This document shows, piece after piece, positions 1 through 64,000 of a stretch of 64,000 bases of DNA. The stretch is from assembly GCA_032622095.1 (NCBI GenBank), contig CP136062.1, positions 133,443,282 to 133,507,281 on the forward strand, given 5' to 3'. The translations under genes were made by a program, and so were the position numbers. The first letter of the stretch is position 1. Each line of letters starts with the position of its first letter. The DNA is from Siphonodentalium dalli (lineage: Eukaryota; Mollusca; Scaphopoda; Gadilida; Siphonodentaliidae). The notes under the pieces were generated by a model. It was not told the DNA's origin. It saw only the letters and a list, made by a program, of their open reading frames with translations, and did no database searches.

Positions 1-249
1 AAGAGACTGAATATAAGGTAACCTGATAATTCTAGAAAAGCATCATTTATGAAATCTTTATTTTAATAGCAAGGTACTTGTTTTCACATTGATTTTTTAT
101 TTCTGGGTTTAGATGACTATATATAGGAATTGCATGTGAATTTTCAACATTATATTGAAGTCGACCTATTTTGCTTATATCGTAATTGAAAACTTGCTGA
201 GCTACTATTTACAATATTTGTCTTTTATTTGACATGTTGTCATCTCTGA

Positions 250-378
<129 letters not shown>

Positions 379-403
379 TGACTGCCTTTTGAATTCAAAG
401 GAC

Positions 404-870
404 TTTTTATGTTTACCCATACCATAGTATGGTAAACATAGTGTCGTTGTCCGGATTGACCACTCGTCGTTAGTCCGTCCATCCGTCCGTAGACACTTTA
501 CGCATGGTGCGATAACTCAAATATTTTCTATCTGATCGGAACCAAATTTTGTGTATGAATTTCTCAGCACAACAGACAGATCGAGTTCGAATATGGGTTG
601 ATCCGACTATTTTTAACTGAGTTATGGCCCTTTTTCGAAAAAATATTCACTCTTAAAAAAAAAAAAATGAATAAAAAAATATATAATAATTTTTTATTTT
701 TTTTAAATAATTAAAAACAAATTTTGTTTTTAAAGTTAACAAAATTTGAAAAACAAACACCATTATAACTCTGCCAAGGGTACCCCGAGTCACCACACCA
801 AATCTGTTTTAATCGGTCCAAAATCTTGTGTTATATACTGGTAAATTTGTTTGGAGCGACATTAAATCCA
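404..870 (+). repeat. Dispersed repeat: hairpin head, GTCCGTCC run, degenerate tail
   Basis: The repeat lies in the SMC3 intron 352-2031. It begins with a small palindrome around CCATACCATAGTATGG (about 418-433), followed by GTCCGTCCATCCGTCCGT (473-490) and an AT-rich tail with phrases such as 'gagttatggccctttttcga'. A second copy with the same head is at 58490-58900. This architecture recurs in the window with different heads (2345, 22928, 54560, 55590, 56725, 62503). No coding potential is seen. Confidence 0.7.
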
Positions 871-1299
871 ATTCAATAATTCCATCCCATGCCTTTGGAC
901 TACTTAGCTATTGATAAGGCTATATTATTTTCTGATGTCTGTTATGCCAATGTGCAGATAATCTGATAAAGAAAGCTATGGTATCTAATTTATAATAAAG
1001 ATTCAACAATACACATCACATGATATTAACAGTAGACTTGAACATCACTCTACAGATGGTCTGAGGTCATTATAAATGTTATTGGTTTAATAGAGATGCC
1101 AGCTTTCAACATAAACAATTCCTGTGATTTGTTGACAGCTCTGCTATATAATTAATATTAATGGGTCAGCAGTGAGGTGGCTTATCTTGATATATATTGT
1201 TGGTAGAATTTGGTACATTATCATTGTAAACTTAAATTGGACTCTCTTAACCCAAGTATTCCATGTCCAGGTCACCTTTCACATTTAACCAAAGGCTGT

Positions 1300-1345
1300 G
1301 GTGGTGCAGCATTACAGATCCTGTACCAGTGCATTCTCTTATATA
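1300..1345. repeat. Partial copy of the palindromic MITE core
   Basis: A fragment containing 'gtaccagtgcattctctta' and 'aaatgcgag' resembles the core of the TTAA miniature elements described at 1519-1780. No second arm or terminus is evident, so it looks like a remnant. Confidence 0.5.
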
Positions 1346-1518
1346 AATGCGAGTGACCCATAAATTCCAATAATTTGTGTTATGTACATTTGTCTATAAT
1401 AGTACATAACAGTATACTCTATAATTCAACACCAAAACTCTCATTTATGATTCCGATCATAGTAATTTACTATCGCCAAGGGACGGGTTAACATCTGCCG
1501 ATCGTGATCGGCCTCTCG

Positions 1519-1780
1519 TTAACCCTTTCAGGACTGGAGCTTCCTGAAATTCTGCGAAAACCCTGTACCAATGCACTCTCTTTTACATGCGATTCTCCCA
1601 TAGGGAGCCTCATATAAATAAGAGAATATATTCGCCTAACAATATTTACCTTGACCTTGTAAGGCAGTGCATTCTCTTATAGATGCGAGCTTCCCTATGG
1701 GAGACTCACATTTATAAGAGAATGCACTGGCACAGATCTTTAATGCTGCACCAGTGCAGCTCCCGTTGTGAAAGGGTTAA
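1519..1780. mobile_element. TTAA-flanked MITE, family a (CCCTTTCA termini)
   Basis: The left end is TTAA followed by CCCTTTCAGGACTGGAGC; the right end is GCTCCCGTTGTGAAAGGG followed by TTAA. The inverted termini therefore begin CCCTTTCA and carry a GGAGC block, and both sides have the TTAA expected of a TTAA-specific transposase (piggyBac- or Kolobok-type). The interior consists of palindromic modules reading 'cattctcttatanatgcgag'. It is non-coding and non-autonomous. It sits in the SMC3 intron 352-2031. Confidence 0.8.
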
Positions 1781-1971
1781 TTACATTGACATACTTTATA
1801 TTATTGAAAATACCAAAGATTGAACTCTGTTTAGTTACTTGTAATGCCAAAGTAATGGTAAATCTGACCTGGTGGCATTAGATGGTCATTATATATTGAC
1901 TTTCATTTTATTGACTTGTGTCAATTCATTACTGATTTTCACCTTTTGCTTACCGCTTTCAGTGTCACTGA

Positions 1972-2205
<234 letters not shown>

Positions 2206-2344
2206 TGAAAGATATGTTGATTACAACTTTTCTTCTATTTAACCACAGTTTCTGCTGGAGCATTAGTGGGTCCCTTTTAGGGTTCCTTTCCCCTAACCCA
2301 AATTTCCCTTCCAACACATACTAATTCCATTCCAAAGACTAATG

Positions 2345-2830
2345 CTTATTATGCCCCCGATCTCCGATGGAGATTTGGGGGTATATAGTGGAGCCCTCCG
2401 TCCGTCCGTCCGTCCTTCCGTCCTTCCGTCCGTCCGTACGAACGTTTCAACTCATAACTTTGGTTTCGCTAACTCAATTCAGTTGATCTTTGGTATGCCA
2501 ATAGACCAGCCGGGGGGACAAGATTTCCCCATAGCCGTGGTTTCGTCCGCCCATTTTTTCCAGAGTTACGCCCCTTTTTGGACTTAGAAAATTCAGGGTT
2601 TCTGCTACTTTTTTTGGTTTCCAGATTTTGGATTGTTTATTTGCAAAACCCGTTTTTTTGTGTATTACCAATATCGCAATACAGGTCAAGGTAAAATTTC
2701 GGTTCAATCGGATAATTTTTGTGAGAGTTATGACCCTTTTTCGACTTAAATTTTTTTTTTTTTTTTTTAGAAAATTCAGTTTTCCTTCTATTTTTGTGGC
2801 ACCAGACCAAATTTGAAGCTAATATAGAAC
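2345..2830 (+). repeat. Dispersed repeat: GGGGGCATA-type hairpin head plus CCGT run
   Basis: The repeat begins with the hairpin 'atgcccccgatctccgatgg', whose arms ATGCCCCC and GGGGGTAT fold back. This is followed by GTCCGTCCGTCCGTCC (2400-2440) and a tail of degenerate phrases ('ttacgcccctttttggactt', 'gagttatgaccctttttcga') repeating every ~150-180 bp. It lies in the SMC3 intron 2176-4044. The architecture matches the repeats at 404 and 55590, with a different head. Confidence 0.65.
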
Positions 2831-2924
2831 AACATGTGGCATTTTTATAGCGCTTAACCAGAAAGTTTCTCTGATTGTACAGTCAGGGGCGTTACCTCCG
2901 CCCAGCGGTGCACTTGTATTGTCT

Positions 2925-3060
2925 CCATATCTTCCACTATATAGAACCAACAGGAAATGATAAACAAAGCAGAACAAACGAAATATTATTTGCGAGGCTA
3001 ATGCCGACCACTAGAGAACCATTTCGTGGACAAATATTTCTCGTCAAGGATACTCACATT
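2925..3060. repeat. Dispersed repeat, also present at 19835-20010
   Basis: The stretch reading 'tcttccactatatagaacca', 'aaatgataaacaaa' and 'cgtggacaaatatttctcgt' aligns by eye with 19880-20000 ('accaacagtgaatgataaac ... cagtggactattttatgg'). Only two diverged copies are seen and no termini are recognised. Confidence 0.4.
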
Positions 3061-3399
3061 GACAATTATTACATTGAGGATATACATATATAATATTTTG
3101 AAATTAGGTTCGTTAATAATGTATGTAGTGCACACTGTCCCGTTACATATAATTGCCACACTGAAATAGTTCCCTGTCTATATGTAATTTAAATAGACTA
3201 TAATTGGAACAGTTGTTCCCCTCATTTCACACAAACGCAATGTTGCAAAATTATTTTCAAATGTAGTTGAAATAGCAATATACTCAGTCCTTTTATATAA
3301 TATAGACAAGGTTGTATTATATAATGTCACTTTTCCCAACAACAACATACAACTGTTGTCGACATCAACAGGATGTTCCTTAATTTATTAGTCAAATTT

Positions 3400-3830
3400 T
3401 TCAAAAACTCGACTTATGGTTTGACGAGGGACGGTTGGCGGGCGGGCGGACCTAAAGAATGCCTTATAACTTTGACATTTGTGAACGGATTCAAAAAAAA
3501 ATTGGTATGTGAGTTGCTCCCAATGACTATTTACTGCCTGTAGAAAATGGGTCACGTCCGAACTTTTTGACAAGAGTTATCCATCTTTGATGACTTTTTT
3601 GCAATTTTATCACCTGTTAGCATGATAACTCAATCAAATATTAACTGATTACAACCATATTTGATATATGAGTCTCTTGCAACAATATCTCGGACGAGTT
3701 TGAAAACCAGGTTTGTCCGAATTTTTGGGCCTTTTGTGGGCCTTATTGCCAAGTTATTGGCAGAAGTTGTTTTCGACTGCCAATAAACTCGACATAGCAT
3801 CTTAGATGCGTACCCCTTGTTATGTATATT
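3400..3830 (+). repeat. Degenerate 'gagttatgnccctttt'-type dispersed repeat
   Basis: The stretch holds a GGCGGGCGG-rich block (3437-3450) followed by phrases typical of the degenerate tails elsewhere in the window ('acaaccatatttgatatatg', 'aagagttatccatctttg'). It ends near 'ccaataaactcgacatagca', which may fold back on the start ('ctcgacttatgg'). It is non-coding. Confidence 0.4.
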
Positions 3831-3909
3831 AGACTAATATTGGTTCTACCGTACAATAAACTGGCAGTCTGTGTGATTTATTATGGGACTTTTAGAAGAA
3901 GGTTTATGA

Positions 3910-4236
<327 letters not shown>

Positions 4237-4829
4237 TAATCCAATGGTCAGAGTCAATATGAGTTTGATGCCCGCTGGTGGACTATCATAGCAGTGGCTA
4301 GATTTTTAGTTATGTGACTGCTGAGACATTCAGCATTCAAGTCTTGAACCAAGTTGGAATCCTTGAATAAATAAAGGAAATGGATAGAAATTTCTACATG
4401 TAACAATATTATCATTTCTAGCTGGCTCTGGTCATAGGAAACTTGCTATTTTTTATATGCACTAGACTCTAAAAAAAAACAATATTTATAGTCTCATAAA
4501 GATTATCCTGGAACCCTGAACACATCATCTTTAACATAATGTACTTTGTTTGCCTTTATTGGAGTTCCTACAAGTCTGGACAAGTTAGGTTTTTGGGTTA
4601 AATTTTAAAACTAAAATTCCTTGATTTTGATAGGAACCTTGAAAGGAACTTCTGGTTCTTCAAAACAGATAAATATAATCTTGTTTGACTTTTTTGGCAA
4701 TGGATGCTGATTTTCATATATTTCCTACCTTGATGACGATGGACAAATATCCTATGGGAAATATTTTATTGACTATCGATATATGGAGCAAAATCACACT
4801 TCCTTAAACATGTTCCCGTTCCGTTTTAG

Positions 4830-4892
4830 GAAGATGAAGGTGGTTCACAAGACGTACCACTAGTGGAACAGTTCACAGGAGTCGGGATCAAG
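4830..4892 (+). CDS. SMC3: SMC3 exon D (acidic linker, EQFTGVGIK)
   Basis: The exon is 21 codons, phase 0, with acceptor TTTTAG ending at 4829 and donor GTAACA at 4893. It reads EDEGGSQDVPLVEQFTGVGI then K. The acidic, variable half corresponds to the poorly conserved loop of SMC3; EQFTGVGIK re-enters the conserved head core and continues in frame into VSFT of exon E. Confidence 0.92.
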
Positions 4893-5104
4893 GTAACATA
4901 ACTTTCACTGTTATGCAATGCAAAGTCAATTTCCCATTTGTCAGGCCAAAATTTTATGAAAAGCATGCACAGTTTTTATATGTATTAATATTTATGTTTG
5001 GGGCACACGCCAACAAGGCATTCCAGCTCCCCATCGCCGAGTAGATGTCCATAAAAAGTTAGTAAATGAATTCCATGTGATTTATTTTGTCAAAAATCGC
5101 CTGC

Positions 5105-5441
5105 TTAACCTCTTCGCTGCTAAATGACATTATGACATCGTGTGCTGGACTATTGACGTTATTGGCGTTTTCCAGTGGAAAAATATAACAGAAATATCAC
5201 AATAACCATAATACTGACTCAGTTGAAAGGCTATTATCATTCCCAAATGTGGAACATCATACACTGTTTGAAACGTTGAGATACAGTTATTCCAATGCAT
5301 CAATCTCTGAGTTCCAGTTCTGAATAATGGCATACTGCTAGTGTGCTGAAGTAGGTCTGTAGGTACTACAGACTATATAGCACGCAACATGCACGTTTAT
5401 GTCCGTAATAGTTATGGACGTCATAGCAGTGAAGAGGTTAA
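5105..5441. mobile_element. TTAA-flanked MITE, family c (CCTCTTCGCTGCTA termini)
   Basis: The left end is TTAA followed by CCTCTTCGCTGCTAAATGAC; the right end is GTCATAGCAGTGAAGAGG followed by TTAA. The ~18-bp inverted termini differ at a few positions and both flanks are TTAA. It is non-coding and lies in the SMC3 intron 4893-6033. Only one copy was seen in the window. Confidence 0.78.
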
Positions 5442-5620
5442 GTATGATCGACTCATTTTGTCCTGAGGTAGCAGTTGCACTCCATAATATGTTTAAGAAA
5501 TATTTGAACATAGTTACCAATTGCAGTAATGAATCAGATATTGAACAGGGAAACTGGTCTGTTCGATCTCAATGTTTGTATAAAATGAATGCCACAAATA
5601 TTGCATAAGGACTAATCATT

Positions 5621-5647
5621 CCCCCCCCCCCCCCCCCCCCCCCCCCC
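5621..5647. repeat. Poly-C tract (27 C)
   Basis: An uninterrupted run of C lies in the SMC3 intron 4893-6033. Similar C or G runs occur at 23491-23514, 24885-24899, 25038-25048, 25584-25593 and 49230-49242. Lengths in an assembly may not be reliable. Confidence 0.8.
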
Positions 5648-5817
5648 AGCAGATTGAACATGTATAAACAGATTGAACAGGATTTAATGACCATTGCTTG
5701 CGGACCTGAGAAACAGCATATTGTCTTTGCGTGGCCTTAGTTATTGTTTCATATCAAAATCGACTTGAGAAATAATCAACATAGGCATTATTATTCAACT
5801 GGATTAATATTAAATTG

Positions 5818-6000
5818 TTAAAGGCATGGATGACCTTTGCGGTGGGTATACTGTGGACACAACTGTTAAAACTGCCATAAACAGAAAGAATATTCAAATA
5901 TAGACATATTTTGTTCTTACACCAATCATAAATATCAAGTAAATAGTATGTTAATGTCAAGTTCTTATGCTGTGTTATGTTAACTTTAACCATATTTACT
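5818..6000. repeat. Repeat of the AAAGGCAYGGRTGRCC family (TTAA family g)
   Basis: The stretch starts TTAAAGGCATGGATGACC (5818) and continues 'gtgggtatactgtgg ... gaaagaatattcaaatatag ... ttgttcttacaccaatca'. The same succession of phrases occurs at 11365-11530 and its first part near 57285, so this is one copy of a dispersed element. Its right terminus was not located before exon E. Confidence 0.55.
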
Positions 6001-6024
6001 CGCTCTACATCTGTGATTGGATAA

Positions 6025-6234
<210 letters not shown>

Positions 6235-6576
6235 TAGATCTTAGATGATAGGTTTGTGTTGGAAAGAAATTCTCTTTCAGAGATTTTTTGTACAATGTCT
6301 AGCTGAATATGGGTCAAATTCCCAATTGGCAGTAGTCAGATATTTCCCAATTTCTCATTCTAAGAGGGTTTTCCATTCTAGAGTTATTCATCTTTGTTTA
6401 ATTGGAAATGTGTGTTTTTTTTTTCTTCTTTTTTTTTCTTCGTACTAGCAGTATCCTCACTACCGGTTGTCAGATCTCAATGAAATATGGTATGGATGTT
6501 CAGGGCATTCAATGGAGTGTTTAATCGTTTTGTTTATGTTTTCCGTTCTAGAGTTATTCATCTTAGTTTATCTTAA

Positions 6577-7014
<438 letters not shown>

Positions 7015-7390
7015 TGACTTGAAGCAGAGTTTCCTTTAGTGATGAACTGATTAACTGGTAATTCACGACAATCGGAATCAGCAGATTTGAGACATACCCA
7101 CACAACACATTAAGTCAGCCCAATATAAGATTTCCAAGCACATAGCAACAATAAATAACTGGCTTCAGATGCCATTTGGCTGAACTTTGAAAAGCACGCC
7201 CAATTATTCTGCTGACTGCTTTTAGTGATTAGGTCAACAATTTGTGACGTCGTGTTTGTGTTACGGTCTTATTAGGGTATGAAACGGCTGACCCAATTGG
7301 CTGTTGACCAATATCCAAACAGGATTTAGTCTAACACAGACGGGTTATATAACTATTTAATTATAATGATTCATTTTAATTTATTTACAG

Positions 7391-7462
7391 GTGAGCCACA
7401 TTGAATGTGTATCCAGAGAAGAAGCTGAGGACTTTGTTGAAGATGACACCACACACGGATAG
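7391..7462 (+). CDS. SMC3: SMC3 terminal exon G with stop
   Basis: The exon has 23 codons plus TAG (7460-7462); the acceptor TTTACAG ends at 7390. It reads VSHIECVSREEAEDFVEDDT then THG, the typical SMC3 C-terminus (EDFVEDDTTHG). An AATAAA at 7467-7472 begins only five bases after the stop; another AATAAA is near 9268. Which is used cannot be told from sequence. The exon begins GTGAGC, so the acceptor is directly followed by a donor-like hexamer. Confidence 0.95.
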   Translation: MSHIECVSREEAEDFVEDDTTHG

Positions 7463-7568
7463 TCTCAATAAACGCGGGTTTTACACTACACAATACGACA
7501 CACACTCCTCCACAACTGACTCCTGCCATGCAGTAACGAACACAGACAGAAATCCAAATGACTGTCAT

Positions 7569-7869
7569 ATATGTGACCCGCCATATCAAATCCAGTCGTA
7601 AGTCGGGATTTTTTTACCCTGTGCCAATGCATTCTCTTATATATGCGAGTCGACCATAGGTCGCTCCCTGCAGGGTAATGGATGTTTTTTATTTTATGTC
7701 CTAAAAAATGTAAGAAACATTTATTAAAAAAAAATGATAAAAAAATTGTTAGGCCAATGCATTCTCTTATATATGCGAGGTGACCTATGGTCGACTCGCA
7801 TATATAAGAGAATGCATTGGCACAGGGTAAAAAAAATCCCGACTGGATTTGATATGGCGGGTCACATAT
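7569..7869. mobile_element. Inverted-repeat MITE with ATATGTGACCCGCC termini
   Basis: The left arm ATATGTGACCCGCCATATCA matches the reverse complement of the right arm GATATGGCGGGTCACATAT. The arms extend through 'aaatccagtcg', the 'cgggattttttt' block and 'accctgtgccaatgcattc', about 75-80 bp. The interior is the same double-hairpin module ('gccaatgcattctcttatat') found in the TTAA elements at 10411 and 20761, although these termini are different. It is non-coding and lies just downstream of the SMC3 stop. Confidence 0.75.
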
Positions 7870-7999
7870 TGATATGATGCAGTTATTTCCTCTGCAGTAA
7901 TTACACACATAGTAACAATGATCACTAACTTCAGACTCATCAAAAAGTGTCAAGTTTGTTTCCATTAGGCTCCAAGAAACCAAGCAGATATTTCAGTAC

Positions 8000-8220
8000 T
8001 TAACCCTTTCATGACGGCATCATTAAAGATCCTGTGCCAGTGCATTCTCTTAACATATGCGAGTCTGCCATAGGCAGCCTCGCATATAAGATAATGCACT
8101 GGCTTATTAAGTCAAGGCAAATATTGTTAGGCCAATGTATTCTCATATATGCGAGACTCCCTATGGAAGAATGCATTAGCGTTTTTTTCGCAAAATTCAG
8201 GAAGCTTCAGTCATGGAATA
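8000..8220. mobile_element. TTAA MITE family a, decayed right end
   Basis: The left end TTAACCCTTTCATGACGG is clear. The interior has the 'tgtgccagtgcattctctta' palindromes. The right end 'ttcaggaagcttcagtcatg' is the degraded inverse of the family terminus, and its flanking TTAA is lost. Confidence 0.65.
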
Positions 8221-8387
8221 GATCTGCTTGAATATTCTAAACTAAACCATCGGTAGAATCATAAGAATATCAGCTGGATCAAATTGGATCCAGATAAAAA
8301 GTGTTACAGTAAGTATTCTATGTGTAAGGCGTTGCGTGGTTAATTACTATCAGTGAATATTTATTATTGCTGAATTGGTTGTTATTC

Positions 8388-9190
8388 AAGTCTGCAAATA
8401 GTGTGTCTGTCATTTGCAGAATGAGGTGCCCAGAGGGTGAATTTAGTTATGCTATCCCACACAGTGGGCTAGCATCACCAAATTCACCCTCTCGGGACCT
8501 AACTGTGCTTAGACCTCAATTTCTGAGAAGTATCTATGGTCTCAAATTTGCTTAAGATTAACTGAATGTTACACAGTGGGCTAGCATCACCAAATTCACC
8601 CTCTGGGAACCTAATTGTGCTTAGACCTCATTTTCTGGGAAGTATCTATAGTCTCAAATTTGCTTAAGATTGTTTTTAGTTACTTTTTCTCTTCCGGGAA
8701 GTATCTATATCCCCTATTTTGCATAAGATAAAATGCATAATCGAGTTGAAAAATGGGTGAACCTCACCAATTTCAACTGGGAAACTTCAATCTGATCCTA
8801 GTTTTCCCCATTGCAGTTGAGACATAAGCAGAATGAGGTCTCCCAGAGGGTGAATTTGTTGATGCTAGACACAGCGGGGTCACGTCACAGCTGGCTAGCA
8901 TCACCAAATTTATCCGCTCTGAGAGACCTAGATTAAGATTTAAGTTCCCAGATGGTGAATATCGTGATATGCACCCATTGGGCACCTCCATTATGCTATG
9001 TGTCAACTGCCAATTTTGGGATATAGAGTAAAAAAGAGTCTTGGTGAAGAAGTTTCTAAAGAAGATGAGGCCTAAGCGGAATGATGTCCAGAGGGTGAAT
9101 TTAGTGATGCTAGCCTGCTGTTCTGAGAAGTGTCACTAAATTCACCCTCTGGTGACATCTTTCAGGCACCATGTTCTCAGACCTGTCTAG
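8388..9190. repeat. Palindromic repeat family 'CAGAGGGTGAATTTAGTGAT'
   Basis: The left boundary 'caagtctgcaaatagtgtgt' is followed by 'gcagaatgaggtgcccagag' and 'ggtgaatttagttatgcta'. Inverted counterparts follow ('tagcatcaccaaattcaccc'), with an internal duplication (8460-8560 and 8571-8670) and a further palindrome at 9075-9160. Related copies are at 13310-13705, 23818-24275, 24690-24800 and 63597-63651. It is a non-coding foldback-type element; its flanking duplication was not identified. Confidence 0.65.
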
Positions 9191-9360
9191 TCGGTGTGAT
9201 TTGAATGTTGTTTTATTCAATCAACTTGAGATGATGGTGCCATTCACCGACATCAATATTTAAAATTCAATAAATATCTGTCAATTTTATGTCAACCATT
9301 GTCAATTATTGAACAACACAACAGTATTCTGATCAACCAATCAGACATAATTTGCAAAAC

Positions 9361-10045
9361 CTGGGTAACATAATGCCAGCTATATCAAACCTGGGTAACA
9401 TAATGCCAGCTATATCAAACCTGGGTAACATAATGCCAGCTATATCAAACCTGGGTAACATAATGCCAGCTTTATCAAACCTGGGTAACATAATGCCAGC
9501 TTTATCAAACCTGGGTAACATAATGCCAGCTTTATCAAACTTGGGTAACATAATGCCAGCTTTATCAAACCTGGGTAATATAATGCCAGCTTTATCAAAC
9601 TTGGGTAACATAATGCCAGATTTATCAAACCTGGGTAACATAATGCCAGCTTTATCAAACTTGGGTAACATAATGCCAGCTTTATCAAACCTGGGTAACA
9701 TAATGCCAGCTTTATCAAACTTGGGTAACATAATGCCAGCTTTATCAAACTTGGGTAACATAATGCCAGCTTTATCAAACCTGGGTAACATAATGCCAGC
9801 TTTATCAAACTTGGGTAACATAATGCCAGCTTTATCAAACTTGGGTAACATAATGCCAGCTTTATCAAACCTGGGTAACATAATGCCAGCTTTAACCTGG
9901 GTAACATAATGCCAGCTTTATCAAACTTTGGTAACATAATGCCAGCTTTATCAAACCTGGGTACATAATGCCAGCTTTATCAAACCTTGGTAACATAATG
10001 CCAGCTTTATCAAACCTGGGTAACATAATGCCAGCTTTATCAAAC
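9361..10045. repeat. 30-bp minisatellite, about 23 units
   Basis: The unit is CTGGGTAACATAATGCCAGC followed by TTTATCAAAC. Units 1-17 are in perfect 30-bp register; unit 18 (from 9871) loses six bases, and five more follow from 9897, one of them 29 bp. The first three units carry CTATATC instead of CTTTATC. Several middle units alternate CTGGG and TTGGG, indicating dimer-level amplification. Because 30 is a multiple of three and the unit lacks stops in several frames, open frames up to ~185 codons appear on both strands; these are not regarded as genes. Confidence 0.97.
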
Positions 10046-10312
10046 CTGGGTAACGCAGTTACCAAACCATTGGATAACGACCAATTGAGCTTTAGTATTG
10101 GTAGGATTAACTTCCTGTCAGCAAGCCAGTCAGCTATCTGCTGTCGTTCATGTGAAAATTGTTTGTATGAATGATGTTCACTCATGAGGTGCTATCTGTT
10201 TTAACTCATCCATCACATATCGCCATTGTAAATCATACCATCATTTTAGTGCTTCATTGGTCTCATGTCCATATTGTTACATTATCAATGTCATGAAAGA
10301 AAATTCAGAACG

Positions 10313-11020
10313 TTAAAGATGGTCTATCTCTTCCTACAACAGTTTTATATATTTTCCTGGGCATAAAATAATAAATATGAATCAAAGATCCCTATCCAGA
10401 AACGATTCTATTAACCCTTTACCCAACAGAAGGGCCCTGTGCCAATGCATTCTCTTATATATGTGAGTCGACCATAGGTCGCCTCGCATATATAAGAGAA
10501 TGCATTGGCTTAACACATTAAAAATTATAAAATTGTTAAAGAATGTAAGAAAAAAATGGTAAAAAAAGATTTTTTTTAGGCCAATGCATTCTCTTATATA
10601 TGCGAGGCGACCTATGGTCGACTCGCATATATAAGAGAATGCATTGGCACAGGGCATAACTGTAACTATCACAATGTGGTCAAGGAGCCGGTTCCAATGA
10701 TATCCATATTTGTATGGTTCTATTGAGACAGACCCAAGATAATTTAGGCTGTTGCAGCTTTATTTGGCCGGTTTGTTGGGTAAAGGGTTAATATTGATTT
10801 TATTTAAAATGTTCTGGTATAATATACATACAATCAAATTGGGACATTTTATGGCTCGCGTTCATTCAGGGCATTGGCATGCGTCATAAATCTATCTGAA
10901 ATTAGTATATAAAAATTGTCACACTTGATTACCATATCATATAAGAAAATATTGATGTAGATATATTTATTATTTTCCGAAACTATAAAACTTGTTTAGA
11001 AAGAGATAGACCATCTTTAA
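10313..11020. mobile_element. TTAA-flanked element, family h, carrying a nested insertion
   Basis: The left end is TTAA followed by AGATGGTCTATCTCTTCC; the right end is AGAGATAGACCATCT followed by TTAA. The arms stay similar for ~60 bp ('ttttatatattttcctggg' against 'ttttatagtttcggaaaat'). A family b element (10411-10791) sits inside at its own TTAA, so removal leaves a ~330-bp host MITE. A possible end of another copy is at 32926 ('ttaaggatagtgtacgta'). Confidence 0.75.
10411..10791. mobile_element. TTAA MITE family b (CCCTTTACCCAACA termini), nested
   Basis: The left end is TTAACCCTTTACCCAACA and the right end is its exact inverse TGTTGGGTAAAGGGTTAA. The interior has two palindromic hairpins (10438-10508 and 10579-10657) separated by an A/T spacer, then a unique arm ('ggttccaatgatatccatat'). 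A second full copy in opposite orientation lies at 20761-21154. Confidence 0.88.
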
Positions 11021-11360
11021 TATCTAAACCTATCATACACAAACATCTCTCCATTTGACATTACAGCTTGGGTTTTTCCCACTCACTGAACTGTTCTGAT
11101 TTATCATGAATGAATGTTAATATTATCTGATTTGTGTCAGGTACATGTGTAAATATATAGATTTTCCCACTTGTGATAAGATGCCAATTTCTGACATTTT
11201 ATTACAATACCCTTTAACTGGCAAAAATAATATCCCCACATGAAATTATATTAGATCTATATGAGTTCATTATCCAAATGAGGGACAACGCCATCAATAA
11301 AGTAACAGCAATGCTCATAGATGCCAAACTTTGGGCCCAATGTCTTCTTTGGTGCTTCAT

Positions 11361-11869
11361 TTAAGGATACGGGCGGTGGTGGGTATGCTGTTAAAATATT
11401 CAGCTCTGTCAAAAAGAAAGAATAGTAAAATATAGACAGACTTTGTTCTTATACCAATCAGAAATATGGCATAAACAGTAAGTTATTGTCAAATGTTTTT
11501 CCTTTGTATGTAAACAAAAGCAAAAAACGTTACAAAACCTGGCTTTTGTTTAGATCCGGATATGGTAAATATAAAGAGCGTTATTTGTTACTGTTTTCCT
11601 GATATGGAAATATTAAAGAACATTTATATCATGTGTGTGTGATTAACCAATATAATTGCGCTGTGTTATTTAAACAGCAGCAAAATTTCTGTAACACGAG
11701 CAGGTTCTTGTTTACGTACACCATCATACGTCTTGACGACAATATACTATTTACACGCTGATTATGTTTGGTATATGAACAAAACTATATATATTTTAAT
11801 ATTCCTTCTGTTTATGTCGATTTGAACAAATGTGAATATTTCTGCAACGAATGCCACCCGTGCCTTTAA
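11361..11869. mobile_element. TTAA-flanked element, family g
   Basis: The left end is TTAA followed by GGATACGGGCGGTGG; the right end is CCACCCGTGCCT followed by TTAA. Internal phrases match 5818-6000. The right-hand TTAA (11866-11869) is also the left flank of the family a element that follows, so the two insertions abut. It is non-coding. Confidence 0.6.
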
Positions 11870-12070
11870 CCCTTTTATGACGAGCTTCCTGAAATTTTTT
11901 GAAAACCCTATGCCAATGCATTCTCTTCTATATACGAGTCTCCCACAGGGATCTTCGCATATATTAGAGAATAAATTGGCTTAACAATCTATTAACCATG
12001 ACATTGTAAGTCAATGCGTTCTCTTATATATGCGAGGCTCCCTATGGGAAACTTGCATGTATTCAAGTGA
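11866..12070. mobile_element. TTAA MITE family a, 3' truncated
   Basis: It begins TTAACCCTTTTATGACGAGC and contains 'ccaatgcattctcttctata' palindromes. Similarity ends near 'gaaacttgcatgtattcaag' without the right terminus. Confidence 0.6.
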
Positions 12071-13300
12071 AAACATACTGTCAGTAAGTTTTCATGAGAT
12101 GCATGTGGCTAAATAATTTAACTGTAAATGTAGGCAATGGGCCAAAAGTTCTGCATACTGTAAATGAAATTATTTTATTTTCATATTTTAATACTAACCT
12201 CAATGTCAAGGGCTTATTTACTTTCTCAAAATATAGTTTGTCTTGTTGTGCACTAAGGGGCAGCATTTTCCATGTTTTGTTGAATATTGTAATGTTTTAC
12301 TCTCTATGAATTTTACATAAACATATGTATGTTTCATTATTTGCTTAATTGATAGTCAAGATGAACTATTGTCATGGCTTTGTGTCCATCATCCATGCAG
12401 ATGTACCGATATGTCCCCACATTCTATGGCTTGCTCGATTATCTGCTATTCACAAAACAAGACTGCCAGCCCATTTCTGTTATCCTTCGACACACCTGTT
12501 GTGTACAAATTAATTTGCTCATCCACTAAACATGACATTGATTATAGCATTTGATCAGCCTAAATTTTGTATCATTATTTCATTGAACTGAATAAGAAAT
12601 TCTTTTCGTTGGCAAACTCCTACAACAACAAATTACAATTATTAGTTCATAACCAAGATGATATATTTAAATCAATAAGGTATCTCAAAACATACCTACA
12701 CGGAAGATTTCCAAACAGATTTGTCGATATAGCACTATACAGTTTTTGATAAATTTTAGTTTGTGCCAGTTAATTTTTTTAGTCGGCTATGGCGTAAAAA
12801 TTTTCAAATGTAGACCATGGGAAGAGACTCTTCGAGCCGTCGCCGTCATCGCTCTGAAACGTTTATAGTACTACATGTTTTTGATGATTAAAATGAAGAG
12901 AAAGCAGTGTGTGAAGTTTTTTTTAATAGTTTGATGTTAAGATAACACAATATACCTTTTCTGGACATTCCTTTACTGATTCCAGAATTGGGATGAATAC
13001 AAATGGCACCTTTTTTGTACAGGGCCCATACATTGTGTTTGAAATTGTAGAAAATATCATTAGGTGTATTATGGTGTGCAAACCGTCATGTGGCTTTAAA
13101 CTGCTGACACTAATAATTGACTTTAAATTTGAAATGAGCACAACATTGAATTATATGGTCAATCATTCTCAACATTGTCAGACAAAATAATGTATCACTA
13201 CTGTAGTGATTTTGTTATTTGTATATATGTATGTACAGAACATCTGTATATAACCATAGTACATTTTATGTTTATATCAGCAGGAGAGAAAACCTAATGG
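12071..13300. other. AT-rich stretch with no recognised feature
   Basis: Only short open frames and AT-rich text are seen. There are no splice-bounded exons, protein motifs or recurrent repeats that I can name. Confidence 0.6.
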
Positions 13301-13309
13301 GGGAAAAAA

Positions 13310-13705
13310 GTGTGCCTGATATTTGCAGAATTGAGCGATGCTACCCCAAACAGTGGGTTGTGAATCACCAAATTCACCCTCTGGTAACCTCATTCTGCTT
13401 AGGCCTCATCTTCTGGGAAGTATTTTTAGTCTCAACATTGTTTTTAGTTACTTTTTCTATATGCCCTAATTTGCAGAAGATAAAATGCATAATCGAGGTG
13501 ACTAATGGGTGAACATCACCAACTTCCAACTGGGGACCTTCATACTAATCCTCAATCTCCCATAGCAGTTGAGGCCTAAGCAGAATGAGGTTCCCAGAGG
13601 GTGAATTTGGTGATGCTAGCCCACCATGTGGGATAGCGTCACTAAATTCACCCTCTGGGGGCCTCATTCTGCAGATGACAGGCACACTATTTCCAGGCTT
13701 GAATG
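13310..13705. repeat. Palindromic 'GAGGGTGAATTT' repeat, second copy
   Basis: The left part 'gtgcctgatatttgcagaat' and the right boundary 'caggcacactatttccaggc' are inverted relative to each other. Between them are 'caccaaattcaccctctggt' and its inverse 'cagagggtgaatttggtgat' (about 13593-13612). It is the same family as 8388-9190. Confidence 0.65.
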
Positions 13706-13806
13706 GGACCAGCTGTTTAACATCATTGAAGACTATAGTATCTAGATTAAGCCAGTTAAAATAAATAGCTGCGCTCTCCACTAATTATATATGGTTTTAC
13801 TTTTGC

Positions 13807-14250
13807 TTAAAGATGCATAATCCAAATTAACGCTCCCAAATTACTATTTTTTTGGCTTCGGGCGTACAAAATATTTTGATTCCAGTCGAGAAACCCACCC
13901 ATCAAAGCTCAAGAGTGATCACATATCGATTTTTGAAATTTGTTTTTTTCCTGAGATATGAAATTATTTGCGGCCTAGCAAATATTCGTCAAGCCGACGT
14001 CTCAGACCAATTTGCGGATGAAAATGGATGCGGTTCTAAAAATCAAGTGGCTTTGGGTGTTAAGATATTTGACAATCCGACTAATTTGGTTGAACAAAAT
14101 GTTTTGGGCAATTTGACATTATATTTGAATGTGGTTAGCATTATTTTTGGGCAATTAATCGATTCTGATAACTGAAGCAACATTTCAAAAAGATATTGTT
14201 GTTGGAATCTGATGATATGGGGACCATCGAATCGGATTGAATACCTTTAG
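13807..14250 (+). mobile_element. TTAA MITE family d, copy A (intact empty-site reference)
   Basis: It starts TTAA then AGATGCATAATCCAAATT and ends 'atcggattgaatacct' then TTAG (a mutated TTAA). The ends are imperfect inverted repeats (AGATGCATAATCC against AGGTACACAATCC in copy C). The same internal text recurs in copies B and C (34921-37851), where it is interrupted by other elements, so this copy shows the uninterrupted sequence. It is non-coding. Confidence 0.72.
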
Positions 14251-14739
14251 ATGCGTGAATCTTATTGGTCATCACGCTTGGTAGCGACAATCTATATCTG
14301 CTGAGGGAAGTGTCTTTTCCTGCATCACAACGCCACTCCACATCATGATGTCAGTTTGTAAACACGTCCTCAGTAAGTTCACTTGTAATTCAGTTGAAAA
14401 CTGGCTATTATTTACTCTGTAAAAAGTCTTAAGAAATGGATGTTGATTTGCTAGTATTCCACGGAGTATGGACACGAAAATAGTTCAAAGTTCATTCATC
14501 AGCTAATTTGCATTATTAAATTTGTTACATTTTAGATACTCCGACCAGCAGGTATCTCTCCTGATATAGTTATAGCCATGTTGTTCATGTCTAAATTTCC
14601 ATCATGGTCATTAAATATTTATTACACTAAGAACTGTTTTCCTATTATTTCCCAAGTCTCTCATTTTGTTTCCAGCAAACAATCCCAGAGATTAAATTTT
14701 AAATATTGTACTTCGCTGAAGTTCCCTCATCAGGGTACC

Positions 14740-14840
14740 CGCGACTCCTTGAAAACCCTGGAATTAGGAAATTAGTTTGCAAGGACACTTGAAAACCCTG
14801 GAATTCTCAACCCCTCCTTGAAAACCCTGGAAAAATCCAA
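14740..14840 (+). repeat. Short repeats of 'CTCCTTGAAAACCCTGGAAT'
   Basis: Three or four copies of 'ccttgaaaaccctggaatt' occur here, and more at 15919-15985 ('cctccttgaaaacccttgaa'). They look like a short interspersed motif of unknown nature; the ~1.1 kb between the two clusters has no recognised feature. Confidence 0.55.
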
Positions 14841-15989
14841 TTCTCGCTGATCGTGTAATGAAGTTAAATTAATATAACTCGCGGTGCTCCGTAATACGGA
14901 ACCAAGAAGAGTAACACTTCGGTAATTTCCGCTGGGTTCTCGTCGGTTCATTTAGACTTGTGCTTGCTGATGTAAGCGGCTCTCTGATTGGTTGTCACTA
15001 CTTCGGTTCTCTATTTTCCACTGATCATGTCGCGCATACCATAGAAGATGTGTTAGTGTAGGAATACGTGATGCGGCCGGGGAAAACCCTGCGCTATTTT
15101 TCGCTTTCGTCTGCAGACGATAAAACAAAATAATCATAATGCCCAGCAGAAAGTGCAAATATAATCCAAGCTGGAAAACAAACACAAATTATAGTAATTG
15201 GCTTGAAGCCGTAGAAGGCAATAAATTTTTGTTTAATCACCATGAATTGGTTGGTATAAAAGTGTTTCAAATATACAATCAAAGGTTTTACACACACAGC
15301 CACTAGAAACAATAATTGGGCCTTCCGTGCACATTGTCAATTAGAATATACATCAGCATCATCGTCATTCACTATACATAATTTATGTATTTTGAAATCA
15401 CCTATAGGCCATAATAAAACAATAATTTGCTTGTCCTATCATTATCTAATTAAAAATAACTACTTTTCAATATAATACTCATTGCTACAATATGAACCAC
15501 ATTTAGTATCATGTAGAATTGTAGATAGCATATTTTTCTTGGCATTTTCAAGACTGTTTACATTTATCAGTGAATTTATTTTATAATTCTCAAACAAATT
15601 AAATGGATCAAGATATGATTTAATGATCTATGCCCAAAGTACATGTATATGGAGCAGTGCGGACAAACAAAATATTGTTTCAATATGGCTATACTTTGGG
15701 ATCAGTAACTTGCATAAACCAGATAGTGCAAATTGGTTTTGAATTGAGACCACTTGTGCAGCTTGATGACAAGTTGATGTGGAAATATATTAGTTACAGT
15801 AGTAACTTCACTGAAGACTGTACCTGTACTACCACACTGACAGATTCACAGAAACAAGGTCGAATACTAGTTACATATTGATTATTGACACATGACTGTC
15901 CTTGAAATTTGAGTATATGCCTCCTTGAAAACCCTTGAATTTTGGCCCCCTACACTCCTTGAAAACCCTTGAATTTCTTATGAAAATAG

Positions 15990-16450
15990 GTGCAGGAACC
16001 CTGCTCATGATAAACTCACCTCGGGGAAGTCCCACAAACAGAATTATACGGTTAAATTTGCAATGTTGCCCAACAACAGACAAAAACTTACCAACGCCAA
16101 CTAATGGCTCATCTTACGGAACTAAACCACTGTTACCCGCATACCTAAACGGGTACACATCTACACAAACAGACCAAACGCACACCCAACGGTCCAAATA
16201 CCTGCACAAACGATGTTACCCGCACTGCTACTTCCGTGACTTCGTGCTTTCCCACCACAAATGCTAGATACCCGCAATTTTGGAAATGAATAACCACCAT
16301 TACCATGATTACCCGCATTTAAAATGCTCTACACCACACAGGCTAAACACCAATACGAACCACTTACCCGCATTTGTTACCCGCACTTCCGAGCATCCTT
16401 CTCACAACCCCTTGACCCTTCTACACTGACCAATCAAATTGGAGACCATA
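15990..16450. repeat. ACCCGCA-rich degenerate sequence
   Basis: The heptamer ACCCGCA recurs at least six times ('gttacccgcatacctaaac', 'gttacccgcactgctact', 'cttacccgcatttgttac'). It is probably a decayed minisatellite. It leads to a TATATAAGG at about 16460, which could be a chance TATA-like motif. Confidence 0.45.
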
Positions 16451-16579
16451 ACAAACAGTATATAAGGTGAGCAAAATCCTCAAAAACTCACACGCCAAAC
16501 TCGGTCCTGATGAAGTTAAATGAAAGTGTCAATGACACTGTAGCTCAACTTTGGGAAGAAGTTAAATTGATGGCCGTTT

Positions 16580-18130
16580 TTTGTCCGAATGACCCCAAAA
16601 TGACTCGTTCCCATCTACATTCCAATTTCAACAGCCATGACAAATTTCATGATGATCAGACTAAAGGTACGACCTGTAGCCCGTGCTATAGATTTAGTCA
16701 TGCAAAGAGTAAAATCCAAGATGGCTACTGGCGGCCATATTTTTTGGCCAAATGACCCCAAAATGACTCGTTCCCATATACATGTCATTGTTAACATCCA
16801 TGACACATTTTATGATGATCCGACCAAAGGTACGACCTGTAGGCCGTGCCAAAGAATTTAGTCATGCAAAGAGTAAATCTAAGATGGCTGCCGGCGGCCA
16901 TGTTTTTTGGCCGAAATACCCCAAAATTACTCGTTCCCATCTACATGTCATTGTTAACATCCATGACACATTTTATGATGATCTGACCAAAGGTATGACC
17001 TGTAGCCCGTGCTAAAGATTTAGTCATACAAAGAGTAAAATCCAAGATGGCTGCTGGCGGCCATATTTTTGGCCGAATGACCCCAAAATGACTCGTTCCC
17101 ATCTACATGTCATTGTTAACATCCATGACACATTTTATGATGATCTGACCAAAGGTACGACCTGTAGCCAGTGCTAAAGCATTTAGTCATACAAAGAGTA
17201 AAATCCAAGATGGCTGCTGACGGCCATATTTTTTGGCCAAATGACCCCAAAATGACTCGTTCCCATCTACATGTCATTGTTAACATCCATGACACATTTT
17301 ATGATGATCTGACCAAAGGTACGACCTGTAGGCCGTGCCAAAGAATTTAGTCATGCAAAGAGTGAATCTAAGATGGCTGACGGCGGCCATGTTTTTTGGC
17401 CGAATGACCCCAAAATTACTCGTTCCCATCTACATGTCAATGTTAACATCCATGACAAATTTCATGATGATCAGACCAAAGGTACGACCTGTAGCCCGTG
17501 CTAATGGATTAAATTTTGAAATCAAAGATGGCCGCTGGTGGCCATGTTGTTTGTCCGAATGACCCCAAAATGACTCGTTCCCATCTACATTCCAATTTCA
17601 ACAGCCATGACAAATTTCATGATGATCAGACTAAAGGTACGACCTGTAGCCCGTGCTAAAGGATTTAGTCATACAAAGAGTAAAATCCAAGATGGCTGCT
17701 GGTGGCCATGTTTTTTTGCCGAATGACCCCAAAATGACTCGTTCCCATCTACATGTCATTGTTAACATCCATGACAAATTTTATGATGATCCGACCAAAG
17801 GTACGACCTGTAGGCAGTGCCAAAGAATTTAGTCATGCAAAGAGTAAAATCTAAGATGGCTGCCGGCGGCCATGTTTTTTGGCCGAATGACCCCAAAATT
17901 ACTCGTTCCCATCTACATGTTAATATTAATATCCATGACAAATTTCATGATGATCAGATGAACATTACGACCTGTAGCCTGTGCTAATGGATTGAATATT
18001 GAAATCCAAGATGGCCACTGGTGGCCATGTTTTTTTCCGAATGACCCCAAAATAAATCGTTCCGGTCTAAATGTTGATGTCAACAGCTATGTCAAATTTC
18101 ATAATGATCCAACCAAAGGTATGACCTGTA
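16580..18130 (+). repeat. ~163-bp tandem array, about ten units
   Basis: The landmark 'tgactcgttcccatctacat' or its variant recurs at about 16601, 16764, 16927, 17089, 17253, 17417, 17571, 17735, 17899 and 18053: spacings of 162-164 bp with two of 154. Each unit also has 'ccaagatggctgctggcgg', 'gatgatctgaccaaaggta' and 'cgacctgtagcccgtgcta'. Short open frames within it are by-products. The same family occurs inverted in PDCD4 intron 2 (51600-54350). Confidence 0.93.
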
Positions 18131-20042
18131 GCCTGTATTGTTGACGAATCACACACGGACGACAAAGCCATGGCAATAGCTCAAACTTTACAAAGTAATG
18201 TTGAGCTAACAATAACGAAAGTACTAGACCTATACTGCAGGTTATCTGAGTGTTGAAGCTTTTCTCGGGAGTTTTATCTCGATTTTTTGCCAACAACTGA
18301 GAACCTTTAACGTTCATGTATGAGCATACGGCCAATGTAGCAAAGTTTATGCTGGAGGGGCAGTGGGTTCCACGACTATTCAACATCATCTCCAAGTCAA
18401 CTAATCCCCATATTTCGCAGAAAGATGTAGATAAATATTTCATTGGTAGCAATCATTGATGCATGCAGTGTACTTCCATATTTATCGTTGCCCATATGTA
18501 TAAAGCACAGGATTACGATGGACCCCAAATACGACTGCCTGGTCACGATTAAGGTATTGTAAAACATGTTGCTGATCTAGATATTCAGTCATCACGCGAG
18601 GGACAGCTGAATATATATAGCCTGTCAACATTGATAGATATAATGATAATGTGCATGTTATAATAAATTTAATATGACCATATGCTAGCGTAATTAACGA
18701 ACCACAGCTAAAACACACGCATAAGCTAGGATATATCTGTGTCTCTTTAATCCTATAAAATAACAAAGGTTCATCAACAGAGTGGGTCCTATAGCAATTT
18801 CGTGTATAAATTAGGTCATTCATATCATGCATCAATTAAGGCATGTGAGAAATCAGAGATTCACAATGCAAACAGACTACGAGCTCACCGACTCAGACTT
18901 AAAACTTAAATAAAAAACTTTTAAAACCGTTCATTTTGAACAAATTATTACAGAATATAAACTACCAACATCAAACTGAAAGTTTTCAAAAGTCAAGACT
19001 GTTGGTTGTTGTCTAGAGGGGAGTATTTTACTGAAATTAACCCGGCATTATAATATATATTTATGCTGGGCACAATCCGATTGAGATGTGTACTATACGA
19101 AGAAGCTTGTCGATTTCATAAAATGCCATCAAAACGAAACATGACGAACAATGTCATCATGTAGCTTTAACCATCGATCGAATTTGCGATAACGTGAATG
19201 TATCTTCTGCTGTGTTCATAAGTATGTGTTTCTTGTCGATTCATGAAAATAGAAGGATATCTGAGGATTATCTGACTCACGTATGTAATATGTAATATTA
19301 GGATAATTTAAACGCGATATAATAACGTTCGCTTGCATCATGAATGTCGATTTCGATTCCAGTATTGTCCCCAGCACAGCCAGAGTGATTGAGATTTTCC
19401 CATTGCACGCGACATTTATATTTAGGCCACTCCAGTGCAAATATTTGACAGTCCATAATATGTTATAATTATGTTCTCAATAAAATGTAAACCGCAATTA
19501 CGAATGAACTTTACTGTGCATAATTCCAATAGTAATTCCCCTCATTTTGGAACGCCGGCCATTGAAAGACGCACACGTTTATTTCAGATTACGACATTAA
19601 TGCTTTAGGCCCACCAATCTACTGTGCGACATAAGCGCTCACAAAAATTCAAAACAGCAGTGTCGTATTAGATAATAATTGGTGACGTCACAAAATCAGA
19701 TATAGTCTAAAAACCCAAAGCGTCCGGCTTTGGTTCGTTATGATAAACAGCTGTGATAAATTGCATATCCAACACATTGAAATGGGCAGATGCTCAATTT
19801 GTCTAAGAAATTACTTCAACACCACCCCTAGCTCATATTTCCACTGACACATTCTCCTACCCAATCCACAGATTATTGCCAATGTTACATATCTCTCCCA
19901 CCAAATAAAACCAACAGTGAATGATAAACAAAAATATATTTGATTTGCCAAAATTGACCTCCAGTGGACTATTTTATGGAAACTATTTTTCAAGGAGATG
20001 CACAATGATAGATATTGCCTTATTCTGAAAGATGTTGAAGTG
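18131..20042. other. No recognised gene; one dispersed-repeat match near the end
   Basis: Open frames up to 117 codons occur but carry no recognisable motif. The stretch 19835-20010 resembles 2925-3060. The rest holds nothing I can identify. Confidence 0.5.
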
Positions 20043-20270
20043 TACAGTAATGCCCTAAATAATCGACTCCTTAACCACAGCAGAATTATAGTTAATTTTT
20101 CAGGATTTAATCGGAAATATGGCTTGTTGCCATTCATCGGAAAGCTCTCACTGAGCTTTCCTCACTGAGCTTTCCATGAATGGCAACAAGCGATATTTCC
20201 GATTAAATCGTGAAAAATTACCCATAATTCTGCTGTGGTTAAGGAGTCGATTATTTAGGGCATTAATGTA
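20043..20270. mobile_element. Tc1/mariner-like hairpin MITE (TA, CAGTAATGCCC termini)
   Basis: The left end is TA then CAGTAATGCCCTAAATAATC; the right end is GATTATTTAGGGCATTAATG then TA. It is a near-perfect foldback of ~105 bp per arm with loop 'cggaaagctctcactgagc'. Other copies are at 22098-22309 and, as a half element, 33745-33856. TA flanks and a CAGT start fit Tc1/mariner-type mobilisation. Confidence 0.8.
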
Positions 20271-20760
20271 CATCACTAAAAGCCATCTGTTTGATTCTGC
20301 TTGGTTTATACGCTGGTACTCGCAAATATGTTGTCAAACAAAGCATGTAGATATGATGGTATCCCGATATAAATACACATATAAACCTTTTCAGGTTGTC
20401 AAAAATAAAACATTTATTTGTGATTCCTTGAACGAATCGAATCCACTTATATTAACTTATATGTTCATAATTTGGGCTCAAGTTATGGGATGATTTACCA
20501 ATATTAGATATTTACAGTTGGTTACAAAATTTCTTTCAGATCCGATAACCAATGACGGATATCTGGTTATTATCTGCATGTAAAAAAAATATGAATAATC
20601 CACAAAAACTGTAAATTATGGCTAGCCAACGCAAATATACATTGATTTTCCTATTGTTGGGTTTGGTGTTTTATTGAAACCACAAACCAGAAAAAGTATT
20701 GACAATTAAGAAAGGAAGCATCAACAGCAAAGCAGACTTCTGGTTACTGCTAATGAACTA
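20271..20760. other. AT-rich, no recognised feature
   Basis: Nothing beyond short open frames is visible between the flanking miniature elements. Confidence 0.5.
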
Positions 20761-21154
20761 TTAACCCTTTACCCAACAAAACGGCCAAAACCGGCCAAAT
20801 AAAGCTTCAACAGCCTAAAATATCTTCGGTCTGTCTCAATAGACCATACAAATATGGATATCATTGGAACCGGCTCCTTGACCACAGTGTGATAGTTACA
20901 GTTATGCCCTGTGCCAATGCATTCTCTTATATATGCGAGTCGACCATAGGTCGACTCGCCTATGGTCGACTCGCATATATAAGAGAATGCATTGGCCTAA
21001 AAAAAATCTTTTTTTCTTACATTCTTTAACAATTTTATAATTTTTAATGTGTTAAGCCAATGCATTCTCTTATATATGCGAGGCGACCTATGGTCGACTC
21101 GCATATATAAGAGAATGCATTGGCACAGGGCCCTTCTGTTGGGTAAAGGGTTAA
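20761..21154. mobile_element. TTAA MITE family b, second copy
   Basis: It starts TTAACCCTTTACCCAACA and ends GTTGGGTAAAGGGTTAA. Relative to 10411-10791 it is inverted: the unique arm ('gaccatacaaatatggatat') is on the left and the two hairpins (20908-20997, 21055-21128) on the right. High similarity over the full length suggests recent activity. Confidence 0.9.
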
Positions 21155-21190
21155 TGAAGGTAAGTGTTTTAGTGAGATCTGGTAATATTC

Positions 21191-21952
21191 TTAACCCTTC
21201 CATGACTGGAGCATCCACAAATTTTGCGAAAACACTGTGCCAATGCATTCCTTTATATATCTGAGTCTCCCATAGATAATCTTGCATATATAAGAGAATA
21301 ACTGGCCTGACAATAATTACCCTGTCCTTGTAAGCCAATGAATTCTCTTATACATGCAAGGCTCCCTATGGGAGACTCGCATATATAAAAAAAAGCACTG
21401 GCACAGGATCTTTAATGCTGCACCAGCAAAGCTCCCGTCCAGACATGTTTACTTCTGGAGTGCCAATTCCGGGAGATCGTTCTTCCAAATTTGGAAAATC
21501 TGGCTCAAATTCAGGAGATTTTCCTCAAATTATTACCAAATAATGTATAATAAAATAATAATAATGTGAATAACAGCATAACATAACTTTAATATATCAG
21601 TTTAAATTGTTTCTAACCGGATGAATAATTATGATGCTGTGCACATGGTCAGTAAAACAATGTGGTTTCTTTGTGTCCACCCTAATTTAATTGAATGAGA
21701 GGTGTCATGAGTTAAGCTTTGGATAGTGGGGTCAGATTAATTACCCCAGGCTAATTGCACAGCCTGTTTTCTTTGCATTTCTGTTGCCTTTTTGTGACTG
21801 TTATTTTATGTTGGTTAGCTTCATTTATTGAGGATATATTAGTCTTTCAATTTTACTGAATTCGGGAGAAACTGTTTTCTGATTGGGAGTGCGGGAGATG
21901 GGGTTGGATTTCGGGAGACTCCCGAAGTATGCTCCCGTCATGAAAGGGTTAA
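21191..21952. mobile_element. Long TTAA element of family a
   Basis: The left end is TTAACCCTTCCATGACTGGA and the right end is GCTCCCGTCATGAAAGGG then TTAA. At 762 bp it is the longest family a member here. It has the hairpin module on the left (21235-21410) and ~500 bp of additional, non-coding sequence including repeated GGGAGA blocks on the right. Confidence 0.75.
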
Positions 21953-22097
21953 ATGTGATTGCTGACTGGAGGCTTGGAACTGTTTGACCAAATGAAATTT
22001 ACTTTGGCCATTTTCCAAAAAAATTGGCCATTGCCAGTGCAAACACTGACCATCAACAGAATCATCTGTAGCCTAGAAATTATTAATAATAAAGAGG

Positions 22098-22309
22098 TAC
22101 AGTAATGTCCTAAATAATCGACTCCTTAACCACAGCAGAATTATGGGTAATTTTTCAGGATTTAGTCGGAATATGGCTTGTTGCCATTCATCGGAAAGCT
22201 CACAGAGCTTTTTGATGAATGGCAACAAGACATATTTCTGACTAAATCCTGAATATTTACCCATAATTCTGCTGTGGTTAAGGAGTTGATTATTTAGGGC
22301 ATTACTGTA
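22098..22309. mobile_element. Tc1/mariner-like hairpin MITE, second copy
   Basis: It runs from TACAGTAATGTCCTAAATAA to TTATTTAGGGCATTACTGTA, a foldback of ~100-bp arms with a short loop. It is the same family as 20043-20270. Confidence 0.82.
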
Positions 22310-22927
22310 GAAAATAGCAGCCATATCAGGAGATTTGGGAGGGGCTCAATGTATTTCAGTAGTTTTCTGACAACGTCTTAACAAGATAAACTTCTTTAGT
22401 AATTTATTCAAACTCAAATAGTGAAATTCATTACAATATTACACAAATTACCAAATTTCGTACTAATAAAAATACTGAAATAGGTATACCCAAGAAATAT
22501 ACAAAATAATATTAAATTCATTTGATACAATATGGCAAATTACCGACTTTCATAGAAATAAAAATATGGAAGTAGGTATAGCATACCCAAAAAATATAAA
22601 AAATAAATAAATGCACAACCAACAAGACAGTCAATGACTGGAGACGTACACCAGACTGTAAAGACTGGGACTCAGAAGACCATAAGAGTTAGTACTTGTC
22701 AAATTCAATTAAAAACAAGTAGTCCTAAAGAGGGACGTAGCCTAGAGGGTCTCCGTTGAGCAGTGGGGTGTCCACCTTGAAATATGGTCCAGATCCCCCA
22801 CCCCACATAGTTCATAGTCTGCTCCCTCCCAACTGAAGCAAACACACTCCGAAGTTTGTAAAATTCCTTTGCACATGTTGGAATTTTCCTAACTGTGGCA
22901 TAATTACAACCTGACATGCCCCCCTTT

Positions 22928-23335
22928 TTAGCTCACCTGAGACGAAGTCTCCTGTGGAGCTATAGTCATCACTCCTCGTCCGTCCATCGTCCGTCCGTCC
23001 ATCCGTCAACAATTCTTTGAACATCTTCTCTAGATCCTTTGAACCGATTGGGTTCATATTTGTTGTGGATGTTCCCTAGGTGACTCACATTCAGATTTGT
23101 TCAAATGAGGTCACCCGGTCAAACAGTTGCGAAGCTAGGACCATAACTCTTTTCCACCATAGTAATTCTTACAGTGACTTCTCATATTTCATTGGGCCGA
23201 ATGGGTTCATATTTGGTATAAAGGATCCTTGGGGATCTGTGGTTCAGGTTTGTTCAAAAGAGGTCACTGGGTCAAATGTGAGCGGAGCCAGTGACATAAC
23301 TAAAAAAATAAATAATTTGTGTTAAATTCACATTT
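22928..23335 (+). repeat. TTAGCTCACCTGAGACGAAG-headed repeat
   Basis: Hairpin head 'ttagctcacctgagacgaag' plus 'gtctcctgtggagctatag', then 'cgtccgtccatcgtccgtcc', then ~170-bp degenerate units ('gattgggttcatatttgttg', 'tcacattcagatttgttcaa'). Related copies are 26000-26715 (-), 28060-28449 (-), 56725-57110 (+) and 62503-63060 (+). It is non-coding. Confidence 0.75.
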
Positions 23336-23490
23336 TTGTTTCATTTTCAGGTCGACCTTGCTCAATTTAACAAACAAAAAATAATTTTTTAAACATGTTA
23401 TAAAATTTGAAAAAAGTGACACCATTATAACATCTGCAGAGTTATGAAACTTTACTCTTTAATGAAATTATGGAAACATTCCATTACTCA

Positions 23491-23514
23491 CCCCCCCCCC
23501 CCCCCCCCCCCCCC
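23491..23514. repeat. Poly-C tract (24 C)
   Basis: A simple C run within the 22621-25932 block is followed by C-rich text that opens proline-rich frames; these are not genes. Confidence 0.8.
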
Positions 23515-23817
23515 TTGCCACATGGCCCAGACCCACCCCATCAACCAACACCCATGGCCCAGACCCACCCCACACCCTGTCATCAACCAACATCTCTTCC
23601 AACCCATATCTCCCAATTTAATACCTCTTCTCACCACAGAATATCTGCAAAGACACAGGTCATTAATTTAGATTAGAATAATAGATGCCATCTGGCATGC
23701 TTATGTAAAGAAAACTGCTCAGCAAACTAAAAAATAACTGCTGTTCCAAAGGTTAGGTGATGACTGATGGGAATTGGTTTCCCTGCTATACAATGGTACT
23801 GTGAACAGCTTAGATTT

Positions 23818-24275
23818 CTTCAAGTCTGGAAATAGTGTGTCTGACATTTGCAGAATGAAGTCCCCAGAGGGTGAATTTAGTGTTGCTACCCCGTACAGCA
23901 GGCTAGCATTACCAAATACACCCTCCGTGGACCTAATTCTGCTTAGGTCTCATCTTCTGGGAGGTATCCTAAGTATCAAATTGAAAGTTTGTTTTACTAG
24001 TAGTTACTTTTTTACTTTTTCCCACCTGTTCAGTTTCAATGTCCCCCTAATTTGCAGAAGATAAGATGCATAATTGAGGTGCTCAATGGGTGTGCATCAC
24101 CAACTTCAACTGTAGAACTTCAATCTGTTCCTAGGTTTTTATTGGCCCTTGAGGCCTACTCAGATTGAGGATGAATTCGGTGATGCTAGCCCAACTTGCG
24201 GAAGAGTGTCATTAAATTCACCTTTTGGGGACGTAATTCTGCAAATGTCAGACACACTAAATTCAGGCTTGTCTG
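23818..24275. repeat. Palindromic 'GAGGGTGAATTT' repeat, most complete copy
   Basis: The left boundary 'tcaagtctggaaatagtgtg' then 'tctgacatttgcagaatgaa' is mirrored at the right by 'gcaaatgtcagacacactaa' then 'attcaggcttg'. The inner palindromes are 'ccccagagggtgaatttagt' and 'aaatacaccctccgtggacc'. It is ~458 bp and non-coding; a further fragment follows at 24690-24800. Confidence 0.7.
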
Positions 24276-25263
24276 TTTCATTTTATTTTCTTAACCACCA
24301 CTTATCCAGATGAAATCATACCCTGATTTTTCAGAGAAAAATTGGGGGGTATATATATTGGATTGAATTTGTCTTCTATCTGTCAGGCTTCCATCCGTTT
24401 GCCTGTTGGGATGTCTATCCATCTTACTATCAACAATTGTTTTCTTCTCCATATCAAAGACTGAATGTGTTTATATATTTCAGTGTACATGTTCCCTAGG
24501 TGTCTCACAATCAGATTTGTTCAAATAAGTTCATCAGATCAAATAGATGCGAAGACAGGGCCATAACTCTTTCCCTCCATAGTAATTCTTAAAACAATTT
24601 TTTCTCAAGAACCATTGGACCTATATAGATTATATTTGGTATGGAGGGCCTTGGGTGACCGGGGTTCAGATTTGTTCAAATGGGGTCATTTTTAGGAAAT
24701 GAGGTCCCCAGAGGGTGAACTCGGTGATGTTAGTCCACCTTGCGGAATAGTGTCATTAAATTCACCTTCAGACACACTGAATACAGACTTGGCTGTTCCA
24801 ATATTAGTTTTTTAACCACCACTTATCCAGGTGAAATCATACCCTGATTTTTCAAAGTAAAATTGGCAGAGTATATTGGATATTGGGGGGGGGGGGGGGT
24901 ATATTGATATTACTAGATGAATGGATCTCATAGATGGGGATTCACATTTGTTCTAATAGGGTTAGAGATAAGAGATTTAACTCTCCTCTATGCTGTTTGG
25001 TACTGGTATAATAATATTGATTTCTAGGCAGCCTGGGGGGGGGGGGGGCAATGTTTGAGGAAATGGGGAGGGAGTGTAGAGGGGTGGAGATTTGACCCCC
25101 TACTTTGATAAAAATTTAAACAGTTAAAAATTTCATGCCTCATACTACATTAGTTGTCTATTAGATGTTCACACCAAAAATAGGTTAGAATTGTTCTCAT
25201 AGTTTGGTTTGATTTTCCAACATGTTTATGTATGTTCATATCAGTCCATATGTTCCTACCCTT

Positions 25264-25524
25264 CTGGACAAAACAAGTGTCCACTTAACTGCGGTGCGGT
25301 TAGCGTTGCCACCACAGCCGAAATGCAACTACACCGCGGCTCCACCGGCTAACTACAGTTGGGCCACGGTGTAATTGCCGCAAGGGTAGTTGCCTTTCGG
25401 CCACCGTGTACTTGCCGTTTGGCCGCAGTGTACTTGCCATTTGGCCGCGGTGCTCAACTGCAGCTACAAACTCTGACACCGCGGGCCGAACGGCAAATAC
25501 ACCGCGGACACTTGTTTTGTCCAG
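25264..25524. mobile_element. GC-rich inverted-repeat element (CTGGACAAAACAAGTGTCC ends)
   Basis: The left end CTGGACAAAACAAGTGTCC is the inverse of the right end GGACACTTGTTTTGTCCAG. The interior is GC-rich and dominated by variants of 'ttgccgtttggccgcagtgt' and 'acaccgcgg'. The base composition contrasts sharply with the AT-rich surroundings. The 90-codon frame across it lacks any recognised motif. Confidence 0.7.
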
Positions 25525-25999
25525 CGGGGTACTTCAGGTTAAACTTTTGGACCGAATTGGCCACAAATTTTAACTTTATGAGGGGGGGGGGGGGTGTCAG
25601 GTTGGTAATTTTCAAACGTTTGAGAGCTTGAAGTACTGGCACCAGTCGTAAAATTCAACCTAAGAGGGATGTACAAAAGGATTTTTGTGAACTTAGTACT
25701 GTGGTATGGTTGTCTTCTTTAAAGGTAAGAGGTTGGAGATTTGTTAGTGGTGTGTAATTAGAAATTTCAAGGTGAAGAGCCCTGCTCATCTGAGAACTTA
25801 CAGCTATGACCATGTTTAGAACTACTTGTCTTAAGTGATTTTGTCAAGTACTGACTCTTGTAGTCTTCAGAGTCCCCGTCTTTTCAGTCTTTACAGTCTG
25901 GTGGGTGACCCACAGTCATTGACTGTCTTGTTTAATGGTGGACCCCATTCAAACAAATTTTGAACCGAACTCTCCATAGGCTATATACACCAAATGCCA

Positions 26000-26715
26000 T
26001 TTCTTGATTGGTCGAACCCATTTTAACAAATATGTAACCCAGTCCCAAGTAACACAAGGACCCGCCATACTAGTTACTACATATAAGCTAAATAGGACTG
26101 ATGGCTGTTGAGGAGGAGCCATTTGAAGAATTACTATGGGGGAAGAGTTATGTCCCTGGTCGCACCTCTATAACTATGACTATTTGACCTGGTGAACCCA
26201 TTTGAACAAATCTGAATCCCAGTCACCCAAGGACTCTCTATACCAAAATGTATGCTAAATATGCCAAATGGTTATTGAGAAGATGTTTTAAAATAACTAA
26301 TGAGGGAAAGAATTATGTCCGTGGCTCTGATCCAGTGATCAAATTCTGAATCAAATCTGAATCCTAGTCACCCATACCAAATATAAGCTGAATAGGCCTG
26401 ATGGTTCTTGATAGGAAGACATTTTAAGAATTACAATGGATGGACAAGTTATGTCCCTGGCTCCGCCCTTATTTGACCAGGTGACCTCATTTTAACACAT
26501 CTGTATCCCTGTCATCCAAGGACCTTCCATACCAATTATAAGCTAAATAGCCCCAATGATTCTTGAGAAGATGTTTTAAGAATTACTATGGATGGAAATA
26601 TGTCCCTAGCTATGCCACTTGTTTGACCATGTGACCTCCATTTGAACAGAACTGAATCCCAGCCACCTAGGGACCATCCACACAAAATATGTCTCAATTC
26701 TTCATCTCAGGTAAG
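26000..26715 (-). repeat. CTCACCTGAGAC-type repeat, minus orientation, decayed head
   Basis: Four or so ~170-bp degenerate units ('aagaattactatggatggaa', 'tgtttgaccatgtgacctcc', 'tctgaatccc') end at 'catctcaggtaagcta', the inverse of the family head. The CCGT run is lost. Confidence 0.6.
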
Positions 26716-28059
26716 CTAAGAAAAATGCCTCCTTCTCTCTCATCCAGTTTCCCATATGTAATTGCCTGAGAAAACAGGTATCTAGTTTTACTGGCCTAAC
26801 TGTCAGATTCATTATTCACACTTGGCCCTGGGAGTTTGTTATATTTATATACAAACAGGCAGAGAATTAGGGTATTAATGGAGCTGTCATGCCAATCAGA
26901 TTTTGTTAACACTGACATTTCATTTATTACTTTATAATCAATGTGAATTATATATGGTGTTAAGCAAACATTCTGTGATTGCAGGCACATTCCTCATATC
27001 TGCTGTTTGCATGTTCTTGATTTTAGACTGATTTAAACCAAATTTGGTTGAGTCACCCTGGTGGATGTTATAATGTTGTTATTTTTGTTTTAAATTGAGC
27101 AAGAAATTAATCTGAATTAAAAAAAAAAAAATTAAGTATTAAATTTAAAAATTTAAGTATTTAAAAATTTAAGTATTAAATTAAAAAATTTAAGTATTAA
27201 ATTTAATTATTTTCTGTCCGTGTCACTTTATTCTCTCCCGTGCTATAATTTCACACATATTGTACAACTGCGTAATTCATATGCCACAACATATCGTATA
27301 CTTACCTTCATAATACCTGCTACCGCTGCTGTTGCATATGTTCCACAGCCAGAGTTCATAAAGTTATGATTCATAAAGTAAAGGCAGAAAAGTTTTGTGT
27401 TCATATGCTTAATATGGCACAGGTTAGCGACTTGCAACTGAGGAAGATCCTATTGGTTGTATCTTTCTTTTGACTTTTCAAAAACTTTACCTCTTTGGTC
27501 TTCTAAAATTTTAAAGTTTTACCTTTTTCCTTAAATTACAAATTCTTAGGTATCTTTGATATTATTACCCTCTTTCGATCTGTACGTTCTTAATTACTTT
27601 TCAAAATATTTCCAGCCGCTCCGTGACTTTGCTCTCCGACTCAAAATTTTATGCCAAGAACACGAGGAACATGTGATTGGGACCCTGACCCTAATATATC
27701 CCCTTTCTTTCATATACTTTGCAGACACTCTCCTCTTGTTCTTGACATCCATTACATTTTTGCTCCGCCAATATTATGTGGGTAAAATGACGAATATGTT
27801 TGAGGCGTTTTTCTTTCTTACTAAAACCTATGTTGACTAACAAATATGCCATTTATGGTCTACCTGCCAGTGCTTCACTTTGACTTGTTTTCTGTCATTC
27901 TGGTGTGCTAGGTTTGGTGTTGCTTACCCTGGAACTCGTGTTACCTGGTCTGACACCCACTTACCTGATTGGTTACACATAAAAACAATTTTTTTTGTTT
28001 TTTTTGTTTTTTCAAATAATTTTTTGTTGTTTTTTTGTTGTTAAATTGAACAAGGTGTT
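26716..28059. other. No recognised gene; A/T low complexity at 27110-27215
   Basis: It includes a simple AT-rich block built on 'aaatttaagtatta' (27110-27215) and T-rich sequence at 27985-28070. A hydrophobic 94-codon frame at 27556-27840 has no family resemblance and no splice or promoter context. Confidence 0.5.
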
Positions 28060-28449
28060 TTTTGTTTTTTTTATAAGAGTTGTGTCCCTGGCTCTGCCCC
28101 TATTTGACCCAGTGACCCCATTTGAACAAATCTGAACCCCAGTCACCCCAAGGACCCCCATACCAAATATAAGCTAAATTGGCCCAATGGTTCTTGAGAA
28201 GAAGTCATTCTAAGAATTACTATGGAGGGAAAGAGTTATGGCCCTGGCTTCGCAACTATTTGACCCAGTGACCTCATTTGAACAAATCTGAATGTGAGTC
28301 ACCTAGGAACATCCACACCAAATATGAACCCATTCGGTCTTATGGTTCCGAAGAAGATGTTTAAAGAATTGTTGACGGACGGACGGATGGACGGACGAGG
28401 AGTGATGACTATAGCTCCACCGGAGAATTCGTCTCAGGTGAGCTAAAAA
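28060..28449 (-). repeat. CTCACCTGAGAC-type repeat, minus orientation, intact head
   Basis: Units 'gagttgtgtccctggctctg' and 'cccagtgaccccatttgaac' lead to GACGGACGGACGGATGGACG and then 'gtctcaggtgagctaa', the inverse of the head seen at 22928. It is non-coding. Confidence 0.75.
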
Positions 28450-29054
28450 GGGACTCAAGATTGGAATGATCTTTTCCTTATCTCTAGTGAACTGATAGTA
28501 CATTAGGCCTAAGTTATGATTCAAGCCACAAACTCATTTTCATTATAATTACCATGTTGTTTTATATCGTTCATAAAGTAAATGAGTGTATTTTACATTC
28601 ATAAATAGCTCAGTCATTAATTTGGTGTATAAGTTCTGTTGAGTATAATAGGAGATGGTCCCATAAATGGCGGATTTAGTGTACAGTCCATCTTTAAGTA
28701 CTTTGATATCCTAGATGACTCTTGTATATAAGACAGCAATCGTTTATTTTTAATTATTTGCATTCCTGAATATTCCATATATGAATTTTTTCTCTTTGAA
28801 CCATTTGGATTTGCCAAACACAGAAAATGATCAAATAATTGTACTTTTTCTTCACAGCATAACTTAATGATCCACGGCCCGATTTTACACCATTGAACTA
28901 CAATAGGTACGTTTTCTATACCAGAAAATAATAGGAGGTTCTACTGGTAAGATATTGACTTTCAAAAGGGGAAATTTTTTACAAATTTTGCGAGGCTAAC
29001 AAAAATTTCTATGTTTGTCTGATAAAGAGAGTCCATGCGTTCAATGATTGTTTG
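28450..29054. other. No recognised feature
   Basis: AT-rich sequence with no coding or repeat signal that I can name. Confidence 0.45.
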
Positions 29055-29586
29055 CAGGGTCCGCGCTGGACGCAAATTTACTTTTGCCAAATAATTTGCA
29101 AAATGAAAATATTTTTTGTCAAATTCTTTTAGAGGGTCCTCCCCTTAAACCATCTTTAGTTAATAATTGTACTCACATCTCTATATATTGTGGTTTATCA
29201 TACTACAATAGACCAATCACTGAACGATTAAATGGTAGAATGGTTGCTTCATCAGAAGGGCACATCACAAGGGATTACCTATGCACCACCACCACACTAA
29301 ATATGGTAATCCCACTCTCTACCCATCGATATTAATGTTATCAGATTAACTGCATCTTAATAGAGGCGTTAATTTTTCCTAAACCATATAAACCACCACT
29401 ATATGTAATATAATTATATTGTAAGAGTTTCCTGAAATGAATGGTATTGATTGATCAATATTTTTCAACTTTATTGAGGAATTAAAAAGCGACTTGCCAA
29501 AACTTTTGCCAAATAACAATATTTTTTGTAAAATGTTCATTATTTTTTCCATTGGCAAATTTTAGCAAGTGGCAGCGCGAACCCTG
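29055..29586. mobile_element. Non-autonomous hAT-like element (CAGGGTCCGCGCTGG ends)
   Basis: The left end is CAGGGTCCGCGCTGG and the right end CAGCGCGAACCCTG. The subterminal text 'cttttgccaaataatttgc' mirrors 'ccattggcaaattttagc'. The flanking octamers attgtttg and atcatttg match at 6 of 8 positions, compatible with an aged 8-bp duplication. It belongs with 52415-54117, whose ends read CAGTGTTCGCGCTGG. Confidence 0.65.
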
Positions 29587-29849
29587 ATCATTTGTAATCA
29601 TTTACTATGTAAAACTCGTGGATGTTTTTTGTGAATTTTCATGATGCGTGTGCCATAAAAATGATGGTGCTTTTCTTTTTGCCTGGTTCATAGCTGAAAA
29701 TTACCTCAGTAAAGTTTGACTACTTCGAATAGGACCATCCATCTTTAATTACTTCCAACACTTTGTAAGGATGTAAGGATGTAAGTTGGTGTGGATTTTG
29801 AAATAAATCTGAGAATGCTCTCGTCAGAAAGTTGACCTACATAAGAGAC

Positions 29850-30447
29850 ACACACACACATATGAAGATTTCATGCCACTACATAAGAGGCACACACACA
29901 TTATGAAGATTTCATGCCACTACATAAGAGAGACACACACACACATTATGAAGATTTCATGCCACTACATAAGGGACACACACACATTATGAAGATTTCA
30001 TGCCTCTACATAAGACACACACACACATGAAGATTTCATGCCACTACTTAAGAGGCACACACATGAAAATTTTGTGCCACTACATAAGAGACACACACAC
30101 ACACATTATGAAGATTTCATGCCACTACATAAGAGGCACACACACATTATGAAGATTTCATGCCACTACCTATGAGGCACACACATTATGAAGATTTCAT
30201 GCCACTACATAATAGACACACATATTATGAAGATTTCATGCCACTACATAAGAGACACACACATTATGAAGATTTCATGCCACTACATAAAATGCACACA
30301 CACACATTATGAAGATTTCATGCCACTACATAAGAGACACACACATTATGAAGATTTTATGCCGCTACATAAGAGACACACACACATTATGAAGATTTCA
30401 TGCCACTACATAAGAGGCACACACACATTATGAAGATTTCATGCCAT
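29850..30447. repeat. ~40-bp CA-rich minisatellite, about 15 units
   Basis: The unit is 'attatgaagatttcatgcca' then 'ctacataagaggcacacaca', with variable CA length. The last unit (30428-30447) overlaps the 3' end of the zinc-finger coding sequence on the minus strand and supplies its stop codon. The short frame with MKISCHYI repeats on the plus strand is an artefact of the array. Confidence 0.95.
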
Positions 30448-32809
30448 GCACTTGCTGGATATGTTTATTCATATTTCCCCTTTGACTGAACATCCTGCAG
30501 CAGATGTTGCACTTAACCGTATTCCCAGCATGAATATCCCTGGCATGCGTCCATAGCGTAGATCTACGTGTGAATGTTTTTAAGCATATATCGCACTTAA
30601 AGTCCCTACTTCCACTGTGCACAACAGAATGAGCCTTGAGCTTCACGTTATCTTTGAAGGTTTTTAAGCATATCAGACATTTCTTCAGTTTTGGCTTTCC
30701 TTTATTATGACGTACCATATGAAGCCTCATAGTTCCTTCATAAACAAATCCCTGTTTGCAAATATTGCATTTAAATTTCTCCTCACCGAAATGAACTAAT
30801 GAATGTTTCTTCAGTGATTTATCTAAGCCAAAACTCTTCATGCAAATCAAACATTGATATGGTTTCTCATCTAAGTTGTGTGTCAAATTGTGCGCTTTCA
30901 AGTCGACAAATCTTTCATCGCATCGTATGCACTTGTAGGTCCTTATTTGGGTATGGGACTTCATGTGTCTATTTAGTTCAGCTTGCGACACGTATGCTTT
31001 CTCACATTTCTCGCAGCTATAAGGCCTATAATTGGAGTGTTTCATCAAGTGGCGCTTTAATGTCAACTTTGCACTGAATTTTCCATCACATATTGTGCAA
31101 TGATGATAGTTTCCTCCTGTATGAATTTTCCTGTGGCGATTTAAGTTGCTTATATTTTGAAAAGTTTGTTGACATATATCGCATTCGAATGCCCGCTCAC
31201 CTGAATGGGTCACGGCGTGCGATTTCAGTCCAATCTTGCTGGAGAACCGTTTATGGCATACTAGACACTGGAATGGCTGAATTGAATCATGTACGTCCAT
31301 ATGCTGACTCAAATGTGACTTTGTCTTGTACCCTTTTCCACAAATTGTACATTTGTATGGCCTTAAGTTAAGATGCAACATTGTGTGGCTTCGCAGATCA
31401 GACTCTCTAACAAATCCTCTCCCACACTCAGAACATTTGTGAAAAAGTTTGCCTGTATGCCGCGCCTCGTGACTCTGAAGACTCTGCTTTGATGTCAAGG
31501 CCTTATCGCAGTAGGAACATTGGAAACGCTTGATTCCCTTGTGGCTCAAAATGTGTACAGTCAAGTGGCTATTTTGAATGAAAGCTTTGTTGCATATTTT
31601 ACAGCTATAGGGTCGATCTTTTGAATGTGAATCCTTATGTTCCAGAAATTTAGCTCTAACATAGAAATTCATGTCACACTGATCGCAGTTGTACAATAAT
31701 TTATCTCCATTTGACAGCAACTCTTTGTCATTAATAATTGGATTCGGCCATTCTTGATACGAAGTTTCCTTAAGGTTATCTACATTTTTATTTCCAGTAC
31801 TAGGAAGACCACTATGTTTAGCCGATATACGTCCTTTTTCTGAAGAGGACTTATTGTGACGCCGATTCTTATTTCTATTTAATAGTTGCACATTAACTTG
31901 TATTGAATCCTCTGTCAAAGCTTTTAACTTCATCTTTGCTTCTGCATTTTTATTCAAACCAGACAAATGAGAATGTTCCTGTATTCTCTTGGTCAAATAT
32001 GATGGAAGATCAGTAGAAACATTTTCAGGTTGGCAGGTTGGTTGTGCTGATACTTTATTTTTCTTTCTTAAGCCATATGATTCTTTCCTGTCTCTTGAAC
32101 CTAGCTCTGATTTTAGAATCAACAGACTCTCATTGGAAGTGGACTGCAGCGTACTGTCTTCAGCTATTTGAACAGTTCTCTGTGATGTATTGGCTTTATC
32201 TTTCCCTCTTTTCTCAGATCCTAAGTTTACATCACATGACTCTCTTTCATGCACCTCTGATTTCTCCCCTCTGTTATTCAATTCTGTTGTGGCAACATGC
32301 TCAACCGTCCACTTTCCAGGTTTTTCATTTTGATTATCTGCTGTGTTATGTTCTGATCGTTGTCGCATATGTTTTTTATCATTTCGTCCAGCTTCATATA
32401 TATCTGGTCTGCACTTATCATTTTCTTCTCTCTTTTCATAACCAGCAGATTCTTTTTCATCTTCCTGTAAATTTCCTACAGAATATTTTCTGTTAGACTT
32501 AGCTGTTTTAACTTCATCATGCCTGTTTTCAATTTTGCTTTCATTTGCCTGACCTTTTGTGGAGTACGCTGATTCAGTGCTTTTGTGTCCTGTTTGATCA
32601 TCATCACTATCATGGATGTATGTAGCTTCATCTTCGCCGAACATTTCTTCATCAAAACAATCATGGACATATTTTCCACCTGCCATATCACTCTTTGGCA
32701 CATCATAAGCATAAAGCTCCAACCCAGAGGCCGTCCTTGTTGTCAAATATGGCCACATGTTGATGTCTCTCAATAAAATGCCCTGGTGTATGCTGTCTGT
32801 TTGTTTCAT
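30428..32809 (-). CDS. C2H2 zinc-finger protein, 15 fingers, 793 residues
   Basis: This is a single open frame encoding a probable nuclear DNA-binding protein; the target and role are unknown. Residues ~1-370 are low-complexity and charged, with an acidic patch near residues 49-72 (DEEMFGEDEATYIHDSDDD) and no recognised KRAB, BTB, SET or ZAD domain. From ~371 there are 15 C2H2 fingers, e.g. YSCKICNKAFIQNSHLTVHI, most with the usual C-x2-C-x12-H-x3-H spacing; the linkers are variable and only occasionally like TGEKP. Finger 10 (~624-643, CIRCDERFVDLKAHNLTH) lacks three residues of the finger loop. The start at 32809 is preceded by an in-frame TAA, and a CTGTTGCAG acceptor-like site on the minus strand ends at 32852, suggesting an upstream 5'-UTR exon. 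The stop is inside a minisatellite. Orthology was not assigned. Confidence 0.9.
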   Translation of the reverse strand: MKQTDSIHQGILLRDINMWPYLTTRTASGLELYAYDVPKSDMAGGKYVHDCFDEEMFGEDEATYIHDSDDDQTGHKSTESAYSTKGQANESKIENRHDEVKTAKSNRKYSVGNLQEDEKESAGYEKREENDKCRPDIYEAGRNDKKHMRQRSEHNTADNQNEKPGKWTVEHVATTELNNRGEKSEVHERESCDVNLGSEKRGKDKANTSQRTVQIAEDSTLQSTSNESLLILKSELGSRDRKESYGLRKKNKVSAQPTCQPENVSTDLPSYLTKRIQEHSHLSGLNKNAEAKMKLKALTEDSIQVNVQLLNRNKNRRHNKSSSEKGRISAKHSGLPSTGNKNVDNLKETSYQEWPNPIINDKELLSNGDKLLYNCDQCDMNFYVRAKFLEHKDSHSKDRPYSCKICNKAFIQNSHLTVHILSHKGIKRFQCSYCDKALTSKQSLQSHEARHTGKLFHKCSECGRGFVRESDLRSHTMLHLNLRPYKCTICGKGYKTKSHLSQHMDVHDSIQPFQCLVCHKRFSSKIGLKSHAVTHSGERAFECDICQQTFQNISNLNRHRKIHTGGNYHHCTICDGKFSAKLTLKRHLMKHSNYRPYSCEKCEKAYVSQAELNRHMKSHTQIRTYKCIRCDERFVDLKAHNLTHNLDEKPYQCLICMKSFGLDKSLKKHSLVHFGEEKFKCNICKQGFVYEGTMRLHMVRHNKGKPKLKKCLICLKTFKDNVKLKAHSVVHSGSRDFKCDICLKTFTRRSTLWTHARDIHAGNTVKCNICCRMFSQRGNMNKHIQQVHGMKSS

Positions 32810-32925
32810 CTCATTTCTATCATTTCTATGGCACCAAGCAGGTTACATCATCTGCAACAGAAACATGACAGTGTCAATAATGTTCAAGCTCAACATGTCA
32901 TTTCTTTAAAATTGGAACCATTCCC

Positions 32926-33400
32926 TTAAGGATAGTGTACGTATCTCTTCCTAATTAGCATGTTTTATATCATTTCCGGGGTGTAAAATAATATACTAAC
33001 GGGACAGATAAAAAGGTTATTTTTAGAACAGAAACATGAAATCTCACGGAAACCATTGGAGCCGTTTTCGGAGAAGTAAAGTGAACCCTAACTATACCAA
33101 AATCTACTGAACGGCTCCGAACATTTCCACGAGATCGCCGAAATAATGTAACACTTGTAACGCTTTGTAACATTTCGCTACACTGAGACGGTAGAAATAA
33201 AATAGGCTGCGGTTTTCTACTGGGACTTTTAATCATTTGTAACATTTGTAACACAAGTAAGTTTGTAACACCCATCTACGAGCTTTGTAACATGTTGCTA
33301 CACTGAGACGGTAGGAATAAAATAAGCTGCGGTTTTCTACTGGGACTTTAAATCATTTGTAACACTTGTAACACTTGTATAGCACTGTTACAAAATGCCT
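32926..33400 (-). promoter_or_regulatory. Upstream region of the zinc-finger gene with a 120-bp duplication
   Basis: Two ~110-bp units in direct repeat start at 33161 and 33281 ('ctttgtaacat', 'gctacactgagacggtag', 'gctgcggttttctactggg'). The motif TGTAACA or its close variants occurs about eight times. It lies 350-600 bp upstream of the zinc-finger start, so it may be promoter or 5'-UTR, but nothing proves regulation. The left part (32926-32995) resembles the end of TTAA family h. Confidence 0.4.
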
Positions 33401-33744
33401 AGTGGAGGAAAAATGTACCGGATTCATGCAATATATGTCTGGGAACCTCATTCCTCAAATGAGAGACACACTATAATCAGGCTTGATTGTGATAGATGGC
33501 AAGGTATTTTTCTTGAAGATGTATTCAGTGCTTGGGGCCCAATATTTATGAAACCTATTATATTTCTTATTAAGATTTGGAACAAGATGTGTCACCCGAT
33601 AGACATTACCTTGTCTGATATTGATTCTTATATCCAATAACCTCATATAGTTTTAATGTTCAGAAGGACAACAATAATTATTATGTTAACTTTGCAACAT
33701 TATTTCTGTTTTAACCCTTTCTTTACTAAATATTCATCAGAGAG

Positions 33745-33856
33745 TACAGTAATGCCCTAAATAATCGACTCCTTAACCACAGCAGAATTATGGGTAATTT
33801 TTCAGGATTTAGTCGGAAATAGGGCTTGTTGCCATTCATCGGAAAGCTCTCACTCA
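33745..33856. mobile_element. Half of a Tc1/mariner-like hairpin MITE
   Basis: It starts TACAGTAATGCCCTAAATAA and follows one arm of the element at 20043-20270 to 'catcggaaagctctcact', then stops; the second arm is missing. Confidence 0.75.
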
Positions 33857-33860
33857 GTTT

Positions 33861-34920
33861 TAAATTTGTGCACTGCACATTAAATTCATGCAACTATCTG
33901 CGCGAATTCAAAACTGACAAAATTATTTTTTTGTAAAATTAAGTCTTATATTTGATGACAGTTTCAGTTCTTTGTCATTTCTGAACACATGTGTATATTA
34001 AACACGATCACGGCAGATTTACATCCTGTAGACCATAACTGTATCATCATTTTATTGCGTTGATGGGTGTTATAAGCTCTAACTAATTATTATATTGAAA
34101 TAGTTGTGAACTTGAACTGCATGATGGACATCAATGAAATGAACTCGAAAACAGAAAACCACATCTGTGAAGGCAACTGACTTCAGAAAAATCAACACGG
34201 ATTCTGATGACATAACTATCTCAAACTGTTTGGTCACGGTCAATCCAGGGTGGTGGATATGAGGACGTACATTCATGCACATGTAACTCTAGAAGATGTT
34301 TATTTCATACATTTCAATATCATCGACGTTATGATAATTTATATGTAGCTTGTCATTTATAATGGTTTTGAATGTTGTATATTGGTTGATCTAATGTAAA
34401 TATAGGCCTACATGAATAGGCCTAATTGTCTATTCAGTGCCCAACCTTTCGTAATGTGTGTAACTCATCAACATAAGCATCGATCTTGTTTTCCCTGTGG
34501 TTAATTAGTTTAAACTCAGGAGTCGTACTATTTTTTGGTCAGTTTTAAATTCGCACACCGATTGGTGCACCAAAAATAGTACTGCACGATTTTAAATACG
34601 GGTAAGGTAGATAATATTATTATTATTTGAACATTTCCCATCAATGAATATGAATTATCCTTCTGCACTTGCCTGCCTGCCATCTTATTTATATTTGCTG
34701 AACATCCCTCAATATGAACAATACATGTGTTATTGTTTTTGGGGTTGAAGTAAGGATCAAAGCCAATAAATATTATATTAAACAAATATCCATACTTCTT
34801 ATTGGGAGGGGAGAAGACTTGTAGTTGCTAAATTTAACTTTAGTGCAATTAAATTCACTTATGCACAAAATTGAATTTTAATTAAGTGCAATAGGTTACA
34901 GCTGAGAATAATTCTGCTCA
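33861..34920. other. No recognised gene
   Basis: AT-rich sequence. Stretches near 34850-34920 repeat 'gtgcaattaaattcactt'-type text similar to 42490-42730. No coding evidence. Confidence 0.45.
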
Positions 34921-36431
34921 AAGATGCATAATCAGAATAAACGCTCCAATATTACCGGTAGTATATCTTTGGCTTCAGGGGTAAAAATTATTTGATTCGA
35001 ATCGAGGAACCCACCCATCAAAGCTCAGAGTGATCAGATATTGATTTTTGAAATTTGTTATTTCTCGAGATATGTACTTATTTGTGGCCTGGAAAAAATT
35101 GTCAAGGCAACGGTCTCAGACAAAATTGCAAATGAAGATGGAACTCTAAACTCAAGTGGTAATACAGCCAAATTTTGTGAAAATCAATTGATAATACAGC
35201 CATATTTCATTGAACAACATGTTGATAAATAACACGTTTTGGGAAATTTTATACCATAGTTGGTATATTTAATTAATCGATTCTGATGGCTAAAGCGTAT
35301 TTCGAAGAAATGTTGTTGTTGTTGTAACTTGATGATATGGCAGGCTTTCCGCCAGGTTTTGGGGAATGGGTCCTGTATCCGCCGAGGGGGAAATGCAGTC
35401 AATGTTTTCCATATGTCATGGAAACACTAGTGGAGCTACTTTTGTTGTTTCGGCCAATAGAAGAATCAGAGAGTAGATTTGCTAATCGTTTTGCATCCAT
35501 TTTTACCCAAGTTACTATGCTATCAACTGCAATAACTTTAAAACCTAGAAAATTTATTAGATAAAATTAATTGTCAGGTTAATGTCACCGGTGATGAAGG
35601 CATTGCGTTGTTCCCAGTATACGGAATTCGCGTCCGTTGAAGTTAAATGACTCACTATTCAAGACTCGGCAGATAGTTCGGATGCATAACGTGCCGGAAT
35701 ATAATACTCCGCAGATAGACAATTAGCAGGTTGGAAGCAATGAAAGAATAGAATAAAGGCGCAATGTTTTAGTTCTAAATTATCAAGCTAAATTATAATA
35801 AACATAGATAAGATGCTTTGAACAAAATGGAGTGATATATATATTTTACGACATGAAGATAGAATCAGCGGGTATGATTAAATTATCGTTGGTCATTTTT
35901 CGTAACCTAACCGCAGCAACATAACCAGCGGACTCCAAAACATGTGTTCTAGCGATGTCGGGTTTCCATGATCACTTCCTCAGTTCATCTAACTGTCTGC
36001 AGGTTGGAATAGCAATATGCAATGTGCAGAGCCATGTGTGGTCGTTCAGAATCCGGAGCATTTCAGTAAAAACTAAATAAAGTGTACTCTATATACTAAA
36101 TGGAACACATCGACCCTACACGTTGAATGTTAGCTCCGGCCTACAGACATACTGACATCCAACTTTTAGTGTTACATGTAGATCGATCGGTCCGAGTGTG
36201 TATTCTCGCTAGAATTTCAAATAAAGTTGACAACTACCGGTATTTAAATTTCTTAGCACTGTCCCAACAAAATTGAGAAGTAAACATCTTTATACATATG
36301 GAATATGTCCTGTGGTATGACACAAGGGGAAAAATTGACTGTGGGGATGGGACCCTTAAACTTTAAAGGGACCCCCTGCCCTACTAGTGGAAAGCCTGGA
36401 TATGGGGACCATCTGATCGGATTGAGTACCT
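34921..36431 (+). mobile_element. TTAA MITE family d, copy B, split by an insertion
   Basis: The left part (34921-35340) follows copy A from AAGATGCATAATCAG to 'cttgatgatatgg'. Copy A text resumes at 36399 ('gatatggggaccatctgatc') and ends 'ggattgagtacct' then TTAA (36432-36435). The 1,058-bp interruption is a separate element (35341-36398). Confidence 0.75.
35341..36398. mobile_element. Inserted element with CAGGCTTTCC termini and GATATGG duplication
   Basis: The left end CAGGCTTTCC and right end GGAAAGCCTG are exact inverses. The flanks GATATGG (35334-35340 and 36399-36405) are duplicated relative to the single GATATGG in copy A at about 14214-14220. It is non-coding, with no transposase. 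A 7-bp (possibly 8-bp, since neighbouring bases are G) duplication with CAG...CTG ends suggests an hAT-like element, but the class is not certain. Confidence 0.72.
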
Positions 36432-36580
36432 TTAAGTGGAATTGAATTATGCCCATGCACATTTATGTATTTAAGTTCAGTTATATTAAAGGTACACAAT
36501 CCGATTTGATGGTCCCTGTATCATCAGATTCCATCAACAACATTTTTTCACAAGATGCTTTAGTTATCAGAATCGATTAA

Positions 36581-37553
36581 AGGCCCACTTAATTTTCGAA
36601 CCCCCAGATCACATTATATAAAATATATGCTATATTATATATCATTTGAAAGAGGAAGCTTATCAACTTATAAGCCTATCAACTTATCCAGTGTAATAAA
36701 CTGTGAACATGTTGTTTTTGTTGAGGTACCGACATGTTTTTTGCGCTTAATTTTCATCCGTATTGTAGTGCAAAGTGTACTATTTTCAATGGAAGGGGAA
36801 TAACTCTATATCTTAGTTTGAATTATGTTGTATTCTGGGAGTGAGACGGGATAATTGTGATGAATTATAGTATTCTAATCATATTTTATGTCATAGATTG
36901 TTATTAAAACCGTATATCAAGACACTATAAACAAAAATAATCAGTGACTTAAAAGGGATACTGTACCCAAATGTTGTTGTTGGTTTCTATAGTCTCTGAG
37001 TTGGAGAATAAGGTAACAATTTTTCCATTATTTGAAAGTCTGTTGAGTACGAAGTAGTGTTACGGATGGCAAATTTACCGGAATGAAAAATACAAATTGT
37101 TGTTGTCGAGTAATTTTTGTACAGTTTTCAACCAAATGTATCAAATAAAAGTTATATTATATGCATACTAGTCCCATATACTCATTTAAGTTATTGTATC
37201 TTCACTAGTCAGTGAGTGGCTTGAGTTTTCTCCCTGTATCAGCATAATGTTTTAAACGATCGTGTGTGCAATGGGTTTACTAATCCAGTATCCCTCAATT
37301 AATTTGATTACGTCTTGTACACGGAAATTCGTATTTTAATTTACGCCATTTTATGGCTCCAGCCACAAATTCAATTTATATCAAATTATTAACTTTTAAA
37401 TTATTAAATTTTAAGATAGCCTATTAACCTGAGCGTTTACAGAATACATCTTCGACTCAAATTACTTATGTTTCTATATATTATCGATATTAGATCGTTG
37501 TTATCACCGGAAATTTATTGAAAATGGCGTACAGTACCCCTTTAAATGGGCCT
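36581..37553. mobile_element. TTAA element family e (AGGCCCAC ends), host of family f
   Basis: It is flanked by TTAA at 36577-36580 and 37554-37557. The left end AGGCCCACTTAA is the inverse of the reconstructed right end, in which TTAA is immediately followed by ATGGGCCT. A second element (36953-37541) has inserted in that right-terminal TTAA. The remaining ~375 bp is non-coding. Confidence 0.7.
36953..37541. mobile_element. TTAA element family f (AAGGGATACTGTAC ends), innermost
   Basis: TTAA flanks are at 36949-36952 and 37542-37545. The left end AAGGGATACTGTACCC and right end GTACAGTACCCCT are inverted with one base shift. It is non-coding and the third level of nesting in this cluster. 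Confidence 0.68.
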
Positions 37554-38148
37554 TTAATTACCAAAAAATAATGCGTTCAACTCTTGTAAAAAAAAATCCA
37601 AAACGTATTATATTTCAACATTTTGTTCAACGTGATTTAGTATCGAGAGTATGTCGGTCGGCTCGTTGAGTATTTGCAAGGTCGCCAAATATTCCAACTG
37701 GTGAAAACTAACAGATTGAAAAAATTTATATTTGATAACTCTGAGCTTTGATGGGTGAGTTCCTCAACTCGAATCAAATATTTTTTACCCCAGAATCCAA
37801 CGAAATAGTAATTTTTTTTATTTAGAAAAGAGAATTTGGATTATGCGTCTATAAGGGCAATATATTCTTGCACTGTAGTCAGGCTTCATTTGATATGAGA
37901 AGCGAAAGCTGCGTCCGGCCCATTGCCATGTACGTACTGAATATATATACCGATTAACTTATAAATTGATAAGTGTGCATTTTTTTTATTGTGGATTTCC
38001 ATGTCATTTTCAAATTGTCTCTCAGTGTAAGATCTTTCATTGATCTTATTGGGTTCTTAAGGTGGTTCATATGCACTTTCATCTGTGACTCCCCATAGTA
38101 ATTTCTATCTGTGATGTAGGCCTAGCTCTCTCAATATCCTGCTGAACA

Positions 38149-38249
38149 CAGGCCCCTGGGGAAAATACTAAAATTTCAATATAGACTATACCAGTCACAA
38201 TACTGGTATAGTCTATATTGGTATTTTAGTATTTTCCCCAGGGGGCCTG
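38149..38249. repeat. ~45-bp-stem foldback
   Basis: The arm CAGGCCCCTGGGGAAAATAC continuing to 'tagactataccag' is inverted after an 8-base loop ('tcacaata') as 'ctggtatagtctatattg' to GTATTTTCCCCAGGGGGCC. There are few mismatches, so it would form a very stable hairpin. Confidence 0.85.
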
Positions 38250-38379
38250 GGCTACTGATTCAGAGAAAGATGGTAGGTTATAGCCACAGGGGTTTGGGAA
38301 ATTAAAAAAAATATATATATTACATATATTACAATTGCAATATATGATATTACAATCAATACAAAACTAAATTCTGTTT

Positions 38380-39060
38380 GTTTGTTTGTCTGGCTTTGGG
38401 CGACCAAACGGTTGGACCCGCAGAGCTGAAAATTTGTACACAGGGGTCACAGGGGTGACATTGACACAGGGAGTGCATGTCATGTGATAGGTGATGTTGA
38501 CGTTATATTGTTTTAAAAAGGGCATTAATAATTAATATTTAACGAAATAATTAGTTATATACTGGTACCTAAGATGACTTAAATAAATTTATGGCCAATA
38601 AATTAGATTAACATAGATCATAAACGAAGTGTGTTTATTATCAACTTAGAAGATATGTGGGAAAATTGGCACAGAGTGTCATGCGATAGGTGCTGTTGAC
38701 CTCAGCTGGATTAAGGAGGCACTAATGAGCAATAAAGATTATCTGGAGAGTATCATGCAATAGGTGATGTTAACCGGGACACACTATAAAGTGTATGCCG
38801 AGGCCGACTCCAAATAAAAGGTGTATACGGGGTGTTATACGGCATTTGGTCCGTTGTTTCTCAATGGATATTAATTAAATTTTGTGTATATGTCCGGGCT
38901 AGGACATGGAATACAATAACGTTTGAATTATTTTTTAATTCACAAATTTGTTGATTTTATTCAACTTTTTCGTTCTGAAACACACTATAAAGTGTATGCG
39001 GCCGGCTCCAAAATAAAAGGTGTAAGCGGCTTATGAAGTTATGTGCTTAATTAGCGGTAT
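38380..39060. repeat. Degenerate direct repeats
   Basis: 'catgtgataggtgatgttga' (near 38480) recurs as 'catgcgataggtgctgttga' (38680) and 'catgcaataggtgatgttaa' (38754). 'acacactataaagtgtatgc' occurs at 38789 and 38980. It appears to be a patchwork of short duplications. Confidence 0.55.
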
Positions 39061-39699
39061 AGGTAATCGGATTAACTAACTGACGACTCTAGTCTAGACC
39101 TGTTAATCTCAGGTGACTAATAATTAATTTAAATGACTTTAAGGGGCACTAATAATTTACTTATCAAGCAATGTCGCGTATGTACCCCCACCTAGTACAT
39201 GTATATATCCAATAACTAAGATAAAAAAAAAAAAAAGTTCCTGGACACTAACTGTGGGTAGACCTTCTATATGACTATGAATCGTATGATATATTATAAT
39301 ATAAGTGGGTACATTTTCAACTAATGGGTGAGCAGAACTGATTTTGGCTAGAGTCTCTGAATCGTCAGATGAAATTCCAGATATTATTATACATTCTGGT
39401 ATTAAAATGGTAATACATTGCATGTAAAAAAAAAATTAAAAAAAAATCAGATATCCCATGCTTGTGCCAAGTTATCAGTTATGCGGAAGTTATGCTATTT
39501 CTAATTGAACTGAGCAGGGATGGGTTAATTACTAGCCTACTAGTAGTAGTACCGGTACCTCAATGTATTTAATTACAATTAACTGAACACCATTTGTCAT
39601 ACCATCAAATACCAACTTCATATGGTGAGCATGAAAGCTAACATCCAGACATTTACCAGTTTAATTGTCTGCTGTTTATTAATATGTCAAGGTTGGCAA

Positions 39700-39983
39700 T
39701 GTTTACGAAGAGGCACGCGGTTAAATGCTTCTGGAAACGAGGTTTGTTGACGTTTTATTCGGCTATTTCCGTCAATATTCGCTTTAGTCACGTGATAACA
39801 CAATGACCAATGAAATGTGAGGATTAGAAGTCGACCGAGATGAAAACAATTCTGTGATATTTTTGCGGAAAATTCTCACCAAGTTTTGCTTATTTTCTAC
39901 CATTTCAGTCATCTTTACTCAAGTGCATTGTTGCATTAATTTAGTTCATAGTGTACGGATTGCATTTTTGTATATATTCAACC
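39700..39983 (+). promoter_or_regulatory. Putative PDCD4 promoter / 5' UTR
   Basis: The 280 bp before the PDCD4 start contain a perfect palindromic E-box TCACGTGA (39788-39795) and a CCAAT box (39807-39811), with several in-line ATG-poor stretches before the ATG. E-box plus CCAAT spacing fits a housekeeping-type metazoan promoter. The transcription start cannot be placed from sequence. Confidence 0.5.
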
Positions 39984-40263
39984 ATGTCATCGTTGTATGA
40001 TAGTTTGCCAGCTGAAACAAAAACGACCGAGAAGAATGAACAAGATTCTGAAATGAACGGAAACGTGCCCGAGGGGATGGAAAACATGGATACGACAAAA
40101 GAGATAAGAATTATAAGGAAAGCGAAAAGGACTGGAGACCGCAGTCCGAGAAAAGATGGAGAAGTTACAACTAATGGTGATGTGAAATTGCAACAGAAGT
40201 TGATTAACTCGAAAAATAGCAAAAAATCCAGGGGAGCAGTTGGAAGAGGACTTCCAAAAAAAG
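39984..40263 (+). CDS. PDCD4: PDCD4 exon 1 (N-terminal region)
   Basis: The exon has 93 codons plus one base from ATG 39984 (context ACC before ATG) to the GTGAAA donor at 40264. PDCD4 binds eIF4A through two MA3 domains and represses cap-dependent translation. This exon encodes the basic, disordered N-terminus, with basic patch IRIIRKAKRTGDRSPRKDG (residues 41-59) and the diagnostic GRGLPKKG (88-94, completed by exon 2). The frame opens upstream to 39951, but that codon is GTG; the ATG is preferred. Identification rests on the GRGLPKKGGAGGKG block and exon 3. Confidence 0.88.
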
Positions 40264-40699
40264 GTGAAATGTTTTCTCCCTTCTTGGGCCTCTCTCCTCA
40301 AAAACAACTTTTTCATGTAAACAAACCCCGTTGTTTGACTTGTAATTCCTTTAAACAAGTCTTATACAATTTGTTTCATCTGTAATAATGTTAATATGTA
40401 CAAGTGTGTTTGATTGGAAATTCTTTATTTATCAATTATCACCTGTCAGACTTTAGTGTATCAATTTATAGTTAGTATTTTGATTTTATTACATCATGGT
40501 CTATATTTAGAATTCAGCACTCGAGCACTATGTTTATTAAGGAAGATGTCAAGTAACCAATTTTGAATGGGGATTTCCAAGCAAATCTCCACGACAAAAG
40601 TTATAATGAAGCAGTTGTCTAAAACTAAAGCAGCCAAATCATTTATTATACACACAAAGCATATATCTGGCAGCTGTCGATTATTGCTATAAATTGATT

Positions 40700-40985
40700 T
40701 TTTTTCTGGAATTAACAACACTTGACCTACTTTTGAAAAATCAATTTAAAATTTCAAAATAAATACACCAACCTAACCTTGTTATGGAACAAAAGGTAAG
40801 CCGATCCACCAGATAAATATGTATTGTATTCAATACCGCAGTCACATACCAGAAATATTTGCAATATTATGCGGGCATATATCGTTAAACAGTCATAACA
40901 TTTAAAATTGATGTTTGCTATCAATTTGTTTAAGAATTTATTCTGGAATTACAACACTTGACCTACCTTTGAAAAATAGAATATA
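40700..40985. repeat. Direct repeat in PDCD4 intron 1
   Basis: 'ttctggaattaacaacactt' (about 40704) and 'ttctggaattacaacacttg' (about 40939) each continue into 'gacctacttttgaaaaat'. They form a ~235-bp-spaced direct repeat. Origin unknown. Confidence 0.6.
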
Positions 40986-41139
40986 GAATAGACTTTATTT
41001 TGATAACATTCACAGTTACAGCTCGTGCAATGTTACAGAATAATTATAACTATGTATATCATATAACTAGTATATATTGTATATAAACCGTATGTACTAG
41101 TAGAACATACATGAATGAATACATCAGTGTGTGTATATA

Positions 41140-41486
41140 TACCGCTATTCTCAAAGTAATTGACCAGAAAAATGGGGTGATACCCCGGTCATGACCGCGG
41201 TGATACCGGTAATAAATGGTAGCGGTATCGAGACGGTCATGGCGTGGAGTTACGGTATTGGGCGATAATGATACCGTGGTCTTTTAGCGGGCACCGCATT
41301 AATTTTGTTGAATACCGCAGTGATTTTCATGGAACTCTTTTAGGGGAAGTATTTACTCACACATACTTGTTCGCGTTAACAAGCGGTATCAGTACCGTGG
41401 TATTGGAGGATACCGCGGCATAGCACCGCCATATTAACGGGGTGACACCACGTTATTGGTGGTCAATTACTCTAAGTATAGCGGTA
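41140..41486. mobile_element. TA-flanked MITE with CCGCTATNCT termini
   Basis: The left end is TA then CCGCTATTCTCAAAGTAATT, continuing GACCA; the right end is GGTCAATTACTCTAAGTATAGCGG then TA. The ~25-bp inverted ends are imperfect. The interior is rich in 'ggtgataccgcggt'-type motifs, giving a GC-rich island in PDCD4 intron 1. It is non-coding. Confidence 0.72.
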
Positions 41487-42489
41487 GATATATTGTTATG
41501 TACAGTTAAATATATATGTAGTTCTTGATTAGAGCTGTGAGGAATGAAAGTGTTAGCAAAAACAACTTGGGTGCACCAGTCCTTCGATTCTGTAAAATGC
41601 AGGAGTGTGGTTGGTCACTCGCCTAACCTGAAACCCAGGCGTGTGATTTTGGTGGATATTTCGGGGGTATAAAATGACGAACGAAGACTCAAAATTAAAT
41701 CAATTTTATCACCATTGTGATTCATCTTGTACACATGTATTCTCCACATTGAAGTAATTAAAACTCCATTCTCGAATTGCGTTGTAATGCTTCCGTTGGA
41801 TGTAAGTTGTTATGAAATGCGGTCAGAGACCACGTAACCACGTGAGAGTTTCCTGTTGTGTGAACTTTATCGATATTTTTTAAAATAATGTTTGATTGCC
41901 CCGAACTCAAGTTTCAATTTCTATTCAGCCGTCCATCGGGGCGGCTTCATTTAGAACGCAACACATGGTACCAAAATTACGTTGCATTGGTGATGGGGTG
42001 CACGGTGGGATTAATTTAAATATGTCATGTTGGTAACAATATCTAGCCGAGAATTCCTCAGACCTACATACGAATACGACGACATCGCTAAACGCACCTG
42101 ACTGTAATAATGTTCTAGCGCATGCGCAAAACTTAAAACAATTACTTCCGTCGTATACGGCGTGTCCGTCAGTCTTCTCCAGCAAACAAGGTTGAATGTT
42201 ATTATAAACCCTTTTTCAATCGTGCGCCGAATATCGCCGAGGAGTGTGATTAATTACTCACCAAGATTTAATTTCAGGTGTGCTATGGTGCGCGAGCGCG
42301 ATCGCATGCCTCATAATCGAAGGCCTGGTGCACCATCATGTGACTGAATGTTATCGGATAGAAAAAGCATGCCAGAGCCCATATATTTCCATTATGGTCC
42401 CCAGTCTCATCCAGTTGTACATGAAAGGCTGCACAAACATATCTTAATAATTGGCCTGAATGTAATACCATTGCCCTTGGGAGCAATTA

Positions 42490-42740
42490 CTTACATCTCT
42501 ACCAAATTGCGCTTAAGTGCAATTGAATTGGGCTTATTAAAGCGCAATAGCCATAAACAAGTTTTCACTCCTCGATCGAATGAGGTTCATAATCAAGTTG
42601 GGGTGGTTGCTGTATGTTTTCTAAAGAATCTCATCAGATAGGCGTCCTTATGGGAGGCCTGATTCACTTTTAATAATTATTTGTGCTTAAGCACAATTAA
42701 AGCTCAATTATGCTTAAGCTCAATTATATGGCACATTCTC
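42490..42740. repeat. 'TTAAGTGCAATT / AGCACAATTAA' low-complexity sequence
   Basis: Repeated short palindrome-like words (AATTGTGCTTAAGCACAATT and variants) occur here and at 34850-34920. It may be a decayed microsatellite or the ends of an unrecognised element. Confidence 0.4.
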
Positions 42741-43104
42741 AGCTAAATCGACCCAATGCACAATTTTAGTGTCGCTGTTGACATATTTGATATACTATCC
42801 TTAAGTTTTACAACATACGATCATATCAAATGAATAAATAGCACTACCGCTCATAATTCCACTCCCCATGCATCGACGTTAACTTCGTGCCGTCTATATG
42901 GACCCAAAACACCATGTTGCAAGCTGTATGTGAAACGTCATGACCATTCGATTCCACGTTTTCACGGTCCCCAGCGTAACATTATATCTCCAATTTAAAC
43001 CACAAGACCAGTGTGCTAGTACACATGCATAGTCTCTGAAATCTGGATAATTACCATAGTTCTATGACATCAGGAGTGGGAGTCGCAAAAATATGCGACA
43101 GAAT

Positions 43105-44268
43105 TAGTGATGTTCCGATAATCGGAATCGGCCATCGTCGATAATAATCGGCCATCATCGATAATAATCGGCGATGGCCGATAATAGCCCATCAGATATT
43201 AATCGTAACTCACAGTTGAACATCGGCTTTTACCGATTGTCAAAATAAACAAAAACATTATAGTATCTAAGCGCTATATGCGTGCTTTAATACGCGTACA
43301 CAATACAAACGTAGTATATTGAATGTAGAACGCAGTTGTAACAACCTAAAAAGAAGTTATTGGCATCGTCCAAACAGTCTGGTATGATTATATATAAGCA
43401 TGGCAATACACCTGTTCGATATATCCCGTGTAATATGATTATTGGTTCAATCGCGTGGATACAAAATAGATTCAACAACTGACCTCATTACAATGCACAT
43501 GTAGTTTCCGGTTGAGCGCGTGCCATGCTGTGACGTCACATGCTATGTCAATAATTTGAAGCATGCACTGAATGAATTAGTACAGTCGTGATCAGAACTG
43601 TCTTCAATAATGACAAACGTGAGGAAGGGCATAATTAGCTCTGTAAGGGACAATATGGTGAAGAAGTCCAAAATTGCTCTGCGAGTCGCCATTGTTATAA
43701 TGTTGCTCTCATTACAAGTTACGGCGTATGCTATGAAATATGCTTAGCTCCACGTTTAACTCGGAGGCGGTCTAGCCTAACAAAATTTTAGTGGACAGAA
43801 CTATAAAAGCTTCCCAGTTATTAAACAACAAAAGGTGTGACCAATGGGATTTGGGAAATCTCAGAAAAATATGACACCAATTATTATCCATCATTCTAAA
43901 TTTAGTTAATAATCATCGCATTCCATACATTGTCGCAACTAACAATTATTCAATCAAGACCTTTATACAGCATGCAAGTGTTCCCCAGGTTACGATGATA
44001 ACGTTACTCTTTGTCAAAACAACTACCGGCATACATCAAAGGAAGCGCACAACTGACGGCAGAAATACTATAATACTAGTATATATATTTTTATGTATTT
44101 GGCTTTGAAACTATACCGGGATATGGAGTGCAATGGGTGTATATATAGGTCCATAATGGGAACAAAACACAGAATATATAAACATCGGAATCGGAAATCG
44201 GCCGATTGTGCCTCCAGTTTATATCGGAAATCGGCCCGATGGGCTTTTTCATTATCGGAACATCACTA
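43105..44268. mobile_element. Non-autonomous hAT element with perfect 8-bp duplication
   Basis: The left end is TAGTGATGTTCCGATAATCG and the right end is TTATCGGAACATCACTA. The flanking octamer GACAGAAT is at 43097-43104 and 44269-44276. Subterminal repeats of 'gataataatcggccatc' and 'cggaaatcggcc' are typical binding-site clusters. At 1,164 bp with no transposase or BED finger it is an internally deleted derivative. It lies in PDCD4 intron 1. Confidence 0.9.
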
Positions 44269-44276
44269 GACAGAAT

Positions 44277-46260
44277 ACGTTAAGTAATGAAATAACTCTC
44301 ATACATGGCTCTTGAAATTGTTTTTACAACTTGAAATACTCAGTAAAAGTGAACTTATAGGCCGCATATGACAAATGTAAAGCCTGTTCCGTTAAGTTTG
44401 CCGCGTAGTGTTGGAGGAATTCCATAAGTAGTGCCACTTTAGAAGGGTACGGAAATTTTGCGACAGATACATTGCCTAGCTTTTACCCCGCATCTCCAAA
44501 TTGGTTGGGAGTCGTTTCTTTATTCATACTCAGTTGTATGCATATTGCTTATAATTTATTATACACATCAAGTATTGGGACCAGTTGCAGATTTTTATGA
44601 TTTCCCAGTGAAATAATTGTTTGATTCCGACAGAATACGTTAACTATTTCTATTTCTATTAATCATCCACTGTAGCAATCTATGCCAGAGTTGTTTATGA
44701 ATTCATAAGAATCGTGTAAAAGCTTGGGTGTTTTAACAGCGTCACTATCCATGAGAAAGGATGATGACACTGGGAGAGCTTGCTCTTGTAGGCCATACCA
44801 TACTTCACTCAAATCATTAGGCTACTGTATAATATTATGTAATATGGCAATTTTTGAGCATGGATTGGAAAAGCTTCATGGATAATGGTTGAGCTATCAG
44901 CAGCAGTTGGTCTATAGGCCTATATGCGCTCAATATGGGGTAGCTTGTGGTATTTTTCCATAATGCATTTGCAAAGTAAGGGTTAATAAACAGTGCACGA
45001 GATATTAAAGCAGCATAGTTAGCAGACACACCCGTGTTGGTACGCGATCTATAGTATTTCGAATGAGAATAATCACATAAAACAGATTTAAATATTAAAT
45101 CAACAAGTGTCATTGCGAATCTGTAGGTTCATTGTTACTACATACCAATGGTTGTGTTTATTTTATAGGTCAACGGGATTTGTGTTATCAACGGTTATAT
45201 AAGGCCTAAAAAAAAATACATTTGTTTCCGCTAACGAGCTGGAAAAAATTAGGGTAGGTAGGTAGGCTTAACTTTTTTTTTTTTAAACTTTTTTTTTTCA
45301 GTATTTTTAAAAATAACTGTATAATACTTGTCAATAACCCAAACTATGCACTTCTTAGCCCCCAATCATGTTAACCCAAATGACAGAGGAACTAGAAACT
45401 CCAATTCAATCTTGCATATGCTTCAATATTTACATATATACTAGTCTATATACTAATATAGTCTTTGATAATCCTAATATTTCCCATATGGTCTGGCGAC
45501 AACTGGAGTCAGTCCAGCACCACTGCACTGTCACATATTGGAGTGACCGTCTTGTACCGATATCTTAATGATGGCTTCACAACCCCACCTTCTCCTCCGC
45601 ATTCAGTGAAGGATCTAGGTATTTTTTGTGGACACCTGTTTTTAGGCAATGATATGCCAAAGGCATAACCTGAAGGCCTGAGTGGAGGAAGGTTTGGGAA
45701 GGGTGACCACCTAATGATGGTGGGGGTTCGCCCCCTGGAAATTTTTTGAAAATCCATTGCATTTAGAGCTAATCTAGGGAATTTTGAGTCAGAATTTTGA
45801 ATTTTACTGAGAGTGATCAAGTTTCTCAAGCATAACTTTGGAAATTTTTATATATGTATGGATTGGAAATGCTTATAAGTTATTATCAGGTATCTTTTGG
45901 TTCCATGTATTTTTTTACATATATCATTATAACATTATATATATAACATTATTCTCTGCGTTATCCGAAAATGTAGCAAATTGTGACTCACTTGGTTATT
46001 ATACATGTTAGTTAATTAACTGACAACTAAATGTTCTATTATGGTTGTCCCAGTTCCGAACGGGGCATGACAAATTCATTTTAAAGTATGGCAATTTGCG
46101 GAGAACCTCTTTTGTGATTCTGACCATATTATTGAAAGGAAATGGGCAGAACTTTGAGACGGAACTGAGATGAACCATAATATGTGACTCTTCTGGTCCA
46201 TTATGATAAACCAATATCAACTGGATACAGGATGGTTGCCAAGATGGTAGCCAGGGAGTT
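44277..46260. other. Intron 1 sequence, no recognised gene
   Basis: It holds poly-T (45270-45300) and a stretch at 45660-45800 with 'ggggttcgccccctggaaat', which resembles a decayed dispersed repeat. No splice-bounded exon is seen. Confidence 0.4.
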
Positions 46261-46261
46261 A

Positions 46262-46960
46262 CTCTATGTGAAGTGGATAGGTATACATGGAGTTAGTGTA
46301 TGTCATGAATGATGTGAATATGTATACAATGAGTGACTATCTGGTTATGAGTGTGTTGTCCATAGTGAGGTGTATGGGTATACAGGGATAGGTCATGGTC
46401 ATTGTGTGGGGTGAATCGGTATGAATTGAGTGACTGTATGGTGTATGGTTGTGTGTATCCTGTACGGGTGCACCTTGTGTGCCTGTATGGACATTGATGT
46501 GGTGTATGGATGTAGCTACATGGTCATCTATGTATTGATTATGTATATATGGAGTGACTGTAAGGTCATGGGTGGGATGTACATCTGTTTCTGTATGCTC
46601 ACGAATGGGGTGTGTGGATAAATAGTGAGTGATTTTATGGTTAGGGGTAATGTGTATGGTATACATATTCACCTCACCATTGGCCATATCACTCACTGTA
46701 TCCTTTTTTGTCACACCATAGCCGAACAGCCACTAAAGATATACTAATACACCCCAGCCATGTCAGTATAGTCACTCCATGTGAGCATATGCACATCATC
46801 CATGGCCATATAGCCACTCGCTATATACACATACACCTCGCCCATGACCATATAGCAACACGATTGTATATCCGCATAACCTACACATGACCATACTGCC
46901 ACGAGTCGCCAAGCAGGAACACCAGGTATACTCACACACCTGACACATGTTATCATTCAG
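46262..46960. repeat. Degenerate satellite that switches orientation near 46685
   Basis: The left half (46262-46680) is a GT-rich set of ~55-bp units such as 'ggagtgactgtaaggtcatg' and 'gtgtatggttgtgtgtat'. The right half (46700-46960) has the same words in the complement ('atagtcactccatgtgagca', 'cgcccatgaccatatagcaa'). The whole therefore forms a large inverted array. The 125-codon histidine-rich frame across it is an artefact. Confidence 0.7.
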
Positions 46961-49769
46961 CGTATTTTCGTTTCCGAAATGTTCCTAATCCCCTGTTACC
47001 GGTTATAGACGCCGTTTTTTTAGCGTTTGTGGTGAACCCGTGGAATTCCAGACCACACGTAATCTTTTGATGTTGGGCTTTTCCATTATGGCGAAAATTC
47101 ACGAAGGACTGGCATGGATATATATACTATGTAGTTTCCCATCTAATCGGTATAAGTAGTTAAATTGGGACTTCTGTCGACTTCAGACTGCTATCATCAC
47201 TGCCATCTTGCGATATAGGCACGCATCATTGAATGATGAACCCGATACTAATGATATATAATATTTCAAACTATTTTCTATTCTTATGTGTATATATTGA
47301 CAAATGCCAGTGATGTCTGAGACTGGGTGTTGTCGATATAAACAATTTATATTTTAACCCTTTCAAAACCGAATGGATGCGCCCATTCAGTTATATGAAA
47401 GCATGCATTGGGATAGTCTATTCCACATTAAGGGGCCAGGTGTTCTGATAATATAACAACCATGCCGTGTCCATGCGAGTATGCCAATATTAGGCAATGC
47501 GGTTTAGTTCTTTGCGATTCACAGTACAGTTGTGCTTGACATATAAGCCCATGCACACGGCTCAGCCATTTTACAATTCCGGCGGCGGAGATTGTTAAAT
47601 TTGGCTGGCGTTAGAAATAATATGGCTGGCGGCGGCTTGTGGCCAATATGGCTGGCGGCGGCGTACGGTGGCGGCTTCGGGCTCTAGCATGAACAAACCA
47701 TAAATAGTGACACCCCACTAATAGTTCCACGGGATTCCCTCACGTGATTGGTGGGGAATTCCCTATCAAGGGAGATATCATTGGTTCAATTTACTTCAGA
47801 GTATGGGAACGTGGATCATAAAAACTGGCTCATTTATTATCTTGACGTGAATATTGACAAGGAGTTTGGACTAATTTATTCATCATTATTCCAAATTGTA
47901 TAAAACATGTGTATAGTTTGAGGCATGAGGAAACAAACAAATATCGTATCATTTATAGTAATATAAAACTGCGACTTGGCTTATTGTCGTGAACTGAAGC
48001 TTGAAAACGCATGGGCTAATGGCGATCATTGTAAAAGAATCTTTGTGCAACATACACAAGTTCGCGGCTTCGCGTTAATACCCCATTAAAGAATAACACG
48101 CTGACCATGCGTGCCCTCATTCAGAGTAAGAGTTTGTCTAATGCTCATTCCCGGGCTGGCTTAGATAATCATTCCGATGTGACGTCATCCAGTAGAAGTT
48201 TGCAGACACGTGCAGTTAACTGTGTCACAATAATAGAGATAATCAAAGCTATTATACCGCAGTCATTGAATATCATGCACGTGTCCACAATTATTAGTCA
48301 GGTCAAGAACGCCCAATGTTTTGCTGCTCTTTTGCAGTTGAATTATCAGATACTAATACATATAATTTGATATAAATGTGTGACGGGGAATAAAATAAAG
48401 ACACACAGACACAGTGAGAATGTGGGTTTGTTTATTTTTTTTTTTTTATATCGGATTTATCATTTTTTTAGATTTAGTTTGCTCTGGCATTTTGTCTTGT
48501 TGTTTACCTGTGATTGCCGTCTGTTTCTCAAAATCCTGATGAAAAATGCCCCTCATGACATACCGATCCATAAGTCGCAGGAAGTTTTTAATAAGGGAAA
48601 TTGGGTTAGAAAGTTGCGACTTATAAGTTATATACATGTATACACCGGCCGGTACGGTAAATGGCGAAATTACAGATAAATCGGTCTTCATATATTTAAT
48701 TATTTACTGGTTTCCCCCATAGCAGCTACCGGACCCATTCCCCCGACCCCTAGCGGAAACCCTGCTTTAACTTGCATGTCATGACTTGGGGAATGGGGGA
48801 TGTTGGCATGAATTGCATATACATGTATACAGCATTCTTACTTCAATAATTTGATCAAATTAATCATCATTAGTGTCAGGTCAGAAAAAAAGTATGACAT
48901 ACAGCATTACAGGACAAGTGACATGTGAGATACTGTTTTGAACTTATGATATGTGTCATGCTGTCTCGATTGACCATATATATACTCTATAGATATGCTT
49001 TTGGAATATTTGACAGCTTCACTAGCCTTCATGCCTGACACACCTGGTGTTGTTTATTGGGAAATGCTTGTTGGTTGTTTTTGGGAAGGTGTACCGGTAT
49101 ATATACACGTTGCTTGGACTAGTCGATTGTGATCACTTAGTTTCATATAAAAGAGCATGGCTGATATGTGTGTGTCAATGTACAATCATGCAACTGACTT
49201 CACAACGTTCATATAAATGATGTCGAGACCCCCCCCCCCCCCACGCCTAAGTTATTACCACACAGACATCAGATTTAGCCTATATTAACCAATGTTGAGC
49301 ATGTAAGTAGCACCTACCCACTACACAGTCACTGCATGCTTAACTGTTAATTGCATGTATATTTACCAGTATTAAACTTGTACATTTGACATGATATGGA
49401 ATAAAATTGATTTCCTTGATGCCCAACGAGTATTTTATGTTTATTGCGTTGCTTGTGGGCACTTAAGGTATGAAGCGACAGAATACGTTACCATCGTCAA
49501 CGCGGCGCATGCTGTTAGTAAAATATAGATTTGAATCAACAGCCATTGCAGATAATATCCTTCCAAATTCATTAATTTATAATAACATACAATAATATAT
49601 CATTTCGTATATGCATGCCGCCACAAACATGTTTGCTTAATTTAGCCGTGGCAACCTATTATGCCCATACTTATCCACTGTGATTCCCATGGTGATGAAT
49701 CGGCAATTTCCAAAGATTGAGAAGATAATGAATTAGAGCACTAGTTTTGTGATCTTGGACGAGTTTCAT
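46961..49769. other. Intron 1 sequence, no recognised exon; GGC-rich patch at 47575-47690
   Basis: The patch repeats 'tggctggcggcggc'. TTAACCCTTTCAAAACCG at 47354 could be one end of a TTAA element, but no partner end was found. A 13-base poly-C run is at 49230-49242. Short open frames here have no recognised motif. Confidence 0.4.
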
Positions 49770-50160
49770 ATCATTATAATACTTCGCAAATCCGAATGCA
49801 ATCTCGTTGTCTTATACATAATGGCGTTTGCATAGTCGGCAGTGGTAATGTATTCTGTATTTCCCAGCTAAAGATACAGTCCAAGTTCGAATACGGGTGC
49901 CATCCAATTATTTTAACATGAGTTACGGCCCTTTTATCGACTTGGAATTTGACCGATTTCATTACATTTCGGTTTCCGACCGATAATTCTAGTTTGGATT
50001 ATTTGATCTGAACCAAAGCTGGTACGTGCGTTTCCAAGCTAAAGCTACGGATCAATTTCGAATATAGGTTCTGTCCAATTATTTTCACATGAGTTGCGGC
50101 CATTTTTCGACTTACAATTTGACTGCATTTTGACATTGAAATTAGGGGTATATCAGATAT
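49770..50160. repeat. Degenerate 'gagttacggcccttttatcg' repeat
   Basis: Two ~180-bp units ('agtccaagttcgaatacggg' and 'gatcaatttcgaatataggt', each followed by 'catgagttacggccctttt'-type text) match the tails of the hairpin-headed repeats elsewhere. No head is seen. Confidence 0.55.
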
Positions 50161-50985
50161 TTTTTGTAAGCTCAAATTATTATTTTGTTTTGCAGTGGTT
50201 CAATTCAAAATGGCTAATGGGCATATTTTGCCATGCCATAGCAATGCTCTTGTTATTTATGATGAAGATTATGTAATTTATGACCTATTTGTGTTTATTT
50301 TATAAACCAAAATAAAACAGAAATGAAAACAAGAGTTTTATACAGCTAATGTGAGATACATGCATGCCATGTAAAATAATATTCGCTCAGAACAGCTGAG
50401 AAATGGTTTATTCGCCTGCATGCACAGGTCAGGGGCACCTGCTGACCAAGGCTGTACCTTTTGTGGTCTTCAAAATTTAAGAACACATCCTGTTAAAAAT
50501 GTAGAGTTTTCCCCTTCTATTGTCAACATTTTTATGTCAGTCATTTTCACTTAAATAACACTGTGGTCACCTGTGAAGTGTCTGTGTTTATACAACATTT
50601 TCACACATCATGACACAATCATGGCTTTGGTAGAGTGTGAAAATCGATTAAGGTTGTCACCCTGCAGTCAAAGTGCATATGCTCCTGTCCATGCAGGAAA
50701 ACTGGATGGTCTTCCGTATTTTGGAGGTTATCCTTATGGTAATCCGAGAGTCACACAGACAATACGTGAAACTTAACAGCTCTGGTGGTTATTGAATATT
50801 GTTCATTTGGAAAATTCATGTTTATGGATATCAGTACCAGATCAATCTGAGGACCGATTTGAATTCATGTGAACATAAGCAACCTTACTTTCATGGACTT
50901 TGATGTTTTTATTTACTCTGACGCTTGTTTCACATGCATTTGTTTGTATTCCCAATCATTTATGGTTTATGTTTATAATTTGAAG

Positions 50986-51089
50986 GCGGTGCTGGTGGTA
51001 AGGGAACATGGGGTCAACCTGGAGATGAGATTTTCGAAGATGGTAAATGTCGGGACCACAATGATCCTAACTACGACTCGGCTAGTGAG
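50986..51089 (+). CDS. PDCD4: PDCD4 exon 2 (GGAGGKGTWG linker)
   Basis: The exon has two bases completing the split Gly codon, then 34 codons. The acceptor AG is at 50984-50985 and the donor GTATAG starts at 51090. It reads GAGGKGTWGQPGDEIFEDGK and then CRDHNDPNYDSASE. The block KKGGAGGKGxWG followed by DPNYD is diagnostic of PDCD4, just before the first MA3 domain. The polypyrimidine tract is modest, but both splice phases fit exons 1 and 3 exactly. Confidence 0.9.
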
Positions 51090-51836
51090 GTATAGTACTT
51101 AACTTTTGTTGATATTCCACATCTGATTATACTTTTTATAAACATTGACTTTAATAACAAATTATGGGGCAGACATAGAACTTTGTAGTTTTCACTTTAC
51201 TAATTCTGTATTCTCAGGTATGAAGATTTCAAGACTGTATTCAATTTTGTTCGATCATTCACAGATTTAAAATATTTAGCAATTTGATATTTAAAACTGA
51301 TATATTCATCTCGATACATGTACCTTGAAATCTTTAATTCTAGGTAATAGAAAATGCGTATTTCAATACATAATGTTGACTAAGCGAATAGCTATATTCA
51401 TAACTAAAATTTACATATAAAAATCTTTCTGTCATACAGGTACATGTACATGTCCGACAAGCTTTCAATGCATTGATGAAAAGTGCTAATTTTGACCAAT
51501 ATTACAAATTTCTTTATCGATTGACATAGTCAAGTTTGAGTTATTGCCATGGGTTGGCATATGTATGTGCATGTGTCAGTCGCTGTGTCAGTCAACAATT
51601 TTCTTTAGCATACCCTGCAGGCCACATCTCTCATTTGACCATCACCAAAATTTATATGGATCTTCGGGGTGTTCTCCAGATGGGAACCATCACTTTTTTC
51701 CAATTTGTTTTACAAATATGGTCACCAACAGCCATCTTGGATTTCAAATTTTAATTCAATAGCACACACTGCAGTTCACTTTTATTGGAGAAATGTTTTG
51801 AATATTTTACAGACCTCTAGATGGGTGCTATTGAAT

Positions 51837-52624
51837 TTTAATGATTTTCGATGAAAAACCATCTTGGATTTTATTCTTTGTATGACTAATCCTTTGGCAC
51901 TCCCTACAGACCACATCTGTTATCCGATTGTCACCAATCTTCATATGGATTTTCACGGTGACCACTAAATGGGAGTCATAAAATATTGTCCGAATTTCAT
52001 TGAAAAACAAGGCTGCCAGTCAGTGTTCGCGCTGGACCGAAAAATAATTTAGCCAAAAGTTTAGCCAAATGAGAATTTTATTAGCCAAATGAAAAAAACT
52101 TTAGCCAAATGTTTTTGGCCAAATTAAATCCTCATTTTCTGGGCGGTTCACAATTAATGACTAAAATATTTGCTTTAAACTTTATTTGTTACTCAGTATA
52201 AAAACGTAATTAAAACAACACAAAAACAAATTTAATGATTTTCGATGAAAAACCATCTTGGATTTTATTCTTTGTATGACTAATCCTTTGGCACTCCCTA
52301 CAGACCACATCTGTTATCCGATTGTCACCAATCTTCATATGGATTTTCACGGTGACCACTAAATGGGAGTCATAAAATATTGTCCGAATTTCATTGAAAA
52401 ACAAGGCTGCCAGTCAGTGTTCGCGCTGGACCGAAAAATAATTTAGCCAAAAGTTTAGCCAAATGAGAATTTTATTAGCCAAATGAAAAAAACTTTAGCC
52501 AAATGTTTTTGGCCAAATTAAATCCTCATTTTCTGGGCGGTTCACAATTAATGACTAAAATATTTGCTTTAAACTTTATTTGTTACTCAGTATAAAAACG
52601 TAATTAAAACAACACAAAAACAAC
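51837..52624. repeat. 394-bp perfect tandem duplication
   Basis: Two copies (51837-52230 and 52231-52624) appear identical by eye. Each contains part of the ~160-bp array unit, the octamer CTGCCAGT and the first ~210 bp of the hAT-like element. The edges share only a few bases (TTTA). Confidence 0.9.
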
Positions 52625-54117
52625 TTTAAAAACAATATTATACGAACATATGTATGCATTATATTACACAGGCAGATCAATTCATAAAAATTAATATAGA
52701 ATACGGCGGGATTTCACATCGAACAATACGCAAAAAAGCCCGCATAAATCTGCTAAGCTAATGGAGCTTTCCACAGAGACCACGCCCACAGCGGTAGCAC
52801 CACCCACTGATAACAATTAAGACTTTACCCATATAAATATTGTCTGTTACGTGAGATCGACTTCTGATGTGAACACATCAGCGCTTGCACTGGCTAAAAC
52901 TCTCATGTATATGATTTGTGCAAATTTAAATTTTTTTAAACATTTAAAACATATTAAATTTATTTAAATAATTTTTTTTTATTGAACTCTGATCTGCTGT
53001 TGAACAAAAAAATAAATCTCTTTTTTTGTTATTAAAAAATTTGTTTAAATTAAATTTTTAATTTTTTTTTCTAAGTTTTTAATTTTCTATTTAGATTTTT
53101 AGATTGAAACTTAAACAAAATTGTTTTATTTAAATGAATTTTTTTTTTTATTTAAATTTTAAATTAACTAAGTTTTTAATTTTCTTTCTAAATTTTTAGA
53201 TTGAAACTTATTAAAAAATTAAAAAATTTGAGAAAAAAATGAAATAAAAATGAAATTTGTTTAAAAATTTTAATTAAAAGAATACGGCCGTTATAACATC
53301 TTTCGGGGTACCCCGAGGCACCACACCAAATTTGGTTGAAATAGGTCAAAGGCTCTGGAAAAAAAATCGTGAACAGACCAGAACAGACAGACAGATCCCT
53401 GAACTCTTTAATATATCTAAACCAGAGAACACACATTCGTTTTGCCATTAAAGTGAAATTTATGACAAGTGTCATGCTAACTGAAAATCATTGTTATAAT
53501 CATGGATAAATTTATAACATCATGGCACAAATATAAATCTCAGTATATTATGATTTGACAACAAAAAAGTTGTTTGAATATAGCCAATTTAACACTGAAT
53601 GCATGCATGGATATCAAAATTAGGGTGAAGAAAGATGGCAGCAGAATTTTCACTGCAGCCATTGGCCGGCTCAGTCGCTGATTGGACGAAAATATCCGCT
53701 AATAAATATTTGATTGACAGCTGTGGAAAGATCCATTGTAATAACTCTGTCGTTGACACTTTTATGGTGAGAAGCCAGGTTATTAAACGGGATGCAGATT
53801 ACGCAACCATTGATTAAGAACTGCTCTTCTATAATGAACAAAGGATTTAGGTGTTTTATCTTATCAAGACGGCTTAGTCAATTACATAACCAGTATACAG
53901 CTTATGCGTTTTGACGATTAGGCTGGTTAAACGTTATAGCTTACCTTTTGCTGTCTCGTGAAGTTTGATTACGTATTAGCTTTACAACTCTATGCTTTCG
54001 GTCTCCATTTGGGACAAAAAAAGTTTAGCCAAAATTTTAGCCAAATGAAATTTTTATTAGCCAAATTCGAAAAATATTAGCCATTGGCTAATTTGGCTAC
54101 CGACAGCGCGAACACTG
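52415..54117. mobile_element. Non-autonomous hAT-like element (CAGTGTTCGCGCTG ends)
   Basis: The left end CAGTGTTCGCGCTGG and right end CAGCGCGAACACTG are inverted. The octamer CTGCCAGT flanks both sides (52407-52414 and 54118-54125). Subterminal 'ttagccaaatgagaatttt' repeats mirror 'ttagccaaatgaaattttt' at the right. An additional left end at 52021 comes from the 394-bp duplication. No transposase is seen; a 60-codon frame at 53635 is unassigned. Confidence 0.88.
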
Positions 54118-54559
54118 CTGCCAGTGGCCATCTTCGATATTGCTCATCATATAACTAAATCTTTTGGCATACTCGACAGACACATCCCTCTTCCAATCAA
54201 CACCAAATTTCATATGGATCTTCTGTGTGATATCTAGATAGGAGCCATCAATTCTTTTCTGAAATTCGTTAAAAAACATAACCACAAGCAGTCATTTTGG
54301 ATTTCAAATTTGAATCCATCGGCACACCCTGCAGCCCGCATTCATCTGAGAAATGGTTTCAAAATTTACAAGCATGTTTAATAGGATCAACTCGAGAAGG
54401 GAGCTATTGATTGGGACAGTAATTGTTACTATTTTAGAACACCAAAGCATGTTAAATATTTTTTACCTCTGGTATTGCTTAAACATGTAAACTTTCCACA
54501 TTGCTTGTCACTCCATTGACACTCATTTTTATTTGCCCGTTTGAAAAAATGGTCGTATT

Positions 54560-55160
54560 ATGTTAATGGGTTGTCCGTCCGTCCGTCTGTCTGCTTTTGG
54601 TTGTCCGTCCGTCCGCTTTTGGTTTATTTTTCGTCCGCATGATTTTGACTGAGCTATGCCCCTTTTTCGACTTAGATTTTACCTGATTTGCGGTTTCCGG
54701 ATGATAACTTTAGATTGAATCAAGTGAACTGAACCAAATTTTGTATATTAGTTTACCACCCCAATATACAGATCAAGTTCGAATATGGGTTTCATCTGCA
54801 TGATTTTGACTGAGTTATGTCCCTTTTTCAACTTAGATTTTACCTGATATGCGGTTTTCGGATGATAACTTTAGATTGAATCAAGTGAACTGAACCAAAT
54901 TTGGTATTATATTAGTTTACCACCCCAAAATACAGATCAAGTTTGAATATGGGTTTCGTCCACATGATTTTGACTTGAGTTATGCCCCTTTTTCGACTTA
55001 GATTTTACCTGATATGCGGTTTCCAGATGATCACTTTAGATTGAATCAAGTGAACTGAACCAAATTTGGTATACAGATCAAGTTCAAATATGGGTTCGGT
55101 CTACATGCCCCACTCTACTCCAGAAACAGGTGTATTATGCCATGCCCCGACGGCGTGCTC
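54560..55160 (+). repeat. CCGT-run repeat with ~170-bp units
   Basis: The head region 'tcgtattatgttaatgggtt' is followed by GTCCGTCCGTCCGTCTGTC, then three or four units of 'gacttagattttacctgat' and 'gatcaagttcgaatatgggt'. It ends 'attatgccatgccccgacg'. It is non-coding and lies in intron 2. Confidence 0.7.
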
Positions 55161-55589
55161 TTGTTTAAACTTTGTTGAGAACAATTCTTAAATGGTCTAC
55201 AGGTTAGCTTTGATTAAAAAAAAATGTATACTTGTAAAGTCGAAGGGAGATTTTCTGGATATTCTTATTTACAATCAAACCCAGCTTAATATATTAACAC
55301 ATTTGACTGCGGACTTTGAGTTATCTGATGCATATTTGACTATATGTGCTATGGCTTATTTTTACTTGGAATTTGAAATATTTGAGGTTTTTATTGGACG
55401 TAGAATGCACACAATTCTTGGTTTCTGCATTATAACTTTTAGTTATGTTCTTTAATCAGAGTGAAATTTGTTATGTGGATTAATTAATTTTATTCCTAAC
55501 ACTACCAATCTTGGAGTTAGCCACCTTGGAGTTAGTACCTTAGAGTTAGCCACCGTTTCAGGGGACACTGTGGTCAGCGACCTTTTATT

Positions 55590-56356
55590 ATACCCCCCGC
55601 AACGAAGTTAGGGGGGGTATACTGGAGTCAGCTCGTCCGTCCGTCGTCCGTCCGTCCGTGGACACAAATTTGTCCGGAGTTTTTCTCAGTCGTTTTTTTA
55701 TCAATTTCCTTGAAACTTGGCACAGACATCAATCACCATGGGAACCTGCGATTATGACGTCTGTCAGACCTTTTTTGGTGGAGTTATCCCCCTTTTTCGA
55801 CTTAGAAATTTTTCGCAACATGTATACTTTTGTCCGAGCTTTTATTCCTACATTTTTAGGTCAATTTTTTAAAAACGTGGCATAGATATTTAGTACCATG
55901 GGAAATTGTGCACCTGCGATTATGACGTCTGTCCAACTTTTTTTGGTGGAGTTATCCCCCTTTTTCGACTTAGAAATGTTTTTGGCAACATGCATAATTT
56001 TGTCCGAGCTTTTATTCCTACATTTTTCGGTCAATGTTTTTTAATCTTGGCACTGATATTTAGTACCATGGGAACCTGTGCACCTGCGATTATGACGTCT
56101 GTCCGACATTTTTGTGTGGTGTTATTCCCCTTTTTTTACTTAGAATTTTTTTCGCAACATGCATTATTTTGTCCAAGCTTTTATTCCAACATTTTTCGGT
56201 CAATAGGTTTAAGATTAGGGTTATGGTTGTACACCTGCAATGGGAACTGTTATTTTATTATTTTAACTAAATGTTTACTGACATGTGAAACATCTTGGTA
56301 TTTTAAAATCAGGGGGGTATCCGTAGTCCCATTGGGACAGTCACACCTCTAGTTTA
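55590..56356 (+). repeat. Hairpin-headed repeat (TATACCCCCC / GGGGGGGTATA)
   Basis: The hairpin 'tataccccccgcaacgaagt' with GGGGGGGTATAC is followed by GTCCGTCCGTCGTCCGTCC, then three ~165-bp units ('acctgcgattatgacgtctg', 'ccccctttttcgacttagaa'). It ends 'ggggggtatccgtagtccca'. The periodic units open a 148-codon frame that I do not regard as a gene. Confidence 0.75.
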
Positions 56357-56424
56357 TATAGCTTTGTGTAATCTACTGTTGTTTTTACTTACAAAACTTC
56401 ATCCCAAAATTATGATCATTTCAG

Positions 56425-56538
56425 GATGAAATTGTGATACAGAAAATAGAACCGGTGGTCAACGAGGAAGAGATCAAACAGATAGTTGATCCAATTATCC
56501 ATGAATATTTTGAGCATGGTGACTCATCAGAAGTTGAG
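56425..56538 (+). CDS. PDCD4: PDCD4 exon 3 (start of first MA3 domain)
   Basis: The exon is 38 codons, phase 0; acceptor TTTCAG ends at 56424 and donor GTATAT starts at 56539. It reads DEIVIQKIEPVVNEEEIKQI and then VDPIIHEYFEHGDSSEVE. PIIHEYFEHGDSSEV closely matches the first helix pair of the N-terminal MA3 domain (PIIQEYFEHGD in vertebrates), which contacts eIF4A. The next exon, expected to begin with the MLRDLN-like helix, was not found before 64000, so intron 3 exceeds 7.4 kb. Confidence 0.93.
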
Positions 56539-56724
56539 GTATATCTAAAGCTATCTGAAATAAGAATTGGTGCACATGCACCGAGGCAAGCTCATTTGAA
56601 ACAATGAACACTCATACTGAGTCTATGCCTCCATTATTCTGATAGAAGATGGATTACCTATCATGAAAACATATATTACTATTTTTAGAACATGTTTTGT
56701 TCCGCTTGAATATTGTGCTTTTAA

Positions 56725-57110
56725 TCTTACCTGAGACAAAGTCTCCGGTGGAGCTATAGTCATCACACCTCATCCGTCCATCCATCCCTCTGCCTATCCG
56801 TCCATTCATCAACATCTTCTCCATTACCCCAAGTCCGACTGTGGATAGTCCCCAGGTAACTGGATTCATATTTGTTCAAATGAGACTCCAGATCAAATAG
56901 TGGCAGAGCCACAGCCAATACTCTTTCCTTTTATGGTAATTCTTAAAAGATATCATTATCAAGAACCCTCAGGCCTATTATCCCCGCCACCGGGACTATT
57001 TAGCTCATTTATAGTAAAGAGGGTCCTTGTGTGACTGGGATAAAGATTTGTTAATATGGGTTCGAGCGGCCAAGAAATGTCGTGCCTAGGGGGACTTACC
57101 ACTTGTCCAA
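56725..57110 (+). repeat. CTCACCTGAGAC-type repeat
   Basis: The head 'cttacctgagacaaagtctc' with 'cggtggagctatagtcatc' is followed by a decayed CCGTCCATCC run and units with 'tggattcatatttgttcaaa'. It lies in PDCD4 intron 3. Confidence 0.7.
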
Positions 57111-57680
57111 TGAAATCATCTATATATAATTATATATATAAAAGAGTAGGATCTGTCTGTCTATCTGTCCGTCTGTCTATCTGGATTATTTAAAAAAGTC
57201 CATGGATAGTTTGGATTCAAATATGTTTAAATGGGGTCGGCCGGTAAAAAAAAAGAGCATGTCAGGATGGAAATTTTCAACAGTTGCTAAAGGCACGGAT
57301 GGCCTTCATTATAGGTTATAATTTAGAAATTACAGTTACAAAGTTATGAAAATTTTCTAAAGAATATACTAATAGTATAGTGTAATGAGAGTATGAATGC
57401 GATATTATCCACAAAACACACTTTGTGTAAGCCGAATGTTTGTTTATATACAGCATGTAATGAATGAGCAGTAAGCAAAACACTCAAAATCGTGGCAGTC
57501 TTTTTGGACAGTGATTCATGGTTACTCATTCAACACCGAATTCATGAGTGGCGAGGATTAGCAAGCGCTATACAAGTATGTTGTCAACAACATGGTGGCA
57601 GTTTGAACCAATGTTCACTTAGTGGGATCTCCCTGATTTTGAGTGTTTAGCTTATCACATATTCTTTACGTGCTGTACTG

Positions 57681-60600
57681 TAAGGGACCTTGTCAAATTA
57701 CAAGCGGAAATTCCGCCGGAGAACGTAGTTTTTTCTCCGCTCTCCGCTCTCCGGTAAGGTAAATAGCGTAAAACACGCCAGAGTTTTTGTTACGTTCATC
57801 GGATTATAGCGAAGTTTCTGGTGGAGTTTCCGACGGAGTTTTTGATAAGTTATAGCGGAGTTTAGTTACGTTCATCAGAATTACTGCAGAGTTTCGATCG
57901 AAGTCCGCTGGATTTGAATGCGCTCACATCTGAGTGTTCCATCTAAAACTCTGTTTTACTAGGAAACACACCGCATTTTTTATTATCAGCCATATATGGC
58001 AAAGAAGAATTAATTCAGTCATGCTTGCACTGCAGCTTATCTACGATTTACCCCTCTGTTAACATGTTGTTTGCATTGTTTTATAACATTAGGTATTGTT
58101 TGATTAATGGGCAGTAATAATTAGTGATCGATGCACGTTCTGTTTCGATTCCGTACTTTATATATAAATCGTGTCATTTCACTTCATTTTCATCGCATTG
58201 AAGTACACTTTATTCACATCAAAGTACACTTTATCACTGATTGTCATAGTATCTAATATTCTAGCAAGTTCAGTTCACGATCAGCATATTCATCTAGTTA
58301 TCATTCAATTATCACTAATTGTTTAGTATTTTGTCAGCAAGCCATTGTGCAATTTCTTCACTATTTATCTATTCCTTATATGATTGGTGGATTCCCTTTA
58401 AGCTCCACCCCATGGCCTGTCACTCATATTAAACCGGCAGATTCAAACTTCTCGCTGGGTTGTTTTATTGGGTTAAATGATTTTTATGTGTACCCATACC
58501 ATGTATGGTACACATAATGTCGACGTCCGGATCAACCATTCGTCATTCGTCCGTCTGTCTGTCCGTAGACACTTGCTATCCGATTCGATTACTCGAATAT
58601 TTTTTATCGGATCTTGTTCAAATTTTATGTGCATGTTTATAATGACACACCCCTCACCTGTATAGTTTTTGGTATCAATCGGTTGATCAGTTAAGAAATT
58701 ATTAACACTTTCCATCCATACATAGTCATGTTCTATCCGATGCCATAACTGTCTGATTGTGATCATATTTGATATGTAGGTTTATAATGACACACCCCTC
58801 ACCTGTATAGTTTTTGGTATCGATTGGTTGATCGGTTTAGATAATAATTAACCCTGCACACAAATGCTATCTGATGAATCTAAGTCAAACAATTTTCTTC
58901 TGATATGCCTCATATTTCTTACCTAGGTTTTTCTTAGCACGTTATTTATCTGTATGGTTTTTGGTATCGTTTAGTTAACCCTTTCTGCTCTTGTTTTTAA
59001 ATAGAATTCATCCAAGCTGTGTTGATTAAAATATTTTTCATCTGATCAGCACCAAATTTGGTACATATGGTCTTCACCCCGAAATACAGATCAGGTTCGA
59101 ATTTGAGTTTGATCAGGTATATTTTAACAGAGTTATGGCCATTTAAAATTAAAGTGACTGATAAAGTAATTAAATTATGCCTGCACTGTGAGAAGAGAAG
59201 ATCTCACATAACAGAGTGTATTATTGGCAATGTTTAACTGGACACTACATACCATAGAGATAAATAACATTGCTCTGGCAGAGTCTGTTGATAAAACCTG
59301 TCAAAACTAATTGATTACACTCTGGCTAGTTCTGCTTTTCTGTGCAATATTTAGTTAACCCCTTTGTTGTAATAGGTTCATGACATTAGGGACTGGCTTA
59401 TTGTATGAGTTTTGCTAAAGCCAATGCCATGCTTTTTATAGACTTTTTTGTGTTTATCATTATCAGTTCATTAGTTTGGGTAAGATTAACCCCATTCTAT
59501 CCGATTTCATAACTCAAATATTTCCATTGATTATGTTTATAGTTCTTGGCATAGTTTATGATAACACACCCCTAACCTGCATAGTGAGGGTCATTTGGTT
59601 TATTTGCTTAAAAATATTAACATCCTCCACCAATCCTGTTGACACAATGTGATAACTAGATATTATTCACATGATCACTATATATATAATTGCATCCATG
59701 TTAATGATGATACATTCTTCACCTGTATAGATTTTTGTATCGATTGGTTTGAAGATATTAACCATAACTTTAATTTTATTTCCGCTGTTTACATACATTA
59801 TATCTTTCCAATGTTTAGCTTAGAAGAAAATTAACCCTACCCATTCCATGGTCATACTGTATGCTATCCAATGTAATGAATCTATTTTCAATCTGACCAA
59901 TCTCATACTAGTACCTCTAGCTATCTAAAAATTCAGCATTCAAATATTTTATATCCAATCATTATCAATCATTTTATATCCAGGTCTATTCATCCCTCAC
60001 TTGTATAGTTGTTCAGGTATTGATTGTTTTTTTAATGGGAAATATTAACCATTTTCTCCCATCTAAATGATCCCATGAATTTTTAATATGAAGCTAACAC
60101 AAAACATAATAAAAAAATAACAATAATAAAAAAACATAATATGTTATGTCTCACATTCCAATGTGATAAGCAAATAAATGGAATTGCTATGATGTTTATG
60201 TACTTAATATCTTAACTATTTTGTCTTTAACTGCTATGGTGCATCTTTCTGACTATGGATTTAGCTTAATTAGCTTTATCACTCTATAAGACATATCTGG
60301 TTGAAATCGAATGCCACATCCATGTTCCTATTGTGCTTATGTGAGCAAGGTGCCCAGTAAGTCTGATTCCACTTGTGACTTCAATAGTAAGGTGTGAATT
60401 GTTGAAACTTTTGCACTCATGAAAAGGTTGGTGCAAGGATTTATTATCGTGATCGGCCTCTCGTTTATAATTGCATTTCAACGCAATTGAATTATGCTTC
60501 TGTACATTTAATTTAGCCTTCCTTAATATTTGAATATATGACTATTTTATCCCCAGTGGACTGTGATTGGAAATGTTTCTCGCTGTAAATAATGATGAAT

Positions 60601-62003
60601 ATACAAATAACGATCACCCAACATCATGGACATTTCACAGCCAAATATTAGTAAAAAATATAATCTAAAATGAAATGGGACATGCATAACAACAATACAC
60701 TTAATCAATTGCATCCGCTTGGAGTATACTGTACCAGGTCTATTTCGTGTCAATTTCCAATGACTGAAATAAACTCCGGCCGAATGAGTTTCAAGAGACC
60801 CAATTAATTTTAAACTTTTCAAGATACCAGGCTGCTACAATTTAAAGCCTATAAATAGTTCTCGACTACTTGAAGATGCATATTCACTATTATTCAGTCT
60901 CCAAGTCCCACGAACAGGTAGAACAAGCATCCATTGGTAATATATAAACAATACCATTTATGTATTATAAATCAATATGACTCCCCAGGCCCAGGTGACT
61001 GATCGCGGACGGTTTGTTTATTTTCGAACACGTGGTCATCACACAGCACAGAACTGATCTTGTAAATCTATTTTTAAGAACTTATCATTATAAATAATTT
61101 TGATAATTATTCCTGATACATTATTTTGAGAACTGATCTTGTAAATATAGTAATCACTACGTGGATCATGACTGATATACTTCAAGAAAGGACTATGCGC
61201 AACGTGACCTTTCACCTTACGACGTTGCTGTTTAGTGACGTATCAACAAAAACTTTCGCCTCGAAATTGGGTCACATCTACTTTAGCATTTCGGATGGTT
61301 TAAATGAATAAATTAATGCCTACAAGTGGAATAAAATAGTAATGTAGCTACATATTCAATGAAACGTGATTAAATCGCCCTAATATAACTAAATGTTAGC
61401 TTTCACAGTTCACTATTTTCCAGTCATTTTAGATAGCTTGCACGCACAATATTTGCAAAATTTATGAGGTGAACCCTGCATGGAGTTTGACAAATCACCC
61501 CAACATTCCAAAATTCCGTGACCTCATCAGATGTAATGTAACTGCGTATTCATGCGTAACTGGAATTACTCTTCGAAATTACCTTAAAGTAGGTTTTTTG
61601 GTCTCAAAACTGACATAAATTTGCCCAAAAATGATAGTGTCGGTCGGAATAAGATAATACAACAATAACATAGTGTGTTTTGAGATGTGTTTTATCTCAA
61701 CTCGTTAGAAGTATGATTTTTCGCTCGGTAGAGCATCACTTCTAACTTATTATCGTAGTTTGGTACCGCTCCGGTTTCAGCTCTGACATCATCAGAGTTT
61801 CCGCTCTTGCTACAACAGAGTTAACGCTCTGGTTTCAGCAGAGTTTCTGCCAATTTGAACGAAGTTAGCCGTAATTACTACCGGAGTTTACAGCGGAGGA
61901 AAACTCATGTGTGCGTTTAAATTTCACAAGTTTTTAGCAGAGAGCGGAGAAAAAAACTCTGTTCTCTGGTGGAATTTCCGTTTGTAATTTGACATGGACC
62001 CTA
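57681..62003. mobile_element. 4.3-kb element with long inverted termini
   Basis: The left terminus 'gggaccttgtcaaattacaa' then 'gcggaaattccgccggagaa' and 'ttttttctccgctctccgct' is inverted at the right ('agcagagagcggagaaaaa', 'ggtggaatttccgtttgtaa', 'tttgacatggaccc'). Beyond ~70 bp, both sides continue with 'cggagttt'-rich text, so the subterminal zones are 200-250 bp. The interior carries the 58490 hairpin repeat and degenerate 'cctgtatagtttttggtatc' units, with no coding region. The target duplication is unclear (TA possible). Confidence 0.7.
58490..60060 (+). repeat. Hairpin-headed repeat with 'CCCCTCACCTGTATAGTTTT' units
   Basis: The head 'tacccataccatgtatggta' is followed by a short CCGTCTGTCTGTCCGT run, then several ~150-180-bp degenerate units with 'acacacccctcacctgtata' and 'ggtatcgattggttgatc'. 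The head family is the one at 404-870. Confidence 0.65.
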
Positions 62004-62502
62004 ACAGAATATGGCTTTGTGGACCGAGAAGACTTGGTCTAATAGCCACCGTGTCAGGGGACATATTGTGGTCTGTCAACCTTTTATATATTTTTTATTT
62101 TAACATTTGTTGACCTTATTTTTAAACATCCCTACAAATGAATATATGAATGAATAGGAATATCAGGGTATTTGTTCTGCCTATCGTCTGCTCATATTAT
62201 CAGAACATACCTAGAAATGAAGAACAAACCACTTCAATGTATAGCATGAGGATCAGCAAATAATTTTATCATCTTTTTGAATTTAGTGATCTACTTCATG
62301 TTATAAATGTATGTGTATACATGTACAATAGTAACTTTTTACACATTACACTGTGGGGATCCAGTCCCATATCACTGGAGTGTCAGGTATCATGTATTTT
62401 GCTCACCATGTGTCAATGCAGATGGACATGTTGATAAAATACAAAACAAAATATATTTTATTTTTTTTACAAAATCTGTGTTACCAGAAACACAGGTCTT
62501 GT

Positions 62503-63060
62503 TAGCTCACCTGAAACGAAGTCTCCGGTGGAGCTATAGTCATCACTCCTCGTCCGTCCGTCCGTCCGTCAAGAATCATCTTCTTCTCAAGAACCGTAAG
62601 ACTGAACAGGTTCATATTATTTGATGTGGATGTTCCCTAGGTGATTCACATTCAGATTTGTTCAAATGAGGTCATCCGGTCAATTAGTTCAGACAGCAGG
62701 GCCACAACTCTATTCCTTCATAGTAATTCTTAGAACGACTACTTTTCCAGAACTATAAGGCCCAATGGGTTCATATTTGGTGTGGATGTTCCCCAGGTGA
62801 CTCACATTCAGATTTGTTCAAATGAGGTCACCAGGTTGATTAGTTGAGAAACCAGGTCCATAACTCATAGTAATTCTTAGAATGACTTCTTCTCAACAAA
62901 TATTGGGCTGATTTAGCTAATATTTGGTATGGAGGGACATTGGGTGACTGGGGTTCAGATTTGTTCAAATGGGGTCACTGGGTCAAATAGGGGCAGAGCC
63001 AGGGACATGACTCTAAAGACAAAAAATTACATTATTGCATTTTGACCTTGAATTTTTTTT
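62503..63060 (+). repeat. TTAGCTCACCTGAAACGAAG-headed repeat
   Basis: The head 'ttagctcacctgaaacgaag', 'tctccggtggagctatagtc' and CGTCCGTCCGTCCGTC are followed by three ~170-bp units ('gattcacattcagatttgtt'). It is the same family as 22928 and 28060. Confidence 0.78.
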
Positions 63061-63596
63061 TAGACACATCACAATCTCATATTTCGTAGCTAGATTTCTC
63101 TTAGCACATTCTTCATCTGTATGTATTTTTGTATCATTTATCTAACCCTTTCCTCTCTTGTTTTTATATAGAATTCATCCAAGACAGGATGAATCAAACA
63201 TTTTTCATTTGATCAACACCAAATGGTATATGAATTGTTGACACCTATATACAGATCAAGTTCAAATATGGGTTTGATCCCATATATTTTAACAGAATTA
63301 TGACCCTTTATAATTCACACCTCTAATTGCCAAGCCCTATGCATTTTAGAGACAACATCACACCACTGTATTACTGAGGAAGCCAATATATCACTAGGGA
63401 CACTTGATAGTATGGGGAGAGACTGATTGCTGCAGACATGTTTACCATCTGTCAAGCTTTGATTGATGCCCACTGTATTCCAGATCTCTGTGCAATATTA
63501 AGTTAATCCACCTGTTGAAACAGGGTTGTGGCATTTAGTTAAACACCTATTCTGCCTGATTCTGCAAGAATAAATAGGAAAAGTCTATTGTTCATT

Positions 63597-63651
63597 TCCT
63601 CAAGCCTGGACATAGTGTGTCTGACATTTGCAGAATGAGGTCCCCAGAGTA
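63597..63651 (+). repeat. Left-end fragment of the palindromic 'GAGGGTGAATTT' repeat
   Basis: 'tcaagcctggacatagtgtg' then 'tctgacatttgcagaatgag' and 'gtccccagag' follow the family up to CCCAGAG, where it breaks off into unrelated sequence starting TAGGGTCCTGCG. Confidence 0.7.
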
Positions 63652-63667
63652 GGGTCCTGCGAATTGG

Positions 63668-63731
63668 AGATTTTGATCGAATCGAATATCGAATCGAGTC
63701 GACGAAATCGAATCGATTATCGAATCGAATC
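63668..63731. repeat. TCGAATCGA-type simple repeat
   Basis: Short words 'atcgaatcgaatatcgaatc' and 'gaatcgattatcgaatcgaa' form an imperfect pentanucleotide-like tract. It is probably subterminal sequence of the element that may begin at 63652. Confidence 0.65.
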
Positions 63732-64000
63732 ATACATGTGTGTTGCATTCTCAAATATGCATTTAATGTCAATGATTATACGATTTGTGAAACGTTCTAT
63801 GAACTTCCATGAAGTTCCATAACAACTTATGTGGCGATCAACCGTCGTTCCTGATACTATTAACTTCAATTGAGAATTGTCGAGAGAAAAAAACATTAAA
63901 ACGTCCATGTTGTCGTCACGACGATTAAATTTATAACCACTAAACGGATTATCGGAATTAAAATCACACGCAATTTTTAGAGTTTGCATGTACATGCACA

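Follow-up and report, generated by a model that had tools for sequence, protein, structure and literature searches.

Nested short DNA transposons in Siphonodentalium dalli, with much of the insertion order read from sister repeat copies and target duplications

The window analyzed here is a 64,000-nt stretch of contig CP136062.1 (assembly GCA_032622095.1, positions 133,443,282 to 133,507,281, forward strand) of the scaphopod Siphonodentalium dalli. Its GC content is 34 to 40% in 4-kb steps, TTAA occurs 530 times, dispersed and tandem repeats are numerous, and neither a tRNA nor an Rfam match at gathering score was found. A 793-aa C2H2 zinc-finger reading frame lies at 30428-32809 on the minus strand, with an array of ~40-bp units (29850-30425) adjoining its 3' end. 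Another tandem array, at 9230-10084, is made of 30-bp units (24 copies listed, family D2) and is open in more than one reading frame; a 300-nt repeat (51834-52133 and 52228-52527, spacing 394 bp) is listed as 100% identical between its two units. The segment 10313-11020 is an element bounded by TTAA whose 14-bp inverted ends, AGATGGTCTATCTC, are perfect; its internal units of ~80 nt recur at 1561-1735, 7617-7827, 8031-8106, 11906-12062, and 20759-21407. Three foldback elements, at 20041-20272, 22094-22309, and 33739-33850 (one arm only covered), have the common end GTACAGTAATGCCCTAAATAATCGACTCC, with one base different in the element at 22094-22309. A cluster of interrupted repeats occupies 34922-37850, and a ~100-nt inverted repeat (38149-38249, 88% self-complementary) adjoins it on the right.

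The cluster is built around two copies, B and C, of a repeat family that we call d, whose third copy, A, stands uninterrupted on the plus strand at 13811-14246 (436 bp), between TTAA (13807-13810) and TTAG (14247-14250). Copy B spans 34922-36431 on the plus strand, in pieces at 34922-35340 and 36406-36431 flanked by TCAA and TTAA, and comes to 445 bp once the element within it, h, and one copy of the duplication around h are set aside. Element h (35341-36398, plus strand, 1,058 bp) has 10-bp perfect inverted ends, CAGGCTTTCC, found in the window at its two ends only, and is bordered by GATATGG on the left (35334-35340, plus strand) and on the right (36399-36405, plus strand). After a spacer of 50 bp between the TTAA flanks of the two copies (36436-36485), copy C follows on the minus strand at 36490-37850, in pieces at 36490-36580 and 37558-37850 with flanks that read TTAT and TTAA in the orientation of d; it measures 384 bp without the elements e and f and one TTAA. 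Element e, including f, runs from 36581 to 37553 (plus strand, 973 bp), with inverted ends AGGCCCAYTTAA and TTAA at 36577-36580 and 37554-37557, and is 380 bp long without f and one TTAA. Element f (36953-37541, plus strand, 589 bp) has the imperfect inverted ends AAGGGATACTGTACCC and AGGGGTACTGTACGCC and is bordered by TTAA at 36949-36952 and 37542-37545, within the right inverted end of e.

With the inserts set aside, local alignment scores were 425 for A-B, 326.5 for A-C, and 314 for B-C, compared to maxima of 62, 57, and 66, respectively, among dinucleotide shuffles, and none of the 200 shuffles for each pair reached the observed score; A, B, and C are one repeat family. Identity over aligned bases in a three-way alignment is 75.2% for A-B, 74.7% for A-C, and 69.7% for B-C, and in pairwise alignments it is 84.7, 80.2, and 81.8%, respectively; these ranges, 70 to 75% and 80 to 85%, suggest that the copies are old. 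Site patterns in the three-way alignment are 51 for AB, 43 for AC, and 24 for BC, with 245 positions all alike and 21 all different, and a middle part common to A and B is absent from C. All three copies carry one perfect TTAA and one single-base variant of it as flanks (21 of 24 bases match), indicating that family d most likely made TTAA duplications as well. Copy A had no match in phage records at E values up to 0.01, and viral contigs searched for exact window strings of 20 nt and of 26 nt gave 0 matches each.

The alignments uphold the tail-to-tail arrangement of B and C that had been proposed from a first reading of the letters. They lie only 50 bp apart and are paired as inverted (138 nt, 77%) in the repeat listing, as would be expected of the paired arms of a single inverted duplication or composite element. 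The pairwise alignments place C slightly nearer to B (81.8%) than to A (80.2%), the three-way alignment places it nearer to A (74.7%) than to B (69.7%), and because of this disagreement on C's nearer partner we have raised the likelihood of a single duplicated unit slightly, from hardly credible to very improbable. Against that reading, A and B are the closest pair in both alignments and each copy has a TTAA-like flank on both sides. Neither alignment makes B and C look recently paired. Two independent insertions, at TTAA sites separated by 50 bp, are the simpler account.

The original prediction came with an alignment of the pieces to copy A as its check; that alignment confirmed the family, but joining 34921-35340 to 36399-36431 counts GATATGG twice. 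Insertion sites were located by one-jump alignment, in which a sister copy is aligned to the uncut span and a single free jump is allowed; very cheap gap extension between A and the uncut spans was discarded in its favor after the gap had broken into pieces with islands. Between A and the uncut span of B, the jump removes exactly 1,065 nt (1,058 + 7) and increases the score from 371 to 420; its 8 equivalent placements imply a 7-bp duplication of GATATGG, at 35334-35340 and 36399-36405. Once e and f have been taken out, the 3' part of C likewise removes 1,065 nt from B with a gain of 46. When the whole of C is used as a query, the jump is 100 nt and falls at another place, since C lacks the middle part of A and B. 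The h site is thus continuous in A and in C, and the claim that B was split by an CAGGCTTTCC-ended element that duplicated GATATGG is borne out by a jump landing exactly on that duplication. Elsewhere in the window, a 63-nt relative of the left end of h lies at 48702-48764 on the minus strand (77%), with the same starting CAGG (48764), and no right end was found for it, either by duplication or by similarity to the right 80 nt of h.

The e site was approached in the same manner. Whole A or whole B aligned to C jump elsewhere, by 920 or 923 nt, into the middle part missing in C and on account of its absence, and the 3' parts alone were then used as queries. The 3' part of A removes 977 nt (973 + 4) from C with a gain of 18, five of its seven tied placements falling on the TTAA borders at 36577-36580 and 37554-37557 and the other two 6 to 7 nt away. 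With the 3' part of B as the query, the jump removes 983 nt with a gain of 48, one side being on the border and the other 6 to 9 nt off. For this site only, random window queries of 131 nt served as controls (60 drawn, 4 dropped for overlap with the copies); the remaining 56 gave a mean gain of 18.8 and a maximum of 27. The gain of A is no better than the gains of these controls; the gain of B exceeds them, though with a query of 161 nt as compared to 131 nt for the controls. The e site is continuous in both A and B, and the proposed split of C at TTAA by e agrees with jumps that fall at the borders of e or less than 10 nt from them. Copy B, a second reference beyond the copy A named in the original prediction, documents the site better; A, which had been put forward as uninterrupted at both insertion points, is so at the h site and agrees at the e site in position, weakly by score.

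At the third level, e with f set aside has a left end, AGGCCCACTTAA, and a right end, AGGCCCATTTAA (read from the outside in), that are identical at 11 of 12 positions. It contains TTAA at four places, the first and last of which lie within its two inverted ends, and f occupies the last. Apart from a 32-nt weak match to e, neither e nor f recurs in the window, and the e/f boundary is accordingly drawn from ends and duplications alone. Because neither has another copy and the part of e past f is only 12 bp, e and f might be read as a single element that carries 12 additional bp at its end; this seems scarcely tenable, given that f has imperfect 16-bp inverted ends of its own with TTAA on both sides and that the outer 12 bp fit the left end of e at 11 of 12 positions. 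The end symmetry of e, the ends of f, and its TTAA flanks sustain the view that f split e at a TTAA of its right terminus, and from the same three features we infer that e probably preceded f. An uninterrupted reference copy for the f-in-e site is lacking in the window, so that the description of a three-level nest with readable empty sites holds for the nesting and for the h and e sites, and not for this one. It is conceivable, as a long shot, that the terminal repeats of e, each with a TTAA, act as landing sites for TTAA-targeting elements and lead to recurrent, self-limiting nesting; if true, such landings would disable the ends of the host element, and the insertion of f into e would be a case in point.

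These boundaries indicate that d was in place before h in copy B and that, in copy C, d preceded e and e preceded f. The proposed order of d, e, and f therefore stands; copy A is informative for the sites of h and e but not for f. Insertions can be ordered only within B or within C, and h cannot be placed before or after e or f. Precise excision from A, instead of insertion into B and C, would explain the pattern poorly, since two sister copies run unbroken through each site (A and C at the h site, A and B at the e site). We consider it highly probable that the cluster arose by five cut-and-paste insertions of short, apparently noncoding (nonautonomous) DNA transposons. Two copies of family d would have landed in independent events, at neighboring TTAA sites and in opposite orientations; h would later have entered copy B with a 7-bp duplication. 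Element e would have entered copy C at a TTAA, later than d, and f would have entered e at a TTAA belonging to the terminal inverted repeat of e. The cut-and-paste route and the transposase types are inferred: Kolobok-type transposases from elsewhere may have moved d, e, and f, and a hAT-like one may have moved h.

Read inward, all six ends of d, e, and f start with AG or AA, which corresponds to 5'-RR...YY-3'. The TTAA duplication is exact on both sides of e and f, and in d it is exact on one side and changed by one base on the other. Kolobok elements are described, in the part of the source we draw on (PMC9587614), as combining TTAA with 5'-RR...YY-3' termini, by which they are set apart from piggyBac; d, e, and f share this one signature. 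They resemble the nonautonomous Kolobok elements and T2-MITEs treated in the cited portions of PMC6004289 and PMC9587614 in their TTAA duplication, RR...YY termini, short length, and lack of a detected transposase. The T2-MITE terminal motif given there is AGGRR (PMC6004289), and among the six ends it is found only at the right end of f (AGGGG), whereas d has AGATG and AGGTA, e has AGGCC twice, and the left end of f has AAGGG. The filing of d, e, and f as T2-MITEs was dropped on this count. Assignment to piggyBac or another TTAA superfamily is unlikely. In its favor, TTAA duplications alone cannot separate these superfamilies and no transposase was found in the 10 frames tested; piggyBac would have termini other than RR...YY, and the ends seen here, 5'-AG or AA...CT-3', have the form that separates Kolobok from it (PMC9587614, as excerpted). 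A search of the whole window for TTAA-flanked RR...YY pairs returned 4, compared to 0 in 18 of 20 shuffles and 3 and 1 in the other two. It recovered e and missed d, whose TTAA flanks are decayed and ends imperfect, and f, whose ends contain an indel. Among the 4 pairs, that at 20239-22129 seems to join the ends of two neighboring foldback elements, and another lies at 54269-55455.

For h, the nearest likeness is to hAT elements, which begin with CAG in the accounts drawn on here of Buster1 (PMC4298943) and Mar (PMC3517528). Like the hAT MITEs of those accounts, h has a CAG start, short inverted ends, a length below 4 kb, and no detected transposase; its 10-bp ends and 1,058 bp fall within the 5- to 27-bp ends and the <4 kb stated for hAT in the portion cited (PMC3517528). 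The same portion gives an 8-bp duplication for hAT, whereas h has 7 bp, as read from the jump alignment at its one copy. An example command in the Repbase Update paper, as seen in the section cited (PMC4455052), retrieves hAT families whose annotated target site duplication is 7 bp, and h may therefore be within the known range. We describe h as hAT-like without assigning it to a superfamily, as its duplication falls short of 8 bp. Dada elements, reported in the excerpt of PMC3706591 to make 6- to 7-bp duplications, to lack terminal inverted repeats, and to target small RNA genes, were rejected for h, which carries terminal inverted repeats and lies inside a d copy, in a window without a tRNA or an Rfam match at gathering score. 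Twenty reading frames of at least 45 aa were listed for the cluster, and none of the 10 searched (51 to 80 aa) had a Pfam transposase match; two of the ten left out are 53 and 54 aa long. The search gave three weak matches (E = 0.064, 0.45, and 0.95), all to unrelated families.

The cluster supplies boundaries for four repeat families of S. dalli (d, e, f, and h) and illustrates clearly how nested insertions can be dated relative to one another; by itself it opens no new question. The passages on transposon families and nesting retrieved by subject searches, rather than by sequence or species, do not name the present locus. Nested MITEs are well documented, and we therefore rate the cluster as ordinary and of a common kind. 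A MITE inside a MITE with target duplications is described for DcSto in carrot in the part of PMC3695323 drawn on here; its reference list includes a title on nested maize and rice elements by Jiang and Wessler (2001). The present cluster is like these plant nests, as excerpted for DcSto, in having one MITE inside another and in its target duplications; it differs from them in being composed of TTAA-targeting and hAT-like elements, in belonging to an animal, and in being three levels deep.
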